A stretch of DNA of 64,000 nt from Spirochaeta lutea (GTDB taxonomy: Bacteria; Spirochaetota; Spirochaetia; DSM-27196; Salinispiraceae): positions 1 to 64,000 of the forward strand of contig NZ_JNUP01000023.1 in NCBI RefSeq assembly GCF_000758165.1, given 5' to 3'. The position numbers were made by a program, and so were the translations under genes. Position 1 is the first letter of the stretch. Each line of letters begins with the position of its first letter. Shown here piece by piece: positions 1-64,000 of the stretch. A model generated the notes under the pieces. That model made no database searches, was not told the origin of the DNA, and worked only from the letters and a program-made list of their open reading frames with translations.

Positions 1-347
1 GCGCCCGGTTGGGAGCGATGACGCGAACGCGTCGGAGCGGAGTGTCGCCAGGCTTTTTTTGTCCTGAAACCCTCAGGACAAAAAAAAGCCTGGGAACCTC
101 AAGCCCCAGGCAACGGCCTGGGGCGGAATCGAAGCGGCAGCTCAGCTGACGCGGAGAAGGCTTTTTCTTTTTTGGGCCCGTATGGGCCTTAAAAGAAAAA
201 GGGTCCCTGGCGACGACCGTGAAAGGGGTGTACCGGAGCCTGAGGGCGAGGAACACCGTGAAGGCAGTGAAGGCGCGAAGAGCGCATGAGGGGAGTGTGC
301 TTTGCCTTGCTTACCTCGGCGTGGAGCCGGGCTGGAGGCTGGGTGAT
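1..347. other. Palindrome-rich non-coding island at window edge
   Basis: No credible gene is visible here. The stretch is packed with inverted repeats: a 6-bp stem with an AA loop (20-25/28-33), a ~20-bp stem whose arms carry T7 and A8 runs (48-67/73-90), a perfect 9-bp GC stem (103-111/116-124), an 11-bp T/A-rich stem (161-171/191-201), and a perfect 9-bp outer pair (44-52/206-214) enclosing them. The T runs lie on the 5-prime side of the stems, so these are not ordinary terminators. Whether this is RNA, a repeat or a cassette junction cannot be told from one copy; it may continue beyond the window. Confidence 0.6.
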
Positions 348-382
348 CGAGAGTTGCAAATCTCGGGTAAAACGGCTATTCT
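348..382 (+). promoter_or_regulatory. Candidate promoter of cheW
   Basis: TTGCAA (354-359) and TATTCT (377-382) are separated by exactly 17 bases, each matching 4 of 6 sigma-70 consensus positions. The -35 box sits inside a small inverted repeat, CGAGA (348-352) and TCTCG (361-365), which could be an operator. The start codon of cheW lies 22 bases downstream with GGAGG at 394-398. Confidence 0.4.
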
Positions 383-404
383 GTAACTATTACGGAGGAT
401 TCGA

Positions 405-875
405 ATGGCTGAAAGACAATTACAACTTGTGACCTTCCAGTTGGGCCAGGAAAGCTACGGCATTGATATAATGGACGTGGAGGGTATTGTTAAGATTGAA
501 GAGATCCGTGACATTCCGAATGCTCCATCCTATGTTGAAGGGATATTTAACCTCCGGGGTGAGATCATCCCTGTGATAAATCTTCATAAACGTTTTCACC
601 TGACTCGCTTGGAGATGACCGAAGAAGATGAATTATTGAGTGGATTCATTATCATCAGCCTGGATGATATGCAATTGGCGGTGATTATTGATAAGGTTTC
701 CCGGGTGGTAACCATTGATCTAGATGAAATACAGCCGCCTCCCCAAATGTTGACGGGTATCGGTGCGGAATATATCCAAGGGGTTGTGAATCGTGATGAT
801 TCGTATCTCATAATTCTGGATATTCGAAGAATGTTTAACGTTCGTGAGTTGCAAGCCCTCGAGACGATAGCATAG
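405..875 (+). CDS. cheW: Chemotaxis adaptor protein CheW
   Basis: CheW is the cytoplasmic adaptor that couples methyl-accepting receptors to the CheA kinase. The 156-residue product is a single CheW domain of usual length from end to end. The typical core signature is at residues 48-60 (FNLRGEIIPVINL). The ATG start is supported by GGAGG six bases upstream. It is monocistronic or leads a run with the DegT-like gene 47 bases downstream; no cheA, cheX or cheY neighbours follow directly. A CheA-like protein that could be a partner lies far away at 55817. The family call is secure; which receptor system it serves is not visible. Confidence 0.95.
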   Translation: MAERQLQLVTFQLGQESYGIDIMDVEGIVKIEEIRDIPNAPSYVEGIFNLRGEIIPVINLHKRFHLTRLEMTEEDELLSGFIIISLDDMQLAVIIDKVSRVVTIDLDEIQPPPQMLTGIGAEYIQGVVNRDDSYLIILDIRRMFNVRELQALETIA

Positions 876-922
876 AAATCACCCTAAAAACAAAGCCTTC
901 CAAAAAAAGAAAGAGAATGTGA

Positions 923-1987
923 ATGTCCATACCTGTATTTAGGCCTTCCATAAAACGAAAAGACATGGATTCGGTGTTGAGCTGCATGGTGAGTGATCAA
1001 CTGTGGCCCGGGCAACAGAATGAAGAGTTGATTACCGCGTTATTAGAGCTATTGGATGCAGATGGTGGTGCAGCGCTGCGAGAACCTGTCACCGCGTACA
1101 AGGCTGTGTTTCACGCTCTCTCCTTGGAAGATCGGCCGAAGGTAGCTCTTTCCGTATTATCCTCGGTATCGTTATACAGGGCTATATGTGAGTCTGGCCT
1201 GGAACCTGTTTTCCTTGATGTGGACCAGGGATCCGGCCTGGTGGAGGAACAGGTCCTGAAGGATCTTTCCCAAGACCCGAGTATTGGTGCGCTAATAGTG
1301 AACACCCCGTTAGGCTTTGTTCCCTCCTATGAGGTTCTGCGGGATCTATCGATCCCCATAATTGAGGATATTTCCCAAGGAATTGGCGGTAGGTATACTG
1401 ATGATGTACCGGTGGGGGGTATTGGTGATTTTATAATGGTGGGGATGGAGCCCGAGGATGTCATCACTGCTGGCGGTGGGATGGTTGTACTATCCCGCGA
1501 CAAAAAGCAGACTAAGGCGTTGACGGATGCTGTGTCTGATCTCCCCCAAGAACTCTATTTGTCTGATATGAGCGCCGCCCTTGGCCGAACACAGGTTAAG
1601 GAGTTGAAAGGCTTTATTGAGAAACGACGGGAGCTTTTTGAGACCTACATTCGTGCCAGTATGCGAAGCCACCATTCTACCCTGCACCAGCCCGGAGAAT
1701 CATTGTATGTACCTTATGGGTTTCCGGTGGTAGTTAGGGGTGGTATGAATGAGCCTATTCAGTATGCCAGGAAAAAGGGCGTTGAGACCCAACCTGCGTA
1801 TCTTCATTCCATATATCAGTTTCTGGCTGAGAAGGAAGTTCTTTCCGAAGAAGAAAAGGAAGCCTTGCCGAGAAAATTCCCTGGGGCATCGGCCTTGCAG
1901 CTTTCAACCCTGTTGTTTCCCTTATATCCAGCCTTAACGGGTAAGGAATTTGAAATTATCCAGAAGGTACTGGTTACGTTGCCCTGA
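923..1987 (+). CDS. DegT/DnrJ/EryC1-fold protein lacking the PLP lysine
   Basis: The 354-residue protein has the layout of the DegT/DnrJ/EryC1/StrS sugar aminotransferases (PLP fold type I). The Asp that contacts the PLP ring is kept (D149 in IIEDISQGIGG). In the family, the PLP-binding Lys lies in a segment like SF-P-K-x-x-x-x-GEGG. Here the matching segment is GMEPEDVITAGGG, with Asp179 in the lysine position, so a Schiff base cannot form there. Length is close to the usual 360-400 residues and the frame is intact, so this looks like a conserved pseudoenzyme or a non-aminotransferase member rather than a decaying gene. Neighbours (cheW, nadK, recN) give no sugar-pathway context. Family fold is fairly sure; function is unknown. 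Confidence 0.7.
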   Translation: MSIPVFRPSIKRKDMDSVLSCMVSDQLWPGQQNEELITALLELLDADGGAALREPVTAYKAVFHALSLEDRPKVALSVLSSVSLYRAICESGLEPVFLDVDQGSGLVEEQVLKDLSQDPSIGALIVNTPLGFVPSYEVLRDLSIPIIEDISQGIGGRYTDDVPVGGIGDFIMVGMEPEDVITAGGGMVVLSRDKKQTKALTDAVSDLPQELYLSDMSAALGRTQVKELKGFIEKRRELFETYIRASMRSHHSTLHQPGESLYVPYGFPVVVRGGMNEPIQYARKKGVETQPAYLHSIYQFLAEKEVLSEEEKEALPRKFPGASALQLSTLLFPLYPALTGKEFEIIQKVLVTLP

Positions 1988-2081
1988 CATATCCGGTTGG
2001 TCTAGGGTATTGTACGCCGTGGGTACTGGGGTATAGGAAGCTCACTTTACAGCGTCGAAACTGAGGGATATAGTTAGGACA

Positions 2082-2942
2082 ATGCTCAATTCTGAAACCT
2101 GTAAAAATGTACTGATAATAGCAAATTTGCAAAAAGCAGAGGCTGAGACTATAGCTCAGGAAATCCAATCCTTTCTTGAGAGTCGTGGTATATCTGTCCG
2201 GCTCTTCGGTTTCAAAGGGCCGTCAAAAATTCCCCATTATGAATGTATTGATTTAGCTATTACCCTGGGTGGCGACGGCACGGTATTATTTGCAGCACGG
2301 TCATTAGTGGATGAGCAGGTACCTATTCTTCCAATAAATCTTGGGAATTTCGGTTTTATAACCGAGGTCGGAAAAGATGATTGGCACGAGGATCTTGATT
2401 CCTTTTTACAAGGACGGTTGACCCTTGGGTACCGGAATATGCTGTCCATAGAGGTTGTCCGAAAAAAACAGGTCGTATTTGAAGCAAAAGCCCTAAATGA
2501 CGTGGTAATTTCTGGAGCAGGCATTTCGAAAATCCTGAATCTCGGCGTAGCGCTCACCCAGACCCAATTAGGGCAGTATCGGGCCGATGGGATTATAGTG
2601 GCAACACCTACCGGGTCGACAGCGTACAGTGCTGCCGCTGGGGGACCGATCCTGACTCCAGAATTGGATGCAATGATCTTGAATCCTATCTGTCCGTTTA
2701 CACTGAGTCACCGACCCCTTGTATTGCCCGGGAATGAGGTGGTTACGGTTCTTGTGGAAGAGGGACAGCGGACGGATGTCATCCTGACCTTGGATGGGCA
2801 GCTTGATTGTGCCCTCCAGATTGGGGACCGGGTAAGAATTACCAGGAATGAGAAACGAGTTAAAATACTTTTTTCAGGGAAACGAAACTTTTATGAGGTG
2901 TTGCGATCGAAGCTGAATTGGTCGGGAGGGCCTGATGCTTGA
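2082..2942 (+). CDS. nadK: NAD kinase
   Basis: NAD kinase phosphorylates NAD to NADP with ATP or polyphosphate in the cytoplasm. The 286-residue product has the catalytic GGDGT motif at residues 63-67, the NLGNFGF segment that follows it, and the second conserved block ATPTGSTAYSAAAGG near residue 176. Length is typical. A weak AGGA lies before the ATG and no better upstream start is seen. Its last eight bases overlap the start of recN, so the two are very probably translated together. Confidence 0.95.
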   Translation: MLNSETCKNVLIIANLQKAEAETIAQEIQSFLESRGISVRLFGFKGPSKIPHYECIDLAITLGGDGTVLFAARSLVDEQVPILPINLGNFGFITEVGKDDWHEDLDSFLQGRLTLGYRNMLSIEVVRKKQVVFEAKALNDVVISGAGISKILNLGVALTQTQLGQYRADGIIVATPTGSTAYSAAAGGPILTPELDAMILNPICPFTLSHRPLVLPGNEVVTVLVEEGQRTDVILTLDGQLDCALQIGDRVRITRNEKRVKILFSGKRNFYEVLRSKLNWSGGPDA

Positions 2943-4629
2943 AGAATTGTATGTCAAGAATTTTGCTCTCATTGAGGAGGTTCACCTGACTCTCCAAGAG
3001 GGATTCACGTGCTTCACCGGTGAAACGGGTGCCGGAAAATCTATCTTAGCTGGTGCCCTCGGATTATTATCGGGAAGCAGGGGAACGGTTGATCAGATTA
3101 GGACCGGAGCAGAAGAGGCTGTAGTATCGGGAACATTCGGTGTATCAGATGATCCGAGTATCCTTGAATGGTTAGAAAATCATGGAATACCCTTTGATGA
3201 CTCCAAGACCGTGATTATTCGACGGCTCTTACGCCGGTCTGGCAAGAGTATGGCCTACATCCAGAATATTCCTACACCGGTTAAGGATCTCACGGAATTT
3301 AGCTCCCTTCTATTTGATATGCATGGACAGCATGAGCATCAGAGTCTCTTTGACACCGCATTTCATCGCAGGTATCTGGATAATTTTGGCGGACATGATC
3401 ACGAGGTACGAAGCTTCGCTATAAAGTTTAGCCAATTAAGTAGTGCTAAAAAGCGCTACGATGCCATGGTTGATGATGCCCAGGAGCGGGAGCGCGAGAA
3501 GGAGCTCTTAGCCTACGCTATTGAAGAGATTGATGCTGCCTCACTTCAGCCCCAGGAGGACGAGGAGCTGGAGAAAGAGCGGCAACGCCTCGGGTCAGCT
3601 GAAGAACTGCGTAGTCTGACCGAGCAATCCTATGAGGCTTTGCACGAATCTGAGATCGGCATTTTAGGGATATTGTATCGGGTCAAGCAAAACCTACAGC
3701 GGATTGTAGGCATGGATACGGATCAGCAAGAACTATCGAAACGGGTTGCAGAGCTTTATTATGAGCTTGAAGATGTAGGACAGGCGATAGGGCATTATAA
3801 GGATGGTATTCTCTTTGATCCCGCCCGGTTAGAATGGGTGGAGGAGAGGCTTGATGTCTTGTATCGGTTAAAGAAGAAGTACGGCCCAGAGTTGAGTGAT
3901 ATTCTTGCGTATCGCCAGCAGGCTGAAGATAATCTCGCCCAACTGGAAAACTTTGATGAAAACCGGGAAGCCCTATTGGATCAAATCAAGACTATGGAAA
4001 AGGATGTTCTCAGTCTTGCCTCCGAGCTTACAAAAAAACGAAAGACATCTGCGGTCGACATGGAAAAAGAAGTGTCGGGAATTCTCTCAGAATTAAAAAT
4101 GGGGAAGATCCGGTTTGCTGTGCAGGTTTCACAACGAAAATCGGAGCGGGGTACTCCCTTATGCGGCCTATACGGGGCTGACGAGGTTGAGTTTCTCTTA
4201 TCTTCGAACCCCGGGGAGCCCCTAAAGCCTATACGGTCCATCGCTTCCGGCGGAGAGATCTCCCGGGTTATGTTGGCAATTAAGTCAGTTTTATCTCAGA
4301 CAGATAATATCGGGACACTTATTTTTGATGAAATTGATACCGGTATCGGGGGTGAGGTTGCAGTGGCAATTGGCGAATACTTTTCTAAAATTGGACGATT
4401 TCGGCAACTGCTCTCTATTACACATCTTGCAAGTATCGCTGTTCGAGCCGATAATCATATCATGATCCAAAAAGTAGAACATAACGACCGAACCTATACG
4501 GAGGCAAATCGGATTACCGGGGATGAACGGGTACAGGAAATTGCCCGAATGCTTTCGGGGTTTGCAGAGCGGGATATATCGTTGGATCATGCTAGAAGGC
4601 TTTTACAGCAGTATCACCAGAAATTTTAG
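2935..4629 (+). CDS. recN: DNA repair protein RecN
   Basis: RecN is an SMC-like ATPase that acts early in double-strand break repair. The 564-residue protein has Walker A GETGAGKS at residues 29-36, a long central coiled-coil arm, an ABC signature SGGE (in SIASGGEISRVML), and a Walker B region LIFDEIDTGIGG near residue 465, all in family order. The gene overlaps nadK by eight bases, a coupling seen in several bacteria. No motif is missing. Confidence 0.95.
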   Translation: MLEELYVKNFALIEEVHLTLQEGFTCFTGETGAGKSILAGALGLLSGSRGTVDQIRTGAEEAVVSGTFGVSDDPSILEWLENHGIPFDDSKTVIIRRLLRRSGKSMAYIQNIPTPVKDLTEFSSLLFDMHGQHEHQSLFDTAFHRRYLDNFGGHDHEVRSFAIKFSQLSSAKKRYDAMVDDAQEREREKELLAYAIEEIDAASLQPQEDEELEKERQRLGSAEELRSLTEQSYEALHESEIGILGILYRVKQNLQRIVGMDTDQQELSKRVAELYYELEDVGQAIGHYKDGILFDPARLEWVEERLDVLYRLKKKYGPELSDILAYRQQAEDNLAQLENFDENREALLDQIKTMEKDVLSLASELTKKRKTSAVDMEKEVSGILSELKMGKIRFAVQVSQRKSERGTPLCGLYGADEVEFLLSSNPGEPLKPIRSIASGGEISRVMLAIKSVLSQTDNIGTLIFDEIDTGIGGEVAVAIGEYFSKIGRFRQLLSITHLASIAVRADNHIMIQKVEHNDRTYTEANRITGDERVQEIARMLSGFAERDISLDHARRLLQQYHQKF

Positions 4630-4637
4630 GGGGGGAT

Positions 4638-5456
4638 ATGGGAAAGATAAGTACCGAGGCAAAAAATACCTATGCTGAAAAGGTTAGAGGGTATAAGCAA
4701 GAGATTGAACAGATACTCTCTCGGGAAAAAAATATCCTTCAGGTGGTGGAGCGTGATCAGCAGGGCCGAGAATACAAGCTCATTGCTCTTGCCGAGGAGC
4801 GGGCGAATCTTGCATCTTTATACCTGTTGTTAAACCGTATCAGTATTGCCCTCCTTGGTATGAAAAGTGAGCCGTTTTTAAACGATGCCCGGAAAAGCTG
4901 TTACGAGGCAATAATCCATCTGGAGAATGTTGTGACGGGCCGAATTGATGCCCCCTTCTCAGATTATGAGCAGGCCCATGAGGCTATCGAGGGGTTTACC
5001 GATCCCGAACGGTATGATTTGGTTCGTAAAATTGGGTTGACCATTCAGGGGGTAGAACGTGGGTTTGGGGACAACTCAAAATGGAAATGGTCGTTTGTTG
5101 AGCTGGAAGGTCGGTTTGCAGCGGTTTCTAAGAATATTATCAATCTGAAATCGGTAGTCGCTGGTTTGGATCCCCGGGTTGATGGGTATCGGGAACGGTT
5201 AAAACTCTTAAATCTGGCGAAGAGGTGGCTGATGATTGCGGCGGATCGTTATCGGGAGAAATACGAGCTTTCTACTACAAGAATTGATGATTTTAAAACG
5301 GCTATTGCGTTTCTGGCTGCGTTGCGACGTCTTCATATGATGCTTGGTGAGAATGATCAAGCCGAACAAATTCGAAAAAAGGCCGATGTCTGGAAAGCCA
5401 AGATGGAGGATGATGAGAAGAGGCTGCAAAACAGCGGTTCTCAGAAACCCGGGTAA
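4638..5456 (+). CDS. Conserved-looking hypothetical, alpha-helical
   Basis: I do not recognise a named domain in this 272-residue protein. It is charged and helical throughout, with heptad-like stretches near residues 5-60 and 200-265, no signal peptide and no membrane segment, so it is probably cytoplasmic. A run of G immediately before the ATG (4629-4635) is a good ribosome site, and the gene starts 8 bases after recN, pointing to one transcript with nadK and recN. Function is not inferable beyond that. Confidence 0.75.
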   Translation: MGKISTEAKNTYAEKVRGYKQEIEQILSREKNILQVVERDQQGREYKLIALAEERANLASLYLLLNRISIALLGMKSEPFLNDARKSCYEAIIHLENVVTGRIDAPFSDYEQAHEAIEGFTDPERYDLVRKIGLTIQGVERGFGDNSKWKWSFVELEGRFAAVSKNIINLKSVVAGLDPRVDGYRERLKLLNLAKRWLMIAADRYREKYELSTTRIDDFKTAIAFLAALRRLHMMLGENDQAEQIRKKADVWKAKMEDDEKRLQNSGSQKPG

Positions 5457-5547
5457 TCCATCTCTGTATAACTACAATAGGAAGGAAGAACCCTTTCTTA
5501 GTCTTTGGCAACCATCAGGTACGGTGTAACGCGAAGTGACTTTTCCT

Positions 5548-5576
5548 TTGCTATTCGTAGTATTCTCATGTAGTAT
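5548..5576 (+). promoter_or_regulatory. Candidate promoter, nearly leaderless
   Basis: TTGCTA (5548-5553) and TAGTAT (5571-5576) are 17 bases apart, each matching 4 of 6 consensus positions. The next start codon is at 5585, so a start site 7 bases after the -10 box would leave almost no leader. The same TAGTAT hexamer occurs upstream of mraZ. This is inference from spacing only. Confidence 0.3.
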
Positions 5577-5584
5577 CTGGGTTT

Positions 5585-6745
5585 ATGGGAAAGCTGTTTG
5601 CGCGGATAGTGTTCATCTGCTTGATTCTTAGCTTGATTGCTGTTTTTTTTCTCATTCCCCAGAAGGCTGGGAAGGAGCTCTATTACACCCACCAGTGGAT
5701 TTCCGAAGAGTCTCAATTGTTCGGCCGATTACCAGGGCAGGGTGGTGGTGAAGCCAGGTATTTTCTGCGTGGTCAGCTAGGTTCCGGAATCCTTGATATC
5801 AGCGGCTCAGACATTCACTGGTTCCCCCGATCCACCGTCCTGGCCGGGTCCGGTGACACCGTTGTGCTTTCCGGAATTGATGACTCGGAATATTTGGTTT
5901 TTTCTAGAGATACCGGTACAGTCCATACTGTGGCCAATGGGGGTATTCCGTTTATTACCGGGTCCTGGAACCTGTTTCTCCAAGAGGATTATCTGGGGCT
6001 CTCTGTGGCTGATTCAAGTTTCTCTTCCGTCAGTGGAAAACTCTCCTGGGCAGCGAGATTAACAGCGCTTTCACCCAAGGATTCCATGCTGGCCATAGGG
6101 TTCATGGACGGAGCGGTATGGTTGCTCCAACGTTCAGGAGATGGGCCGGCAGATACCGATCCTGGAGGCGGTCGGCGAAGTGAACCCATTTCCGATACGC
6201 CACCAGGAGCAGCTCCTGATGGGTTCTCCATTAGGGTAACTGGACGATTTAGGTATCCCGCCCCTATCCGGGGTTTGGCATGGTATGACGATGGTCAAAT
6301 TCTCATCTATGCCGGTCAAGAAGATCAGGCCCTGATCCTGCTAGATATAGACTCCGGAGAAGAGCAAAGTATTCCCCTGCCCGGGGATGCCATTCCTGGA
6401 GCCGGACTCATTATCCCTATGGATGAAGTCCTAGCCATAGAACGTCGTGGAGAAATACTTGTCCTGGATAATCTCGGAACCGACACCACCAGCGTACGAC
6501 GCATATCCCATCAGGGCGAACTATTGCTTGCCTTGGGCGAATTCCCCGGGATAGGCATGGCCTTCCAGGTAACAACCCAGGATGGATCGCTCCTTGAGGT
6601 GGTTACAGATCATGGTGAAGGGATGTTCATGGTCGATGGATCCTATCTCCATGATGTTATTATGACACCCCAGGGCTATCTATGGGCAGGTGAGGGGTTA
6701 ATCGGCTATACCTCCTTTTTTTGGAAGGGAGGTGCTGATGGCTAG
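5585..6745 (+). CDS. Membrane-anchored beta-propeller-like protein
   Basis: The 386-residue product begins with a strong hydrophobic anchor (residues 6-24, LFARIVFICLILSLIAVFFL region) and is then exported. The rest is beta-rich, with repeated short strands ending in W or aromatic-G patterns, reminiscent of a WD/PQQ-type propeller, but I cannot assign a family. No cysteine lipobox is seen after the anchor. The stop overlaps the following gene, which also encodes an exported protein, so the two probably act together at the cell envelope. There is no clear Shine-Dalgarno before the ATG, in keeping with the nearly leaderless promoter proposed upstream. Confidence 0.65.
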   Translation: MGKLFARIVFICLILSLIAVFFLIPQKAGKELYYTHQWISEESQLFGRLPGQGGGEARYFLRGQLGSGILDISGSDIHWFPRSTVLAGSGDTVVLSGIDDSEYLVFSRDTGTVHTVANGGIPFITGSWNLFLQEDYLGLSVADSSFSSVSGKLSWAARLTALSPKDSMLAIGFMDGAVWLLQRSGDGPADTDPGGGRRSEPISDTPPGAAPDGFSIRVTGRFRYPAPIRGLAWYDDGQILIYAGQEDQALILLDIDSGEEQSIPLPGDAIPGAGLIIPMDEVLAIERRGEILVLDNLGTDTTSVRRISHQGELLLALGEFPGIGMAFQVTTQDGSLLEVVTDHGEGMFMVDGSYLHDVIMTPQGYLWAGEGLIGYTSFFWKGGADG

Positions 6746-7619
6746 GCGTATGTGCTGCATGGTGTTGATGGTGCTTCTTGGATTTTCAGTGTTTTCCTGG
6801 GACTGGCAGGAGCGTTATCGATCGGCAATAGAACCGTGGTACCCCGGTGACACAAACAATGGTTTTTCTCCTCCGAAGCTGATCCTTCAAACCAACAATT
6901 TCAGTATTCTGGAGCATGGGCTGGTTCTTTTTCGATCTGATCGTGCGTTATACGGAAAAACTCGGGCAGGTATGCTTCCCGAGAAGGGAGATTGGGTTTC
7001 CATCCTTCAGCCCGGGGGGTTCGTCACCGAGTACCGGACCGATGGGGGAGGAATCGACCTACCACCCTTTAGCATGGAAGTGCAGGCTGGGCAAAAATTA
7101 GGAATCACATCGCCTGTCACCGAAGAGGCCTCTCTTTCTATTCTTTTTTTTGACACGGAGAAACGGCGGGTTCTTAATCCCCAGGCTGTTCAGCCCCTGT
7201 ATATGGATAGCCATGGTCTCGGTATCGAACGAGCGATCTTGGTATCTGATCGTGGCCAGGATGAATCACAGCGACTTATCGGATGGCGGACTGCTCAAGT
7301 GCCCTTCGGGTCCGGGGTTTTTCAGGCGGTACTGCGGGGTGGACGTTCCGGTATTCAATCTGTTTCAGTATCCCTTGATGGTGAGGTTATCAGCGCATCA
7401 GAGTATGACTATCTCATGGAAAGCGGGGACGAGAGCATTACCACGGGTATTCCGGGGTTTTCAGGGGCCTTGGAGGTGTTGAATTCTCAGGGTGATTCTA
7501 TGCTGTTTCGGTATAGTACGCGTATTGAAATTCCCCGGGGGGTATCAACAGTTTCTCTTGCGGTGACAGATTATTCCGGGATCAGTTACTCAATTTCCTA
7601 TCCGTTGATTGGGCGATAA
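6738..7619 (+). CDS. Secreted protein with degenerate M23/LytM-like domain
   Basis: A signal peptide spans about residues 1-20 of this 293-residue protein. Residues about 85-150 read like the core of M23 (LytM) endopeptidases: a GDWVSILQPGGFVTEYR strand, a V-x-x-GQKLG turn, a late LSILFFD strand and a final NPQ. The zinc ligands (HxxxD and HxH) are absent, so it would be a non-catalytic fold of the kind that activates amidases or binds peptidoglycan. This is inference from pattern. I chose ATG 6738, five bases after GGGAGG, rather than GTG 6732, which overlaps that site. It overlaps the upstream gene by 8 bases. Confidence 0.6.
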   Translation: MARRMCCMVLMVLLGFSVFSWDWQERYRSAIEPWYPGDTNNGFSPPKLILQTNNFSILEHGLVLFRSDRALYGKTRAGMLPEKGDWVSILQPGGFVTEYRTDGGGIDLPPFSMEVQAGQKLGITSPVTEEASLSILFFDTEKRRVLNPQAVQPLYMDSHGLGIERAILVSDRGQDESQRLIGWRTAQVPFGSGVFQAVLRGGRSGIQSVSVSLDGEVISASEYDYLMESGDESITTGIPGFSGALEVLNSQGDSMLFRYSTRIEIPRGVSTVSLAVTDYSGISYSISYPLIGR

Positions 7620-7651
7620 CATTCTATGCTGATGGATTAAGGGAGGATAGA

Positions 7652-8506
7652 GTGAAGACGTTTTCAAAGCAGCCTGGAACCATGGAGAACATGGAGGTGG
7701 TGGACTGCCCTATTTGCTCAAGCCGTTTGGTACGGGAGCTCTGGGATTGTGGAGAGTTTGTATTCTCTTCATGTGAGGGATGTGGCCATGTGTATCAGAA
7801 TCCGAGACCGGCAGCGGGAGATCTCATAGAGAGGTATGACGGGGAATACCTAAGCTATGAGGTTGACAACGATGAGCGTTTTTTTGCTCTGATGAAGCTG
7901 GGATTGAAGGATGTGCGGTTCTCTCGCATTGAAGCAGACATAAAAACCCGGAGCAGTGGTACCCCTCGGTTTTTAGATATCGGATGTGCAACAGGAATGC
8001 TGGTTCGGCATTTTAAGGATAGGGGCTGGGATGCCCAGGGGGTTGAGGTGTGTACCCCGGCTGCAGAATACGGAAAAACCCACCGAGGTGTTACGATTCA
8101 TATAGGGACCTTGGAAACCCAGGCTTTTCCTGATCAGTATTTCGATGTGGTTCATTCCAGTCATGTGATAGAGCATGTACCTGAGCCCGGCGAGTATATC
8201 GCCGAGCAGGCACGGATCGTCAAATCCCAGGGGTATCTTATCGTTACTACGCCAAACCGTAGCAGCCTTCAGGCTCGGTGGAGGGGCAAGAATTGGCGGA
8301 GTGCCATCGCGGATCATGTCCATCTATTTTCACGCCGGCACCTCGGCGCACTGCTGAAACGCCATGGATTTCGGGTTGTCCGGTGGAAAACCTGGGGAGG
8401 GGCGCCGGTTGGTACCGCTTCGGGACTGAAGAAGAAGATCCTTGATCGTGGGGCTAAAGTATTTGGATTCGGCGACGTCATGATCTATCTAGCTCAAAAG
8501 AGATAG
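7652..8506 (+). CDS. Class I SAM methyltransferase with N-terminal zinc ribbon
   Basis: The 284-residue protein begins with a four-cysteine ribbon (C19, C22, C41, C44), followed by a Rossmann methyltransferase domain of the Methyltransf_11/23 type. SAM motif I is FLDIGCATGML near residue 106, and VVHSSHVIEHV near residue 168 is the typical post-motif. Such ribbon-plus-methyltransferase proteins often act on sugars, lipids or polyketides; the substrate here is not visible. The GTG start is preceded by GGGAGG at 7641-7646. A GC hairpin follows the stop at 8511-8529 (one G-U pair, no U run). Confidence 0.8.
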   Translation: MKTFSKQPGTMENMEVVDCPICSSRLVRELWDCGEFVFSSCEGCGHVYQNPRPAAGDLIERYDGEYLSYEVDNDERFFALMKLGLKDVRFSRIEADIKTRSSGTPRFLDIGCATGMLVRHFKDRGWDAQGVEVCTPAAEYGKTHRGVTIHIGTLETQAFPDQYFDVVHSSHVIEHVPEPGEYIAEQARIVKSQGYLIVTTPNRSSLQARWRGKNWRSAIADHVHLFSRRHLGALLKRHGFRVVRWKTWGGAPVGTASGLKKKILDRGAKVFGFGDVMIYLAQKR

Positions 8507-8539
8507 TATTGCCGGACTTTCGGTCTGGCTGGAGCTGGC

Positions 8540-8569
8540 TTGACACAGTTGCGGCTTTCTTTCTAGGAT
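8540..8569 (+). promoter_or_regulatory. Promoter with consensus -35 box
   Basis: A perfect TTGACA (8540-8545) is followed after 18 bases by TAGGAT (8564-8569). The next ATG is at 8576, seven bases after the -10 box, which is where transcription normally starts. The mRNA for the DUF4912 protein may thus be leaderless. AGGA within the -10 box would be the only ribosome site otherwise. Confidence 0.5.
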
Positions 8570-8575
8570 TACCTC

Positions 8576-9319
8576 ATGACAAAGGATACTATACGGAAGT
8601 TGTCTGCGGATGACTTGCGAAAACTTGTTGAGCTATTAGACCTGGATATTGATGATGAACTACTGATTCTTGACTCGGATGAACTTAGGCTGCAAGTCGA
8701 AGAACTTATTTTCGAAGAACTGGAAGATACCCGGATAGAGAGGGAGCAAAACAGTACCCTACCGGTTCAGTACCAGGACAAACGATATTCCACCATTGAG
8801 GATATTTTCGGAACCGACCGGCCTATTGATTTCGGAAGTTTTGAGTTTCCGGAACAGTACAATGTAACCCGGATTGTTTGTATGCTCCGCGATCCCGCCT
8901 GGGTGTTTGCCTACTGGGATATCTCGCTTCATGATCGAAACGTCATGATGGAGGAGCCGAGTTTTCAAGAGGTGAAGCTTCTCATGGAAGAGGTACAGGG
9001 CGGTGAATCTGAGGAACGTGAAGCCATCATTGTTGAGATTCCAATCCAGTTGAATGATTCAAAATGGTACATCAATATTCCCCGAAGGGGTACGCACTAT
9101 CGGGTTTCCTTGGTGGCCGTTTTCTCTAATAAGAACGAGGTATTGGCAAAAAGCGGGGTTTTTACAGTGCCGTCGGGAAGTATATCGAGACAGCTCGATA
9201 TAATTGAATCGTTTGAAACAGAGGCGTTGCTTGCCCTTTCAGGGCTGGAGAACCTCGGAGTATCTACCTATGAGGGAATACCACAGCGTATTCTCCGTCA
9301 TATCAATGTGAACGATTAA
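8576..9319 (+). CDS. DUF4912 domain protein
   Basis: This 247-residue cytoplasmic protein has an acidic helical N-terminal part (residues 1-60, including a SAP/Rho-N-like helix pair with several LDxDD repeats) and a DUF4912 region. The region starts near residue 90 (YNVTRIVCMLRDPAWVFAYW) and ends with strands around residue 205. DUF4912 has no proven activity. It is followed 16 bases later by a GH57 alpha-glucan enzyme, so a role in glycogen metabolism or regulation is a reasonable guess from context only. Confidence 0.75.
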   Translation: MTKDTIRKLSADDLRKLVELLDLDIDDELLILDSDELRLQVEELIFEELEDTRIEREQNSTLPVQYQDKRYSTIEDIFGTDRPIDFGSFEFPEQYNVTRIVCMLRDPAWVFAYWDISLHDRNVMMEEPSFQEVKLLMEEVQGGESEEREAIIVEIPIQLNDSKWYINIPRRGTHYRVSLVAVFSNKNEVLAKSGVFTVPSGSISRQLDIIESFETEALLALSGLENLGVSTYEGIPQRILRHINVND

Positions 9320-9335
9320 AAAGGAACAATACGTC

Positions 9336-10973
9336 ATGCAGCAACCCAAGGGATATTTAAATTTTGTTCTCCATGCCCACCTGCCATTTATTCGTCATCC
9401 CGAGTATGAAACCTTCCTGGAAGAAACCTGGTTATTCGAAGCTATCTCTGAGACCTATCTTCCCCTGCTACGGATGTTTGACCGGTTGGATGCTGATGGG
9501 ATTCCAATAAATATTTCAATTTCTTTTTCGCCGACCCTGGTTAGCATGCTGGAAGATCCACTGCTCCAACAACGATACGTCACCTATGTGGAAAAACTCA
9601 TTCGTTTGGGAGAGAGCGAGGTTGTTAGAACCAAGGGGGATCCTGATTTTGCTCCCCTGGCGGAAATGTACTTGGATTTTTATAGTCGCAATCTGGAGGA
9701 TTTTACCCAGAAATTTGAGATGCATATCCTCCGTGGTTTTGAGTTCTACTTTAAGAAGGGTAGTATCGAGCTGCTTACGGCTCCGGGTACCTACCCGTTT
9801 CTGCCTTTTTATGAGCAGTACCCATCCAATGTCGCGGCACACGTTGAGGCTGCTATTGATACCCACCATCGCGCCTTTGGCAAGGTTCCTAAGGGTATGT
9901 GGTTGCCGGAGTGCGGCTACTATCCCGGGCTGGAGGAAATTTTGAAGGACTATGAGATTGAGCATTTTTATACCAGTGCTCATGGTCTGCTCTTTTCTCC
10001 CGACATCCCGGTATCCGGGGTGTACGCTCCCGTCCAGACCCCCAATGGACTTGCCGTATTTGGTCGTGATATATCCAGCGCTAATCTAGTCTGGTCATCA
10101 GAGCAGGGGTATCCGGGTGATCCGGTATACCGTGATTTTTATCGGGACATCGGACACGATCTTGATTTTGATTACATTAAGCCCTATTTGCACCTGGAAA
10201 AAATCCGGGTAAACACCGGGTACAAGTATTTTGCTGTAACCGGGAACACCCCCCAGAAACGAATCTATCGTCCTGAGCGGGCCCAGAAAAAGGTGCGGGA
10301 GCACGCGGAGAATTTCATCTACCATCATACCCAGCACATCAATAAGGTTAGTCCCCTCATGAACTCCACTCCAGTCATTACCTGTCCGTTTTCTGCTGAG
10401 CTTTTCGGGCACTGGTGGTTTGAGGGGCCGCAGTGGCTTGAAAAGGTCTTAAGAACTGTCCATCAAACCCATGAGTTGGAGTTTATCCTTCCAACCAAAT
10501 TTCTGGGAAACCAAGATCAGGAATTACAGACGGTTCAACCCATTTTTTCCTCCTGGGGAAACAAGGGCTACGCTGAGGTCTGGCTGGAAGGAAGTAACGA
10601 TTGGATCTATCGGCATATACACACTGCTATAGAACGCCTTCAGGAAGTGATCGAACGGTTCCCCGATGCTTCCGGTCTTAAGGAGAGGGCGTTGAATCAG
10701 GCCGCCCGTGAAATAATGATGGCTCAGAGCCTGGATTGGCCAGTGATCATGCGCTCTGGTACGGCGGAACGCTATGCTGTTAACCGGGTGAAGGAGCATA
10801 TCGCAAACTTTTATCGGATTTACGATGCCCTGGGGCAAGGGAATCTAGGCACCGAGTGGCTCACCCGGGTAGAGAAGAAGCATAATATTTTCCCCTCCCT
10901 TGACTACCGGGTGTTTGCTTCTCGTAGGCTTAAGAAACAGAGAAACCACGGGCATCCCTACGCTATCCGGTAG
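9336..10973 (+). CDS. GH57 alpha-glucan branching-type enzyme, motif-4 Asp replaced
   Basis: The 545-residue product matches GH57 1,4-alpha-glucan branching enzymes with the C-terminal DUF1957 helical part. Motif 1 is HAHLPFIRHPE at residues 13-23. The nucleophile motif is WLPECGYYPG with E192. Motif 4, normally PFDxELFGHWWFEG with the acid/base Asp, here reads PFSAELFGHWWFEG, so Ser353 replaces the aspartate. The rest of motif 4 is perfect and the frame is intact. Known branching enzymes of this family use the Glu/Asp pair, so activity may be lost or altered. It could be a glucan-binding or regulatory paralogue. It is the last gene before a terminator. Confidence 0.85.
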   Translation: MQQPKGYLNFVLHAHLPFIRHPEYETFLEETWLFEAISETYLPLLRMFDRLDADGIPINISISFSPTLVSMLEDPLLQQRYVTYVEKLIRLGESEVVRTKGDPDFAPLAEMYLDFYSRNLEDFTQKFEMHILRGFEFYFKKGSIELLTAPGTYPFLPFYEQYPSNVAAHVEAAIDTHHRAFGKVPKGMWLPECGYYPGLEEILKDYEIEHFYTSAHGLLFSPDIPVSGVYAPVQTPNGLAVFGRDISSANLVWSSEQGYPGDPVYRDFYRDIGHDLDFDYIKPYLHLEKIRVNTGYKYFAVTGNTPQKRIYRPERAQKKVREHAENFIYHHTQHINKVSPLMNSTPVITCPFSAELFGHWWFEGPQWLEKVLRTVHQTHELEFILPTKFLGNQDQELQTVQPIFSSWGNKGYAEVWLEGSNDWIYRHIHTAIERLQEVIERFPDASGLKERALNQAAREIMMAQSLDWPVIMRSGTAERYAVNRVKEHIANFYRIYDALGQGNLGTEWLTRVEKKHNIFPSLDYRVFASRRLKKQRNHGHPYAIR

Positions 10974-11030
10974 AGGGCTGAATCCGGGACAGGATTGTCC
11001 ATACCAAAAAGATGATGTTGTATTGTTTCA

Positions 11031-11064
11031 AACCGCTCCAGCAAGTAGCTGGGCGGTTTTTTTT
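11031..11064 (+). terminator. Rho-independent terminator after the GH57 gene
   Basis: A stem of AACCGCTC pairing with GGGCGGTT continues, after one bulged C, into AGC/GCT around a 5-base loop. It runs directly into eight T residues (11057-11064). It ends the DUF4912-GH57 transcript before the division cluster. Confidence 0.85.
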
Positions 11065-11136
11065 ACGACCGCTAAAACTATGTTGAGTGAAAATTTCTGA
11101 AGGCCTCAAAAAAGTGTATTTATTCTGTCTACAAGG

Positions 11137-11164
11137 TTGACAGAATTTAGGGATGCTTTAGTAT
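11137..11164 (+). promoter_or_regulatory. Promoter of the mraZ division cluster
   Basis: TTGACA (11137-11142) and TAGTAT (11159-11164) are 16 bases apart. The predicted start point near 11171 lies at the first of four MraZ boxes, so MraZ bound there would block initiation. The position between a terminator and mraZ fits the main promoter of the cluster. Confidence 0.6.
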
Positions 11165-11171
11165 TGGTTCA

Positions 11172-11206
11172 GTGGGAAAAGGTGGAAAAAAAAGGGAAAA
11201 AGTGGT
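11172..11206 (+). promoter_or_regulatory. MraZ-box array, four repeats at 10-bp spacing
   Basis: GTGGG (11172), GTGGA (11182), AAGGG (11192) and GTGGT (11202) recur exactly every 10 bp with A-rich spacers. MraZ in Escherichia coli binds GTGGG-type direct repeats with 10-bp period upstream of its own gene. The array lies over the predicted transcription start and ends 9 bases before the mraZ ATG, so it should mediate autorepression of the division cluster. Confidence 0.75.
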
Positions 11207-11214
11207 GAGATAGG

Positions 11215-11655
11215 ATGTTAACAGGGGAGTACCGGGTAAGCCTGGATGACAAAGGAAGATTAATAATCCCATCCCGCCTTCGGTCGGCTATCCCGGGAGA
11301 CAGTCTGGTGTTAACCAGGGGAGTTGACCGCTGCCTTTGGCTTTTTCCCATGGAAGATTGGAGAGCCCTTTCTTCCAGTTTGATGGAGGCTGCAAGCCCG
11401 TTTCAGAAAAAAGCGCGGCTTCTGCAGCGCCGGATTATTGCACCGGCTCAAGAGATGGATTTGGATAAACTTGGGCGGGTGAACATCCCCGGTACACTTC
11501 AGGAGGCTGCAGGTCTCCAGAAGGATTGTGTGATTCTTGGTATTGAAAAATACCTCGAAATATGGGATCTGGATGAATACCAGAGATACTATGCAGAGAC
11601 GGAGGAGGAATTCCAGGAAGCGGCTGAAGAACTGGGAGGGCTCGTCTCCTTCTAA
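11215..11655 (+). CDS. mraZ: Division-cluster transcriptional regulator MraZ
   Basis: MraZ is the AbrB-like DNA-binding protein that controls the division and cell-wall cluster. The 146-residue product has two swapped-hairpin repeats. The first starts MLTGEYRVSLDDKGRLIIP (residues 1-19); the second is QEMDLDKLGRVNIP near residue 80. Length is typical. It is the first gene of the cluster, with its presumed operator directly upstream, and is followed 25 bases later by rsmH, the usual partner. Confidence 0.95.
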   Translation: MLTGEYRVSLDDKGRLIIPSRLRSAIPGDSLVLTRGVDRCLWLFPMEDWRALSSSLMEAASPFQKKARLLQRRIIAPAQEMDLDKLGRVNIPGTLQEAAGLQKDCVILGIEKYLEIWDLDEYQRYYAETEEEFQEAAEELGGLVSF

Positions 11656-11680
11656 AAGTCAATACACGTAAGGAAGAAGA

Positions 11681-12634
11681 ATGGATATTGTGCATAAGCC
11701 GGTTATGGTTGAAGAAGTGGTGGATTATCTAAAGCCTGAACCGAATGCCGATTCCTTACTGGTGGATTGTACCCTTGGCGAAGGCGGGCATTCAGAACGT
11801 TTCCTTTCAGATTTTCCTCAACTTCGTGTAATCGGCATCGATCGCGATCCGGATATTCAGCAAAAGGCTCGAATCCGGTTGGCGTCATTCGAAGACCGGA
11901 TGCAGTACTTCCTCGGCTGGTATGATGAGTATTTTAACCTAAATCCCATGGGTGAACGCCCCGACCGGATTCTGTTTGATCTTGGCATCTCTGTGTTTCA
12001 TTATGCCCAGAGCGGCCGGGGGTTCTCCTTTTCGAGTGATGAGCCCCTGGACATGCGCTTAGACAATACGGAAGGGGAGTCAGCTGGAGATGTGGTCAAT
12101 CGCAGATCCGAGGGAGAGATTGCTGATATATTCTTCCGTTACGGTGAGGAACGCTACTCTCGAAGGATCGCGGCAAGGATTGTAGCGGAGCGAAAGAACT
12201 CGCCCTTCCTTACTGCAAAACAGTTGGCAGATGCGATCTGGCATGCGGTACCTAATCAGTACCGACATGGGCGCATACACCCGGCTACCCGCTGTTTTCA
12301 AGCCCTGCGCATCATGGTAAACCATGAGTTGGATCGGGTGGAGAGGGCTGTTCAGGCCTCATTTCGGGTTTTAAAGCCCGGGGGAAGGTTGGGTGTTATC
12401 AGTTTCCATTCGTTGGAGGATAGGATTGTGAAAAAAGCCTTTCGTGAGTACAGCCGAAACTGTAGTTGTCCTCCAGAACAGCCGATCTGTAACTGTGGGG
12501 GTAGGGCATTGGGCTCGATTCTCACCAAAAAGCCCCTTGTGGCTACAGAGCTGGAATGCCGGAATAACCCGCCATCTCGGAGTGCAAAATTTCGGGTTAT
12601 CCAAAAACTGAGGGATACAAGGATGGATCAATGA
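11681..12634 (+). CDS. rsmH: 16S rRNA (cytosine1402-N4)-methyltransferase RsmH
   Basis: RsmH (MraW) adds the N4-methyl group to C1402 in the decoding centre of 16S rRNA. The 317-residue protein begins with the family signature KPVMVEEVVDYL, has the SAM-binding motif VDCTLGEGGHS near residue 28, a conserved FDLGIS, and the late block GRLGVISFHSLEDRIVK near residue 238. The last four bases overlap the ftsL start (ATGA). Confidence 0.96.
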   Translation: MDIVHKPVMVEEVVDYLKPEPNADSLLVDCTLGEGGHSERFLSDFPQLRVIGIDRDPDIQQKARIRLASFEDRMQYFLGWYDEYFNLNPMGERPDRILFDLGISVFHYAQSGRGFSFSSDEPLDMRLDNTEGESAGDVVNRRSEGEIADIFFRYGEERYSRRIAARIVAERKNSPFLTAKQLADAIWHAVPNQYRHGRIHPATRCFQALRIMVNHELDRVERAVQASFRVLKPGGRLGVISFHSLEDRIVKKAFREYSRNCSCPPEQPICNCGGRALGSILTKKPLVATELECRNNPPSRSAKFRVIQKLRDTRMDQ

Positions 12635-12942
12635 AGAAGGTTTCTGCCTGGGTGGCTGCATTGCTGATACCTGCAGGATTTTTGTTCCATGTTTTTTTAA
12701 GCGTAAATCATTTTGCCCTGGATCAAAAAATCTCACGGGCGGAATTCATCCAGAATAGGCTGGTAGAACGGAATAAACGCAGATTGACCGAGGAGTCGGT
12801 GCTTCTATCACCCCAGCGGGTAAGGGATTATGCCCTGGAAGAGCTAGGCTGGGATCGGCCGGATCAGGATAATACTGTGCATTTCTGGGTTGGATCTGAT
12901 ACCGGGAGTACTACCTCTACAGGGGAGGCTGAGAATGACTGA
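12631..12942 (+). CDS. ftsL: Cell division protein FtsL-like
   Basis: This small bitopic membrane protein of 103 residues has a cytoplasmic stub, one membrane helix at about residues 8-25, a short coiled coil at 33-60, and an SPQRVRDYALEELGW segment that matches the FtsL/DivIC pattern in which the end of the coil is followed by a conserved Y-A-x-x-x-L-G. It would form the FtsQLB-type complex with the ftsQ product encoded downstream. Sequence similarity in this family is weak, so the name rests on topology and on its place between rsmH and murF. It overlaps rsmH by four bases and murF by eight. Confidence 0.8.
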   Translation: MKKVSAWVAALLIPAGFLFHVFLSVNHFALDQKISRAEFIQNRLVERNKRRLTEESVLLSPQRVRDYALEELGWDRPDQDNTVHFWVGSDTGSTTSTGEAEND

Positions 12943-14398
12943 GAAGCCCAGCGGTGCTGCCGTTCTGTTCACCTTTCCTGAATTAACCGCCCATTTGGGA
13001 GGCTTTCTCTGTTCCTCAAGACGATGGGCAATTACGGGAGAAGACCCCCACAGCGAGAAGATTGGAATTACCGGGTTTAGCATAGACTCCCGAAGTATCC
13101 ATCCCGGAGATCTCTTCATACCCCTGGTTGGATCCCGGACGGATGGACATGCGTACCTTGAGGCGGCAGCGACGGCAGGGTGCCGAGCCGCCCTGGTGAG
13201 CCGAGACTTTTACAGAAATAATACCAATGTGATTCGTTCCTTGCTGGAGCAGTTCCCCATGGTAGTGTATTTGGTTCGTGATGTTTTGGGTGGATTGCAT
13301 ACTCTGGCGAGACATCTCCTTAATCAAAAAAAGCTGTTCCGGATTGGAATTACCGGTAGCAACGGTAAGACGACTGCTAAGGAGCTTTTAGCCTCCGTTC
13401 TGGCTCAGCATGCGCCAACCTTCATGACCCCTGGAAACTATAATTCAGTCATCGGTTTGCCCCTGGCTATTCCAGATATTACGGATGAGCATGAATACGG
13501 GGTGTTTGAGATGGCTATGAGCGAAAAGGGAGAGATGCAGCGTTTATCCGATCTGGTTTTTCCCGATGCTGCCCTCATCACATCCATAGGTACCGCCCAT
13601 ATCGGGAATATCGGATCGCAAATGGGCATAGCCAAGGAGAAGTTTGAGATTTTTCGGAATTGCGGACCCGATACCATCGCTGTGCTGCCTGAGAATGATG
13701 AGTACACCCAGCGCCTGAAACACAAGGTCCGGGGGAAGGTGTTTACCTTCGGTCCCGGTACTACCCCAGGATATCAGGGCTATGTTGATCAAGGTGTGGA
13801 CGGTCAGATTATACGGTGGAAATCTAGAGATATTCATCTGTCCGTACCGGGTATTCATAATCTATACAATGCCCTGGGTGTCATTACCCTAGCACAGGTT
13901 ATGGGAATCCCTGATGATCATATTGTGGAAGGGCTTGAACAGTATAGACCCGTGTTCGGCAGGAATCAGGTTGTACGGGGGCCGGCAACGATCCTTGTGG
14001 ATTGCTACAATGCGAATCCGGATTCCATGCGGGCGAGTCTGGAATCGTTTAAATCCCTTTGGACAAAAGGGCAGAAGGTTGCAGTTCTCGGAGATATGAA
14101 GGAGCTTGGCCGGTTTTCCCGGGAAGCACACCGCGATCTGGCTCATCAGGTCCTGGAGAGCGGGGTGTCCAGCATCATTTTATACGGTCCTGAAATCCGG
14201 GTTACCTATGAAATGCTTCAGCAACAGAGAGGTTTGTTGAGGCAGGTTCTGTGGACGGAGGATCGGGACGAATTGGTTCGCTTGGTACAGGATACTGTGA
14301 ATGCCGGTGATCTGGTATTGCTGAAGGCTTCCCGGTCCATGGCCCTGGAGCATCTGGCAGAGGTAATTACAAATTCCTTGGAGGTCGGTAATGTTTAA
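12935..14398 (+). CDS. murF: UDP-MurNAc-tripeptide--D-Ala-D-Ala ligase MurF
   Basis: MurF adds D-Ala-D-Ala to the UDP-MurNAc tripeptide, the last cytoplasmic step before MraY. The 488-residue protein has an N-terminal FSIDSRSIHPGDLF uridine-binding block, the ATP loop GITGSNGKTTAKE near residue 138, the NYNSVIGLPL segment, and the C-terminal ligase domain with DCYNANPDSM. I chose ATG 12935, which has GGGAGG at 12922-12927; a frame opening at 12890 would overlap ftsL deeply. It overlaps ftsL and mraY by eight bases each. Confidence 0.93.
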   Translation: MTEKPSGAAVLFTFPELTAHLGGFLCSSRRWAITGEDPHSEKIGITGFSIDSRSIHPGDLFIPLVGSRTDGHAYLEAAATAGCRAALVSRDFYRNNTNVIRSLLEQFPMVVYLVRDVLGGLHTLARHLLNQKKLFRIGITGSNGKTTAKELLASVLAQHAPTFMTPGNYNSVIGLPLAIPDITDEHEYGVFEMAMSEKGEMQRLSDLVFPDAALITSIGTAHIGNIGSQMGIAKEKFEIFRNCGPDTIAVLPENDEYTQRLKHKVRGKVFTFGPGTTPGYQGYVDQGVDGQIIRWKSRDIHLSVPGIHNLYNALGVITLAQVMGIPDDHIVEGLEQYRPVFGRNQVVRGPATILVDCYNANPDSMRASLESFKSLWTKGQKVAVLGDMKELGRFSREAHRDLAHQVLESGVSSIILYGPEIRVTYEMLQQQRGLLRQVLWTEDRDELVRLVQDTVNAGDLVLLKASRSMALEHLAEVITNSLEVGNV

Positions 14399-15470
14399 GG
14401 TGCTACTCTACCCCTTGGTAGAGTATTTTACTCCCTTTAATGTGTTTCAATATATCACCTTCCGCGCTGCATATGCCGCCGTTACCAGCCTATTGTTGAC
14501 CCTGCTTCTCGGTCCGCGGGTTATACGGATGTTGGAGCGTTGGAAGATCGGTGAGGGGATCCGCAGCGATGGACCCCAGTCCCACCAGAAAAAAACCGGG
14601 ACGCCGACCATGGGTGGGTTACTGCTGGTGTTCTCCACGGCATTTTCCGTTTTCCTCTGGATGGATATAAGCAATCTGTACACCTGGATTTCCTTGGTGG
14701 CTATACTCGGCTTCGGCGCGGTGGGTTTTGCGGATGATTACATTAAGGTATTTCTTAATAACAAGCAGGGGCTTCCTTCCCGGGTGAAGATGCTGGGGCT
14801 TCTGGTGGTGAGTACCGTCATCATGGTGATGCTCTACCATTCTCCGGTGGAATACACTACAAAGCTTTTTATTCCCATGGTAAAGGGAGCGGTGCTTGAC
14901 CTCGGGGTCTTCTTTATTCCTTTCGGGATTTTTATCTTGGTGGCTACTTCGAATGCGGTAAATCTGACGGATGGCTTGGATGGGCTTGCTACGGGGTTAA
15001 CCATTATGGTGGGTCTTACCTTTGCTGCCCTGGCCTACCTGACCGGTCGTGTTGATTTTTCTGAGTACCTCCAGATTCCCTATCTGCGGGGTGCTGGTGA
15101 GATTTCCATTCTCAGTTTTGCGCTGGTTGGGGCCTGTGTCGGGTTTTTATGGTTCAATTCTAATCCCGCAGAGGTATTCATGGGTGACACTGGTTCGCTC
15201 ATGCTTGGCGGCGTTGTGGGGGCCATAAGTCTCATGATTAAAAAGGAGCTCCTCCTGGTGATTGTTGGGGGCGTTTTTGTTATTGAGGTTCTCTCAGTGA
15301 TCATCCAGGTTGTGAGCTTCAAGATACGGAAAAAGAGGGTCTTTTTAATGGCGCCCTTACACCATCATTTTGAACTAAAAGGCTGGGCAGAGAACAAGGT
15401 TGTGCTACGGTTTTGGATTCTCGGAGGACTATTCGCCATTCTGAGTTTATCAACCTTGAAAATTCGATAG
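14391..15470 (+). CDS. mraY: Phospho-MurNAc-pentapeptide transferase MraY
   Basis: MraY is the inner-membrane enzyme that makes lipid I by moving phospho-MurNAc-pentapeptide to undecaprenyl phosphate. The 359-residue polytopic product has all hallmark loops: the Asp pair in FADDYIKV, NLTDGLDGLA near residue 188, FMGDTGSL near residue 263 and the PLHHHFEL motif near the end. Length is typical. It follows murF with overlap and precedes ftsW by 15 bases. Confidence 0.96.
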   Translation: MFKVLLYPLVEYFTPFNVFQYITFRAAYAAVTSLLLTLLLGPRVIRMLERWKIGEGIRSDGPQSHQKKTGTPTMGGLLLVFSTAFSVFLWMDISNLYTWISLVAILGFGAVGFADDYIKVFLNNKQGLPSRVKMLGLLVVSTVIMVMLYHSPVEYTTKLFIPMVKGAVLDLGVFFIPFGIFILVATSNAVNLTDGLDGLATGLTIMVGLTFAALAYLTGRVDFSEYLQIPYLRGAGEISILSFALVGACVGFLWFNSNPAEVFMGDTGSLMLGGVVGAISLMIKKELLLVIVGGVFVIEVLSVIIQVVSFKIRKKRVFLMAPLHHHFELKGWAENKVVLRFWILGGLFAILSLSTLKIR

Positions 15471-15485
15471 GAGAAACAGCACAGT

Positions 15486-16628
15486 ATGGGTCAACGGTTC
15501 CGTTTGGAAAAATTAGATAAAAAACCCCACAACCTGCTCTTGGTTATTTCAACGGTTGCCATTTTGGGTACCGGCCTTGCCATGCTGCTGTCTTCGTCCT
15601 TTTATCGTGGAATGATTCTATTTCAAGATCCCTTCCGATTTTTTAAGAATCAAGTTGTCTTCGCCGGGGTAGGTTTAGGTCTGGCGTATGGGATAAGCAG
15701 AATTCCGGTGGACTTTATTAGAAAAAGTGTTCCGTTTTTACTGGTAGGGTCTTATCTCAGCCTGTTATTGGTTTTTGTACCCGGTATTGGGCTTACCCTC
15801 ATGGGGGCTACCCGCTGGCTGAACCTTGGATTTACTAGTATACAACCTTCAGAATTTGTAAAGATTACCATGGTACTGTATCTGGCGTTTATCCTGTCCA
15901 AAAAGCAGGACCAGCTCAACGATCTAGGAAATACCTTGCTGCCTCCGTTTTTAGCCGCTGCCGGGTTTGTATTTTTAGTGGTGATTCAAAATGATTTTTC
16001 TTCGGCCATATTTATGGCGGTAATGGCAATGCTGATGTTCTTCATTGCCGGGGTGCGTATGATGTACTTTACAGCCCTGGTGACCATTACCCTTCCCCTA
16101 GGGTTGCTAGCTTTACTGACCGAGGAATACCGGGTACAGCGGATAATAACCTTCATTGCTCCCCACCGCGACCCCACTGGGGCCGGGTTTCAGGTATTAT
16201 CATCCCAACAAGCGTTAGCGAGTGGTGGATTTTGGGGCCGTGGAATCGGACAAGGCGTCCGAAAACTTGGGAATCTTCCTGAGGCGTATTCAGATTTTGT
16301 ATTCGCAGTAGTAGGGGAGGAGGCCGGCTTCATTGGTGTACTTGGAGTGGTGGTGCTCTTCGCAGTGTTTGCCGTGGCTGGGTATAGAATTGCCATGTCC
16401 CGGGGGGTATCGTTCACGGGCTTTGCAGCCTTCGGTTTAACCAGTCTAATCCTCTTTCAAAGTCTCACCAACTTTGCGGTAGTGGTCGGATTAATCCCTG
16501 CTACGGGCATTCCATTGCCCTTCTTTTCCTCCGGAGGCTCATCTCTGCTCTCGACCCTGATCATTGTGGGGTTATTAGGAGCCTTCTCGCGTCAAGGAGA
16601 TTCTACATTGGAGGCTGAAAATGGCTGA
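15486..16628 (+). CDS. ftsW: SEDS peptidoglycan polymerase FtsW
   Basis: FtsW is the SEDS-family glycosyltransferase that polymerises septal lipid II with its partner class B PBP. The 380-residue protein shows about ten membrane helices, a GATRWLNLG loop followed by QPSEFVKI near residue 120, and the late NFAVVVGLIPATGIPLPF block with a FSSGGSSLL signature, as expected. No ftsI is next to it; a class B PBP is encoded at the far end of the window. It overlaps ftsQ by eight bases. Confidence 0.93.
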   Translation: MGQRFRLEKLDKKPHNLLLVISTVAILGTGLAMLLSSSFYRGMILFQDPFRFFKNQVVFAGVGLGLAYGISRIPVDFIRKSVPFLLVGSYLSLLLVFVPGIGLTLMGATRWLNLGFTSIQPSEFVKITMVLYLAFILSKKQDQLNDLGNTLLPPFLAAAGFVFLVVIQNDFSSAIFMAVMAMLMFFIAGVRMMYFTALVTITLPLGLLALLTEEYRVQRIITFIAPHRDPTGAGFQVLSSQQALASGGFWGRGIGQGVRKLGNLPEAYSDFVFAVVGEEAGFIGVLGVVVLFAVFAVAGYRIAMSRGVSFTGFAAFGLTSLILFQSLTNFAVVVGLIPATGIPLPFFSSGGSSLLSTLIIVGLLGAFSRQGDSTLEAENG

Positions 16629-17529
16629 TTCATACCCCCAACGGTTAGTCTCCGATTTTCAACAGGACTTTGGTGCGGGTTTGTACCTTGTTTCAGGATC
16701 AGGAGAAACCACCAGCGATTCTGCGTCCATGAAGGATCGTTCATTACGATCGCGTAATGATGGGGCTCTGAAAAAACGGAATATTATCCGCTGGGTTTCT
16801 GCATTAATGATTGTAGTCTCTGTGGCGCTGGCCGGGGTTCTCTTGTACATGACCGTTATTGCTCCTCGAATTCAAGTCTCCCGGGTGGAAATAACGGGGT
16901 TGTATGGAGTAACCCAGGACGAGGTGATGGCTGCTACCGAGATTCGCTCCGGAATGCTCATTACCGATATTAATACCTCGGAGATCGTCAACCGGGTAGA
17001 GGCCTTGCCCCGGGTATTAAACGCCAGAGTAGAGAAACGGTTCCCGGATACCCTGTCTATCGAGATAGAGGTCCGTCGTCCCTTAGGTATGGTATTCCAC
17101 CAGGGTGCCATCCAGGGAATTGATACTTCTGGGGTTATTTTCCCAATAGAACAGGCGGAACAGGCCGAACTGCCCATTCTAACGGGATTCCAGATTGGTA
17201 AATCGGGGAAGGGGCCTCAGGGATTGGATCCGCGGTATCTGCCCTTTATTGCTGATTTGGAGAAACTTCGTTTGGAAGATCCGGCTCTCTTTCGAATGTT
17301 TTCCGAGTTCGAGTTTCAAAACATTGCACCCGGTGGCTACCAGGTATTGATCTATCCCTCACACACCCAGATTCGTGTGCTTGTCGGTGATCGTTTTCCC
17401 CGGGAGCGTGCTGTGTACGTTCTTCGTATGATTCAGATGGTAGATGATCCCGGTTATCCCGAACCCGTGGGTGAGATTGATTTCCGGACTGACGATATGG
17501 TATACACCCGGATAGGGGGACAGTCATGA
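16621..17529 (+). CDS. ftsQ: Cell division protein FtsQ (POTRA)
   Basis: FtsQ/DivIB is a bitopic division protein that docks FtsL and FtsB at the septum. The 302-residue product has an unusually long cytoplasmic N-terminus of about 57 residues, a membrane helix at about 60-80, a POTRA domain starting with the IQVSRVEITG strand near residue 82, and the FtsQ beta domain to the end. The call rests on this topology and on its position between ftsW and ftsA, overlapping each by 8 and 4 bases. Confidence 0.9.
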   Translation: MADSYPQRLVSDFQQDFGAGLYLVSGSGETTSDSASMKDRSLRSRNDGALKKRNIIRWVSALMIVVSVALAGVLLYMTVIAPRIQVSRVEITGLYGVTQDEVMAATEIRSGMLITDINTSEIVNRVEALPRVLNARVEKRFPDTLSIEIEVRRPLGMVFHQGAIQGIDTSGVIFPIEQAEQAELPILTGFQIGKSGKGPQGLDPRYLPFIADLEKLRLEDPALFRMFSEFEFQNIAPGGYQVLIYPSHTQIRVLVGDRFPRERAVYVLRMIQMVDDPGYPEPVGEIDFRTDDMVYTRIGGQS

Positions 17530-18785
17530 GCAACGATGACATTCTTGTAGGACTTGATATTGGTACCTCGAAGATCTGTGCGGTGATTGCCGAGATACCC
17601 GAAACCGGGGGTATCGATATCCTAGGGGTAGGAGTTGCTCCCTCCAATGGATTACGGAAGGGTGTTGTGATCAATATTGAAGCAACCCTGCGGTCCGTGT
17701 CTGCCGCCATTGAACGGGCTGAGAATATGGCAGGTAGGGAGGTATCCCACGTCATTACGGGTATCTCTGGAGCACATATCGAGGGATTGAATTCCCGGGG
17801 AGTCGTGGCCGTAACCAGCAAGGATCGAGAAATCGGTATGATAGATGTGGAGAGAGTTATGGATGCGGCCAAAGCTGTCGTCCTGCCCATGGACCGGGAA
17901 CTCATCCACGTGATCCCCCAGGAATTTATTGTGGATGACCAACGGGGTGTTAAGGATCCCATTGATATGATTGGAGTCCGGTTGGAAGCTGAGGCCCATC
18001 TGATTACAGGGAGTGTTACCGCGGCCCAGAATCTTCTAAAATGTGTAAATCGTGCCGGCTTCAAGGTCGATGAGATCGCCTTGGATGTATTGGTTGCAAG
18101 CCAGGCTGTGCTATCCCGGGATGAGATGGAATTGGGGACGATGCTCATCGATATTGGCGGAGGAACCACGGATGTAATCCTCTATAAAAACGGTGCTCCG
18201 CTGTACACCAATGTAGTGCCTGTGGGTGGGGCAGAGGTGACTTCCGATCTTTCAATCATGCTTCAAACTCCAATGGATACCATGGAAGAAATCAAATTGA
18301 CCAGCGGTTGCTGCTACGCCCCCATGCTTGAAGGGGATGATTCCGAGATAATAATCCCTGGGGTTGGAGGAAGACCCCCCATTGCAGCGGACCGGCTTAC
18401 GCTGTGTGAGTATATTCAGCCCCGGATGACAGAGATTTTTTCTATGGTCAGGGATAAGGTGGAACATGAGGCGCATTTCACCCGATGGCAAAACCTTGGA
18501 GGAGGTATAGTCTTAACCGGCGGAGGAGCCCTGCTCCAAGGGGCAGCAGAACTAGCCGGAGATATTTTTTCCGTGCCCGTACGAATTGGATTGCCCCACG
18601 GTATCGGAGGACTAACCCCGGAATTTCAGCGTCCAGATCTTGCCTCTGCTGTAGGGTTGATTCTACACCGGGCAAAAAAAATGATTTCTGAGGGTGTGGA
18701 TGAAAGCCGTGGGTTCGAGACGTCCCGGAAAAAGGGAACACGGTTTGAGTCCCTGAAAAAATGGTTTAAAAACTTCATAGAATGA
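17526..18785 (+). CDS. ftsA: Cell division actin homologue FtsA
   Basis: FtsA is the actin-like protein that tethers FtsZ to the membrane. The 419-residue product has the phosphate-1 loop DILVGLDIGTSKICAV at the N-terminus, the 1C subdomain, the phosphate-2 motif LIDIGGGTTDV near residue 208, an adenosine loop GGIVLTGGGALL near residue 327 and a C-terminal amphipathic helix rich in K, F and W (last 15 residues) for membrane binding. The gene overlaps ftsQ by four bases. Confidence 0.96.
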   Translation: MSNDDILVGLDIGTSKICAVIAEIPETGGIDILGVGVAPSNGLRKGVVINIEATLRSVSAAIERAENMAGREVSHVITGISGAHIEGLNSRGVVAVTSKDREIGMIDVERVMDAAKAVVLPMDRELIHVIPQEFIVDDQRGVKDPIDMIGVRLEAEAHLITGSVTAAQNLLKCVNRAGFKVDEIALDVLVASQAVLSRDEMELGTMLIDIGGGTTDVILYKNGAPLYTNVVPVGGAEVTSDLSIMLQTPMDTMEEIKLTSGCCYAPMLEGDDSEIIIPGVGGRPPIAADRLTLCEYIQPRMTEIFSMVRDKVEHEAHFTRWQNLGGGIVLTGGGALLQGAAELAGDIFSVPVRIGLPHGIGGLTPEFQRPDLASAVGLILHRAKKMISEGVDESRGFETSRKKGTRFESLKKWFKNFIE

Positions 18786-18871
18786 TACTAGAATAATATC
18801 TATGCACGGAGTACGAGAACTGCAGAACCTCGTATTCCCCGAGAAGCATGGTAGCAAAAAAGGGAGGGGTT

Positions 18872-20116
18872 ATGAAATTCGAGATTGTCGAAGATGGAAA
18901 TGGATTTGAAGATACAACATCAAGCCCAACGGTAATTAAGGTGGTTGGTGTCGGGGGCGGCGGAAGTAATGCAGTAAACCGAATGATCGCATCCAAATTG
19001 GCGGATGTCGAATTTATAGCGGTTAACACTGATCTGCAGGCCCTCCAGGCAAGTATGGCTCCTACCCGGCTGCCCCTGGGTACCCAGGTTACCGGCGGGT
19101 TAGGGGCCGGCGGTAATCCGGAGGTTGGAGAGAAGGCTGCCATAGAGGATACCCAGACCATCGAGAAGCTCCTGCACGGTGCGGATATGGTGTTCATTAC
19201 CGCAGGTATGGGCGGGGGAACCGGGACCGGTGCTGCACCGATAATCGCCAAGATAGCCCAGGAGTTGGGGATTTTAACCGTAGCGGTAGTCACCAAACCA
19301 TTTAGTTTTGAGGGAAGAAAAAAGTCAAACCTAGCAGAGCAGGGAATCTCCCGGCTCCGGGAGCATGTGGACACCCTCATTACCATTCCCAACCAGCATC
19401 TCTTAAAAATTGTAGAAAAGAACACCCCGATAAAACAGGCCTTTTTGGTCGCCGATGATGTGCTCCGCCAGGGGGTACAGGGTATATCGGATCTCATCAC
19501 CAAGCCCGGTGAGATTAATATTGATTTTGCCGATGTTCGGACAATTATGAAGGGCCAAGGGGATGCCTTAATGGGGATCGGCCGCGGAACAGGTGAGAAC
19601 CGGGCTGTGGATGCCGCGACAAACGCCATCAACAATCCTCTCCTGGAGGATGCTAATATTGAGGGTGCTAAGGGTATTTTAGTGAATGTCACCGGGGGAA
19701 CTGACTTTTCCCTCTCGGAGTATGAAGAAATTCTCCAGATTATCACCGCAAACTCCGATGAGGATGCCTTGGTTATTGCAGGAACCGGGGTCGATGAGGG
19801 AATGGATGATGAACTTATCGTAACCGTGATTGCCACCGGGTTTGCTCCAGGATTCGGAAGGAATGCCGGGCCGGCGGGACTGTATAAAAACGCCGGGACT
19901 GAGGAGACCGCCAAACAATCTGAATACATCAGTCTGGACACCTGGAATAAAATGACTGGAAAAAATAAGCCGGCCCCCGGGGATTCCGGTGAAACGCCTG
20001 CTGCTCCTCGTCACTCAGGGGTGAAGCGGGATCCGGTGGTTACGCGGTTTTCAAGCGATGATCTGGGTGTACCTGCATATCTTCGAATGAAGCAGAAACG
20101 TAATGATCAAAACTGA
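18872..20116 (+). CDS. ftsZ: Cell division tubulin homologue FtsZ
   Basis: FtsZ is the GTPase that forms the division ring. The 414-residue protein has the tubulin signature [10 protein letters not shown], the early [19 protein letters not shown] block, the [11 protein letters not shown] region with the catalytic Asp loop, and a conserved C-terminal peptide [10 protein letters not shown] that binds FtsA. I chose ATG 18872, which has GGAGGGG immediately upstream, over an in-frame ATG at 18848 without a ribosome site. The 86-base gap after ftsA may carry an extra promoter, but I see no strong one. Confidence 0.96.
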
Positions 20117-20130
20117 CGGCTGGAACTAGT

Positions 20131-21033
20131 ATGGTAGCAATAAGCTCGGATCGGCGTATCCTATTACAATTCGAAGCCTATCTCCTAGCAGAGCTTCAAC
20201 TAGCCCGCCGTACGGTTAGAACCTATATGCGGGAGGTAAGTGATTTTTTTAGATTTCTTCATGAAACCCAGTGTGAGCTGAAGGATGTACAGGTACAAAC
20301 TATTCAGCAGTACATTTCTGTCCGGGGTGAAACTCGGTCTCTGGATAGTAGGACAATAGCAAAGGTCGTTAGCAGTCTTCGGAGCTTATTCCAATACTGT
20401 ATGCTGGAAGGAATCGTCCACGAAAATCCTGCAAACAACCTAGAGCTGCCTCGAATGCCCCAGAGGCTGCCTGGAGTCCTCCGTGTTGAGGAAATCGAAC
20501 TCATCCTGGAACAGATTGATACCACCACCCCCAACGGTCTGCGGGATAGAGCCCTGTTTGAATTAATCTATTCTTGCGGACTCAGGATATCCGAGGCGGT
20601 TGACCTGACTATGGAGAGGGTTTTTCTGGATGAACAGGTTGTCCGGGTTACTGGCAAAGGGGATAAGGAGCGGTTGGTGCCCCTGGGTGAAGAGGCTCGC
20701 TATTGGCTAGAGCAGTATCTGACCGATGGTCGTCCAGCCTTATTGCGCTCCGGAGCCTTGAATCCCTTCGTGTTTCTTAACCATCACGGCCGGGGATTAA
20801 GCCGGAAGGGAATGTGGAAGCGATTTAAAGAGTTTACCGAGCGGGCGGGAGTGCAAGCCAAGGTGCATACCCTACGCCATAGTTTTGCAACCCATCTCCT
20901 GGAGGGGGGGGCGGATCTTCGGGCGGTACAGGAGTTATTGGGTCATGCGGATATTAGTACTACACAGATCTATACGCACATCGACCGCGATGAGTTACAG
21001 GTATATCATAAGGATCATCACCCCAGGGGGTGA
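20131..21033 (+). CDS. Tyrosine recombinase of the XerC/XerD family
   Basis: This 300-residue integrase-family protein has a SAM-like core-binding domain at about residues 8-95 and a catalytic domain with the full set R152, K176, H246, R249, H272 and nucleophile Y281. Length and spacing are those of XerC/XerD, which resolve chromosome dimers at dif, rather than of phage integrases. Placement directly after ftsZ fits a role in chromosome segregation. A second Xer gene follows at 23554; which is C and which is D cannot be decided here. I found no dif site in the window. Confidence 0.9.
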   Translation: MVAISSDRRILLQFEAYLLAELQLARRTVRTYMREVSDFFRFLHETQCELKDVQVQTIQQYISVRGETRSLDSRTIAKVVSSLRSLFQYCMLEGIVHENPANNLELPRMPQRLPGVLRVEEIELILEQIDTTTPNGLRDRALFELIYSCGLRISEAVDLTMERVFLDEQVVRVTGKGDKERLVPLGEEARYWLEQYLTDGRPALLRSGALNPFVFLNHHGRGLSRKGMWKRFKEFTERAGVQAKVHTLRHSFATHLLEGGADLRAVQELLGHADISTTQIYTHIDRDELQVYHKDHHPRG

Positions 21034-21050
21034 TTATGGAAGGAGAATCT

Positions 21051-21887
21051 ATGGCAAAGCAGACACCGTTTTTAAACGAGTACAGCCCGGAACAAAAGGC
21101 AGAGTGGGATACCATAGCAGATTTATTGATCAAAAATGGCAGGATTACCGAAGCGGTGTATCCCGATATTCCGTCGGTACGACGCAATCCCAAGGATAGT
21201 CTCGCTAAGGCCATAGATCACACCCTCTTGAAGCAGGGTGCCACCAGGGAGGATTTTCAAAAACTCTACACTGATGCAAGAACCTGGGATGTTTGGAGTG
21301 TCTGTGTGCCCTCGAATCGGGTGGCCCAGGCTGCAGAAGCATTGGGAGGTTCATCCGTGTTGGTGTGTACTGTGGTAGGATTTCCGTTTGGGTATGAAAA
21401 CACTGCCGGAACCGTCCAGGATACCCGGACTGCCATCCAGCACGGAGCAAAAGAAATCGATATGGTTATTCCCCTGGGGTACCTGAAGGATGGTGATTAT
21501 CTAGGGGTCTTTGACCATATTTCAGCGGTGGTTCAAACAGCTGAGGAAGTAGGGACCCGGTTGGGTACCGGTGTCTTGGTCAAGGTAATCCTGGAAACGA
21601 GTGAGTTGTCAGATCTTGAGATTCTCAAGGGTAGCGCCATTTCCTGTTTCGCCGGCGCTCATTTTATCAAAACATCCACCGGGTTTGCATCGGGTGGAGC
21701 TACCCTGGAGGCCCTTAAAATAATGAGGATAACTGCGGGGGAACTACGGGGAGTGAAAGCGAGCGGTGGGGTGCGGACGCGAGAATTTGCCCTTCAGTGT
21801 CTGAGTCTCGGGACTGATAGGATCGGTGCATCCAGTACGGCAGCAATCCTCGGAGTGGATAACGGTGCGGTATCCAGCGGCTATTAG
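21051..21887 (+). CDS. deoC: Deoxyribose-phosphate aldolase
   Basis: DeoC cleaves 2-deoxyribose 5-phosphate to glyceraldehyde 3-phosphate and acetaldehyde in deoxynucleoside breakdown. The 278-residue product carries the class I aldolase features: IDHTLLKQGAT, EIDMVIPLGYLKDGD, the Schiff-base Lys in HFIKTSTGF and the proton-relay Lys in GVKASGGVRT. It has about 50 more N-terminal residues than many bacterial DeoC proteins. Start ATG 21051 follows AAGGAG at 21039-21044. Its setting between an Xer gene and a TPR lipoprotein is unusual for a catabolic enzyme. Confidence 0.94.
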   Translation: MAKQTPFLNEYSPEQKAEWDTIADLLIKNGRITEAVYPDIPSVRRNPKDSLAKAIDHTLLKQGATREDFQKLYTDARTWDVWSVCVPSNRVAQAAEALGGSSVLVCTVVGFPFGYENTAGTVQDTRTAIQHGAKEIDMVIPLGYLKDGDYLGVFDHISAVVQTAEEVGTRLGTGVLVKVILETSELSDLEILKGSAISCFAGAHFIKTSTGFASGGATLEALKIMRITAGELRGVKASGGVRTREFALQCLSLGTDRIGASSTAAILGVDNGAVSSGY

Positions 21888-21896
21888 GAGGAATCC

Positions 21897-22655
21897 ATGA
21901 TCCGTGAGGGTACAAGCATTGCAAATACGCAGAAGGTCAGCATATTTGTAATTCTAATAATCCTTGTCTCCATGGTATTTATAGGCTGTCAACGACCGGT
22001 CACCCGATTAGCCAGAGATCTAAATCAACTGGAATCACCCCCCAGTTATGCTCGGGAGAAAAATTCTGAGGATCGAATTCGTGAATTAGAGGGGATTATC
22101 CAGGGGTTTATGGGGATTTTGGAGGAGCGAATTCAGGCAGCCGGGGGGCTTGCCACAGCCTATAAACTCTTGGGGATGGAATACCAACGCCTGGGTATGC
22201 ATAAGCTGGCCCTGGAGAATTTGGAAAAAGCAATAGAGGTTGAATCAGCCAACGAGATATTACTGTACATGGCTGGTACCAATGCAGCGGCCTGGGCCGA
22301 CAGCGCACCCTCCCCAGAGCAGGCTCAGCCGTATTATGTAAAAAGTGATCGCTACTTTACCAGGGCCATTGAGATCAACCCGTACTATGGTGAGGCTCTC
22401 TTTTCAGCGGCGGTTCTGAAGCATTTTCAGTTGGAGGAACATGAGGAGGCATTAGGGCTGATAAATCGTACCATTGAGATTCAACCCGGAAATCACCGTG
22501 CGTTTTTCGTCAAGGCACGTATTCTCGCCAGTTTAGGCCGGCTGCAAGAAGCCGCCGATCTTTACGGCGAAATAGCGGCCATGGATATTCCGAATCCACA
22601 AAAAGACGAAGCCCGCAAGAATCAGCGCGCGATTTTGGACGGTATATATGAATAA
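21897..22655 (+). CDS. TPR-containing lipoprotein
   Basis: The 252-residue protein has a basic N-terminus, a hydrophobic helix and a lipobox ending MVFIGC at about residue 31, with Q after the Cys, a relaxed lipobox of spirochaete type. The mature part is a tandem of TPR-like helices: residues about 80-115 (YQRLGMHKLALENLEKAIEV), 145-175 (YFTRAIEINPYYGEAL) and 180-215. It is probably anchored to the inner or outer membrane facing the periplasm. The stop TAA overlaps the dprA ATG by one base. Binding partner unknown. Confidence 0.8.
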   Translation: MIREGTSIANTQKVSIFVILIILVSMVFIGCQRPVTRLARDLNQLESPPSYAREKNSEDRIRELEGIIQGFMGILEERIQAAGGLATAYKLLGMEYQRLGMHKLALENLEKAIEVESANEILLYMAGTNAAAWADSAPSPEQAQPYYVKSDRYFTRAIEINPYYGEALFSAAVLKHFQLEEHEEALGLINRTIEIQPGNHRAFFVKARILASLGRLQEAADLYGEIAAMDIPNPQKDEARKNQRAILDGIYE

Positions 22656-23545
22656 TGAACGATTACTTTATCGCTGGACTCAACCAGATCCGGGGTTTAA
22701 CGAGAGCGGAGAAATTATACATTGTATTGGGCTGCGTAGATGATCAAGGGCCTGATATGTGGTGGCATAGAGGGATTCTGGCCCTTCCGTCAAAGAAGGG
22801 CAGATTGCCCTCTACAGGAAGGGAAATTGAGGAGTCGGGCAGGCGTATCCTAGAGCAGTGCCGGCGTTTTTCGGTGCGGTGGGTTTGTCTTGATCAGCAC
22901 GAATACCCTCCACAACTTTTTGCGACCTACGCCCCTCCGATTATTCTGTATTATAAGGGAAGTCTTCCCCGGGAGGACAGAGGGGTGTTCTCCTTAGTGG
23001 GAACGAGAAAGCCCAGCAGCGCAGGCAGGCAGGCTGCCTATGAGATTGGGCATGATGCCGGCAAGGCAGGATACGGCGTAGTTTCCGGCTTAGCCTATGG
23101 CATTGATTCTGCCGGCCAGGTTGGGTGTATCGACTCCCGGGGAAAAACCTGGGCTGTGCTCGGCTCAGGAATTCAAACCGTTACACCCGTGGCTCACCGG
23201 CCCCTGGCAAAGCGGATGATAGAGCTCGGAGGCGGTATTATCAGTGAATACGGGCTGGAGGATGCAGTAGCAAAATGGCAGTTTGTAGAGCGAAATCGCA
23301 TTATAGCAGGACTAACGCGGCTTACCTGTGTAGTTGAAGCCCCGATTTCCTCAGGTGCCTTGCATACTGCCCGGTTTGCCCTGGAGGAAGGACGGGAAGT
23401 GGTGGTGCATGGAATTGCATGTACTGGAGGCGAGGCTGGGCGGGGGGCCGCTGAGTTAATTCAAGGCGGAGCACCAAAGATTCGTCGGTTTGAGGATATC
23501 AGACAGGTTCTGGCCGAGCTTCCTGTGATGGAAAGGAATATCTAG
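22655..23545 (+). CDS. dprA: DNA processing protein DprA/Smf
   Basis: DprA loads RecA on incoming single strands during transformation; many non-competent bacteria also keep it. The 296-residue protein has the Rossmann-like block VGTRKPSSAGRQ near residue 108, VVSGLAYGIDSAGQ near residue 142 (the usual AH after GID-x is changed to AG), WAVLGSGIQTVTP and the RNRIIAGL motif. There is no clear C-terminal winged helix. It starts one base inside the lipoprotein stop codon. Confidence 0.9.
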   Translation: MNDYFIAGLNQIRGLTRAEKLYIVLGCVDDQGPDMWWHRGILALPSKKGRLPSTGREIEESGRRILEQCRRFSVRWVCLDQHEYPPQLFATYAPPIILYYKGSLPREDRGVFSLVGTRKPSSAGRQAAYEIGHDAGKAGYGVVSGLAYGIDSAGQVGCIDSRGKTWAVLGSGIQTVTPVAHRPLAKRMIELGGGIISEYGLEDAVAKWQFVERNRIIAGLTRLTCVVEAPISSGALHTARFALEEGREVVVHGIACTGGEAGRGAAELIQGGAPKIRRFEDIRQVLAELPVMERNI

Positions 23546-23553
23546 GATTAAGG

Positions 23554-24519
23554 ATGAGAGAGCAGGGATTAGTAGGGATAGAGGATTATCTGGATTATTC
23601 AAAACACATCCGCAAACAGAGTGAGCATACCATCAATGCCTATAAACGCGATTTAGATGCGGCCTCCCAATGGTTTGCCGACCAAGAACTCAACGATTTT
23701 ACCATCGGACACCGGGATCTTCGAGCCTACCTCGCGTTTTGTACAAACCGGGGCCTTTCTCCGCGGACAATAAACAGAAGGTTCTCTGCGCTTAGGAGCT
23801 ACTCACGGTATTGGGTTCGAGTTCGGGGAAGAGCCAAGGCCGGATTGGATGCAGCCGTGGGCCTAATACGGAGTATACGTACAAAAAAACGCTTACCGGA
23901 GTTTCTTTTTCCCAAGGAGATGGAGACCCTACTTTCGGAGAATCCCGCCGCAGAATCCAGGGGAACACAACCACCCTGGATGCAAAGCCGTGACAACGCC
24001 CTTTGGGAGATCATGTACTCTACAGGGTGCCGAGTTTCGGAAACAGCGGCTATGACCCTGGGTAGTTTTAATTCGGGTACTTCCCGAATGAAGGTCCTAG
24101 GCAAAGGACAGAAACAGCGATTTGTTTTTCTCGGTCAACCAGCGAGAGCTGCCTTGGAGGAGTATCTGGTGTACCGCAGGGCGTTCCTCCGCCGGATGAG
24201 GGTGGATCATGATTATTTATGGGTAAACAACCATGGAAATCCCCTCAGCGTCCGTGGAATTCAGTATCTTTTAGAAAAGCGTCTCCAGGGGATGAATGTG
24301 CAAAAACATTTGAGTCCCCACGGAATACGCCATAGCTTTGCAACCCATATCCTGAACAACGGAGCAGATATCCGGGTAGTTCAGGAGCTATTGGGGCATA
24401 AAAATCTCAGTACAACCCAGGTGTATACCCACCTAAACTTGAACCGGCTACGGGATACCTATAATCAGGCCCATCCCCACGGACAACGAAGAGAAAGGAA
24501 GGATCATGGAAAAACCTAA
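23554..24519 (+). CDS. xerC: Tyrosine recombinase XerC-like
   Basis: The 321-residue recombinase has an N-terminal core-binding domain (about residues 8-100) and catalytic residues R160, K184, H256, R259, H282 and nucleophile Y291, all present. It sits directly before hslV, hslU and flgB, the same order as codV-clpQ-clpY...flgB in Bacillus subtilis, where codV is xerC, so I give it the name on position. Its last 14 bases overlap hslV. Confidence 0.85.
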
Positions 24520-25048
24520 TATACGCAGCACTACAATCATCGCCGTTAAAAAAGACGGCCAGGTAGCAATGGCCGGTGACGGTCAGGTAACCCTCGGAAA
24601 CGCAGTTATGAAGGGGAACGCAAAGAAGGTTCGCCGGATTTACGATGATTCCATATTAGTTGGGTTTGCCGGAGCTACCGCTGATGCATTCACCCTCTTC
24701 GAGCGCTTTGAAGAACGGGTAAAGGAATACGGCGGAGACATCACCCGTTCTGCGGTTGAACTTGCAAAGTTGTGGCGGACCGATCGGATGCTCCGCCGCC
24801 TTGAAGCCATGCTGCTTGTAGCGAGTACGGATAATATTCTACTCATATCCGGCACTGGGGATGTGATCGAGCCAGAGCATGGGGTCATTGCAATCGGCTC
24901 CGGAGGGAACTTCGCCTACGCCGCAGCCCGGGCATACCTTGAGGGATCAAACTTCTCGGCGCGAGAGATTGCAGAGAAATCCCTCAAGATCGCTGGAGAC
25001 ATTTGTATTTATACGAATCAGTCAATAATTGTGGAGGAGTTATCGTAA
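24506..25048 (+). CDS. hslV: ATP-dependent protease subunit HslV
   Basis: HslV (ClpQ) is the proteasome-like peptidase that pairs with the HslU ATPase. The 180-residue product has the family core [20 protein letters not shown] and the KVRRIYD and SGTGDVIEP segments. In Escherichia coli the catalytic Thr directly follows the initiator Met; here eight residues (MEKPNIRS) precede the matching Thr9, so either these are removed by processing or translation starts elsewhere. No closer start codon is visible in the frame. The gene overlaps xerC by 14 bases and hslU by one base. Confidence 0.94.
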
Positions 25049-26517
25049 TGGTATTACAACTTGAGGACCTTACCCCGAGACAAATTGTTGAAGAACTAAA
25101 CCGCTATATTATCGGTCAGGAAAAGGCGAAAAAGGCAGTGGCAATAGCCCTTCGTAACCGGATCAGACGACAAAATCTTCCCGAAGACCTCCGTGATGAG
25201 GTAGCGCCGAAAAACATCATAATGATCGGGCCCACCGGGGTGGGGAAGACCGAAATTGCCCGCCGCTTATCCAAGCTGACCGGGGCACCGTTTATCAAGG
25301 TCGAAGCAACCAAATACACAGAGGTCGGGTACGTCGGCCGGGATGTAGAATCCATGATCCGCGACCTTATGATGGTGGGCATAAACATGGTAAAGCAGGA
25401 GATGAAGGAACAGCTGCGGGATAAGGCGGAAACCCTGGCCGAGGAAGCAATCCTAGATATACTCCTGCCAGGATCGGGTAGTTCCACCAAGACTCAGGGA
25501 TCAGCCCTGGGCAAGCTCTTTAGCACCGGCACTGGATCAAGCCCCCGTACCGGTACCGGCTCTGCCGGTCAAGTCGCCGATCAGCGGACGGATGGTGAGG
25601 CCTCTTCCCAGGAACCCGATAACGCTTCAGATCCAAAGCAAGAAACCCGTGAGAAGTTCCGACAACGCCTCCGGGCTGGGAAATTGGATGAAAAGGAAAT
25701 AGAGATCGACGTAACGAAGAGCTCCGGAGGTCCAAATATTGAAATATTCTCCGGAGCCAACCTGGAAGAAATTGATCTGAACCTTGGAAACCTCTCGAAT
25801 CTATTCGGGGGCCGCAAGAAAAAGAAGCGCGTCCTGGTCAAGCAGGCCCGGGAGCTCCTGATCCAGGAGGAAATGGAAAAACTCGTAGACCAAGACCAGG
25901 TCGCCGAGATCGCCCGCACCCGGGTAGAATCCATGGGTATCGTCTTTGTCGATGAGATCGATAAAATAGCCGCTAAAGAAGGCCGGAGCGGCACCGACGT
26001 AAGCAGGGAAGGGGTGCAGCGGGATATCCTCCCCATCGTCGAAGGCGCGAAGATTAACACCAAGTACGGAGTAGTTGATACCTCACACATCCTATTTATT
26101 GCTGCCGGGGCATTCCATATCAGCAAACCAAGCGACTTGATTCCGGAACTACAGGGTCGCTTCCCGATCCGGGTAGAGCTGGAAGCCCTGACTACCGAGG
26201 ACTTTTACTCCATTCTTACCCAGCCTCAGAATGCCCTGACCAAACAGTACATGGCATTACTGGAGACCGAGGGGGTAACCCTGGTTTTCACCGAGGATGC
26301 CCTACGTGAAATCAGTAAAATCGCCGCTCAGGTAAATTCAAAAACCGAGAACATTGGCGCACGCCGGCTGCATACGATTCTTGAGCTTTTGTTGGAGGAT
26401 ATTAGCTTCCGAGCGCCGGAGATGTCCGGGGAACGGGTCACCATTACCGACGGGGATGTGCGCGAACGGCTCAGCGGGATCGTGCAGGATCAGGACCTGA
26501 GCCGCTATATTCTCTAG
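25048..26517 (+). CDS. hslU: ATP-dependent protease ATPase subunit HslU
   Basis: HslU (ClpY) is the AAA+ unfoldase that feeds HslV. The 489-residue product has Walker A GPTGVGKT at residues 61-68, the pore loop GYVGRDVE near residue 91, Walker [10 protein letters not shown] near residue 297, and the C-terminal sensor-2 region [10 protein letters not shown]. The I domain contains a Ser/Gly/Thr-rich stretch of about 60 residues (about 140-205) that makes it longer than the Escherichia coli protein. I use ATG 25048, coupled to the hslV stop, not the earlier in-frame start inside hslV. Confidence 0.95.
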
Positions 26518-26603
26518 GCATCGGTATGAGCGGGTGCGTTTTTGGTTTACCCGAGCTGACGGGATGGTAGGTGGGGTTTTTTACAGGGATTTGAATGCCG
26601 CGG

Positions 26604-26631
26604 TAAAGTATCGATTACCAGCGGCCGACCA
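26604..26631 (+). promoter_or_regulatory. Candidate sigma-28 promoter for the flagellar cluster
   Basis: TAAA (26604-26607) and GCCGACCA (26624-26631) resemble the sigma-28 consensus TAAA-N15-GCCGATAA, with a 16-base spacer. The start codon of flgB is 24 bases after the -10 element, leaving a plausible short leader. The sigma-28 gene itself lies 25 kb downstream in the same cluster, which would make a positive loop. I see no better sigma-70 match in the 137-base gap. Confidence 0.4.
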
Positions 26632-26654
26632 TATATGGTAGAGGGATACGGAAG

Positions 26655-27077
26655 ATGTATATACAAAATAACTGGGGACAATCCCTGGACGTTCTTCAAC
26701 GCGGCATGAGTGTTAACATGCTGCGCCAAGAGGTGATAGCAAACAACATCGCCAACGCCGATACACCCAATTTTAAACGCTCGGTGGTTAACTATGAGTC
26801 TGCCCTGAGTCAGGCACTACAATCCGACACCACCAGGGATGATTTTCAGCCCTACTACACCCATGAGCGTCATATTGCCTTCGACCGGAAGGTTGATTAT
26901 CAGGATGTACGTCCCCGCCGGGTTTTAGATTACCTGACCACCAGCAAGAATAACGGTAACAACGTAGATATCGAAGAGGAGAGCAGTAATTACATAGCTG
27001 CTCAGCTCGCCTATAATCTCATGGTAAATTCGGTGAACCACCATTTTAATTCCATGAACATCGTGCTGAGAGGATAA
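26655..27077 (+). CDS. flgB: Flagellar proximal rod protein FlgB
   Basis: FlgB forms the lowest ring of the flagellar rod, next to FliE. The 140-residue protein has the rod-family N-terminal signature with ANNIANADTPNFKR at about residues 31-44 and the C-terminal heptad helix ending in NSMNIVLRG. It has the usual length. It heads the long flagellar cluster and is separated by only four bases from flgC. Confidence 0.95.
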   Translation: MYIQNNWGQSLDVLQRGMSVNMLRQEVIANNIANADTPNFKRSVVNYESALSQALQSDTTRDDFQPYYTHERHIAFDRKVDYQDVRPRRVLDYLTTSKNNGNNVDIEEESSNYIAAQLAYNLMVNSVNHHFNSMNIVLRG

Positions 27078-27081
27078 CTAA

Positions 27082-27540
27082 ATGGGAATGTTTTCTTCAT
27101 TATCAATAGCATCCAGTGGTTTGACCGTGCAGCGGCTTCGCCAGGATGTGATTGCCGATAACATCGCCAATGTTGAAACCACCCGGACCCCTGAGGGCGG
27201 TGTATTCCGACGGAAGCGGGTTATTGTAAGCCCCCAAGTTGATCAACCCTACTGGAAGAGCCCCTTTCTTCCTTCCGCCTTGGATAACGGGGTAGGAAAG
27301 GGTGTGCGGGTGGATGAGATCCAGGAAGATATGGATTCGAATCCACGGCTTGTCTACGATCCTACCCATCCCGATGCAATTAAAACCGGTCCGCGTCAGG
27401 GGTATGTGGAATTTCCGAATGTAAACGTGGTAACCGAGATGGTTGATCTCATTTCAGCTAGTCGGAGCTACGATGCGAACATCGCTGTGGTAAACGGTGC
27501 AAAGGCGATGTTTATGAAAGCACTGGAGATCGGCCGGTAG
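27082..27540 (+). CDS. flgC: Flagellar proximal rod protein FlgC
   Basis: FlgC is the second proximal rod component. The 152-residue product starts with SSLSIASSGLTVQRLRQDV and DNIANVETTRT, the rod/hook signature, has the internal PNVNVVTEMVDLI block typical of FlgC, and ends in the usual helix. It lies between flgB and fliE as in many flagellar operons. Confidence 0.95.
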   Translation: MGMFSSLSIASSGLTVQRLRQDVIADNIANVETTRTPEGGVFRRKRVIVSPQVDQPYWKSPFLPSALDNGVGKGVRVDEIQEDMDSNPRLVYDPTHPDAIKTGPRQGYVEFPNVNVVTEMVDLISASRSYDANIAVVNGAKAMFMKALEIGR

Positions 27541-27597
27541 TCCCTGGGGCGCATCCGGCTGATTGGTTGAAAAGAAGAACACGGGAGGGCTTCTTTT

Positions 27598-27927
27598 ATG
27601 GGAATTGAATTATTAACAGGAACCGCTGTACAGGGAAACACCGTTGCTCTCAGAGCAACTCAGCAGGGACATTTCGGGATCACCGAACAAGAAACGACCG
27701 GCGAGGTCTCCGGATTCGGAAAAATGCTCATGAATAGTTTACAGGAAGTGAGCAGCTATCAAAATGAGGCATCCGACCTTTCGGTACAAGCCCTGGTTAA
27801 CCCCGAATCGGTGGAAGCCCATGATGTTACAATCGCCATGGCCAAGGCGAATTTAAGCCTGAGTATTGCGAAAAACGTGGTGGATCGGGTGATTCAAGGC
27901 TATAAAGATATTACAAATCTCCGCTAA
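27598..27927 (+). CDS. fliE: Flagellar hook-basal body protein FliE
   Basis: FliE is the adaptor between the MS ring and the rod. The 109-residue protein shows the family pattern: a disordered N-terminus, a helix with FGKMLMNSLQEVSSYQNEA at about residues 40-58, and the C-terminal block SVEAHDVTIAMAKANLSL. GGGAGG at 27582-27587 supports the start. Confidence 0.93.
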   Translation: MGIELLTGTAVQGNTVALRATQQGHFGITEQETTGEVSGFGKMLMNSLQEVSSYQNEASDLSVQALVNPESVEAHDVTIAMAKANLSLSIAKNVVDRVIQGYKDITNLR

Positions 27928-27977
27928 GCTGAAATAAAGCCTGGATAAATAAACTAAAACCGTGTAAAATTCACCTA

Positions 27978-28000
27978 AGCAGACAAAACTGGGGTCTGCT
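27978..28000. repeat. 7-bp hairpin between fliE and fliF
   Basis: AGCAGAC (27978-27984) and GTCTGCT (27994-28000) form a perfect stem around a 9-base loop in the 182-base fliE-fliF gap. No T run follows, so a processing site or weak attenuator is more likely than a terminator. Nothing else stands out in this gap. Confidence 0.45.
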
Positions 28001-28109
28001 GGAACTTATTAGCCAAAGGTGGTTATTAGAAACGTAGAAACAAGAGGACAGATATAGGAATCAGTAGCCTGGTCTCTGGTTTTTCCGTTCAGTTCATAAG
28101 GGAGGGGAT

Positions 28110-29816
28110 ATGAACGAATGGTTCAAGAAGCTGGTTGATCGGATAAAACAGCAATGGGGTAAATGGAGCCTACTGCAGAAGGGCATACTCCTTGGTGTTG
28201 TTATTCTTTCCATAACCGGCTTAATACTACTCGTTACCTTTAACGCATCTCCGGCCGCCGTGCCCGTGCTTACCCGGCCGGTGACCGATGAGACATTACT
28301 CAATCGAATCAGTGCCCGTCTTGATCAGGAAGGCATCCGGTTTTCCGTTACCGAAGACGGTCGAGTGCAAGCACCGGATAACGCCACTGCCCAGGAGGCC
28401 CGGGCAATCCTTGTCCGGGAAGACCTCATTCCGGTAAATACCAATCCCTGGGAAATTTTTGACATTGAACGCTGGACCATCACAGACTTTGAACGGAATG
28501 TTAATCTGCGAAGAGCCATAACGGATCAGTTGACTCAGCACATCAAGTCCCTAGAGGATATTGATGGGGCTAATGTGAACCTGGTAATCCCCGAGGATTC
28601 TCTTTTTGCTGAGGATCAAGATCCGGTGACTGCATCGGTGATTATCGTTCCCAAACCCGGCTCAGACATCAAAGAGAATAGAAAAAAGATCGAAGGCATT
28701 GAAAAACTAATTCAATATGCGGTACCAGGCCTGCTGAAGGAGCATATCACCATCACCGATCAAACGGGACAGACCCTGAACGATTTTGTTGCGCTTCAAG
28801 ACTTTGATCGGTTAGAGGTCAATCGGCGTGAGCTCGAAATTAAGCGGAACATCGAGAAGCAGTACATTCAGGCAATCAAGTCGGCTCTGGGCTCAATCTT
28901 TACCCAAGACAGGGTAGAGGTGCCCAACATAGACGTTGAGATTGATTATGGGAATCGAACCATCGAGCAGGAGGAGTTCTTTCCCGTTGTGGTAACCCCG
29001 GACAATCCCCGCACCCCTTTCGATGAGACCGAAACAGTCCTCTCTATAGAACGGGGGCGTCAGGAATTTTCCGAGGATTTTGAAGGCAATGGCTTTAATC
29101 CTCAGGGACCTCCGGGTACCGAGGGGCAAACCCCCCCGGCTTATAAAGACCTAGAGGGGCTTGTCGGCAGGTATTCCCGTGAAAGTACTACTATTAACAA
29201 TGAGATAAACCGAAAGGTCACCAACGAGACGGGCAGCCCGAAGATAGAGCGTATTAGTGTAGCCGTGGCCTTGGACGGTGTCTGGGTGAAGCAGTACGAT
29301 GATAACGGAAACCTTCAGATTAATCCTGATGGGAGCATTGCCCGGGAGTATGTACCCATCAGCTCGGAGCAGTTAACCTCGGCTCAACAGCTTGTTGAAA
29401 GCGCTGTTGGATTTTCCCAGAACCGGGGGGACCAGGTAACCGTACGGAATATTCAGTTTGACCGGACTGCAGAACATAGAGCAGAGGATGCAGAGATAGC
29501 CCGGGAGCGCCAGGTACAGACAGTTCTGCTCTGGGTAATGGTCGGTCTCGCGTCAATTTTAGTGATTTTCATTGTCTTTAGGCTCATCACCCGAGAAATT
29601 GAACGGCGCCGACGGCTGCGGGAGGAAGAGCTTGCCCGGCAGCATCAGGCCATGCGGGAAGCAGCCCTGCGGAGTGCGGAAGAAGAGAGTGCAGAGGTTG
29701 AGATGTCAGTTGAGGAACGGGCACGCCTTGAGATGCAGGAGAACGCGATCAATATGGCCAGAGAGCATCCTGAGGATGTTGCACAGCTGATTCGCACCTG
29801 GCTATTAGAGGAGTAA
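28110..29816 (+). CDS. fliF: Flagellar MS-ring protein FliF
   Basis: FliF builds the MS ring in the inner membrane, the base on which rod, switch and export gate assemble. The 568-residue protein has a membrane helix at about residues 25-46, the YscJ-like ring-building motifs (including NPWEIFD and the DGANVNLVIPE segment), an acidic, Gly/Pro-rich loop around residues 295-345, a second helix at about 472-492 and a charged C-terminal tail that binds FliG. GGGAGGGG precedes the ATG. Confidence 0.96.
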   Translation: MNEWFKKLVDRIKQQWGKWSLLQKGILLGVVILSITGLILLVTFNASPAAVPVLTRPVTDETLLNRISARLDQEGIRFSVTEDGRVQAPDNATAQEARAILVREDLIPVNTNPWEIFDIERWTITDFERNVNLRRAITDQLTQHIKSLEDIDGANVNLVIPEDSLFAEDQDPVTASVIIVPKPGSDIKENRKKIEGIEKLIQYAVPGLLKEHITITDQTGQTLNDFVALQDFDRLEVNRRELEIKRNIEKQYIQAIKSALGSIFTQDRVEVPNIDVEIDYGNRTIEQEEFFPVVVTPDNPRTPFDETETVLSIERGRQEFSEDFEGNGFNPQGPPGTEGQTPPAYKDLEGLVGRYSRESTTINNEINRKVTNETGSPKIERISVAVALDGVWVKQYDDNGNLQINPDGSIAREYVPISSEQLTSAQQLVESAVGFSQNRGDQVTVRNIQFDRTAEHRAEDAEIARERQVQTVLLWVMVGLASILVIFIVFRLITREIERRRRLREEELARQHQAMREAALRSAEEESAEVEMSVEERARLEMQENAINMAREHPEDVAQLIRTWLLEE

Positions 29817-29819
29817 ACC

Positions 29820-30878
29820 ATGGCAAAAGCGTCCCATCAGGCTGGTACGAGTCCTGGAAGCCCTGGAAAACGAGGTAAACGTGAGCTGAACGGGCGACAG
29901 AAAGCGGCAGTTTTCTTGGTAACCCTGGGTTCAGAAATATCATCCGAGATTTTTAAACACCTTCGTGAGGATGAGATAGAGACTCTAACTTTTGAGATCG
30001 CCCGGTTAGAAACTATTGAGTCGGAAGAGCGGGATCAGGTTCTCCATGAGTTTCAAGAGCTCATGATGGCTCAGGATTTTATTACTACCGGTGGAATTGA
30101 CTACGCCCGGGAGCTGTTAGAAAAAAGTCTTGGCTCCCAAAAGGCGGTGGATATTATTAACCGGCTTACATCATCACTACAGGTTCGGCCCTTCGACTTT
30201 ATCCGCCGGACCGATCCTACTCACCTGTTGAACTTCATCCAACAGGAGCACCCCCAGACGATCGCCTTAATTCTGGCATACCTGGAGCCTGCAAAAGCCT
30301 CCATTATTCTGGGATCCCTGCCTCATGATATTCAGTCTGATGTGGCTAAGCGGATTGCAACCATGGATAGAACAAGTCCCGAGGTACTTCGGGAGGTTGA
30401 ACGGGTTCTTGAGAAGAAGCTTTCAACCCTGTCCAGCGAGGACTATACGGCAGCCGGTGGCGTGGAAAGCATAGTAGAAATCCTGAACCTGGTAGACCGT
30501 TCAACCGAAAAGACCATCATTGAGTCTTTAGAAGAAGAAGACCCTGAACTTGCCGAAGATATTAAAAAGCGGATGTTCGTCTTCGAAGATATTGTTATGC
30601 TGGACGATCGTGCGATTCAGAAGGTGCTCCGGGAGGTAGACACCTCCGAATTAGCCAAGGCATTAAAGTCTGTGGACACCGAGGTTCAGGATAAGATTTT
30701 CAGGAATATGTCCAAGCGGGCAGCTACCCTTCTCAAGGAAGACATGGAATACATGGGGCCCATTCGGATGAAGGATGTAGAGGAAGCACAGCAGAAAATC
30801 GTGTCTATAATCCGGAAGCTGGAAGAGTCCGGAGAGATTGTTGTTGCCCGGGCGGGGGAAGACGAGCTGGTTGTTTAG
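29820..30878 (+). CDS. fliG: Flagellar motor switch protein FliG
   Basis: FliG is the switch protein that transmits torque from the MotA stator. The 352-residue product has the N-terminal FliF-binding domain after a basic 20-residue extension, the EHPQTIALILAYL middle-domain motif near residue 140, and the C-terminal torque helix with alternating charges (LDDRAIQKVLREVD). The gene starts 3 bases after fliF. T. pallidum-type spirochaetes may have two FliG proteins; only this one is in the window. Confidence 0.96.
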   Translation: MAKASHQAGTSPGSPGKRGKRELNGRQKAAVFLVTLGSEISSEIFKHLREDEIETLTFEIARLETIESEERDQVLHEFQELMMAQDFITTGGIDYARELLEKSLGSQKAVDIINRLTSSLQVRPFDFIRRTDPTHLLNFIQQEHPQTIALILAYLEPAKASIILGSLPHDIQSDVAKRIATMDRTSPEVLREVERVLEKKLSTLSSEDYTAAGGVESIVEILNLVDRSTEKTIIESLEEEDPELAEDIKKRMFVFEDIVMLDDRAIQKVLREVDTSELAKALKSVDTEVQDKIFRNMSKRAATLLKEDMEYMGPIRMKDVEEAQQKIVSIIRKLEESGEIVVARAGEDELVV

Positions 30879-30932
30879 CAGGAGAGGATTCTACCAAGGA
30901 TGTTCCTTGCATAGTTTGAGAGGCGGAATAGT

Positions 30933-31868
30933 ATGGCAAAAAACCTATTTAGGGGTGGAGAGGTAAAGTTTACCAATGAAAAGGTACATATCTCTCCTCC
31001 CGAAATAATGATCAGACAGCAACACCAGGCTCAACGACAAGCGGTTATCCGAGAGGCTGAAGCCTATGACGGACCTACTGCGGATGATCTGCGTAGGGAA
31101 GCCGAAGCGTTTAAAGAGCAGTGGGATGCCCAGCGGGAACGGCTAATTGAAGATGCCAAACAGGAAGCCCAGCGTATAATCCAGGAAGCTGAAGAACACG
31201 CCTTTGAGGAAGTTAAGAAAAAAAATGATAAAGCCCTGGCAATAAAGCAGGAAGCCGAGCAAGAGGCTGAAAAGATGCTCAATTCTGCGAAGGATGAGGC
31301 TACCCGGTTAGTGGATGAAGCTAATCGGGAGGCTGAAGATATCCGTGAAGCCGCAAAGAAAGAAGGGTATCAGATCGGGTTTTCCCAGGGATATGAAAAG
31401 GGCGAGGAAGAAGTCAACCGGGTGGTTGAGCGTGTGCATCTCATCCTTACTAAAGCTATCGACCGGCGCAACGAGATCATCGAAGAATCAGAAGGGCAGT
31501 TAATACAACTGGTGCTGCAAATCGCTAAAAAGGTTATCAAGGTTCTTTCAGAGAACCAAAAAAATATTGTAGTCAACAATATCGTTCAAGCCCTACGCAA
31601 ACTAAAGAGTAAGGCGGATGTAATAATCCGTGTGAATCTCCTAGACCTTAAGACAACCACGGCCCATACCAAAGAACTGATTGCCAAGTTTGAACGTGTT
31701 TCGAGCATCACGGTGATGGAAGATTCTACGGTTGGTCCCGGCGGTTGCATAATTGAAACGGATTTTGGTCAAATAGACGCGAGAATTTCCAGTCAGCTCA
31801 GGGAAATTGAAGAAAAAATCTTGGAATTAACCCCAATCAGCGCCCAGAAAAAACCTGTAGGTACCTAG
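30933..31868 (+). CDS. fliH: Flagellar assembly protein FliH
   Basis: FliH is the peripheral-stalk-like partner that holds the FliI ATPase at the export gate. The 311-residue protein has a very long, Glu/Ala/Lys-rich coiled coil (about residues 30-165) and a C-terminal globular part starting near residue 175 (LVLQIAKKVIKVL) like V/F-ATPase subunit E. It is longer than enteric FliH because of the coil. It lies one base before fliI. Confidence 0.9.
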   Translation: MAKNLFRGGEVKFTNEKVHISPPEIMIRQQHQAQRQAVIREAEAYDGPTADDLRREAEAFKEQWDAQRERLIEDAKQEAQRIIQEAEEHAFEEVKKKNDKALAIKQEAEQEAEKMLNSAKDEATRLVDEANREAEDIREAAKKEGYQIGFSQGYEKGEEEVNRVVERVHLILTKAIDRRNEIIEESEGQLIQLVLQIAKKVIKVLSENQKNIVVNNIVQALRKLKSKADVIIRVNLLDLKTTTAHTKELIAKFERVSSITVMEDSTVGPGGCIIETDFGQIDARISSQLREIEEKILELTPISAQKKPVGT

Positions 31869-31869
31869 T

Positions 31870-33213
31870 ATGCCGTTGTTCACAAAATACAACGAAGTCG
31901 TAGATGATATTGACCCCATTAAGTATGTAGGCCGGGTGGAACGAGTCCGGGGCCTTTTAATTGAGAGTTCCGGGCCTACTACCACGGTGGGAGAGCTCTG
32001 TCAGATTATTCTAGAAAAAAAGGGAACCAGTATTTGGGCGGAGGTGGTTGGGCTACACGGACATACCGTTCAGCTCATGCCGTTTTCAGATCTGGAAGGG
32101 GTTGAAATCGGTTCCCCTGTGGTGGGTACCGGGAATCCCCTGTCTGCCCCGGTGACCGAGAAACTCCTGGGCCGGGTTATTGATTCCATGGGACGTCCCA
32201 TGGACGGCCTTGGAGAGTTAGGAAGTACCGAAAACTATCCCTGCACCAACATCCCTCCCTCAGCCCTGGATCGAAGCCCCATCCGCAATCAAATCGGTAC
32301 CGGTATTCGTGCAATCGACGGGATGCTCCCTACAGGGAAGGGGCAGCGTTTGGGAATTTTCGCCGGCTCAGGGGTTGGGAAGTCTACTCTGCTCGGTATG
32401 ATTGCCCGGAATACCAATGCTGATGTGAATGTTATTGCCCTTATAGGCGAGCGTGGTAGGGAGGTTCAGGAATTCATAGCCAACGACCTTGGGCCCGAGG
32501 GCTTGGCTCGGTCGGTTCTCATCGTGTCCACAGGTGATACCCCGCCCCTCAGCCGGTTACGCGGTGCTTACATGGCCACAGCGGTGGCAGAGTATTTTCG
32601 CGACCAGGGACAGGACGTCATGCTACTATTTGATTCAGTAACCCGATTCGCCCGGGCCCAGCGGGAAATAGGGTTATCCATCGGAGAAGCTCCTGCTACC
32701 CGGGGCTATCCACCATCGGTGTTTTCTACCCTTCCTCGGCTATTAGAGCGTTGCGGAACCAGCGACAAGGGAACCATTACGGGTTTTTATACGATCCTGG
32801 TGGATGGGGATGATATGGATGAGCCCATCGCAGATACCGTACGGGGTATCCTTGACGGGCATCTGGTGCTTAGCAGGAAGCTGGCCGAGGCCTACCATTA
32901 CCCAGCCATTGATGTTCTGGGATCCATCAGCCGATTAACTCCGAAGATTACGAACCAAGACCAGCAAAAAGCCGCGGGAATCCTTCGACGGCATTTGGCG
33001 GTTTATCGCGATCATGAGGATCTTATTTCCATCGGTGCCTATTCCCGGGGGAGTAATCCCCAGGTGGATAATGCGATCGCGATCTATCCGGCTATTATGG
33101 AGTTCCTTCAACAGGGAATCGAGGAGCAGTCTGGACTGGATGAAACCTGGAACCGGCTGTTTGAGATAACCGGTATTTCGCCCCAGAGCCCGGCGACGGG
33201 TGAGAAAGAATAG
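31870..33213 (+). CDS. fliI: Flagellum-specific export ATPase FliI
   Basis: FliI is the F1-beta-like ATPase that unlocks export substrates. The 447-residue protein has Walker A FAGSGVGKST near residue 165, IGERGREVQEF, Walker B-type DVMLLFDSVTRFARAQREI and the RGYPPSVFSTLPRLLERCG block, all typical. It directly follows fliH and precedes fliJ. Confidence 0.97.
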   Translation: MPLFTKYNEVVDDIDPIKYVGRVERVRGLLIESSGPTTTVGELCQIILEKKGTSIWAEVVGLHGHTVQLMPFSDLEGVEIGSPVVGTGNPLSAPVTEKLLGRVIDSMGRPMDGLGELGSTENYPCTNIPPSALDRSPIRNQIGTGIRAIDGMLPTGKGQRLGIFAGSGVGKSTLLGMIARNTNADVNVIALIGERGREVQEFIANDLGPEGLARSVLIVSTGDTPPLSRLRGAYMATAVAEYFRDQGQDVMLLFDSVTRFARAQREIGLSIGEAPATRGYPPSVFSTLPRLLERCGTSDKGTITGFYTILVDGDDMDEPIADTVRGILDGHLVLSRKLAEAYHYPAIDVLGSISRLTPKITNQDQQKAAGILRRHLAVYRDHEDLISIGAYSRGSNPQVDNAIAIYPAIMEFLQQGIEEQSGLDETWNRLFEITGISPQSPATGEKE

Positions 33214-33224
33214 GTGGCAGGACT

Positions 33225-33671
33225 ATGAAGCGGTTTCATTTTTCCCTGGAGACTCTGCTTTCCATTCGTCAGCAACGGGAACAGGATGCACGCCTGGAAC
33301 TCGCCGGGATTACCAGCGAGTGTAACCGCTTAGATGAGCAGCTTGGGGTTCTTGCCCGGGAGCGAACCGCCAGTGTTTCCCGGGGAAAAGATGATTTTAA
33401 GGAAGATATGATGCGGTGGTATGCCTACCGGGAACTCTATCTGCAGCGCCTAGATCGGCGGATAGAGGAGATTCAGGAAGACCGGGCGGCCCTGGAGCTG
33501 CGACGGGAAGATGCGGCAGCTGCATACCGGGAGGCGCATCGGGAGGCATTCGTCTTGGAGAAGCTACGAGAAAAACGATATGCTCTGTACCGCCGGGAAT
33601 CGGCCAGGGAGGAGCAGCGTTCAATTGATGACATCGCCGGATCGCGGTATCATTCAGGAACTGATCTATGA
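33225..33671 (+). CDS. fliJ: Flagellar export chaperone FliJ
   Basis: FliJ is the central stalk of the export ATPase and a general export chaperone. The 148-residue product begins with the family-like FHFSLETLLSIRQQRE and is a two-helix antiparallel coiled coil throughout, Arg/Glu-rich. The name rests on this architecture, length and position after fliI; residue-level conservation is low in the family. Confidence 0.85.
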   Translation: MKRFHFSLETLLSIRQQREQDARLELAGITSECNRLDEQLGVLARERTASVSRGKDDFKEDMMRWYAYRELYLQRLDRRIEEIQEDRAALELRREDAAAAYREAHREAFVLEKLREKRYALYRRESAREEQRSIDDIAGSRYHSGTDL

Positions 33672-33698
33672 TGAGGATGGTGAAGATGGAGGACCAAG

Positions 33699-34322
33699 TT
33701 GGCAAAGTTTCCTAGAGCTCGGGCCTGGCCCCGGATACTCCTATACATAGCCCTGATTATTGTCCTTACCCTGGGTGGGATTGTGTGGTTTGATGTATTA
33801 GGCCTCATCGATGCCAGAGCCTTTTTCAGGCCCGTCCTGAGCCTGGTAGGCTTGGCCCCCCGGGCGACACCGGTCCCCCAAGAAAGCGAATTTCTCCTGG
33901 ATTCTATGAGGATTCAAAAGCTGGACGAATCAGTCAATCTCCGCATAGCACAGCTGGAACAGAACAGGGAAGACCTCGCCCAGGAGCGGGAGGTATTCCA
34001 ACAACAACTCTCGGAACTCGAAGAACGGGAAGAAGCTCAACAGGATAGAGAAAAATCATTTAATGATCGCCTCCAAGAGTACGACAATAGAAGAGCAAAC
34101 CTGATCCGAATTTCTGAGGATCTTACCAGTATGCGTCCGGATGACGCCGTTGCCATATTAATCGGTTACGATGACCAGCTGCTTATAGATACCCTACGGG
34201 TAACCCAGGAGCTGGCTGATCAGGCCGGTGAATTATCCCTGGTTTCGGTGTGGTTGAGCCGGATGCCTCCCGACCGGGCCGCTGATATTCAGCGGAAGAT
34301 GGCGATTAAACCGCCGAGTTAG
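33699..34322 (+). CDS. flbB: Periplasmic flagellar collar protein FlbB (MotE-like)
   Basis: The 207-residue protein has one membrane helix (about residues 13-34), a coiled coil at about 75-130 and a C-terminal MgtE-N/MotE-like helical domain beginning LTSMRPDDAVAIL. In Borrelia, FlbB of this architecture is the base of the periplasmic collar that helps stator assembly. The start is a TTG at 33699, five to ten bases after GGAGG (33688-33692). The only ATG codons upstream lead quickly to a stop in another frame. It lies between fliJ and fliK. Confidence 0.85.
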   Translation: MAKFPRARAWPRILLYIALIIVLTLGGIVWFDVLGLIDARAFFRPVLSLVGLAPRATPVPQESEFLLDSMRIQKLDESVNLRIAQLEQNREDLAQEREVFQQQLSELEEREEAQQDREKSFNDRLQEYDNRRANLIRISEDLTSMRPDDAVAILIGYDDQLLIDTLRVTQELADQAGELSLVSVWLSRMPPDRAADIQRKMAIKPPS

Positions 34323-34365
34323 GGAGCTGATAAGCACCTCGCAGGATCAGAAACCGGAGGTGCTT

Positions 34366-36168
34366 GTGCAGATACAATCCTGGGTCGAGCGTTTGGGGCC
34401 GACGCCCCGGCTCTATGAAGTAGAGCCCGTAACGACCCAAGAGACGCCATTTTCACGAATGTATCAGACTGAGGTAGAGTCCCAGAGGCATTCGAATCCC
34501 CCTGAAAACAAGAAACCAGACGACCCCCATGCACGGGACTCCCATGAACCGGATAGGCCGGCGGGAGCGGAGAAAGAACGCCGCGATACCGGAGCCGAGG
34601 GGGCAGGTAAACGGAAGGCTGGGGATACTGGGGCGCCCCGGTCTGCTCGGGCCGAAAACACGAACGCCAAGGGTGACGCTGCAGAGAAGCAGCCGGAGTC
34701 TGGGGACCGGGATGGTCTGCAAGCCGCCCGGAAGGTCCGGAAATCCTCCATGGGGCAAAGCGAGGGGGTTTCGGAAGGTCAGGAGGGCAAGCCCAGTGCC
34801 GGCAATGACGCAATGGATGGGGCTGGGACCCGGGGAAACCGGAAGACCGGTTCCATAATCCGTGATGAAGCCTCTCCGCCTAAGGTTAAAGCCCCAGGGT
34901 TGGAAGAAAAACTTGAGGCTAAGGCGGATTCGGATCTCCCACCGTCGGTTCGAAAACCGGATAACCATGGTTCCCAGATTTCCCCCTCGTCCCAAGTCTC
35001 CAAAAATGGGGGGAAGGCTCTCCCTGTGCCTGAAAGAGAATCTGGGCTCCAAGAAGATGCCGCCCGTTCCCAACAGGGGGTTACCCAGCCGGAGCAGATT
35101 CTGGCACACCAGGAAATGCCGCCATCCAGGATTTCCCAAAATACCAGGGGAGATGCTGGGTCAGTGACTCCCGATGCCTCCCGAGAACCAATTCAATCAC
35201 ATATCCTGCAAACCAAAAAGACCGATGCCCCGATTCAGCCCAAGGTCAGCGTTCTGGACCTGAGAACCGCCTCGGGACGGCTTAAAGCGCTCCGCCAGGA
35301 AATCCGGTTTGGAGCAGGGGTCGGTACCAATATGCGTTCCGGTATGTCTCCCTCATCCCCACGGTTACCCATGGAGACCCAGGGGATCGGAATGACCAGA
35401 GGGGGGCTCGGTCAGCTTGGTACACCGGTAATCCCGGGACAGCAGGCTGCTGTATCCTTTGAAGGCAATTTTGGAAGCCCTGTGGTACCCGAGGCTAATA
35501 CCGGTGTCCTCGGTGAGAGTCTCATTCCCCTGAGAGGATGGATGTCCGCCGGGCAGGAGACGGTATTGAAGGGCCAACCCAAGAGCCCCATGGATCGGTT
35601 GTGGGGTAGGGGCATAAGCGAAGCTGCCCTGACTGATTCCAGTAGACAGGACTCTTCATTGTTGAGCCGGGAAGCCACGAGTCGTGAAAGGAGTGTTAAC
35701 CAGGTGCAGCAGAGTGTGGTGCAGAATCAACCCGGGCATGCCGCACCAGGGACCCTAGGGACCAACATTGCGGATCCCGAGTCGGCGAAACAAGCCTTCA
35801 CCTCCTATTTGCAGGGAGCAGGCGCCTACGATCTTGTGAGAAGCGCGAAATTCGTACTGAAGGATGACAACCGCGGAGAAATCAAACTCATCCTCAAGCC
35901 GGAAGAACTCGGAGAGGTAAAGATTTCCCTTTTTCTTACGGATAATCGTATAGAAGGTTCGGTTTCTGTCGAAAATGAAGGAGTACAGCAGGCATTTAGC
36001 CAGAGCATGGAATCCCTTCGCAAGGCTTTTGCTGAAAGCGGATTTGATGTACTGGGTTTTGATGTTGTGGTAGGTGACGCACCGGAGAAGAAGGGTGAAG
36101 AGCCTCGAATAGCACAGACGGGGAATACCCAAGAACCCTACACCATGCAGATAAATCTACAGGTATAG
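34366..36168 (+). CDS. fliK: Flagellar hook-length control protein FliK
   Basis: FliK measures hook length and switches the export gate to filament substrates. The ~600-residue protein has a long, low-complexity, Pro/Gly/Ser/charged middle (about residues 20-430) suited to the ruler role, and the conserved C-terminal domain (about 465-550) with LILKPEELGEVKISLFLTDN, the core FliK signature. The GTG at 34366 has GGAGG five bases upstream; a GTG at 34360 in the same frame overlaps that site and is less likely. The middle is GC-rich, which throws up long spurious frames on both strands. Confidence 0.9.
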   Translation: MQIQSWVERLGPTPRLYEVEPVTTQETPFSRMYQTEVESQRHSNPPENKKPDDPHARDSHEPDRPAGAEKERRDTGAEGAGKRKAGDTGAPRSARAENTNAKGDAAEKQPESGDRDGLQAARKVRKSSMGQSEGVSEGQEGKPSAGNDAMDGAGTRGNRKTGSIIRDEASPPKVKAPGLEEKLEAKADSDLPPSVRKPDNHGSQISPSSQVSKNGGKALPVPERESGLQEDAARSQQGVTQPEQILAHQEMPPSRISQNTRGDAGSVTPDASREPIQSHILQTKKTDAPIQPKVSVLDLRTASGRLKALRQEIRFGAGVGTNMRSGMSPSSPRLPMETQGIGMTRGGLGQLGTPVIPGQQAAVSFEGNFGSPVVPEANTGVLGESLIPLRGWMSAGQETVLKGQPKSPMDRLWGRGISEAALTDSSRQDSSLLSREATSRERSVNQVQQSVVQNQPGHAAPGTLGTNIADPESAKQAFTSYLQGAGAYDLVRSAKFVLKDDNRGEIKLILKPEELGEVKISLFLTDNRIEGSVSVENEGVQQAFSQSMESLRKAFAESGFDVLGFDVVVGDAPEKKGEEPRIAQTGNTQEPYTMQINLQV

Positions 36169-36181
36169 GGAGGAGAGAGGA

Positions 36182-36718
36182 ATGACTGAAGTTAATCAGA
36201 TAAACGGTACCAACTATGCTGCATTAGCCGAGACGCGGAAAACGGTAACAGTCCGGGGTAATGAGATCCCCAATACCCTGAGCGAGTCGGAACGGCAGTG
36301 GGCGGACCAGGCTGTCCGGGCGTCTAACATCGCCCTGCAGACCGATGGCAGGAAGATAAACCAGACCATGGGTAAGGATGATTTCATGAAAATCCTCATT
36401 ACCCAGCTGCAGAACCAGGATCCTACTAAGCCCATGGAGGATAAGGAATTCATCGCCCAGATGGCTCAATTCAGTTCTCTTGAGCAGATGACCAATCTCA
36501 GCCAAAACTTTGAGCGGTTATCGGGAATGCTGACCTCCGGTCAGGCCTTGTCGGTCCTCGGCAAGGATGTGGAAATTGTCGTGGGCGAGCAGGTGGTGAA
36601 CGGGACAGTAACCGAGATCACCAATGGATCCTATCCCCAGGTCTTGGTGGACGGAACCTATTACGATTTTAGCCAGATAGAACGGGTAAGGGAACAGCAA
36701 GGAGGAACTACACTATGA
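36182..36718 (+). CDS. flgD: Flagellar hook cap / hook assembly protein FlgD
   Basis: FlgD caps the growing hook. The 178-residue product has the family block GKDDFMKILITQLQNQDPTKPMEDK at about residues 61-85 (shown in part) and FIAQMAQFSSLEQM after it, then a short beta C-terminus. It is shorter than enteric FlgD, as usual in many phyla. The last four bases overlap the flgE start. Confidence 0.94.
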   Translation: MTEVNQINGTNYAALAETRKTVTVRGNEIPNTLSESERQWADQAVRASNIALQTDGRKINQTMGKDDFMKILITQLQNQDPTKPMEDKEFIAQMAQFSSLEQMTNLSQNFERLSGMLTSGQALSVLGKDVEIVVGEQVVNGTVTEITNGSYPQVLVDGTYYDFSQIERVREQQGGTTL

Positions 36719-38160
36719 TGCGATCACTGTATGCCGGTGTTTCAGGACTGCAAAATCATCAAACCCGGATGGATGTAATCGGTAACAACGTAGCAAACGT
36801 TAATACCACAGGGTTTAAGAAGGGACGGGTTAACTTCCAGGATTTGCTTTCCCAGACCCAGGCAGGGGCTGCGCGGCCCAATGAGCGGATCGGCGGGGTC
36901 AATCCGAAGCAGGTTGGTCTCGGTGTAAACATTGCCTCCATCGATACCATTCATACCCAGGGTTCCCTTCAGACCACCGGGGTTAAAACCGATGTCGCCA
37001 TCCAGGGTGAAGGGTTTTTCATCTTCCGGGACGGGGATCAGAGCCTGTACTCCCGTGCGGGAGCCTTTTCCCTGGACGCCGAGGGAACCTTGGTTAATCC
37101 CTCCAATGGAATGCGTCTCCAGGGCTGGCAAGCCCAGACCGTGGACGGGCAGACCTTCGTTAACCCCAGCTCCGAGATCGGAGACTTACGGATTCCCATC
37201 GGAAGTAAGGATCCGGCCAAGGCCACCAGCGAGGTGTTTATTGCTAGTAACCTAAATAAGCTAACCCCGACAATTCCGGCGGATAACCCATCAGCCGAAG
37301 CCGTCCGGGCGGGAACATGGCAGACCAGCTATGAGATTTTTGATCCCTTCGGGGGAAATCTCCGTTTGGAAATAGACTATACCCGGGCACCGGAAGATCA
37401 GGGTGCAAATCTCTGGCAGGGCACCATGCGGCTGGTAGATCAGGATGGCAACGAGGTGCCTGCCCAGTTATCCGTGGGAGGAACCGCGAACGGCGACGGA
37501 GATAATACCTTCCTGATACAGTTTGATAACTTCGGAACCCTGGAAAGCCTCCAGAATGCAGCGGGCGGAATTGATAATGTTGACGATTTACAGATTCAGG
37601 TGCAGTTTCAGGTGCCGGAAACCGCAATTCCGGATGTAGTTGATCCCGAAGAGGTTAACCCGGCCTTTATCGGTGCCCCCGGCGATCCAATCACCCAGAC
37701 ATTCAATGTGAATCTCGGTGAGGTGGGAAGCTTCACGGACTCAACCACCCAGTTTGCCAGCGAGAGCAGTAACAAGATCAAACGTCAGGACGGCTATACC
37801 ATGGGGTATCTCCAGGATTTTCGTATCGACCAGAGCGGAACGGTTACGGGAATCTTTTCCAACGGCACAAATCGGGCCTTGGGGCAGATCGCCCTAGCTA
37901 GCTTTGTAAATCCCGGGGGATTAGAGAAAGCAGGTGAAAACAATTACGTGGTTACCATCAACTCCGGCGAGGCGGACATTGGTCCCAGCGGTCAGGCTGG
38001 GAAGGGTAAGTTCATAGCTGGTGCGCTTGAGATGTCGAACGTGGATCTTGCTACGGAGTTTACGGACATGATCGTTACCCAACGCGGGTTCCAATCAAAC
38101 TCCAAGACCATACAGACGAGCGACCAAATGCTCCAAGAACTGCTTACCCTCAAGCGATAA
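36715..38160 (+). CDS. flgE: Flagellar hook protein FlgE, without cysteine
   Basis: FlgE is the hook subunit. The 481-residue protein has the N-terminal MMRSLYAGVSGLQNH and NVANVNTTGFKK signatures and a C-terminal FTDMIVTQRGFQSNSKTI helix, both complete. In treponemes, neighbouring FlgE subunits are joined by lysinoalanine between Lys165 and Cys178. Here K165 is conserved (GSKDPAK) but position 178 is Ser (codon AGT at 37246-37248 in FIASNLNK), and the whole protein has no Cys. The gene overlaps flgD by four bases (ATGA). Hook identity is certain; cross-linking is in doubt. Confidence 0.96.
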   Translation: MMRSLYAGVSGLQNHQTRMDVIGNNVANVNTTGFKKGRVNFQDLLSQTQAGAARPNERIGGVNPKQVGLGVNIASIDTIHTQGSLQTTGVKTDVAIQGEGFFIFRDGDQSLYSRAGAFSLDAEGTLVNPSNGMRLQGWQAQTVDGQTFVNPSSEIGDLRIPIGSKDPAKATSEVFIASNLNKLTPTIPADNPSAEAVRAGTWQTSYEIFDPFGGNLRLEIDYTRAPEDQGANLWQGTMRLVDQDGNEVPAQLSVGGTANGDGDNTFLIQFDNFGTLESLQNAAGGIDNVDDLQIQVQFQVPETAIPDVVDPEEVNPAFIGAPGDPITQTFNVNLGEVGSFTDSTTQFASESSNKIKRQDGYTMGYLQDFRIDQSGTVTGIFSNGTNRALGQIALASFVNPGGLEKAGENNYVVTINSGEADIGPSGQAGKGKFIAGALEMSNVDLATEFTDMIVTQRGFQSNSKTIQTSDQMLQELLTLKR

Positions 38161-38186
38161 TCTAGAATAAGGCCTGGAGGATAGCC

Positions 38187-38384
38187 GTGGTACCAGTGAC
38201 AAAATTGAATGGTGTACTATACTATGTGAACCCGCACCAGATTGAATATATTGAGAGCAATCCCGATACAACCCTGGTCATGCTGTCGGGTAAACGGCTG
38301 ATTGTGAAAGAAAGCTACGAAGATATTTTTCAGCGCATAGTAGACTACCGCAGGCTTATCGGAGCCTTTAAAAACGAGGAGTAA
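38187..38384 (+). CDS. flbD: Small flagellar protein FlbD
   Basis: FlbD is a 65-residue cytoplasmic protein found between flgE and motA in spirochaetes and Firmicutes. It has the family features: LNGVLYYVNPHQIEYIESNPDTT (shown in part at residues 8-20) and LIVKESYEDIFQRI. The start is GTG, six bases after GGAGG at 38176-38180. Its molecular role is not established. Confidence 0.9.
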   Translation: MVPVTKLNGVLYYVNPHQIEYIESNPDTTLVMLSGKRLIVKESYEDIFQRIVDYRRLIGAFKNEE

Positions 38385-38390
38385 TCTTAC

Positions 38391-39173
38391 ATGGATCTGG
38401 GAACAGTCGTTGGAATGATAGTCGGTTTTGGCATGGTGGTATTCGGTATCTTTACCGGTGGGGTAGGTATCGGATACTACATTGATCCGGGCTCTGTTCT
38501 CATTGTAGTCGGCGGTTCTATCGGGTCCATGCTTATTTCTGCACCCCTGTCCCGAACCCTCGGCCTGGGACGTTACTTCGGCATTCTTCTAAACACCCCA
38601 AATTACCAGGAGGCCAAGGTCATAAACGATCTTGTCGCCTTTGCCGAACGGGCACGCCGGGAAGGTCTGCTTGCCTTGGAGGACAACCTGGAAGAGGTTG
38701 AAGATGAGTTTATGCGGAAGGGGATTCAGCTGGTGGTGGACGGGACAGACCCCGAGATTATCAAAAACATTCTGTATACCGAGCTGAATCAGATAGATGA
38801 ACGCCACCAGGACGGCATTGAGTATTTCGGGAACTGGGGCTCCCTTGCCCCGGCATTCGGGATGATCGGAACCCTTATCGGACTCATTGCCATGCTGGCA
38901 AACCTAGAAGACCAGGCGGGCATTGCACAGGGTATGGCTACGGCCCTGATAACAACCCTGTACGGATCCATGATGGCGAATATATTCCTCCTGCCCTTCA
39001 GGAACAAACTCACCGACCGAAATAAGTACGAGATGAGGCAGAAGGAGATTGTTATTGAAGGGATTCTTTCCATTCAGAGCGGGGACAACCCCCGTATTCT
39101 CCTTGAAAAACTGTTAAGCTTCCTTCCTCCTGGCGAACGAGAGCCCATCAAGGCCGAATCCAGTCAGGCATAG
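38391..39173 (+). CDS. motA: Flagellar stator protein MotA
   Basis: MotA forms the proton channel and force generator with MotB. The 260-residue protein has four membrane helices (about 3-22, 32-50, 150-170, 180-200), a charged cytoplasmic loop between helices 2 and 3, and the conserved GSLAPAFGMIGTLIGLIAML block carrying the key proline. Length is typical. Confidence 0.95.
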   Translation: MDLGTVVGMIVGFGMVVFGIFTGGVGIGYYIDPGSVLIVVGGSIGSMLISAPLSRTLGLGRYFGILLNTPNYQEAKVINDLVAFAERARREGLLALEDNLEEVEDEFMRKGIQLVVDGTDPEIIKNILYTELNQIDERHQDGIEYFGNWGSLAPAFGMIGTLIGLIAMLANLEDQAGIAQGMATALITTLYGSMMANIFLLPFRNKLTDRNKYEMRQKEIVIEGILSIQSGDNPRILLEKLLSFLPPGEREPIKAESSQA

Positions 39174-39182
39174 GAGTGACCC

Positions 39183-39911
39183 ATGGCTGAGCGTAAAAAG
39201 AAACAAAAATGCCCCGAAGGGGTGCCTGAATACATGCTTACCTACGGGGACATGGTTACCCTGTTATTGACCTTCTTTGTAATGATGTTCACCACTGCCA
39301 CGGTGGACGGATACAAGCTTCAGCTTATTCTTGCAGCCTTCCAGGGGCTGGGTAATTTTGACGGCGGTAATACCCTGGCTGAAGGCAGGCTGGCTGAATT
39401 GGGCAACAATATAGAGAGTTTACCCAGTTTGCAAGCAGGGCGGAGTCTTGCCCAAGCACGGCGGCTGGCCGTCAGTCTTTTTGAACCCGAGGTAAAGGCG
39501 AATAAGGTTCGGATTACCGAGGATGAACGAGGACTGGTAATCTCTCTGGCCTCCGACGCCTTCTTTGATACCGCCAGCGCCCAGGTTAAAATAGAACAGA
39601 CCCGGGATGTTCTGATAAAACTAGCCCAGCTCCTGAATAGTCCCGGGGTGGGAAACCGGCTGTTCAGAATTGAAGGCCATACCGATGACGAGCCCACCGA
39701 CCCCAATGGACCCTGGCCTACAAACTGGCATCTGGGAATGGCCCGGGCATTAAACACCATGCTCTACCTCACGGAATTCGGAGCCCCGGAACCGCGCTTT
39801 CAGGTGATGACCTTCGGTGAATTCCGGCCCCTGGTTTCCAACCAAACCCCCGAGGGAATGGCGTACAACCGCCGGGTAGATGTAATCATTCTGACCGAGG
39901 GTAACCTCTGA
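39183..39911 (+). CDS. motB: Flagellar stator protein MotB
   Basis: MotB anchors the stator to peptidoglycan and carries the proton-binding Asp. The 242-residue protein has a short basic N-terminus, one helix containing TYGDMVTLLLTFFVMMF with the essential Asp at about residue 23, a plug region, and an OmpA/MotB domain from about 110 with RIEGHTDDEP and NRRVDVIIL. It lies 9 bases after motA. Confidence 0.96.
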   Translation: MAERKKKQKCPEGVPEYMLTYGDMVTLLLTFFVMMFTTATVDGYKLQLILAAFQGLGNFDGGNTLAEGRLAELGNNIESLPSLQAGRSLAQARRLAVSLFEPEVKANKVRITEDERGLVISLASDAFFDTASAQVKIEQTRDVLIKLAQLLNSPGVGNRLFRIEGHTDDEPTDPNGPWPTNWHLGMARALNTMLYLTEFGAPEPRFQVMTFGEFRPLVSNQTPEGMAYNRRVDVIILTEGNL

Positions 39912-39933
39912 GTACCCCTCTATCGGGCGGGCC

Positions 39934-39953
39934 TTACAACCTTTTGCGCACTA
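39934..39953. repeat. Solo end of the ~100-bp inverted-repeat element
   Basis: The 20-mer TTACAACCTTTTGCGCACTA is identical to the right end of the element at 57792-57892. No matching left end or interior is found in the bases to its left, which are the 3-prime end of motB. It is either an element remnant or a chance-preserved site. It ends in TA like the other copies. Confidence 0.7.
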
Positions 39954-40161
39954 CCCAAACGATTGGAACAATTCTGACGGCCACCCTACCCTGGGGCCGG
40001 ATTCCGCCCCACCCTGGGATGCTCGAGGTCGTTACACCGTTGTACTCACCACCTCATCCTCCCCGCAGGAAGAAGCCGATTGGAGGAATCATCCAATCGT
40101 CACTATCTGTTTGAGGATGACAGGTATTTTCCGGTCAGCCGAGAAATTCCAAATTCCTCAC

Positions 40162-40191
40162 TTGTCTTTTTATTGAATCTGCCGATATTCT
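40162..40191 (+). promoter_or_regulatory. Candidate promoter for fliL-fliM onward
   Basis: TTGTCT (40162-40167) and TATTCT (40186-40191) are 18 bases apart and could serve sigma-70. Alternatively GCCGATAT (40181-40188) matches the sigma-28 -10 element at 7 of 8 bases, but no TAAA lies at the right distance upstream. Either would split the flagellar cluster at the motB-fliL gap. Confidence 0.35.
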
Positions 40192-40229
40192 TACTGTAAC
40201 CCTGATCGGGATAATGGGAGGAGTTAGTC

Positions 40230-40787
40230 ATGTCTGATGATTTTTTGGAAGGTGATGATGATGTCCTTTCCGCGGAAGGTGCTGGAGGGAAGGATGCAAA
40301 ACAGAAGGTTGGCTTTCTTCCTGCGATAGTTATCCAGGTACTTAAGTGGGGCGCCATCATTCTGGGACTTATTATCCTGGTGGTAACCATCGTCATAGTC
40401 ACTCTGAACATCCTCGGGGCAACCGGGCCTGGACAGGCGCGAACAGATATTACCGAGGATTACCAGCAGGATCTGCCGGTGTATTCCTACCATGCCTTGG
40501 ATGAGCTGCGGGGAATCACCAGCGACGAGGTGCGTAGGACCTATGTCGTAGAGGTGCAGATTGGGTATGACGAGGGTGATGATGCCACACTGAACGAGAT
40601 CCTGAAGCGTAAGGTACCCATGACGGATATTCTCTTAGGCTGGTTCAGCGAACAGACAGCCGCGTACCTACTAAATAACTCGAACCGCGAAGAAATCCGC
40701 AACAAGGTCAAGGCTCTGCTGAATCGAATACTCACCAGAGATATCAGGGAAGTGCGGTTTACGAAATTCCAAGTTTTGGAATTCTAG
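40230..40787 (+). CDS. fliL: Flagellar basal body-associated protein FliL
   Basis: FliL surrounds and stabilises the stator. The 185-residue protein has an acidic cytoplasmic N-terminus, one membrane helix at about residues 35-60, and a periplasmic stomatin-like domain from about 90 with RRTYVVEVQIGYDE and the late REVRFTKFQVLEF strand. GGGAGGAG precedes the ATG. It lies before fliM as in most spirochaetes. Confidence 0.93.
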   Translation: MSDDFLEGDDDVLSAEGAGGKDAKQKVGFLPAIVIQVLKWGAIILGLIILVVTIVIVTLNILGATGPGQARTDITEDYQQDLPVYSYHALDELRGITSDEVRRTYVVEVQIGYDEGDDATLNEILKRKVPMTDILLGWFSEQTAAYLLNNSNREEIRNKVKALLNRILTRDIREVRFTKFQVLEF

Positions 40788-40935
40788 GGTAATGGTGATT
40801 CGAATGCTGCTGTTCTCAACCATCCTGGGTGGTGACGGGTGGACGACCCGCTATCCTTGCGGGGGTAGAGCTTCGCTTGAAAAACCACGGTAGGTGTGCA
40901 AAACTTAGGACTGAATATGAAAAGGGGAACCCGAG

Positions 40936-41970
40936 ATGACTGAGGTTTTGTCCCAGGACGAAATTGACCAACTACTAACCGCGATTTCATCTGGGGATAT
41001 CGATACAGAGGACGTTGCAACTCACAGTGAAAGCTCTAATCGTAAGATAAAAATTTACGATTTCAAGCGACCGGATAAGTTTTCTAAGGAACAGATCAGA
41101 ACTGTGTCCATCATGCACGAAACCTTCGCCCGGTTAACCACCACCTCCCTTTCAGCCAATCTGCGGAGCCTGGTCCAGGTCCATGTTGCCAGCGTAGACC
41201 AGTTGACCTACGAGGAGTTTATCCGATCCATCCCAAACCCCACGACCCTGGCGGTAATAAATATGGATCCCCTTAAGGGGTCTGCAATCCTGGAAATTGA
41301 TCCAGCCATAACCTTTTCCATCATTGACCGCCTCTTCGGTGGAAAGGGTGAGGGAACCAAGGTAACCAGGGATCTCACCGATATTGAACAGTCCGTCATG
41401 GAGGGTATCATTGTTCGGATTCTCGGTAACATGCGGGAAGCCTGGAGCCAGGTTATCGATCTTCGGCCCCGGCTGGGTCAGATAGAAACGAATCCCCAGT
41501 TCGCCCAGATCGTCCCCCCTACAGAGATGGTCGTTCTGGTAACCCTGGAGACGAAGGTCGGCGATGTGGAGGGGATGATGAATTTCTGTATCCCCTATCT
41601 TACCATCGAGCCTATAATTTCAAAGCTTTCCGCCCAATACTGGTATAGCTCGGTACGCCGCGGTACCACCACTGAAAACCTTAATACCCTTCGAGATCGC
41701 CTCTCGGCAATTGAGGTTGATGTGGTAGCAGAAATCGGGCGATTGCAGCTCACAATGCGGGATGTGTTATCCCTGAGGGTGGGGGATGTCATTCGTCTAC
41801 AGAACGTGCGGATAAGCGATGCTATGTCTCTGAACGTTGGAAATAAAACAAAATTCCTATGTAAACCCGGATTGATGGGTAAAAAACTGGCCGTACAGAT
41901 TATTAAACAGATTAAAGGTCCGGACGCCGATGAATTTGAGGAATTGGCAGCAGAGGTCGATGAGGTTTAA
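40936..41970 (+). CDS. fliM: Flagellar motor switch protein FliM
   Basis: FliM is the switch protein that binds phospho-CheY. The 344-residue protein has the N-terminal CheY-binding peptide LSQDEIDQLLTAI (residues 5-17), a CheC-like middle domain with the GGKGEG-type loop near residue 133, and the C-terminal SpoA domain with VGDVIRLQN. The 148-base gap before it has a perfect 5-bp stem (CGGGT/ACCCG near 40836) and no clear promoter. Confidence 0.96.
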   Translation: MTEVLSQDEIDQLLTAISSGDIDTEDVATHSESSNRKIKIYDFKRPDKFSKEQIRTVSIMHETFARLTTTSLSANLRSLVQVHVASVDQLTYEEFIRSIPNPTTLAVINMDPLKGSAILEIDPAITFSIIDRLFGGKGEGTKVTRDLTDIEQSVMEGIIVRILGNMREAWSQVIDLRPRLGQIETNPQFAQIVPPTEMVVLVTLETKVGDVEGMMNFCIPYLTIEPIISKLSAQYWYSSVRRGTTTENLNTLRDRLSAIEVDVVAEIGRLQLTMRDVLSLRVGDVIRLQNVRISDAMSLNVGNKTKFLCKPGLMGKKLAVQIIKQIKGPDADEFEELAAEVDEV

Positions 41971-42012
41971 CCGGATTATGCCGATGATAGAGGCAACCGA
42001 AGGAGTAAAAGA

Positions 42013-43116
42013 ATGAGTGATGGATCCCTCTCTCAAGATGAAATTGATGCATTGTTGCAGGGTTCTACCGGAATGGATTTGGAAGAACCGAAACCTGCAG
42101 GTTCTGACGGATTAAGTGATCAACAGGTTAAGCAGTTTATCTCTATCATCCAGGGAACCGTAGATACTCAAGGCTCGAATTTTGCTATGCTACTTGGCAA
42201 ATCCGTAACCATTGGAGCCCCTAAATCCGAGCAGCTTAGCAAGGCTGAGCTAGCCGGCGGTTTGGAAGATGGCGGCGTACAACTCCATCTGGATCTCGAG
42301 GACGGAGTAGACGGCAGTCATGGCTACCTGATCAGCAAGGAGACGGCCCTCGGTATAGCCGGACCCATGATGGGTCTGGATGGGGTGGATCTGGACGATG
42401 CCGCCATGAATGCCCTGCAGGAGGCGTTTTCAAACCTCTCCGGACCAGTGGTTACCGCTCTCTCGGATTCAACAGGGAAGAGTTTTATGACTCAACCTCC
42501 CGAGGGCGAGGAATTCACCGGAAGGCCAGCCGTCCGGGGACAGAAGTTCTTACGGATTGCCTACCCGCTGAGTATCGAAGGCAACGATGCAGGTACCATC
42601 TACCAGTATTTTGAGCTTCCAGCTGTCGCTTCCATGCTGGAGAAGGGAAAGTCTGGGGGATCCTCTTCCAATGATCCCCTGAGTCAAGCCATGAATATGC
42701 AGAATCAAAGTATGCCCGATATGTCCGGCCTTGAAGGATGGGGCATGTCAGGGGGAGGCGCCCAGGGAGGCGGTCAGGCCATGCAGGGTAACGGCGCCTC
42801 GGTTCAGTCCGTGCAATTTCCGAGCTTCAACCAAGGTGCCCAGGGCCAAGGTGAGCAGGGTAACATCGGTCTACTCATGGATGTCTACATGGAGATGACC
42901 GTAGAATTAGGACGAACCAAGCGCCTGATTAAAGACATCCTTGGAATGGGTGAAGGGACAATCATTGAATTAGACAAGCTTGCCGGTGAGCCAGTGGACA
43001 TTTTGGTCAATCATAAGCTCATTGCCCGAGGAGAAGTAGTAGTAATTGATGAAAATTTCGGTGTTCGTGTCACTGAGATCATTTCTACTATGGAAAGAAT
43101 TAATAATATGACGTAG
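42013..43116 (+). CDS. fliY: Flagellar motor switch phosphatase/C-ring protein FliY
   Basis: This 367-residue FliN-type protein is much longer than enteric FliN. It has an N-terminal CheY-binding-like motif LSQDEIDALLQ (residues 6-16), a CheC-like phosphatase region (about 40-205), a Gly/Gln/Met-rich linker (about 215-280), and a C-terminal SpoA domain with LLMDVYMEMTVELGRTK and GEVVVIDENFGVRVTEI. That is the FliY architecture, which may dephosphorylate CheY-P. Whether the CheC part is catalytic cannot be read with certainty. Confidence 0.9.
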   Translation: MSDGSLSQDEIDALLQGSTGMDLEEPKPAGSDGLSDQQVKQFISIIQGTVDTQGSNFAMLLGKSVTIGAPKSEQLSKAELAGGLEDGGVQLHLDLEDGVDGSHGYLISKETALGIAGPMMGLDGVDLDDAAMNALQEAFSNLSGPVVTALSDSTGKSFMTQPPEGEEFTGRPAVRGQKFLRIAYPLSIEGNDAGTIYQYFELPAVASMLEKGKSGGSSSNDPLSQAMNMQNQSMPDMSGLEGWGMSGGGAQGGGQAMQGNGASVQSVQFPSFNQGAQGQGEQGNIGLLMDVYMEMTVELGRTKRLIKDILGMGEGTIIELDKLAGEPVDILVNHKLIARGEVVVIDENFGVRVTEIISTMERINNMT

Positions 43117-43180
43117 AATAGTGTAAAGATACTGGAACAAGGGTGACTGCAGATCACCCCCGGTAAAAGGGAGGGGAACA

Positions 43181-43945
43181 CTGAAACGCTACGCCATTGT
43201 TGCGTTGGCGCTTGCCTGGGGTTTGGGAGCCCTGGGTGCTGTGTTCGGACAACAGACATCGGAATCTACAGGCTCAACCCTTGGGGAAGGAGCTGGTGCT
43301 GTACAGTCGAACCAGGCGCAGAACAACGCTGTTACGGATCCCAATTCCAATCAGAATGAAATCTCAATCTCAAACACGAGAGGTGCCTCCGGGTCAGGGA
43401 ACTATGTACCCACTGATGAGGAGAGTCTGGCCTTCCCCGGGGAGGATGCCGAGGATGTGCAGCCCGGAGAGGATGAAGACTCCTCGGCATACCAGGCAAT
43501 TGGATTAAGCGATGTCATCAGGATGGTCCTGGTCCTGGTTCTGGTCATCTTGGTTATCTACGGTTTGTATTACCTGCTCAAGCGCCTCAACAAGCCTCAG
43601 AAATCCGAATCAGGTATGATTGCCCTTCGAGAACAGACCTCCCTGGGTGGATCTCGAAATCTATATCTGGTGGAGGTCGGGAACCAGATTTTCCTGTTGG
43701 GGGCAAGTGATTCGTCCTTCCAACTCTTAACCGAAATCACCGATGACGAAACCAAGCAAGAAATAATTCTCAATTCCCAAAAAAACCAGGCAGACCAGGG
43801 GCGCAGTTTTTCCGCCTTGCTCTCCCGGTGGCTGCCCGGTGGAGCCGCCCAAACCCCGGATGGGGAGGTGAAACCCCCGCACCAAGACCAGAAACAAGGA
43901 TACGATTTTTTACAAAACCAACGCGAGAGGTTAAAAAAATGGTAG
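43181..43945 (+). CDS. fliO: Flagellar biosynthesis protein FliO, apparent CTG start
   Basis: FliO helps assemble the FliP ring of the export gate. The protein has a signal peptide, an acidic Ser/Gln-rich periplasmic stretch, a membrane helix at about residues 110-133 and a cytoplasmic FliO domain with MIALREQTSLGGSRNLYLVEV. The only in-frame codon that gives a proper signal peptide (K-R at positions 2-3, then IVALALAWGLGALGAVFG) is CTG 43181, six bases after GGAGG (43170-43174). The next candidate, TTG 43205, would cut the signal and lacks a ribosome site. It overlaps fliP by seven bases. Confidence 0.85.
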   Translation: MKRYAIVALALAWGLGALGAVFGQQTSESTGSTLGEGAGAVQSNQAQNNAVTDPNSNQNEISISNTRGASGSGNYVPTDEESLAFPGEDAEDVQPGEDEDSSAYQAIGLSDVIRMVLVLVLVILVIYGLYYLLKRLNKPQKSESGMIALREQTSLGGSRNLYLVEVGNQIFLLGASDSSFQLLTEITDDETKQEIILNSQKNQADQGRSFSALLSRWLPGGAAQTPDGEVKPPHQDQKQGYDFLQNQRERLKKW

Positions 43946-44757
43946 GTCCAAAACGCTTTATACTTATTGCGATGGGACTCTTCCTGCCCCTTATACCTAC
44001 CCTCGGTCAGACCATTGATGATACCGGTTTGAGTGCTGTTTCGCCTGAGTTGATCTTGCAGGGAGGGGAGGAATTGCCTCTTCCTTTCTTCGACCTATCC
44101 GTCAGGCAGCCCCAGGGGAACCAGGAGGTGGCCCTGGCAGTCCAGCTCCTCCTAGTGTTGGCTGTGTTATCCCTTGCTCCGTCCATTATTATTCTGACTA
44201 CCAGTTTTCTACGCATCGCTATCGTCTTTGATTTTATCAAACGGGCTATCGGGCTTCAGCAGGTTCCTCCGACTCAGGTGCTCATGGGGGTCGCTCTCTT
44301 TCTAACCATATTTATCATGTGGCCCACCTTTAGTGCAGTCTATGAAAATGCCTACCAGCCGATGGCGAATGAGGAGATCGGCATAGAAGAGGCGTATACC
44401 CGGCTTGAAGGGGAATTTAGGGTATTTATGTACCGCCAGATGCGCAACAGTCCGGATTCCATCCGGTTGTTTATGCGCCTCTCGGATCTGCCTCGACCGG
44501 AAAACCTGAGCCAGGTTCCCACCCATGTACTTATACCGGCCTTTGTCTTAAATGAGATGACCGTGGCCTTTAAAATCGGAATTTTACTTTTCATCCCCTT
44601 TATCATCATCGACATGGTGGTTTCCAGCACCCTCATGTCCATGGGAATGATCATGCTTCCACCGGTCATGATAAGTATGCCTTTTAAGTTGATTCTGTTT
44701 GTTCTCGTGGACGGTTGGACGCTGTTAACCCAGCAGCTCGTGGCAAGCTTTGGATAG
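43939..44757 (+). CDS. fliP: Flagellar export gate protein FliP
   Basis: FliP forms the core of the type III export channel. The 272-residue product has a cleavable signal peptide (residues 1-23), then LAPSIIILTTSFLRIAIVFDFIKRAIG, the family block (shown in part around residues 79-98), a periplasmic domain, and late helices with FKIGILLFIPFIIIDMVVS. The ATG 43939 is in the fliO end with GAGAGG upstream; an earlier in-frame start at 43828 would spoil the signal peptide. Confidence 0.95.
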   Translation: MVGPKRFILIAMGLFLPLIPTLGQTIDDTGLSAVSPELILQGGEELPLPFFDLSVRQPQGNQEVALAVQLLLVLAVLSLAPSIIILTTSFLRIAIVFDFIKRAIGLQQVPPTQVLMGVALFLTIFIMWPTFSAVYENAYQPMANEEIGIEEAYTRLEGEFRVFMYRQMRNSPDSIRLFMRLSDLPRPENLSQVPTHVLIPAFVLNEMTVAFKIGILLFIPFIIIDMVVSSTLMSMGMIMLPPVMISMPFKLILFVLVDGWTLLTQQLVASFG

Positions 44758-44769
44758 GAGGAAGATCTA

Positions 44770-45039
44770 ATGGACATGGGTACGGCAGTTACAATTCTAC
44801 GCGGCGGCATATTTCAGATCCTGATTCTCTCAGCACCGATGCTGCTTATCGGGATGGCCGTGGGGCTGATCATTTCAATCTTTCAGGCCACCACCTCTAT
44901 TCAGGAGCAAACCCTTACCTTCGTACCCAAAATTGCCGCCATTCTCATCGTGCTTATGTTTTTCGGACCTTGGATGATCGGAACGCTCATGAACTATACC
45001 GTGGCATTATTCAGTCAGATACCAGGTATGGTACGGTAA
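44770..45039 (+). CDS. fliQ: Flagellar export gate protein FliQ
   Basis: FliQ is a two-helix gate protein of 89 residues. Helix 1 spans about residues 15-40 with the LIGMAVGLIISIFQATTSIQ hallmark (residues 21-40), and helix 2 about 50-75. TLTFVPKI links them. AGGAGG lies before the ATG. Confidence 0.96.
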   Translation: MDMGTAVTILRGGIFQILILSAPMLLIGMAVGLIISIFQATTSIQEQTLTFVPKIAAILIVLMFFGPWMIGTLMNYTVALFSQIPGMVR

Positions 45040-45051
45040 AAGAGGATAGGA

Positions 45052-45849
45052 ATGAATTGGAATGAGATTCTAGAACAAGCACCTCAGTTCTTTCTCATTT
45101 TCGCACGTATCTTTGCCTTACTCTCCGTCGCCCCTCTGGTGTCATCCTCCGGGATACCCGGTTTGGTGCGATCCGCTCTGGCCCTGATGACCAGCTTTGT
45201 TGTCTTCCCTGTGGTGACAGCCAGCAGCCAGGTTATAGTAACCGGGATCAGTCTGCTCTGGATTGCCCTTCTCATCGGAGAAATTCTGATCGGACTAATC
45301 TACGGCTTCCTAATCCAACTGGTCTATTCCGCCTTTCAAACGGCGGGGCAATTTTTCTCCATGCAGATGGGGTTCGGTGCGTCCCAGGTTTTCGATCCCC
45401 TGGCCCAGGTTGAGGTTCCCCTTATGGGCCAATTCTTTAACCTCGCTGCGATGTTCATCTTTCTCACCACCCAGGGGATGCAGAAGCTGTTCATCGGGGG
45501 AATCCAGTACAGCTTCCGTACCATCCGCGCCCAAGACTTTCTGCTGATACGCGAGGGCTTAATGTCTGCCCTGGTAGGAAGTGTGGGAAAGTTATTCCAG
45601 CAGGCCCTAGTTCTGTCTTTCCCAATCCTGGGTACCCTCTTTTTGGTGAGCCTTACCATGGGGCTGCTGGCCAAGGCTGCTCCCCAGATGAACCTCCTCA
45701 TGCTTGGATTCCCCATTGCTATCTTTGTTGCCTTCATGGTGATTTTCATAGTCCTACCCCCCCTCATGGATACCTTTGGCAGTTTAATCGAGGACGCCTT
45801 TCGAACCGCGAGCTTCCTGCTCCGGATCCCATCGGAGGTCACGCCATGA
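45052..45849 (+). CDS. fliR: Flagellar export gate protein FliR
   Basis: FliR joins the FliP/Q/R gate complex. The 265-residue polytopic protein has about six to seven helices and the family features GEILIGLIYGFLIQLVYSAF (residues 80-99) and MGLLAKAAPQMNLLMLGFPI. It lies between fliQ and flhB and overlaps flhB by four bases. Confidence 0.95.
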   Translation: MNWNEILEQAPQFFLIFARIFALLSVAPLVSSSGIPGLVRSALALMTSFVVFPVVTASSQVIVTGISLLWIALLIGEILIGLIYGFLIQLVYSAFQTAGQFFSMQMGFGASQVFDPLAQVEVPLMGQFFNLAAMFIFLTTQGMQKLFIGGIQYSFRTIRAQDFLLIREGLMSALVGSVGKLFQQALVLSFPILGTLFLVSLTMGLLAKAAPQMNLLMLGFPIAIFVAFMVIFIVLPPLMDTFGSLIEDAFRTASFLLRIPSEVTP

Positions 45850-47027
45850 TGGTGAGCTTATCGGCAAGACCCTGCCCTGCAAACGGTATTCGACCCCGGA
45901 TTTCCCTTGAGATTCTGAATGAAGACTTTTTCCGTGCCATGGATTATCAGTGGTTCGCCGCTGAAGATGAGGGCCGGACCGAAGACCCTACGGAGCATAA
46001 GAAAAAGAAGGCCCGTGAAGAGGGAAAGGTTGCGAAAAGCCCGGATGTTACCAGTGCTATTATTCTGATATTTGCCATAATAACCTTTTCGGTGGCCGGT
46101 CAGTATTTTGTAAACACTATGGGAGAGATGGTCAGGTACTATCTCCGATTGGCAACCGAGGTGGATGTGGTAACCGACCGGGTACTGGATCGAGCGTTTA
46201 TCTCGTTTTTTATCCGGTTAGTAGCGCCCATCGCCCTCGTATGCTTCGTAGCAGCCTTGGCGGGCAACCTGATGCAGGTTGGGTTTTTATTCACTACCAA
46301 ACCCCTTAAGCCTGACTTTAAACGGATCGCTCCGAATTTCGTTAATTTTTTCAAGCGGGCCCTGCTATCCACCGAAGCGCTTTATAATCTCTTTAAATCC
46401 ATTGGGAAGATTATCATCATTGCAACCATTGCGATTTTGAACATTCAAGGCAGCTTCAATAAGCTTCTGCAGCTCATGAAAGTCAGTTTTATGCAGAGCT
46501 TTCAGCTTATCGCCCAGATTGCCTTTTCGATGGTGCTGCAAACCGCCATCGTCCTTCTGGTATTATCCCTATTCGATTACCTTTTTCAGCGCAAACAGCA
46601 CCTGGATTCCCTCAAAATGACAAAGCAGGAGATCAAGGAAGAACGGAAAACCTATGAGGGTGATCCCCTAGTAAAGAGCCGGCTTCGTCAGCGGATGCGG
46701 GAAATCCTTTCCCAGAACATGATGCAGCAAATACCCAATGCTGATGTGGTCATTACAAACCCGACCCATTACGCCATTGCTCTGGAGTATAAGATGGACT
46801 CCATGCAGGCTCCCATGGTTACGGCGAAGGGAGTGGATACCATTGCCCAGCGTATCAAGCAACTTGCCTTTGAGCATGATGTTCCGGTTATAGAAAACAG
46901 ACCCCTGGCGAGGGCCCTCCATGCCGAGGTTGACCTGGGCGATGTCATCCCCGAGCGCTACTACGAGGCTGTGGTCGCTGTCTTCAAGGAAATTTACCGA
47001 ATGAACAAAAAGAAGGAGGCTGTATAG
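45846..47027 (+). CDS. flhB: Flagellar export switch protein FlhB
   Basis: FlhB sets substrate specificity of the export gate by self-cleavage. The 393-residue protein has about 30 extra N-terminal residues before the WFAAEDEGRTEDPTEHKKKK block, four membrane helices, and the cytoplasmic domain with the autocleavage site NPTH (in ITNPTHYAIALEY). An internal start at Met32 would give a more usual length, but the first ATG overlaps the fliR stop in the coupled way common here. Confidence 0.94.
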   Translation: MMVSLSARPCPANGIRPRISLEILNEDFFRAMDYQWFAAEDEGRTEDPTEHKKKKAREEGKVAKSPDVTSAIILIFAIITFSVAGQYFVNTMGEMVRYYLRLATEVDVVTDRVLDRAFISFFIRLVAPIALVCFVAALAGNLMQVGFLFTTKPLKPDFKRIAPNFVNFFKRALLSTEALYNLFKSIGKIIIIATIAILNIQGSFNKLLQLMKVSFMQSFQLIAQIAFSMVLQTAIVLLVLSLFDYLFQRKQHLDSLKMTKQEIKEERKTYEGDPLVKSRLRQRMREILSQNMMQQIPNADVVITNPTHYAIALEYKMDSMQAPMVTAKGVDTIAQRIKQLAFEHDVPVIENRPLARALHAEVDLGDVIPERYYEAVVAVFKEIYRMNKKKEAV

Positions 47028-49117
47028 TGAGTGATATACCGTCAATGCTCGGATCTGCCTTCTTAAAGGACCGTAGCGATGCCCTGGTAGCTGTGGGAGT
47101 GGTGGTTGTGGTCATGATGCTTATCATCCCATTACCCACCGTACTATTGGACTTGTTTCAGTCGTTTAACCTCATAATCACCCTGTTGATCCTATTAATT
47201 GTGCTCTACACCCAGCGGGCTATGGACTTTTCGATTTTTCCGACCATTTTGTTGGTGTCCACGGTCTTTTCCCTTGCATTGAATGTTTCCAGTACGCGTC
47301 TCATTCTTGCCCAGGGCAGTGACTTCGGCGGACAGCTAGTACGTGCCTTCGGGAACTTCGTTGTTGGTACCGAGGGTACCCAGGGGCTCGTGATCGGAAT
47401 TATCATTTATATTATTGTCGTGGCTGTACAGTTCCTGGTTATTACCAAGGGCGCTACCAGGGTTGCCGAGGTTGCAGCACGATTTACCCTGGATGCCCTC
47501 CCGGGAAAACAGATGGCCATAGACCAGGAGTATTCTTCCGGTCTGATAACCGAGGCCGAGGCTCAAAAACGTAAAAGCGATCTGCAAAAAGAGGTAGACT
47601 TCTACGGTGCAATGGACGGAGCAAGCAAGTTCGTTCAGGGGAACGTTACCGTTGGAATCCTCATAACCGTCATAAACATCGTCGGCGGAATGATTGTCGG
47701 CATGACACTCCACGGTGAAACCCTGGACGTTGCGGTCAATACCTATATCTCCCTAACCATCGGCGACGGCTTGATTTCCCAGTTTCCGGCCCTCCTGGTA
47801 TCTACTGCGACGGGTCTCATTGTTACTCGTTCTATCTCAGACGGTACATTCGGAAGTGATGTGACCCAACAGTTCAGTAGACAGGGCAGGGTGTATTGGA
47901 TTGCCGCCATTTTTCTCCTCGTTCTTTCCTTCCTGCCGGGCTTCCCCTGGTACGTACTGCTTCCCATGTCAATTGCATCTGGATTCCTTGCCTACCGGCT
48001 CAACCGAAGAGAGGTACGGAGAGAGGCTGAGGGGGTTATGGGTAAAAAATCGGAAGAAGAGCAGGCTGCCGCCGATCAAAGCAATGAAATCTCCCCTGTT
48101 GCCCCTCTGGATCCGATCAGCCTGGAGCTTGGGTACGGCCTGGTACCCCTGGTTGACAAGGATCAGGGTGCCGAACTTCTTGAACGGATAACAAAAATCC
48201 GCCGGGAGTCTGCCCTGGACCTGGGGCTCGTGGTTCCCCGAATTCGGATAATTGACAACATGCGGTTAGACCCCGCGGAGTACTGTCTTAAAATACGAGG
48301 TGTCGAGGTAGGCCGGGGGATGCTGCGGATGGGCATGTACTTATCCATTAATCCCGGAGGTGTAACCGAAGAAATCCCCGGTGAAAAAACCAGGGATCCG
48401 GCCTTCGGCTTACCAGCCCTGTGGATATCCGAGGACCAGCGTGATCGGGCGGAGCGTTCTGGATACACCGTGGTCGATCCGCCCTCCATTATCGCCACCC
48501 ATCTAACTGAACTCATTAAGCGGCATGCCTCGGAAATTCTTGGAAGGCAGGAGGTGAAGGCAATCCTGGACACCTTGAAAAAGGATTATTCGGCTGTGGT
48601 AGAAGAAATCCAGGGGGTACTAGGTATAGGCGAAGTGCAGAAGGTGCTTCAAGGGTTATTGAGAGAACAGGTGAGTATTCGGAACATGGTGGCGATCTTG
48701 GAAACCCTGGCCGATTATGGCAAACTTACGAAAGATTTATCATTTCTCATTGAGAAAACCCGGCAGGCTCTGGCTCGGCAAATCACCATGCAATACGTGG
48801 ATGAACAAAAGACCCTCCACGTGATTACCCTGGAACCGAGCCTAGAGCAGTCCATCATAGATTCGCGGTTAGAAACGGCGGGAGGAGTTGTATCCGGGTT
48901 ACCTCCGGATGAACAGAGAAGGTGGATTAACGGGGTGTTGAACACCGTCAGAAGTGTCCAGGAGCAGGGGTATTACCCCATCATTCTATGCCAAGAAGCA
49001 GCACGGCCCCTGGTCAAGGAAAGCACGAAGCGGGATTTACCGGATTTGATTGTACTTTCAGTACCGGAAATCATTGATGAAATTAGAGTAGAAGGCATTG
49101 CAGAGATACAACTATGA
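47027..49117 (+). CDS. flhA: Flagellar export gate protein FlhA
   Basis: FlhA forms the nonameric export ring. The 696-residue protein has eight membrane helices, the FHIPEP-family core with KQMAIDQEYSSGLI near residue 165 and MDGASKFVQGN near 195, and a large cytoplasmic substrate-docking domain from about 330. Start is GTG sharing its G with the flhB TAG stop. Length is typical. Confidence 0.97.
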   Translation: MSDIPSMLGSAFLKDRSDALVAVGVVVVVMMLIIPLPTVLLDLFQSFNLIITLLILLIVLYTQRAMDFSIFPTILLVSTVFSLALNVSSTRLILAQGSDFGGQLVRAFGNFVVGTEGTQGLVIGIIIYIIVVAVQFLVITKGATRVAEVAARFTLDALPGKQMAIDQEYSSGLITEAEAQKRKSDLQKEVDFYGAMDGASKFVQGNVTVGILITVINIVGGMIVGMTLHGETLDVAVNTYISLTIGDGLISQFPALLVSTATGLIVTRSISDGTFGSDVTQQFSRQGRVYWIAAIFLLVLSFLPGFPWYVLLPMSIASGFLAYRLNRREVRREAEGVMGKKSEEEQAAADQSNEISPVAPLDPISLELGYGLVPLVDKDQGAELLERITKIRRESALDLGLVVPRIRIIDNMRLDPAEYCLKIRGVEVGRGMLRMGMYLSINPGGVTEEIPGEKTRDPAFGLPALWISEDQRDRAERSGYTVVDPPSIIATHLTELIKRHASEILGRQEVKAILDTLKKDYSAVVEEIQGVLGIGEVQKVLQGLLREQVSIRNMVAILETLADYGKLTKDLSFLIEKTRQALARQITMQYVDEQKTLHVITLEPSLEQSIIDSRLETAGGVVSGLPPDEQRRWINGVLNTVRSVQEQGYYPIILCQEAARPLVKESTKRDLPDLIVLSVPEIIDEIRVEGIAEIQL

Positions 49118-50334
49118 GAAGTGGAGTAATGGGTAGCAAAAACGAATTTTTTATCGAGCAGGGATCAACCTACCGAGAGGCGGTTGACCGGGTTCAAAGC
49201 AGATACGGAAGCCGCGCGAAAATAGTAACCACCCGACAGGCGAAAACCGGGGGGTTCCTGGGTATGTTCCAAAAGGATGTTGTAGAAATTCAAGGCTATA
49301 TTGCAAATGAACCGATTACAAAACGGCCGAACCCGGATCTGGAAGAGGAGAAGCGCAGGATTCTAGAAGCTGCGAAACGGGATAACCAACAATCCATGGA
49401 GGAGCTCCTCAAAGAGTTTCGTGAATTGAAGCAATCCCTGGCGCGTTCTCCCGGGGAATCCCAGTCCCAGACTTCTACCCAGGTTGAACATCCTTCCATC
49501 GGTAAAATTCGCGAGCTTCTAATGGCAAATGAGTTCAGTCCAACCTTTACCAGGGAAATCACCACAAGAATGCGCCGGGATCTCAGTGTGGAAACCCTAG
49601 ATCAGTTTGAGAGCCTGCAAACAACCATAGCCCTCTGGATTGGGGAGATGGTTTCAGTCCATACCCCCCGGCAGCCGGAACGGCCGAATATCTTCGTTTT
49701 GGTCGGACCGACTGGGGTGGGCAAAACCACGACCATTGCAAAACTAGCCGCCATGTACCGTTTGGGAATACACACCCGAGGAAAAAGCCAGGACGTTCGG
49801 ATTCTTACCATAGATAACTATCGTATCGGCGCCCGTCAGCAGATAGAGACCTACGGGGAGATCATGGAAATTCCCGTCTCAGCTGTGGAATCTCCCGGAG
49901 ATCTCCGGAAGTACTTGGACATATACCATGATGCAGACATAATATTCATTGACACCATTGGAAAAAGCCCGAAGGATTATGAGACACTGGGGAAGATGCG
50001 GAGCCTGCTTCAGGGGATCGGTACCACTGCCGAGGTCCATCTGGCCATGAGCGCCACCACGAAATACTCCGATATGCTGGAAATATCCCAGCAGTTTGAA
50101 CCCTTTGGGTACCAATCTGTTATTATCACAAAAATGGATGAAACAAACCGGGTAGGTAGTATAATATCCGCACTCTGGGAAAAGCATAAAACGGTGAGTT
50201 ATGTTACCACCGGTCAAAATGTACCCCACGATATTCAGGGGGCCCATGTATTGCGGCTACTGCTCAGTCTCGACGGTTTTAAACTGGACCGGACTGTACT
50301 GGAAGATTCATTCGGCATACTAGAAACGGAGTAA
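49114..50334 (+). CDS. flhF: Flagellar placement GTPase FlhF
   Basis: FlhF is an SRP-family GTPase that marks where flagella assemble; in spirochaetes these lie near the cell ends. The 406-residue protein has an N-terminal basic domain, an Arg/Glu-rich linker, and the NG domain with G1 GPTGVGKT at 198-205, DNYRIGARQQIETY, and G4 region ITKMDET near residue 333. It overlaps flhA by four bases. Confidence 0.95.
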   Translation: MRSGVMGSKNEFFIEQGSTYREAVDRVQSRYGSRAKIVTTRQAKTGGFLGMFQKDVVEIQGYIANEPITKRPNPDLEEEKRRILEAAKRDNQQSMEELLKEFRELKQSLARSPGESQSQTSTQVEHPSIGKIRELLMANEFSPTFTREITTRMRRDLSVETLDQFESLQTTIALWIGEMVSVHTPRQPERPNIFVLVGPTGVGKTTTIAKLAAMYRLGIHTRGKSQDVRILTIDNYRIGARQQIETYGEIMEIPVSAVESPGDLRKYLDIYHDADIIFIDTIGKSPKDYETLGKMRSLLQGIGTTAEVHLAMSATTKYSDMLEISQQFEPFGYQSVIITKMDETNRVGSIISALWEKHKTVSYVTTGQNVPHDIQGAHVLRLLLSLDGFKLDRTVLEDSFGILETE

Positions 50335-50337
50335 CAT

Positions 50338-51201
50338 ATGGCAGATCAGGCAGAAGCGTTGCGGGAGATAATGAGGCAAAATCCCCAGGTCGGTAAATCG
50401 CGAACACGTATTATTACCATCGCCAGTGGAAAGGGCGGTGTGGGGAAAACCAACCTCTCCACCAACCTTGCTCTCGCCTATGCTAAGCTGGGCAAGAAGG
50501 TCATCCTCATGGATGCTGACCTCGGGTTGGCGAATGTGAACGTCGTTTTGGGCATCATCCCAAAATACAATCTCTACCACCTCATCCGGAAGCAGAAAAC
50601 CATGAAGGAAATAATTATGGATACAAACTATGGGATCCAAATTGTTGCCGGGGCGAGCGGGTTTTCTAAAATTGCGAATCTTTCCGAGGATGAACGGCAA
50701 AACTTCATAAAGGAGCTCACCGAATTATCTTCTGCGGATGTCATTATCATAGATACCTCAGCAGGGGTCTCTAACAACGTGCTCTCCTTCATCGCTGCTG
50801 CAGATGAGGCAATAATCGTAACCACTCCGGAACCAACTGCCATAACCGACGCCTACGGAATTATAAAAATCATTGCAACAGAAGTAGAGAGCATGAGTCT
50901 TGGACTGAAGCTCATAGTAAACCGGGTAAAATCCGTCACCGAGGGCAAGAAGGTTGCGGAACGGGTTATTAATATAGCCAGTCAGTTTTTAAACCTCCGG
51001 GTCGATTACCTTGGCTACGTGTACGATGATCCCGTGGTGCAGCAATCGGTCCTTAAACAGAAACCCTTTACTGTCGTTGACCCTAAAGGAAAGGCCAGCG
51101 CCTGCGTACACCAGATAGTTTCTCGGCTTGAGAAGGTCGAGTATAAGGAAGGCGGCGGAATCGGGCAATTTTTAAAGCGCCTCTTTGGAGCTCAGGGCTG
51201 A
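50338..51201 (+). CDS. flhG: Flagellar number regulator FlhG (MinD/ParA-like)
   Basis: FlhG (YlxH) is the MinD-like ATPase that works with FlhF to set flagellar number. The 287-residue product has a deviant Walker A GKGGVGKT at residues 31-38, the DADLGLANVNV motif and VIIDTSAGVSNNV, and a C-terminal amphipathic stretch (GIGQFLKRLFG) suited to membrane binding. It follows flhF at once. Confidence 0.94.
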   Translation: MADQAEALREIMRQNPQVGKSRTRIITIASGKGGVGKTNLSTNLALAYAKLGKKVILMDADLGLANVNVVLGIIPKYNLYHLIRKQKTMKEIIMDTNYGIQIVAGASGFSKIANLSEDERQNFIKELTELSSADVIIIDTSAGVSNNVLSFIAAADEAIIVTTPEPTAITDAYGIIKIIATEVESMSLGLKLIVNRVKSVTEGKKVAERVINIASQFLNLRVDYLGYVYDDPVVQQSVLKQKPFTVVDPKGKASACVHQIVSRLEKVEYKEGGGIGQFLKRLFGAQG

Positions 51202-51295
51202 ACCCTGGAAAAGAAATCGTTTTTGGAATGGGAGACCAGAACCCCAGACTTTGGCTGGTCTATTCGCCGGTAAACAGTTACAATGGAATGGAGAG

Positions 51296-51988
51296 ATGAA
51301 AGGATACCTAAAAACTGGGACAGTAGTAGCCGCCGCATTTTTTGTTATAGCCTTCATCCTCGGGCTGCTTTCCGGAAACGGTTTCGGTGTTATACTTCTG
51401 CGGGCTCTACTCTCAGCTGCAGTAGCCGGCGGTGCCGCCGGGGGCGTACATTTGTTATTAGCCCATTTTGTGCCTGAATTATTCGCGGAGGGTGATTCTA
51501 ATGACAGGATCTCGGATATTGGTTCGGACCTCGTTCAGGGGGCTCCCAATCCCGGTCCTGGCAGTAATGTAAACATCGTCATCGATGATGAGCAGGATTC
51601 CGAAGAGTTCGATACCCAGGGTGCGGAATCCACCCCACAAAAGCCTCGCCATCAGGCTTCGGAATTAGAGGAGATGGTTGAAGAGGTTGCTGAGGACTCT
51701 GATACGGTTACAGAGATTGCTGATGAAGCTCCCGAAGAATCCGGTTTTGATGAGGAGGCCTTCTACAGCGGTGTAGATAGTCTGCCAGATATATCCGGAT
51801 TCGAAGATAGCTTCAGTAAGAGTGTCGGACTTTCATCGGAGGAAGAAGACAGTGGTTCCGGGGATGTAGAAGATTCCGTTTCTGGTGGTTCACCATCCCA
51901 GGGTTCGTCTTCTTCGAGTCAGCATGGCGATATGGATCCCGTTATGATTGCCCGGGCTATTCAAACTGCACTAAAGAAAGAAAAGTAA
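51296..51988 (+). CDS. Membrane protein of the flhG-fliA interval
   Basis: I do not recognise a named domain. The 230-residue protein has two membrane helices (about residues 8-27 and 33-52, the second Ala/Gly-rich) and then a long acidic, Ser/Glu-rich tail with no clear fold (about 60-210) ending in a short basic helix ALKKEK. ATG 51296 fits best; a longer frame from 51185 would run through the flhG end. The place between flhG and fliA suggests a motility role in this lineage, but nothing in the sequence shows which. Confidence 0.7.
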   Translation: MKGYLKTGTVVAAAFFVIAFILGLLSGNGFGVILLRALLSAAVAGGAAGGVHLLLAHFVPELFAEGDSNDRISDIGSDLVQGAPNPGPGSNVNIVIDDEQDSEEFDTQGAESTPQKPRHQASELEEMVEEVAEDSDTVTEIADEAPEESGFDEEAFYSGVDSLPDISGFEDSFSKSVGLSSEEEDSGSGDVEDSVSGGSPSQGSSSSSQHGDMDPVMIARAIQTALKKEK

Positions 51989-51997
51989 GGAACCGGT

Positions 51998-52786
51998 ATG
52001 GCTGAACAGCTCATGACAGAAAAAGAGGAACAGGACCTCTGGCGTGACTATAAAAAACGACGCGATCCGGCTATTCGGGATGCTCTCGTGCGGCTGTATG
52101 CCCCGTTGGTAAAATACGTAGCCGGTAAGGTCGCAGTAGGTATGCCCCAGAACGTGGAGTTTGATGATCTTGTGGGATACGGTGTATTCGGCCTGTTCGA
52201 CGCTATTGAGAAGTTTGATCCAGAAAAACATGTAAAGTTTAAAACCTATGCGGTTACTCGGATACGGGGTGCTATTTTTGATGAGTTACGTTCCATTGAC
52301 TGGGTGCCCCGGTCCGTTCGCCAAAAAAGCAGGGAGGTTGAAGATGCAATCCGGCGGTTGGAATCCTCCCTGGGACGAGCGGCAACCGATGAAGAGATAG
52401 CCAAAGAACTTGGTATGTCCTCCAAGGAGTTTGAAAAGACTATGATGAAGGTATCGGGAACCTCCATCATGAGTCTGAACGATGTGTGGTACACAGGCGA
52501 TGATAACGATAAGGTTTCCATCGCAGACAGCATAGAAAGCCCCCACTCGATGAATCCCGATACAATAGTCGAAAAAGATGAAATTCGTAGAGTCATCGTG
52601 CAGAGTATCAAAGAACTGCCTGATAAGGAAAAAAAGGTACTAGTTCTATACTACTACGAGGATCTCACTCTTAAAGAAATTGGGAAGGTTCTTGAGGTAA
52701 CTGAATCGAGAGTTAGTCAGCTCCACACCAAGGCCATTGCACGGTTAAAAGCAAAGCTGACGAATATCCGCAAGGGGATTATGTAG
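51998..52786 (+). CDS. fliA: RNA polymerase sigma-28 factor FliA/WhiG
   Basis: The 262-residue protein is a group 3 sigma factor for late flagellar genes. Region 2 spans about residues 25-95 with the [19 protein letters not shown] and [19 protein letters not shown] blocks, region 3 about 100-160, and region 4 ends with the helix-turn-helix [19 protein letters not shown] near residue 225. No anti-sigma factor FlgM is seen nearby. GCCGA-type promoters at 26624 and 40181 are possible targets. Confidence 0.96.
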
Positions 52787-52800
52787 GACCGGGGAGGATC

Positions 52801-54747
52801 ATGGTTTCTTTCAACGAAATACAGCAATACATGAAAAATCGCTTGGAAGAAGACAGGGGCCAACGATATGTGAATGTTTCCGGAGAATCCCTTGCCGATG
52901 CCTTGCAGCAGGCCTCCATCGAGTTGAGTCTCCCGGTAAAGGCTATTGAGTATGAAATCTTGGATGGGGGGAGCAAAGGATTCATGGGGGTAGGGAAAAA
53001 ACCCACCCTTATCCTAGCCTATCCAGGAGCAAAGGCTGCTGCTGAGGCGGAAGCAGCAGATTTTGAAGACTTTACCTTCGATAAACAACAACAAGAATCC
53101 AGGGATGGTCAGTTCTTCCTTCGACGGGATGAAACTGGTGTACTTCTCAAGGTAATACCACCCCAGAACGGCGGTATAAAGGTTAACGAAAAGCATGTAC
53201 TCGAAGCCATCCTGGAGCGCCACCACGGCGATTTTGACCGAAGCCTCGTTTCTAAAATCTGTAAGCGTGCCGAGGGCGACTTCATCAAGATTGCCGAGAT
53301 AGACCGGGATCCAACGAACGATGCACTTCTCAATTTTGAGCTTGCAGAGATGGAAATGAAAGCCTTTATAACCATCCGACAACCAGGTCCCGGTGGGGTG
53401 GATCCCGATGCAGAACGAATTACCGGGTTTCTCCGGGCAAATAATATCGTTTTCGGATACCTCGATGAGGCCATCCAGTCGCTGGTGGATAATCCGGTGT
53501 ACAACCAGCAGATCCTGGTGGCAGAGGGACAATCCCCGGTGAATGGTGAGGATGGAAAGATCATCTATAATTTTGAAAAAGAAACCGATAAAATCCGGCT
53601 CAGAGAAATAGACGGCAAGGTAGATTACAAGGAACTGAATAAAATAAACAACGTTGTTGAGGGACAGGTTCTCGCAAAGGTGATTGCACCCAAACGTGGG
53701 GTTCCAGGCCATACCGTTACCGGAAAGCTGCTCCCGGCTCGGGATGGTAAGGCCGTGACCCTGGAGGTCGGCAATAATGTGAGGCTCAGTGATGATAAAA
53801 CCCAAGCCATAGCCTCAGCTAACGGCCAGGTACTGCTTCTCAGCGGAAAAATCAGCGTTGAACCCATCTATGTGGTCAACGGGAATGTTGACCTAAAGAG
53901 CGGGAATATTCTGTTCCTCGGTTCGGTGGTTGTGAAAGGGAATGTCGAAGATGGATTTGCTGTAAAGGCGGCGGGTAACATCGAGATTCTCGGGAGTGTC
54001 GGTAAATGTGAGCTCGACGCTGAAGGCGACATTGTGGTTCGTCAGGGAATAAATGGAAAATCCGCAGGCTTGGTGCGATCCGGAGGCTCCATCTGGTCGA
54101 AATTTTTGGAGAACTCCGAGGTTGAGTCCGGCGGGTATGTTGTTGTGAGTGACGGAATAATCAATTCCCAGATAACCTCGGATAAAAAAGTGATCTGTCG
54201 AGGAAAGCGGGCAAGTATCGTAGGCGGACATATTCGTGCCACCGAGGAGATAACAGCAAAAACCCTTGGGTCTGTAGCAGGAATGGAAACAGTCTTGGAG
54301 GTAGGGTATGACCCGAAAAGCAAAGCCCATCTCGAAGAACTACAGGAGCGGAGAAGCGAGGCTGAAAAGGCCCTGGAAGAGGTCCGGTTGAATCTTGCGA
54401 CTCTGGAAAAAACCCTTAAACTGAAAAAGGAGCTACCCAAGGATAAACAGCGTTTTTACGATAACCTCCAAGAACAGGTCGGTGATCTTGAGCAGGAAAT
54501 CATGGAGGTTTCCGAAGAAATTCAAACCACCGAGCGCCATCTCGCTCAACTCAAAAGCAGCGGAAGGGTCTCCGCCAGCGCCCGGGTCTTTCCCGGGGTC
54601 AAGGTTATAATCAAAGAAGCACCCCTTGAGGTACGCAATGAATTCCGTGCAGTCACCTTCGTGGCGGAGTCCGGAATGGTTAAGGTGACAAAATATGTGG
54701 AAAGCGATGATCAGGTTGAGTTGAACGCCATTACCGGTGGAGAGTAA
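52801..54747 (+). CDS. Jag_N-FapA (DUF342) fusion protein
   Basis: The 648-residue protein begins with a Jag_N-like domain (about residues 20-75: VSGESLADALQQASIEL, then a GFMGVGKKP loop), known from the RNA-binding protein Jag/KhpB. The rest is the FapA/DUF342 family: a large domain at about 180-330, a right-handed beta-helix repeat region (about 360-500, with repeated VVVKGNVEDGF and IEILGSVG turns), a coiled coil at about 505-575 and a C-terminal beta part. It lies 14 bases after fliA. The role is not known; polymer-like scaffolding is a guess from the beta-helix. Confidence 0.85.
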   Translation: MVSFNEIQQYMKNRLEEDRGQRYVNVSGESLADALQQASIELSLPVKAIEYEILDGGSKGFMGVGKKPTLILAYPGAKAAAEAEAADFEDFTFDKQQQESRDGQFFLRRDETGVLLKVIPPQNGGIKVNEKHVLEAILERHHGDFDRSLVSKICKRAEGDFIKIAEIDRDPTNDALLNFELAEMEMKAFITIRQPGPGGVDPDAERITGFLRANNIVFGYLDEAIQSLVDNPVYNQQILVAEGQSPVNGEDGKIIYNFEKETDKIRLREIDGKVDYKELNKINNVVEGQVLAKVIAPKRGVPGHTVTGKLLPARDGKAVTLEVGNNVRLSDDKTQAIASANGQVLLLSGKISVEPIYVVNGNVDLKSGNILFLGSVVVKGNVEDGFAVKAAGNIEILGSVGKCELDAEGDIVVRQGINGKSAGLVRSGGSIWSKFLENSEVESGGYVVVSDGIINSQITSDKKVICRGKRASIVGGHIRATEEITAKTLGSVAGMETVLEVGYDPKSKAHLEELQERRSEAEKALEEVRLNLATLEKTLKLKKELPKDKQRFYDNLQEQVGDLEQEIMEVSEEIQTTERHLAQLKSSGRVSASARVFPGVKVIIKEAPLEVRNEFRAVTFVAESGMVKVTKYVESDDQVELNAITGGE

Positions 54748-54749
54748 GC

Positions 54750-55091
54750 ATGTCCCTGCGGCCCATTGATTTACAGAACCTTTTCCTCCGGTTGAATCAG
54801 ATCAGCAAGCAGCAAGCCGCAGCCCAGGAAGCAGCTGCCCACGCCCAGAGCGTTGAAGGTCAGGAACTTGAGGAATCGGCCAAGGCCAAACAAAAACGGG
54901 TCAGTAAACCAGACGAGATTCAGGAAGGCCCCGAACAATCTCACTTCGACGAAGAGTCCCCGGAAGAAAGCGGTCGGAGAAGGGGGACCGGTAGTAAAAA
55001 CCGGAAGAAGGGTAAAGACTCATCCGATGAATCAGACGACTCCTTGTTCAAAGATCCTGATCTTGGAACCCATATTGATATATCCACCTAG
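54750..55091 (+). CDS. Small charged hypothetical protein
   Basis: A 113-residue soluble protein with a helical N-terminus (about 1-40, LQNLFLRLNQISKQQAAAQE) and a Lys/Glu/Ser/Asp-rich disordered remainder ending in DLGTHIDIST. It is not recognisable by family. It starts 2 bases after the FapA-like gene and is probably translated with it; a shared role is only inferred from that. Confidence 0.65.
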   Translation: MSLRPIDLQNLFLRLNQISKQQAAAQEAAAHAQSVEGQELEESAKAKQKRVSKPDEIQEGPEQSHFDEESPEESGRRRGTGSKNRKKGKDSSDESDDSLFKDPDLGTHIDIST

Positions 55092-55111
55092 ATAGTGGTA
55101 AAGGTGCAGAC

Positions 55112-55762
55112 ATGGACTTTTTATTATTGTTGCTTCTAAATATTGCGACCATGGCGGTGCTTTATCTCATATTACGGCATAGGATACGCAAGGAATTTAA
55201 CAGTACCAAATTCATTGATGACATGGAGCGTGAGGTAGGTGCCATCGTCACCGAAATGAATCAAACCACCGAACGGAACATTCAGCTTATCGAGCATAAA
55301 TTGTCATCTTTACGGGAAGTATCAAAGCATGCAGAAGCATTATTGGTTCGTGGACGGGAAGAATTAGACCATCAAACCACCAAACTAGAGCGTTACCGAA
55401 ACCTTGGGCGCAAGCACTCGGTTGTTCCCGCCACCCCAGCGGAGAACTCTGATTCCAGGGGCCCCATCCATCAAGGACAGCATCATCCGCAGCAGCGAAC
55501 CACCCCAGGCTCAGGTAGTTCCTTGCCTGCGGAGATGGTTCAGGAACATTCACAGGTTCTTAAACAATCCGGCCCTTCCACCCAGCGGTCCAAGTCCGAT
55601 GATAACAATCCACCCGGTGCTCAAAACCCAGAATCCAGGGAAGCCCGGAAGGCTCAGGTATTAACCCTGTATCACCAAGGCCAGGATCCCCAGCATATTG
55701 CTGAAACCACTGGATTCACCCTTGGAGAGATTGAGTTGATTATCGCCCTGATGCGGCGATAG
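55112..55762 (+). CDS. Membrane-anchored hypothetical with C-terminal helix-turn-helix-like end
   Basis: The 216-residue protein has an N-terminal membrane helix (about residues 2-21), a coiled coil (about 35-100) and a disordered Pro/Gln/Ser-rich middle. It ends in about 35 residues (VLTLYHQGQDPQHIAETTGF through GEIELIIALMRR) that look like a sigma-70 region-4/HTH-type helical pair. The DUF6115-type layout of Gram-positive flagellar operons (membrane helix, coil, HTH end) is similar. No function is known. Confidence 0.65.
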   Translation: MDFLLLLLLNIATMAVLYLILRHRIRKEFNSTKFIDDMEREVGAIVTEMNQTTERNIQLIEHKLSSLREVSKHAEALLVRGREELDHQTTKLERYRNLGRKHSVVPATPAENSDSRGPIHQGQHHPQQRTTPGSGSSLPAEMVQEHSQVLKQSGPSTQRSKSDDNNPPGAQNPESREARKAQVLTLYHQGQDPQHIAETTGFTLGEIELIIALMRR

Positions 55763-55816
55763 CCCGATGAGGGGTGGATTGTTGGGATACGGTTCGAACA
55801 GGGAAAAAAGACAACC

Positions 55817-57712
55817 ATGGAATTAAAAGAGCGGTTTATACAGGATATTTCGGGATTATTCTCCCAGCTGCGGCATCTATTGGACCATCAACAATTTGGT
55901 TCAGTAGATACGGTGCTGTTGCAGCAAAGTCACGCGTTAAAATCCCTGGCCCTTCAGGTTGGGGAACCCGGGCTTGCCAAACACATTCATACCTTGGAGG
56001 GGTTGCTACAAGGAATAATGAAGGGCATTGAGTCTCCGAGCTCCCAGGAAGTAGATCTGATTAACCGCCTTGAGCGGCAGTTCCTCATCGCGGCGGATCA
56101 GGTGGATCAGTTACGAAACGACCCATCCATGGGTTCCGGAAATGAATCATTACCAGGGGCGATTTCTTCTCCAGGGGGTGCAGGCATCCCTGGTGGGGAT
56201 TATCAGGGCTGTACCTTGAACGATCCCATTCTCCGGACCCTTGTATCCCGCTTGGAGACTAACCTGGAGGGCATTTTCCGATTGATATCCCGGGGATATA
56301 CCTGCTACACAGCCCTGTATTACCTATCTGCCGGCTCATCATCACCGAGATTTCAGCAGCTCAAAATCACCCTGGAACAACAATACCCCGTAGCACATAC
56401 CAGCTTTCTGGCCCAGGAACGGTTCGCAGGGGTTGTGTTCTCTAGTCCCGTTGATCCCACCGAGGATTTAGGCGAGATTGTTGTCCCGGGAATATTTCTG
56501 GTAGAGATTCGGGCCATGAGCTACCAAGACTTGCTGCGGCACCGCCTCGGCATTGCTTTGGATCTACCCCTGAATACCGAACGGGAGGATCCTGGTGCCT
56601 TAGTGAAGCGGCTTTATTCTTTGGTACTGAACCAAAGCCGGTCATTGGGGAAGACGGTGCATCCACGAATTGTTGGCGAGTTGAACCTGGAAACCCATAT
56701 CGCGGATACCGTGGAAGCAATACTCGGGCAGCTTGTATCCAATGCGCTGGAACATGGAATCGAATCCCTTGAAACCCGCCTTGCCCGGGGTAAGGATCCC
56801 GAGGGGCAGCTGACGGTGATCTTCCAACGCTTCATTCAAGAACACGTCATAATCCTGGAGGATGATGGCGGGGGTGATTCTACTGGTGACAGCCCGAAGA
56901 ATCTACTCCAGGACTCTGATGGGGCCCCTGACACGCCGGTGGTGGGAGATGGTGAAAACACCGCTAGTTCCTTGACGGCAACCGGGGATCCTCCTAAGAC
57001 CTCAGCAGGAAGGGCAACAATTCCCCAAGAGCCTCTATCCGGCCACAGTCTTGGCAAGGGAACGGTACAGTGGCAGGTTCAGACCCTTCTGCAGGGCAGC
57101 TACTCCTACACCAGCGAACCCCGTCGCGGTACCCGAATACGCATCGGAATTCCCCGCGCCCTGGGCAGTCTCCATGTCTTTCTCATTCGAGTAAAGGATC
57201 AGGCCCTGGCATTACCCATGGCCAGGGTCCTGGAACCCTTACACCGCCTAGGCTTAGCCAGACCACGCCGCATCTCAGCCCAATGGTTTGGTCTGTGGGA
57301 GCACCGACTCTTTCAGATTCTTGAATGTGAAAAGATTCTTGGGGATTCAATTGCCACCGGTCAAAGTCGGTTCCCCGCCATCCCCGGATCGGCCGGCCTA
57401 CCCAGAGATCTGGACTTAGCTGAGAGTCCTCGGAGTCCACAATCCACTGGACAAACCTCCAAAGGCTATTATCCCGATTCAGCCGGATGTCGGCTCATGG
57501 TGCGTCCCGTACCGGAGCTTCAGGAGGAATCCATGGATCAGCCAAGCCTGCTTCTTTCCTGGGGAGCCGAATCGGCACGTATTCTACTCATTGATGAATT
57601 CCTTGGCTTAGAGGTCCTGGCGGCTGGTCCCCGGTATCACCAGACCGGTTCTGTCTACAGTCAACATACCCGTTCGTGGATTCCGGTAATTGCTGGATTC
57701 CTAAATTCCTGA
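55817..57712 (+). CDS. Divergent CheA-like histidine kinase
   Basis: The 631-residue protein has the order of a CheA kinase but in altered form. An Hpt (P1) domain at residues 1-75 has the phospho-acceptor-like His39 in SHALKSLALQVGEPG. A middle part is of unclear type (about 80-265). A P4-like ATPase has N-box N309 and H313 (LVSNALEHGIES), G1 DDGGG (349-353) and a G2-like SGHSLGKGTV near 406, with a ~50-residue Ser/Gly/Pro insert in place of the usual ATP lid. A CheW-like P5 part follows from about 445. P3 is not recognisable. It is the last gene of the flagellar cluster. Confidence 0.75.
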   Translation: MELKERFIQDISGLFSQLRHLLDHQQFGSVDTVLLQQSHALKSLALQVGEPGLAKHIHTLEGLLQGIMKGIESPSSQEVDLINRLERQFLIAADQVDQLRNDPSMGSGNESLPGAISSPGGAGIPGGDYQGCTLNDPILRTLVSRLETNLEGIFRLISRGYTCYTALYYLSAGSSSPRFQQLKITLEQQYPVAHTSFLAQERFAGVVFSSPVDPTEDLGEIVVPGIFLVEIRAMSYQDLLRHRLGIALDLPLNTEREDPGALVKRLYSLVLNQSRSLGKTVHPRIVGELNLETHIADTVEAILGQLVSNALEHGIESLETRLARGKDPEGQLTVIFQRFIQEHVIILEDDGGGDSTGDSPKNLLQDSDGAPDTPVVGDGENTASSLTATGDPPKTSAGRATIPQEPLSGHSLGKGTVQWQVQTLLQGSYSYTSEPRRGTRIRIGIPRALGSLHVFLIRVKDQALALPMARVLEPLHRLGLARPRRISAQWFGLWEHRLFQILECEKILGDSIATGQSRFPAIPGSAGLPRDLDLAESPRSPQSTGQTSKGYYPDSAGCRLMVRPVPELQEESMDQPSLLLSWGAESARILLIDEFLGLEVLAAGPRYHQTGSVYSQHTRSWIPVIAGFLNS

Positions 57713-58047
57713 TTCCTAATTCTAATTCCAAAAGCGAGTTCTAGTGCCTAGGTACCGTGCGGTATAATTGGATACCTCAAACAGCTAGATCGCGCGCAGA
57801 AGGTTGTACACTACACCGGATATAGGGGAGCAATCAATGATTCCACCCATGGGCGGTGTCGCCGGGGTGCAAAGTTACAACCTTTTGCGCACTATAAAAC
57901 CTTTACGCTCGAGGAACAGACTACTGTCATTACCGTTGGTGGGCATGTTAATCAGTCAATGACTGTCTCAAGTATTGTTTTTAGCCCTTGTACGAGCACT
58001 AGGTTTTTAGGTGTGCCTGATAGGCAACCCTGGCAATAAAAATTCTG
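57713..58047. other. Gap between the CheA-like gene and the YtrA operon
   Basis: No gene is visible here. Bases 57713-57791 show only a weak AGGTA/TACCT repeat (57750-57777) and no clear terminator. The ~100-bp inverted-repeat element follows (57792-57892), then about 150 bases with nothing recognised before the promoter at 58048. Confidence 0.5.
57792..57892. repeat. 101-bp element with terminal inverted repeats (copy B)
   Basis: The ends GCGCAGAAGGTTGTA (57794-57808) and TACAACCTTTTGCGC (57876-57890) are inverted copies with 14 of 15 bases matching. The 101 bases align with copy C (60010-60109) at about 73 positions by hand, including the interior CCGGGGTG. The right end continues to CACTA, as in the 20-mer at 39934. 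No coding sequence is inside. It looks like a small non-autonomous mobile element or structured repeat. The left flank is TC, the right TA. Confidence 0.75.
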
Positions 58048-58076
58048 TTGACACCCGGTGCAAAACTGTGCATATT
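58048..58076 (+). promoter_or_regulatory. Promoter of the ytr-type operon
   Basis: A perfect TTGACA (58048-58053) is followed after 17 bases by CATATT (58071-58076, 4 of 6 to consensus). The -10 box lies inside the 19-bp palindrome described next, so a bound repressor would block RNA polymerase. Confidence 0.65.
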
Positions 58077-58086
58077 GAATATACAC
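58068..58086. promoter_or_regulatory. 19-bp operator-like palindrome
   Basis: GTGCATATTGAATATACAC is palindromic about its central G, with a single mismatched pair (C at position 4, A at position 16). It covers the -10 box and start site. The operon encodes a YtrA-type GntR regulator, so this is the likely autoregulatory operator. Binding itself is inferred. Confidence 0.65.
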
Positions 58087-58109
58087 AATATTACATCGGG
58101 GAGATTGAA

Positions 58110-58976
58110 ATGGCTATACTACATGTAGAGGGGCTTCACAAGCGGTACCCGGCATTTCACCTAAAGGATGTGTCGTTTACCCTGGAACCTGGATACATTA
58201 TGGGATTCATCGGGGCCAACGGCGCAGGTAAAACCACCACACTGAAGTCCATTGTGAATCTGGTTAAGAAGGACAGTGGTAGGGTTTCCATACTGGGAAA
58301 AGACTTCGCCAAGAACGAAATTGAGCTTAAGCAGGAGCTCGGGTACATGTTTGGCGGTGTTGATTACTATGCCAAGACAAAAATTAAAACCATCACCGAC
58401 GTGGTGCGTCGTTTCTACGTCAACTGGGATGAGCGGCTCTACCGGGAGTACATGAACCGGTTTTCTCTTGACGAGAGCAAGAAGGTATCAGAACTAAGCA
58501 GCGGAATGCGTATCAAATATTCCCTGACCCTGGCTCTATCACATCATGCCAAACTGCTTCTCCTGGATGAGCCCACCAGTGGCCTTGATCCTGTGGCCCG
58601 GGACAATCTCCTGGAATTATTCCAAGAGCTCATCGAAGACGGGGAGCGCAGTATTCTCTTCTCCACCCACATTACCAGCGACTTAGAGAAATGTGCCGAC
58701 TACATCACTTATATTGAAAACGGTCGGATTATAGAGAGCCGGACAAAAGATGATCTCATCGCCTCCTACCGTCTGGTGAAGGGCACCCAGGCTCATCTCC
58801 AGGGGTTGGTCCCAGGTCTGATCGCCTATAAGAGTAACGCCTTTGGGTTTACCGGCCTTATCCATACCGCCGATCTAGGCAACCACACCGACCTAGCCGT
58901 GGAGGCCCCATCCCTTGAGGACATCATGATTTACTACGCGAAAAAGGAGGCAGAACATGTTACATCTGCTGTATAA
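58110..58976 (+). CDS. ABC transporter ATP-binding protein (YtrB-like)
   Basis: The 288-residue ATPase has Walker A GANGAGKT at residues 35-42, a LSSGM ABC signature in place of the usual LSGGQ, and Walker B LLLLDEPTSG. It is an exporter-type subunit like those in ytr operons. ATG 58110 is used because GGGGAG lies at 58098-58103; a frame opening at 58011 covers the promoter and operator and cannot be the start. It overlaps the permease gene by 20 bases. Substrate unknown; cell-wall antibiotic stress is the usual trigger in relatives. Confidence 0.9.
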   Translation: MAILHVEGLHKRYPAFHLKDVSFTLEPGYIMGFIGANGAGKTTTLKSIVNLVKKDSGRVSILGKDFAKNEIELKQELGYMFGGVDYYAKTKIKTITDVVRRFYVNWDERLYREYMNRFSLDESKKVSELSSGMRIKYSLTLALSHHAKLLLLDEPTSGLDPVARDNLLELFQELIEDGERSILFSTHITSDLEKCADYITYIENGRIIESRTKDDLIASYRLVKGTQAHLQGLVPGLIAYKSNAFGFTGLIHTADLGNHTDLAVEAPSLEDIMIYYAKKEAEHVTSAV

Positions 58977-59595
58977 AGAATTCCGCCTTTCCATTCATCC
59001 CCTCTTTTTCCTCATCCTTCTCTGCGGTACCTTGCTGCTGATACCTCAATGGGTATTTTTTGTGGCCATGATGTACCTATTGTTTATCGCCGTGCCGAAC
59101 ATCTTTATCACCGGGAAGGCTCAGAACGATCTGGTTTTTTCGGTAATGTTGCCAGTGCGTAAGCGGGACGTGGTAAAATCACGCATCCTATCCATAGCCA
59201 TACTTCAGATCCTGCAAATTCTTGTTGCGGTCCCATTCGCGATCCTCAATATCAAACTCTACCAGGCAGAGAATTTTTTGCTGGATCCCAATTTTTCATT
59301 TTTTGGGTTTGTATTCGCCATGTATGCCGTTCACAATGTGGTTTTCTTTCCACTCTTCTACAAAACCGGGTATAAGATCGGAATCCCCTCCATGGCAGGC
59401 ATTGCTGCTGCCGTTCTTTTTGCCACCACTGTGGAGTTTGCGATACTATTTGTACCGGCCTTAAAGGTTCTGGATGGATTCGGACATCTTGCACCACAGC
59501 TCTGGCTCCTATCGGCGGGGATTTTGTTCTTTGTGATCATCAATATGGTGGCGTACCGGATCTCTGCTCGGCGGTTTACGAACATTGATCTATGA
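58957..59595 (+). CDS. ABC-2 type permease subunit
   Basis: A 212-residue membrane protein with about six helices, some broken by short loops, of the ABC2_membrane family that pairs with YtrB-type ATPases. No soluble domain is seen. It starts inside the end of the ATPase gene and its stop overlaps the regulator ATG by four bases, so all three are translated as one unit. It probably forms a homodimer or pairs with a second permease elsewhere. Confidence 0.85.
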   Translation: MLHLLYKEFRLSIHPLFFLILLCGTLLLIPQWVFFVAMMYLLFIAVPNIFITGKAQNDLVFSVMLPVRKRDVVKSRILSIAILQILQILVAVPFAILNIKLYQAENFLLDPNFSFFGFVFAMYAVHNVVFFPLFYKTGYKIGIPSMAGIAAAVLFATTVEFAILFVPALKVLDGFGHLAPQLWLLSAGILFFVIINMVAYRISARRFTNIDL

Positions 59596-59963
59596 TTGAT
59601 CTTGTCATCTCCGGCGCCTCGGATAAGCCCATATACCAACAGATAGTTGACCAGTTGAGCGGACAGATTGTCCGGGGGGAGCTTGAGCCGGGAACCATGT
59701 TACCACCCATCCGCACTGTGGCAAAGGAGTTGCGAATCAGTGTAATCACCATTAAAAAGGCTTGGGAGGAGCTCGAACACCTGGGGTTCATCTATACCAT
59801 GGTAGGGCGGGGTTGCTTCGTGGCAAACCTATCAACCAGAGAGATCAAAGACAAGCGAAGTATTCTCATGGAAGAAAAGATCGCAAAGGATATTACCTAC
59901 TACAAATCTCTTGGGGTTACATTGGATGAGATCATTGAAGCAATTAGAAAGGGTTATGGTTAG
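59592..59963 (+). CDS. GntR-family regulator, YtrA subfamily
   Basis: The 123-residue protein has a full N-terminal winged helix (residues 10-75: IYQQIVDQLSGQIVRGELEPG, then LPPIRTVAKELRISVITIKKAWEELEHLG, given in part) and only a short C-terminal dimer tail, the mark of the YtrA subfamily. It lacks a ligand domain. It probably represses the ABC operon through the palindrome at 58068-58086. A relaxed TAA/TAG stop precedes a repeat element. Confidence 0.93.
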   Translation: MIDLVISGASDKPIYQQIVDQLSGQIVRGELEPGTMLPPIRTVAKELRISVITIKKAWEELEHLGFIYTMVGRGCFVANLSTREIKDKRSILMEEKIAKDITYYKSLGVTLDEIIEAIRKGYG

Positions 59964-60009
59964 GCCTCAATTCAAGCCCCCAGGTTAAGCATCGGGTATT
60001 CAATTCTTA

Positions 60010-60109
60010 GTGCGCATAGGATTGTAAGCTACACTAGATGTAGTGACGCAACCAGGATTTCTACCCTTGGATGGTGCCGCCGGGGTGAAGAGTCAAAACT
60101 TTTGCACAC
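60010..60109. repeat. 100-bp element with decayed inverted repeats (copy C)
   Basis: The ends GTGCGCATAGGATTGTAA (60010-60027) and TCAAAACTTTTGCACAC (60093-60109) are imperfect inverted copies. It aligns with copy B over its whole length. TA flanks both sides (60008-60009 and 60110-60111), as a TA target-site duplication would. It lies 46 bases after the regulator gene. No coding sequence. Confidence 0.75.
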
Positions 60110-60190
60110 TAACTATCCAATTGGGCATAGAATTGGCTTTAAAACCGGCTGCATGGAAATTAAGTGCTTACAGGATAATGATTTGGGCAT

Positions 60191-60229
60191 AAAAAAACGG
60201 TATGCCTGGACGTCTGGGTGCATACCGTT
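60191..60229 (-). terminator. Rho-independent terminator of the minus-strand operon
   Basis: AACGGTATGC (60196-60205) and GCATACCGTT (60220-60229) form a perfect 10-bp stem with a 14-base loop. On the minus strand the stem is followed by seven T residues (bases 60191-60197). It lies 349 bases past the stop of the Maf-like gene, leaving a long 3-prime untranslated region. Confidence 0.8.
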
Positions 60230-60331
60230 AGGGAGAGGGGCAACCCTCCCATACTAATAAGGATCGGGCGGGAAGGGCCGAAACTTTAACAGAAATCCTA
60301 GGAAGTTCTTCTGATTTGCGTCCATACAAAG

Positions 60332-60489
60332 GTTTTCCAAAATCGCTACACAATTTTGGAAAACGGGGCGGCGGGCAAGCCCGCCAGCTGTCCTCGGTTG
60401 CTTCGCAACTTCGGACAACTGGCTGGTATCAACAATGTCTCGGTCAAGCCTGCGGCTTACCAAAGCCACTACGGATACCCGCCGCCCCG
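60332..60489. other. Multi-branched hairpin element
   Basis: A perfect 12-bp stem GTTTTCCAAAAT/ATTTTGGAAAAC (60332-60343/60353-60364) abuts a ~126-base element closed by perfect 12-bp arms (60364-60375 and 60478-60489, GGGGCGGCGGG type). Inside are a 41-base hairpin (60383-60393 pairing 60413-60423 with an inner GTTGC/GCAAC), a GGTATC/GATACC stem (60425-60430/60474-60479) and an AAGCC/GGCTT hairpin (60446-60458). It lies in the presumed 3-prime untranslated region of the minus-strand operon. It looks like a structured RNA or a DNA repeat; it matches no RNA family I know. Confidence 0.6.
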
Positions 60490-60577
60490 GTGTATACAAG
60501 ACGGGCCCCGAAGGCTGCACAATCGTGTTAAACCCTGAGGGGATTCTCGGGATGTTGCCATGAGGAATGCGGAACCG

Positions 60578-62479
60578 TTAGGGTGTTTGGTTTCGGCTTT
60601 TTTCTATGATACTCAGCAGCCACTGGGCGGCATCGTGTAAGCCTTCATACAGGTCCCGGCTGCGTTCCAGGGATTCACGGAATGTCCGAGCAGGGGGCTG
60701 ATTGACCGTGGACTCCAAAATTTCCTGCATAAGCATTCCCACAACCCTGGTATGGGAAAGGGACGTGATGGCCTGATCCGCTTCTTCCAGGCTGGCTAAG
60801 ACCTCCTGGGTTCTCGGATCGTGTTCCGGGGTCGAACTCCCTGAATCCCCCTGAAGCAGGGGAATAAGGGCTGCTATTGCCCGGCGCGTTAGGGCCATTA
60901 ACCCTTCTGCATTAACATAAATATCCGCCATGATAGCCCTAGGGATATCCGACGCGGTTGATGAATCAAAGAGAGCGCCGTCCTTCCGTTGAGGAGATGC
61001 ATGGCTGTGCAGATAGGCTTTAATCTCCTGCATCCTCTCATCAATACTCGAACGAATGATCGGGTACTCTAGGAGCTCAGGGACTGTTCTCGAGGGAAAT
61101 TTACCGATGAATCTGCCTCGGGAACCGAGACGCATCACCTCGAAACCGGGTTTGTTTTGCATCTCAGAAATACGGTTTTCAAACCAGCCAGCATAGATAT
61201 CCATGCGCTTGTCTGAAAGTAGGGGGCGGCCCGCATGGTCAGAAACCAGACCAGGTGCTCCGCCCAGTAAAAAACCATAGGATTGGGTTTCGGTGGGGTT
61301 CAATCGGGTTCCCCCCTGGACCATGAGCTCCTCGCTCAGGCTGCCGAGAATGTGGGTTTGCATGTTTGGAAAGCCGAGATCCAACCCCAGGAGGGTAATG
61401 GATGAACAGCCAAGATGCCTGCAGAGATCCCATGCAGTGGTTGCCACACTTCCGCCGGCCCCAAGTTGCGTAAAACCCTCCAGCTTCTGTTCAAAACTCG
61501 AGCCAAGGGGTAATAAACTTCCGGTCAAAACCAGGTGTTTACAGCTCCGTAGAGCCCGGGGATGGCTGGATATCTCGCTGATAACCAGGGTTCGATCCAG
61601 GCTGGAATAATCCAGGTGCCGGGTATTCCAATACTGGGGATCCACCACAATCACGATATCCGGTGTCACCCCGGCACGCTCCAGGGCTGGCAGGGCGGTA
61701 TCTACCGCCACGATGAGAAACCGTACGGAAAGTTCTGCTAACCGGGGCAGAAACTCCTCCAGGGTAGGCCCGGCGGCTACCAGCAGGCTAGGGATCCCCG
61801 AGAACCGCTGTTGTAATGATTCAACCCGTCCGGCGCGTCCATAGAGGGGGAGGTTCAGCATGGTGTTCCTCACCCACAACCGCGCAAACCGCTTAATGGT
61901 GGCGGAATTAACCTGTCTCCGAGAGCTGATGCGTTCTAGGGTTCCAAGGACGGCAGCCCTCCAGGACTCGCCGTAGAAGAAGAACCCGGAGGTCTCAAAA
62001 TGGGTTATAACCCGGTGGGTGTAATCGGATAGAACGGTCTGTACGAGGTCGGATAGCTGTTGCTGTGAAATATCCGGGGCGATCAGATGAAAGCTGATAT
62101 TTTCCAGGGGAACCTCTAGTATCTCAGCCAAGGCGGCCCGGTGGGTCCCCAAGGCGAGGAGGTATGGGTGGTAGGGGCAGAGGATGATCAGGGGGTTTTC
62201 CGGGTAGGTTCTCCGCAGTTGAATCACCTCATACCCGATGCCAATGCCCAAGCAGAGTATCGGCGCATCCGGTGGAACCGGCCCCAGGGCCTGAACGCGT
62301 CGAGCGGTTTCTCCCCATGGATCCCGCCGGCTATGCAGCCAACGTCCTCGAACCTTGAGGCTCAGGCCGCCATCCCGGGTAGGCAAGAATTGATAATCAT
62401 CAGCCTGGGGCTCCCTGGTACGTGCAGGAAGGTTTTCCACGGCAGTCTCTACTAGTTGCAGCAGGGTAGGGCTATTCAC
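60578..62479 (-). CDS. Maf/DUF115-family protein (flagellin glycosylation candidate)
   Basis: The 633-residue protein has the MptE-like/DUF115 domain (about residues 205-400: LLVAAGPTLEEFLPRL, then ALERAGVTPDIVIVVDP and the GSVATTAWDLCRHLG region) after an N-terminal region with an ILCLGIGIGYEV Rossmann-like turn near residue 73. This is the layout of motility accessory factors that modify flagellin with nonulosonic sugars in several bacteria. The place 3 kb from the flagellar cluster supports that reading but the operon partner is a cell-wall PBP. It overlaps the upstream gene by four bases. Function is inference. Confidence 0.8.
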   Translation of the reverse strand: MNSPTLLQLVETAVENLPARTREPQADDYQFLPTRDGGLSLKVRGRWLHSRRDPWGETARRVQALGPVPPDAPILCLGIGIGYEVIQLRRTYPENPLIILCPYHPYLLALGTHRAALAEILEVPLENISFHLIAPDISQQQLSDLVQTVLSDYTHRVITHFETSGFFFYGESWRAAVLGTLERISSRRQVNSATIKRFARLWVRNTMLNLPLYGRAGRVESLQQRFSGIPSLLVAAGPTLEEFLPRLAELSVRFLIVAVDTALPALERAGVTPDIVIVVDPQYWNTRHLDYSSLDRTLVISEISSHPRALRSCKHLVLTGSLLPLGSSFEQKLEGFTQLGAGGSVATTAWDLCRHLGCSSITLLGLDLGFPNMQTHILGSLSEELMVQGGTRLNPTETQSYGFLLGGAPGLVSDHAGRPLLSDKRMDIYAGWFENRISEMQNKPGFEVMRLGSRGRFIGKFPSRTVPELLEYPIIRSSIDERMQEIKAYLHSHASPQRKDGALFDSSTASDIPRAIMADIYVNAEGLMALTRRAIAALIPLLQGDSGSSTPEHDPRTQEVLASLEEADQAITSLSHTRVVGMLMQEILESTVNQPPARTFRESLERSRDLYEGLHDAAQWLLSIIEKSRNQTP

Positions 62480-64000
62480 GACTCAGGGCTCCCAGCGTCC
62501 TGCTCACCCGGGGAAGGGACCGATCCGTCTGCCGGGGCGAGGAAATCCCCAGGATCGGAAGAGAGCCAGAGGGTGAGCCCCTCCACAGAATCCAGGGCCG
62601 TCCCGGGGCTGGGATCCTGAGACAAGACCCATCCGTGGCCGTTAATGGTCACGGGTATGGTATCTTGGTTTAGCAGGGGCATGAGGGTCTTCAGGCTTAT
62701 ACCGTGATAATCAGGAATGGTTTCTTCGAGAACTGGCAACTGCGGTTCGATTATCTGCAGGCTGGGTTTCTGGGTGATTCGAACGTCCCCGGTTCGATGA
62801 ATTCCGAAATAGGGAATGAGAAATTCTGCCGCCTGGCGCACCAAAGGGGCTGCAATTCTGCCGCCGTAGGTTTCTCCCTTTGGATAATCAATCACAATGT
62901 ATACAATGAGCTGGGGATCCTCGGTGGGAAACAATGCGAGACTGGATGCCAAGAACCGTTCATTGGAGTATCGGCCGGTTTCCGGATCCACCACCTCAGC
63001 CGTTCCGGTTTTTATTGAAATGTCGATCCCTTCGATCCGAGCTCTGCGGCCGGTTCCGGTGTCATCCGTGGCGGTGTTCATGTACTCCAACATGGACTGG
63101 GTACTGGATGAACTCAAAACCCGGCGGATAGGATTACGGGTTGTTTTCCGAACTACCGCCCCGTCAGGGCTGACAACCTGGGATACGATCCGAGGGGTTA
63201 CGATAATCCCCTGATTTGCGAAGGCAGTCGCTGCTTGAAACATCTGGAGAGCCGTTACCCCCAGTTCCTGACCTATGGCCATGGTAGGTTTCGATCGGAT
63301 CGACCATTGGGTTGGACTGCGGAGGATTCCGGTATGTTCGCCGTTCAGGGGAATTCCCGTGGGCTGGCCGAAACCGAATTGCCGGAGGAGATAGTAAAAA
63401 TCATCCTTGGAGATGGTATCGCTGGCATATGCAGCGCCGACATTCGAGCTGTATTGAATGATCCCCTGGGGTGAAATCGTTCCATAGTTGCTCAAATCGG
63501 TAATGGGCCGGTCCAGCCCTGGGGGTTGGTAACCTCCGGCGGTATGGAATCGGGTCCGGTCATCTATTCCGCCCAGGTGCATGATTCCTGAAATAGAGAA
63601 AATCTTGAAGACTGATCCGGGCTCGAAGCTGTTTTGAATTATTCGGTTTCTCCGTTGCTCCGGGGTGGATTGGGAGAGCTGATTCAGATTAAAGGTCGGT
63701 CTTGTGGCCCAGGCATAAATTTCACCGGTCTTCCCTGAGCCTACGAGGATTGAGACGGATTCAGCCCCATGTTCTTCATAGGCTTGTTGGGCAATTTGTT
63801 CCATTTCAAATTGAATTTCGGTATCCAGGGTAAGGAAGACCTGGTTCCCGAAGCCGGGAGAGGGTTGCTCCGGACTGAGTTCGTCGTTCATGGTCAGCTC
63901 GATGCCCTCGAGACCCTGGTTATCATATCCGGTAAATCCTATTACGTGGGCTGCCAGGGATTCTTCCGGGTACATCCGGCGATACCCCTCTTCTAGAGAG
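62476..64000 (-). CDS. Class B penicillin-binding protein with PASTA domain, 5-prime cut by window edge
   Basis: This FtsI/PBP2-type transpeptidase continues past base 64000, since the frame stays open to the edge (EEGYRRMYPEESLA at the break, part of the dimerisation domain). The catalytic Ser and Lys of SxxK are at 63613-63615 and 63604-63606 (GSVFKI). SxN is YSSNVG and KTG is SIKTGTAEV. After the transpeptidase comes a PASTA-like domain (ISLKTLMPLLNQDT to GLTLWLSS). It is a good candidate for the septal PBP missing from the ftsW cluster, though a sporulation-type or elongation role is not excluded. It leads directly into the Maf-like gene. Confidence 0.85.
   Translation of the reverse strand, partial: SLEEGYRRMYPEESLAAHVIGFTGYDNQGLEGIELTMNDELSPEQPSPGFGNQVFLTLDTEIQFEMEQIAQQAYEEHGAESVSILVGSGKTGEIYAWATRPTFNLNQLSQSTPEQRRNRIIQNSFEPGSVFKIFSISGIMHLGGIDDRTRFHTAGGYQPPGLDRPITDLSNYGTISPQGIIQYSSNVGAAYASDTISKDDFYYLLRQFGFGQPTGIPLNGEHTGILRSPTQWSIRSKPTMAIGQELGVTALQMFQAATAFANQGIIVTPRIVSQVVSPDGAVVRKTTRNPIRRVLSSSSTQSMLEYMNTATDDTGTGRRARIEGIDISIKTGTAEVVDPETGRYSNERFLASSLALFPTEDPQLIVYIVIDYPKGETYGGRIAAPLVRQAAEFLIPYFGIHRTGDVRITQKPSLQIIEPQLPVLEETIPDYHGISLKTLMPLLNQDTIPVTINGHGWVLSQDPSPGTALDSVEGLTLWLSSDPGDFLAPADGSVPSPGEQDAGSPES

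Follow-up and report, generated by a model that had tools for sequence, protein, structure and literature searches.

Two diverged repeats of about 100 bp lie on either side of a ytr-type operon in the 64,000-nt stretch of Spirochaeta lutea DNA analysed here (the window, on contig C21), which raises the question of what these repeats are and whether the operon between them has any part in their history. A first-pass annotation had aligned them at about 73 of 101 positions, and blastn confirmed the pair (74 of 101 aligned positions identical, 73%, E 4e-11; 72% over 92 nt when ungapped), with true ends slightly wider than first drawn. By alignment with 50 other full copies, copy 1 spans 57790-57894 on the forward strand (105 bp between the outer edges of its terminal inverted repeats (TIRs), younger subfamily), and copy 2, which is older and more diverged, spans 60008-60111 on the same strand (104 bp). 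Neither has coding capacity, as had been stated, with no open reading frame of at least 80 aa across the core of either copy. The window has four matches to the 18-bp end GTGCGCAAAAGGTTGTAA at three or fewer mismatches, with 0.04 expected from shuffled sequence, and one of the four is a solo 20-bp element end at 39934-39953 on the reverse strand, a perfect TIR with no partner in range. Solo or truncated ends are also present elsewhere, for example at C22:32425.

Analysis of the whole genome (3.53 Mb in 69 contigs, those below ~3 kb mostly reading as N in the assembly) showed that the two copies belong to a large MITE family. Its consensus is 105 bp long and consists of the TIR TAGTGCGCAAAAGGTTGTAA, ~65 bp of variable interior in several subfamilies, and TTACAACCTTTTGCGCACTA, so that two 20-bp inverted ends enclose non-coding DNA. 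The 17-bp TIR core was found 247 times genome-wide at no more than one mismatch (119 + 128), against 0 for the reversed control, and blastn over the genome scored 40 copies among 234 first-look candidates. In 1.27 Mb read directly on both strands there were 68 full-length and 24 partial copies, a full-copy density of ~54 per Mb; extrapolated to the whole genome, this gives roughly 190 full-length copies. Using a simple ORF caller rather than a trained gene finder, 53 of 55 classified copies on four contigs were placed between genes (random positions: 16%), with 16 between convergent genes (enriched) and six between divergent genes (depleted), a bias that fits an insertion sequence (IS) tolerated away from promoters. 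Of 60 sampled relatives, 59 lacked the 17-bp core when one mismatch was allowed and one had a single match, and our literature search returned no paper on a spirochaete MITE of this kind. The first-pass proposal that this spirochaete has an undescribed MITE-like family, with old and diverged copies, is thus borne out by large numbers of dispersed, intergenic copies; the family is new, and accounts for a dominant intergenic repeat of this genome.

The same annotation had related the element to IS630/Tc1-type transposons that insert at TA, predicting dozens of copies at intergenic TA sites; the dozens of intergenic copies were found, but the target is not TA. When left and right flanks were compared, initially in 51 copies and then in 84 copies with canonical ends, identity rose in one register only, positions -11 to -3 on the left against +3 to +11 on the right, which corresponds to a 9-bp target-site duplication (TSD). 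These matched at seven or more of nine positions in 38 of the 84 copies, with ~1.3 expected from shuffled flanks, and the sequence preferred at the duplicated site is symmetric, WAANNNTTW. Each copy therefore reads TSD9-NN-TIR-core-TIR-NN-TSD9, with the TIR always set off from the duplication by two variable bases. A TA-inserting relative of IS630/Tc1-mariner would account for the CTA/TAG at the element ends and for the frequent TA beside the right end, but the TA thought to flank the repeat on both sides forms the outer edge of the TIR, is not duplicated, and lies two bases from the real duplication. Moreover, in the register of the 9-bp duplication the dinucleotides beside the two ends match at chance level only (10-12 of 51), and the associated transposase, described below, matches none of the DDE families in Pfam. 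The duplication analysis refutes this reading, and we give it practically no credence. A search for empty sites among paralogous sequences gave none that was convincing. Two nested insertions were also seen (L186, C60:239-287; L189, C68:221691-221739), in which an older copy holds the IS ends just within its TIR, and the TIR edge at these points (TAACTTTTA, TAACGATTT) resembles the target preference.

Both window copies carry this structure. Copy 1 lies between AAACAGCTA (57779-57787) and AAACCTTTA (57897-57905), which match at six of nine positions, with the variable spacers GA (57788-57789) and TA (57895-57896); copy 2 lies between TATTCAATT (59997-60005) and TATCCAATT (60114-60122), matching at eight of nine, with spacers CT (60006-60007) and AC (60112-60113). 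Two members of one family, in the same orientation on either side of a three-gene ABC/GntR operon, could be taken for the ends of a composite transposon with the ytr-type genes as cargo. However, the two copies have separate 9-bp duplications, their outer flanks do not match, the copies differ by 27% and come from subfamilies of different age, and at the density given above such neighbours are common. Since their duplications differ, the copies are separate insertions and the operon between them is not cargo; the composite reading is largely refuted and extremely improbable, and the bracketing of the operon emphasised in the first-pass annotation carries no meaning, the operon being incidental to the MITE copies.

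A longer element with the same ends and a transposase had been named as support for a mobile origin, and such an element was found, although in this genome only the C-terminus of its transposase was recovered. Several solo ends lie at contig ends, where the TIR continues into longer sequence common to several contigs. These represent two long-element ends, end A (TAGTGCGCAAAAGCCTGTAACTTTTTTGTGCCTCAG...) and end B (TAGTGCGCAAAACCCTGTAACTTTTTACAAACC...), at contig breaks such as C21:229988-230068 and those of C61, C4, C37, C1 and C22, about a dozen elements in all; the contig that holds the window itself finishes in one. The long elements are multi-copy and broke the assembly, so the parent IS accounts for the assembly breaks at its copies. 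End A encodes the transposase C-terminus (MITR)LTIYQAYHNFLEPYRIKHYRRGDTRTRAEHMGLSRDRL..., where MITR is taken from a decayed copy in C25. The transposase and both ends were not seen together on one contig, and the middle of the protein probably lies in the short contigs that read as N. A hybrid (C63:209350-209454) carries 105 bp of IS end A and continues into the right half of a MITE, and it is in this one hybrid copy only that a MITE interior resembles the IS. The case for the longer IS as parent of the MITE is strong. Other candidates were set aside: IS256-family copies (20 matches) have different TIRs, ending GTTGGTGTACAATT / GATTAAGCAACC, and DDE_Tnp_1 (PF01609) gave a single weak match. 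At contig ends of the genome there are also 14 identical copies of one IS256-family IS (L137-L150), whose TIRs are unlike those of the MITE.

Across the phylum, the transposase C-terminus had matches in 20 of 393 genomes, this one included. Full-length homologues of 380-405 aa, in many near-identical copies, are present in G002, G419, G007 and others. In the complete genome G002, from the same family, 405-aa transposases lie inside a 1397-bp IS with the TIR AGTGCACCAAAGCTTGTAA, which is clearly related to the MITE TIR, and two of eight copies are flanked by a 9-bp duplication without mismatch, offset as in S. lutea. MITEs of 131-142 bp bearing the TIR of this IS also occur in G002, and TIR pairs of 102-113 bp in G003. 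The G002 loci L275-L288 combine near-constant TIRs with very different interiors of equal lengths (131 and 141-142 bp), and are mostly without recognisable duplications. In a plasmid search a full-length homologue had no match, and the C-terminus alone had one weak, unrelated match.

No Pfam transposase model matches the parent transposase. In NCBIfam, the homologues tested (the S. lutea protein being incomplete) scored 15.8-30 bits with IS1 (NF033558; cut-off 100) and 16.8-30 bits with ISL3 (NF033550; cut-off 180), these weak matches covering the N-terminal zinc-ribbon/HTH part (E 3e-7 to 1e-2). IS1 makes duplications of ~9 bp. The differences from IS1 and ISL3 are the low scores, the single ORF of 380-405 aa and the lack of a catalytic-domain match in Pfam. 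Aligned homologues retain CPxxxC...CxxC, DG[FLM], the D in a [TS]D motif and DxxxRxD...RxT, residues whose arrangement resembles a DDE/D layout. As Pfam gave no match and the IS1 and ISL3 scores are far below cut-off, we leave the IS family unassigned; the protein points to a spirochaete IS group outside Pfam coverage, with an unusual end structure.

A larger IS with the same ends almost certainly moves the MITE, and we consider it highly probable that the MITE is a non-autonomous element mobilised in trans by this resident full-size IS. We infer that the parent transposase does the moving, and likewise where it cuts: it would recognise the 20-bp ends of the MITE, cleave ~2 bp outside the recognised end, and insert the element through a cut staggered by 9 bp at AT-flanked WAANNNTTW sites, most of them intergenic. 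The spacer dinucleotide changes faster than the element: across ten B ends that are identical for 32 bp it is GA, CA, TA or TG, so it is not stably inherited, yet closely related MITEs have the same spacer more frequently than pairs taken at random. It showed no correlation with any flank position of the target site. Most simply, the transposase would cut 2 bp beyond the end that it recognises, and the terminal bases would often be replaced. We suggest tentatively, and with more doubt than confidence, that MITE and parent constitute a new spirochaete IS family whose transposase leaves a 2-bp, non-duplicated and fast-changing spacer before the 9-bp duplication. If true, the terminal dinucleotides are carried yet often replaced during transposition, and this coupling-sequence-like behaviour is unusual for a DDE-type IS.

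The first-pass annotation had also allowed for a regulatory or terminator role, and the repeats could in principle be a family of structured RNAs, bidirectional terminators or processing hairpins kept for their RNA fold. Their transcripts are predicted to form strong folds (-47 to -51 kcal/mol, with z between about -5.7 and -7), and convergent regions and the 3' ends of genes hold many of the copies. The fold, however, is what any long inverted repeat must give, and the TIR arms show no covariation (four double changes against 3.6 in shuffles), they contain mismatches and wobble pairs in about equal numbers, and no Rfam match was found even at E 1. The target duplications show insertion, and the TIRs decay along with them: among copies ascertained by interior alone, TIR divergence increased from 5% where the TSD matched at 9/9 to 13% where it matched at 0-4/9, the pattern that transposon ends should show if they decay once inserted. 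The TIRs do diverge less than the interiors, and we considered constraint after insertion for this reason, but their divergence grows with decay of the duplication and so gives no clear sign of it. The low TIR divergence is best explained by one transposase recognising the ends of all subfamilies. A role as RNA is therefore not supported, the sequence being conserved as transposon ends, and we regard it as very unlikely for the family, although individual copies may still affect transcription. An attC or integron-cassette reading was dropped, as the copies are dispersed, in both orientations and with target duplications. The MITE thus warns against taking such hairpins for regulatory RNAs.

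Among known systems, Correia elements (NEMIS) of Neisseria are similar to the MITE in size and setting, being ~105-bp intergenic palindromes in hundreds of copies, but they insert at TA with a 2-bp duplication, and the MITE has a different sequence and a 9-bp duplication. MITEAba12 of Acinetobacter is a 113-bp non-coding element that has short TIRs in common with a co-resident IS, ISAba12, and, like the MITE, 9-bp duplications and AT-rich target sites (PMC6382973). Its TIR is of the GGCTTTGTTGC type, different from that of the MITE, and belongs to a different IS; the available text of that report mentions no spacer between TIR and duplication, where the MITE has 2 bp, and gives 90 copies in all, spread across some 31 genomes (PMC6382973). 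The single genome studied here has roughly 190.

Two further features of the window were observed. A near-perfect 21-bp palindrome, TGTGCATATTGAATATACACA, at 58067-58087 closely precedes the ABC gene, whose ATG is at 58110, and is likely an operator for the GntR/YtrA-type regulator encoded at 59592-59963. Elsewhere, two XerC/D-like recombinase genes (20131-21033 and 23554-24519) contain 107-bp stretches (20873-20979 and 24326-24432) that are 75% identical, and are paralogous tyrosine recombinase genes located close together.
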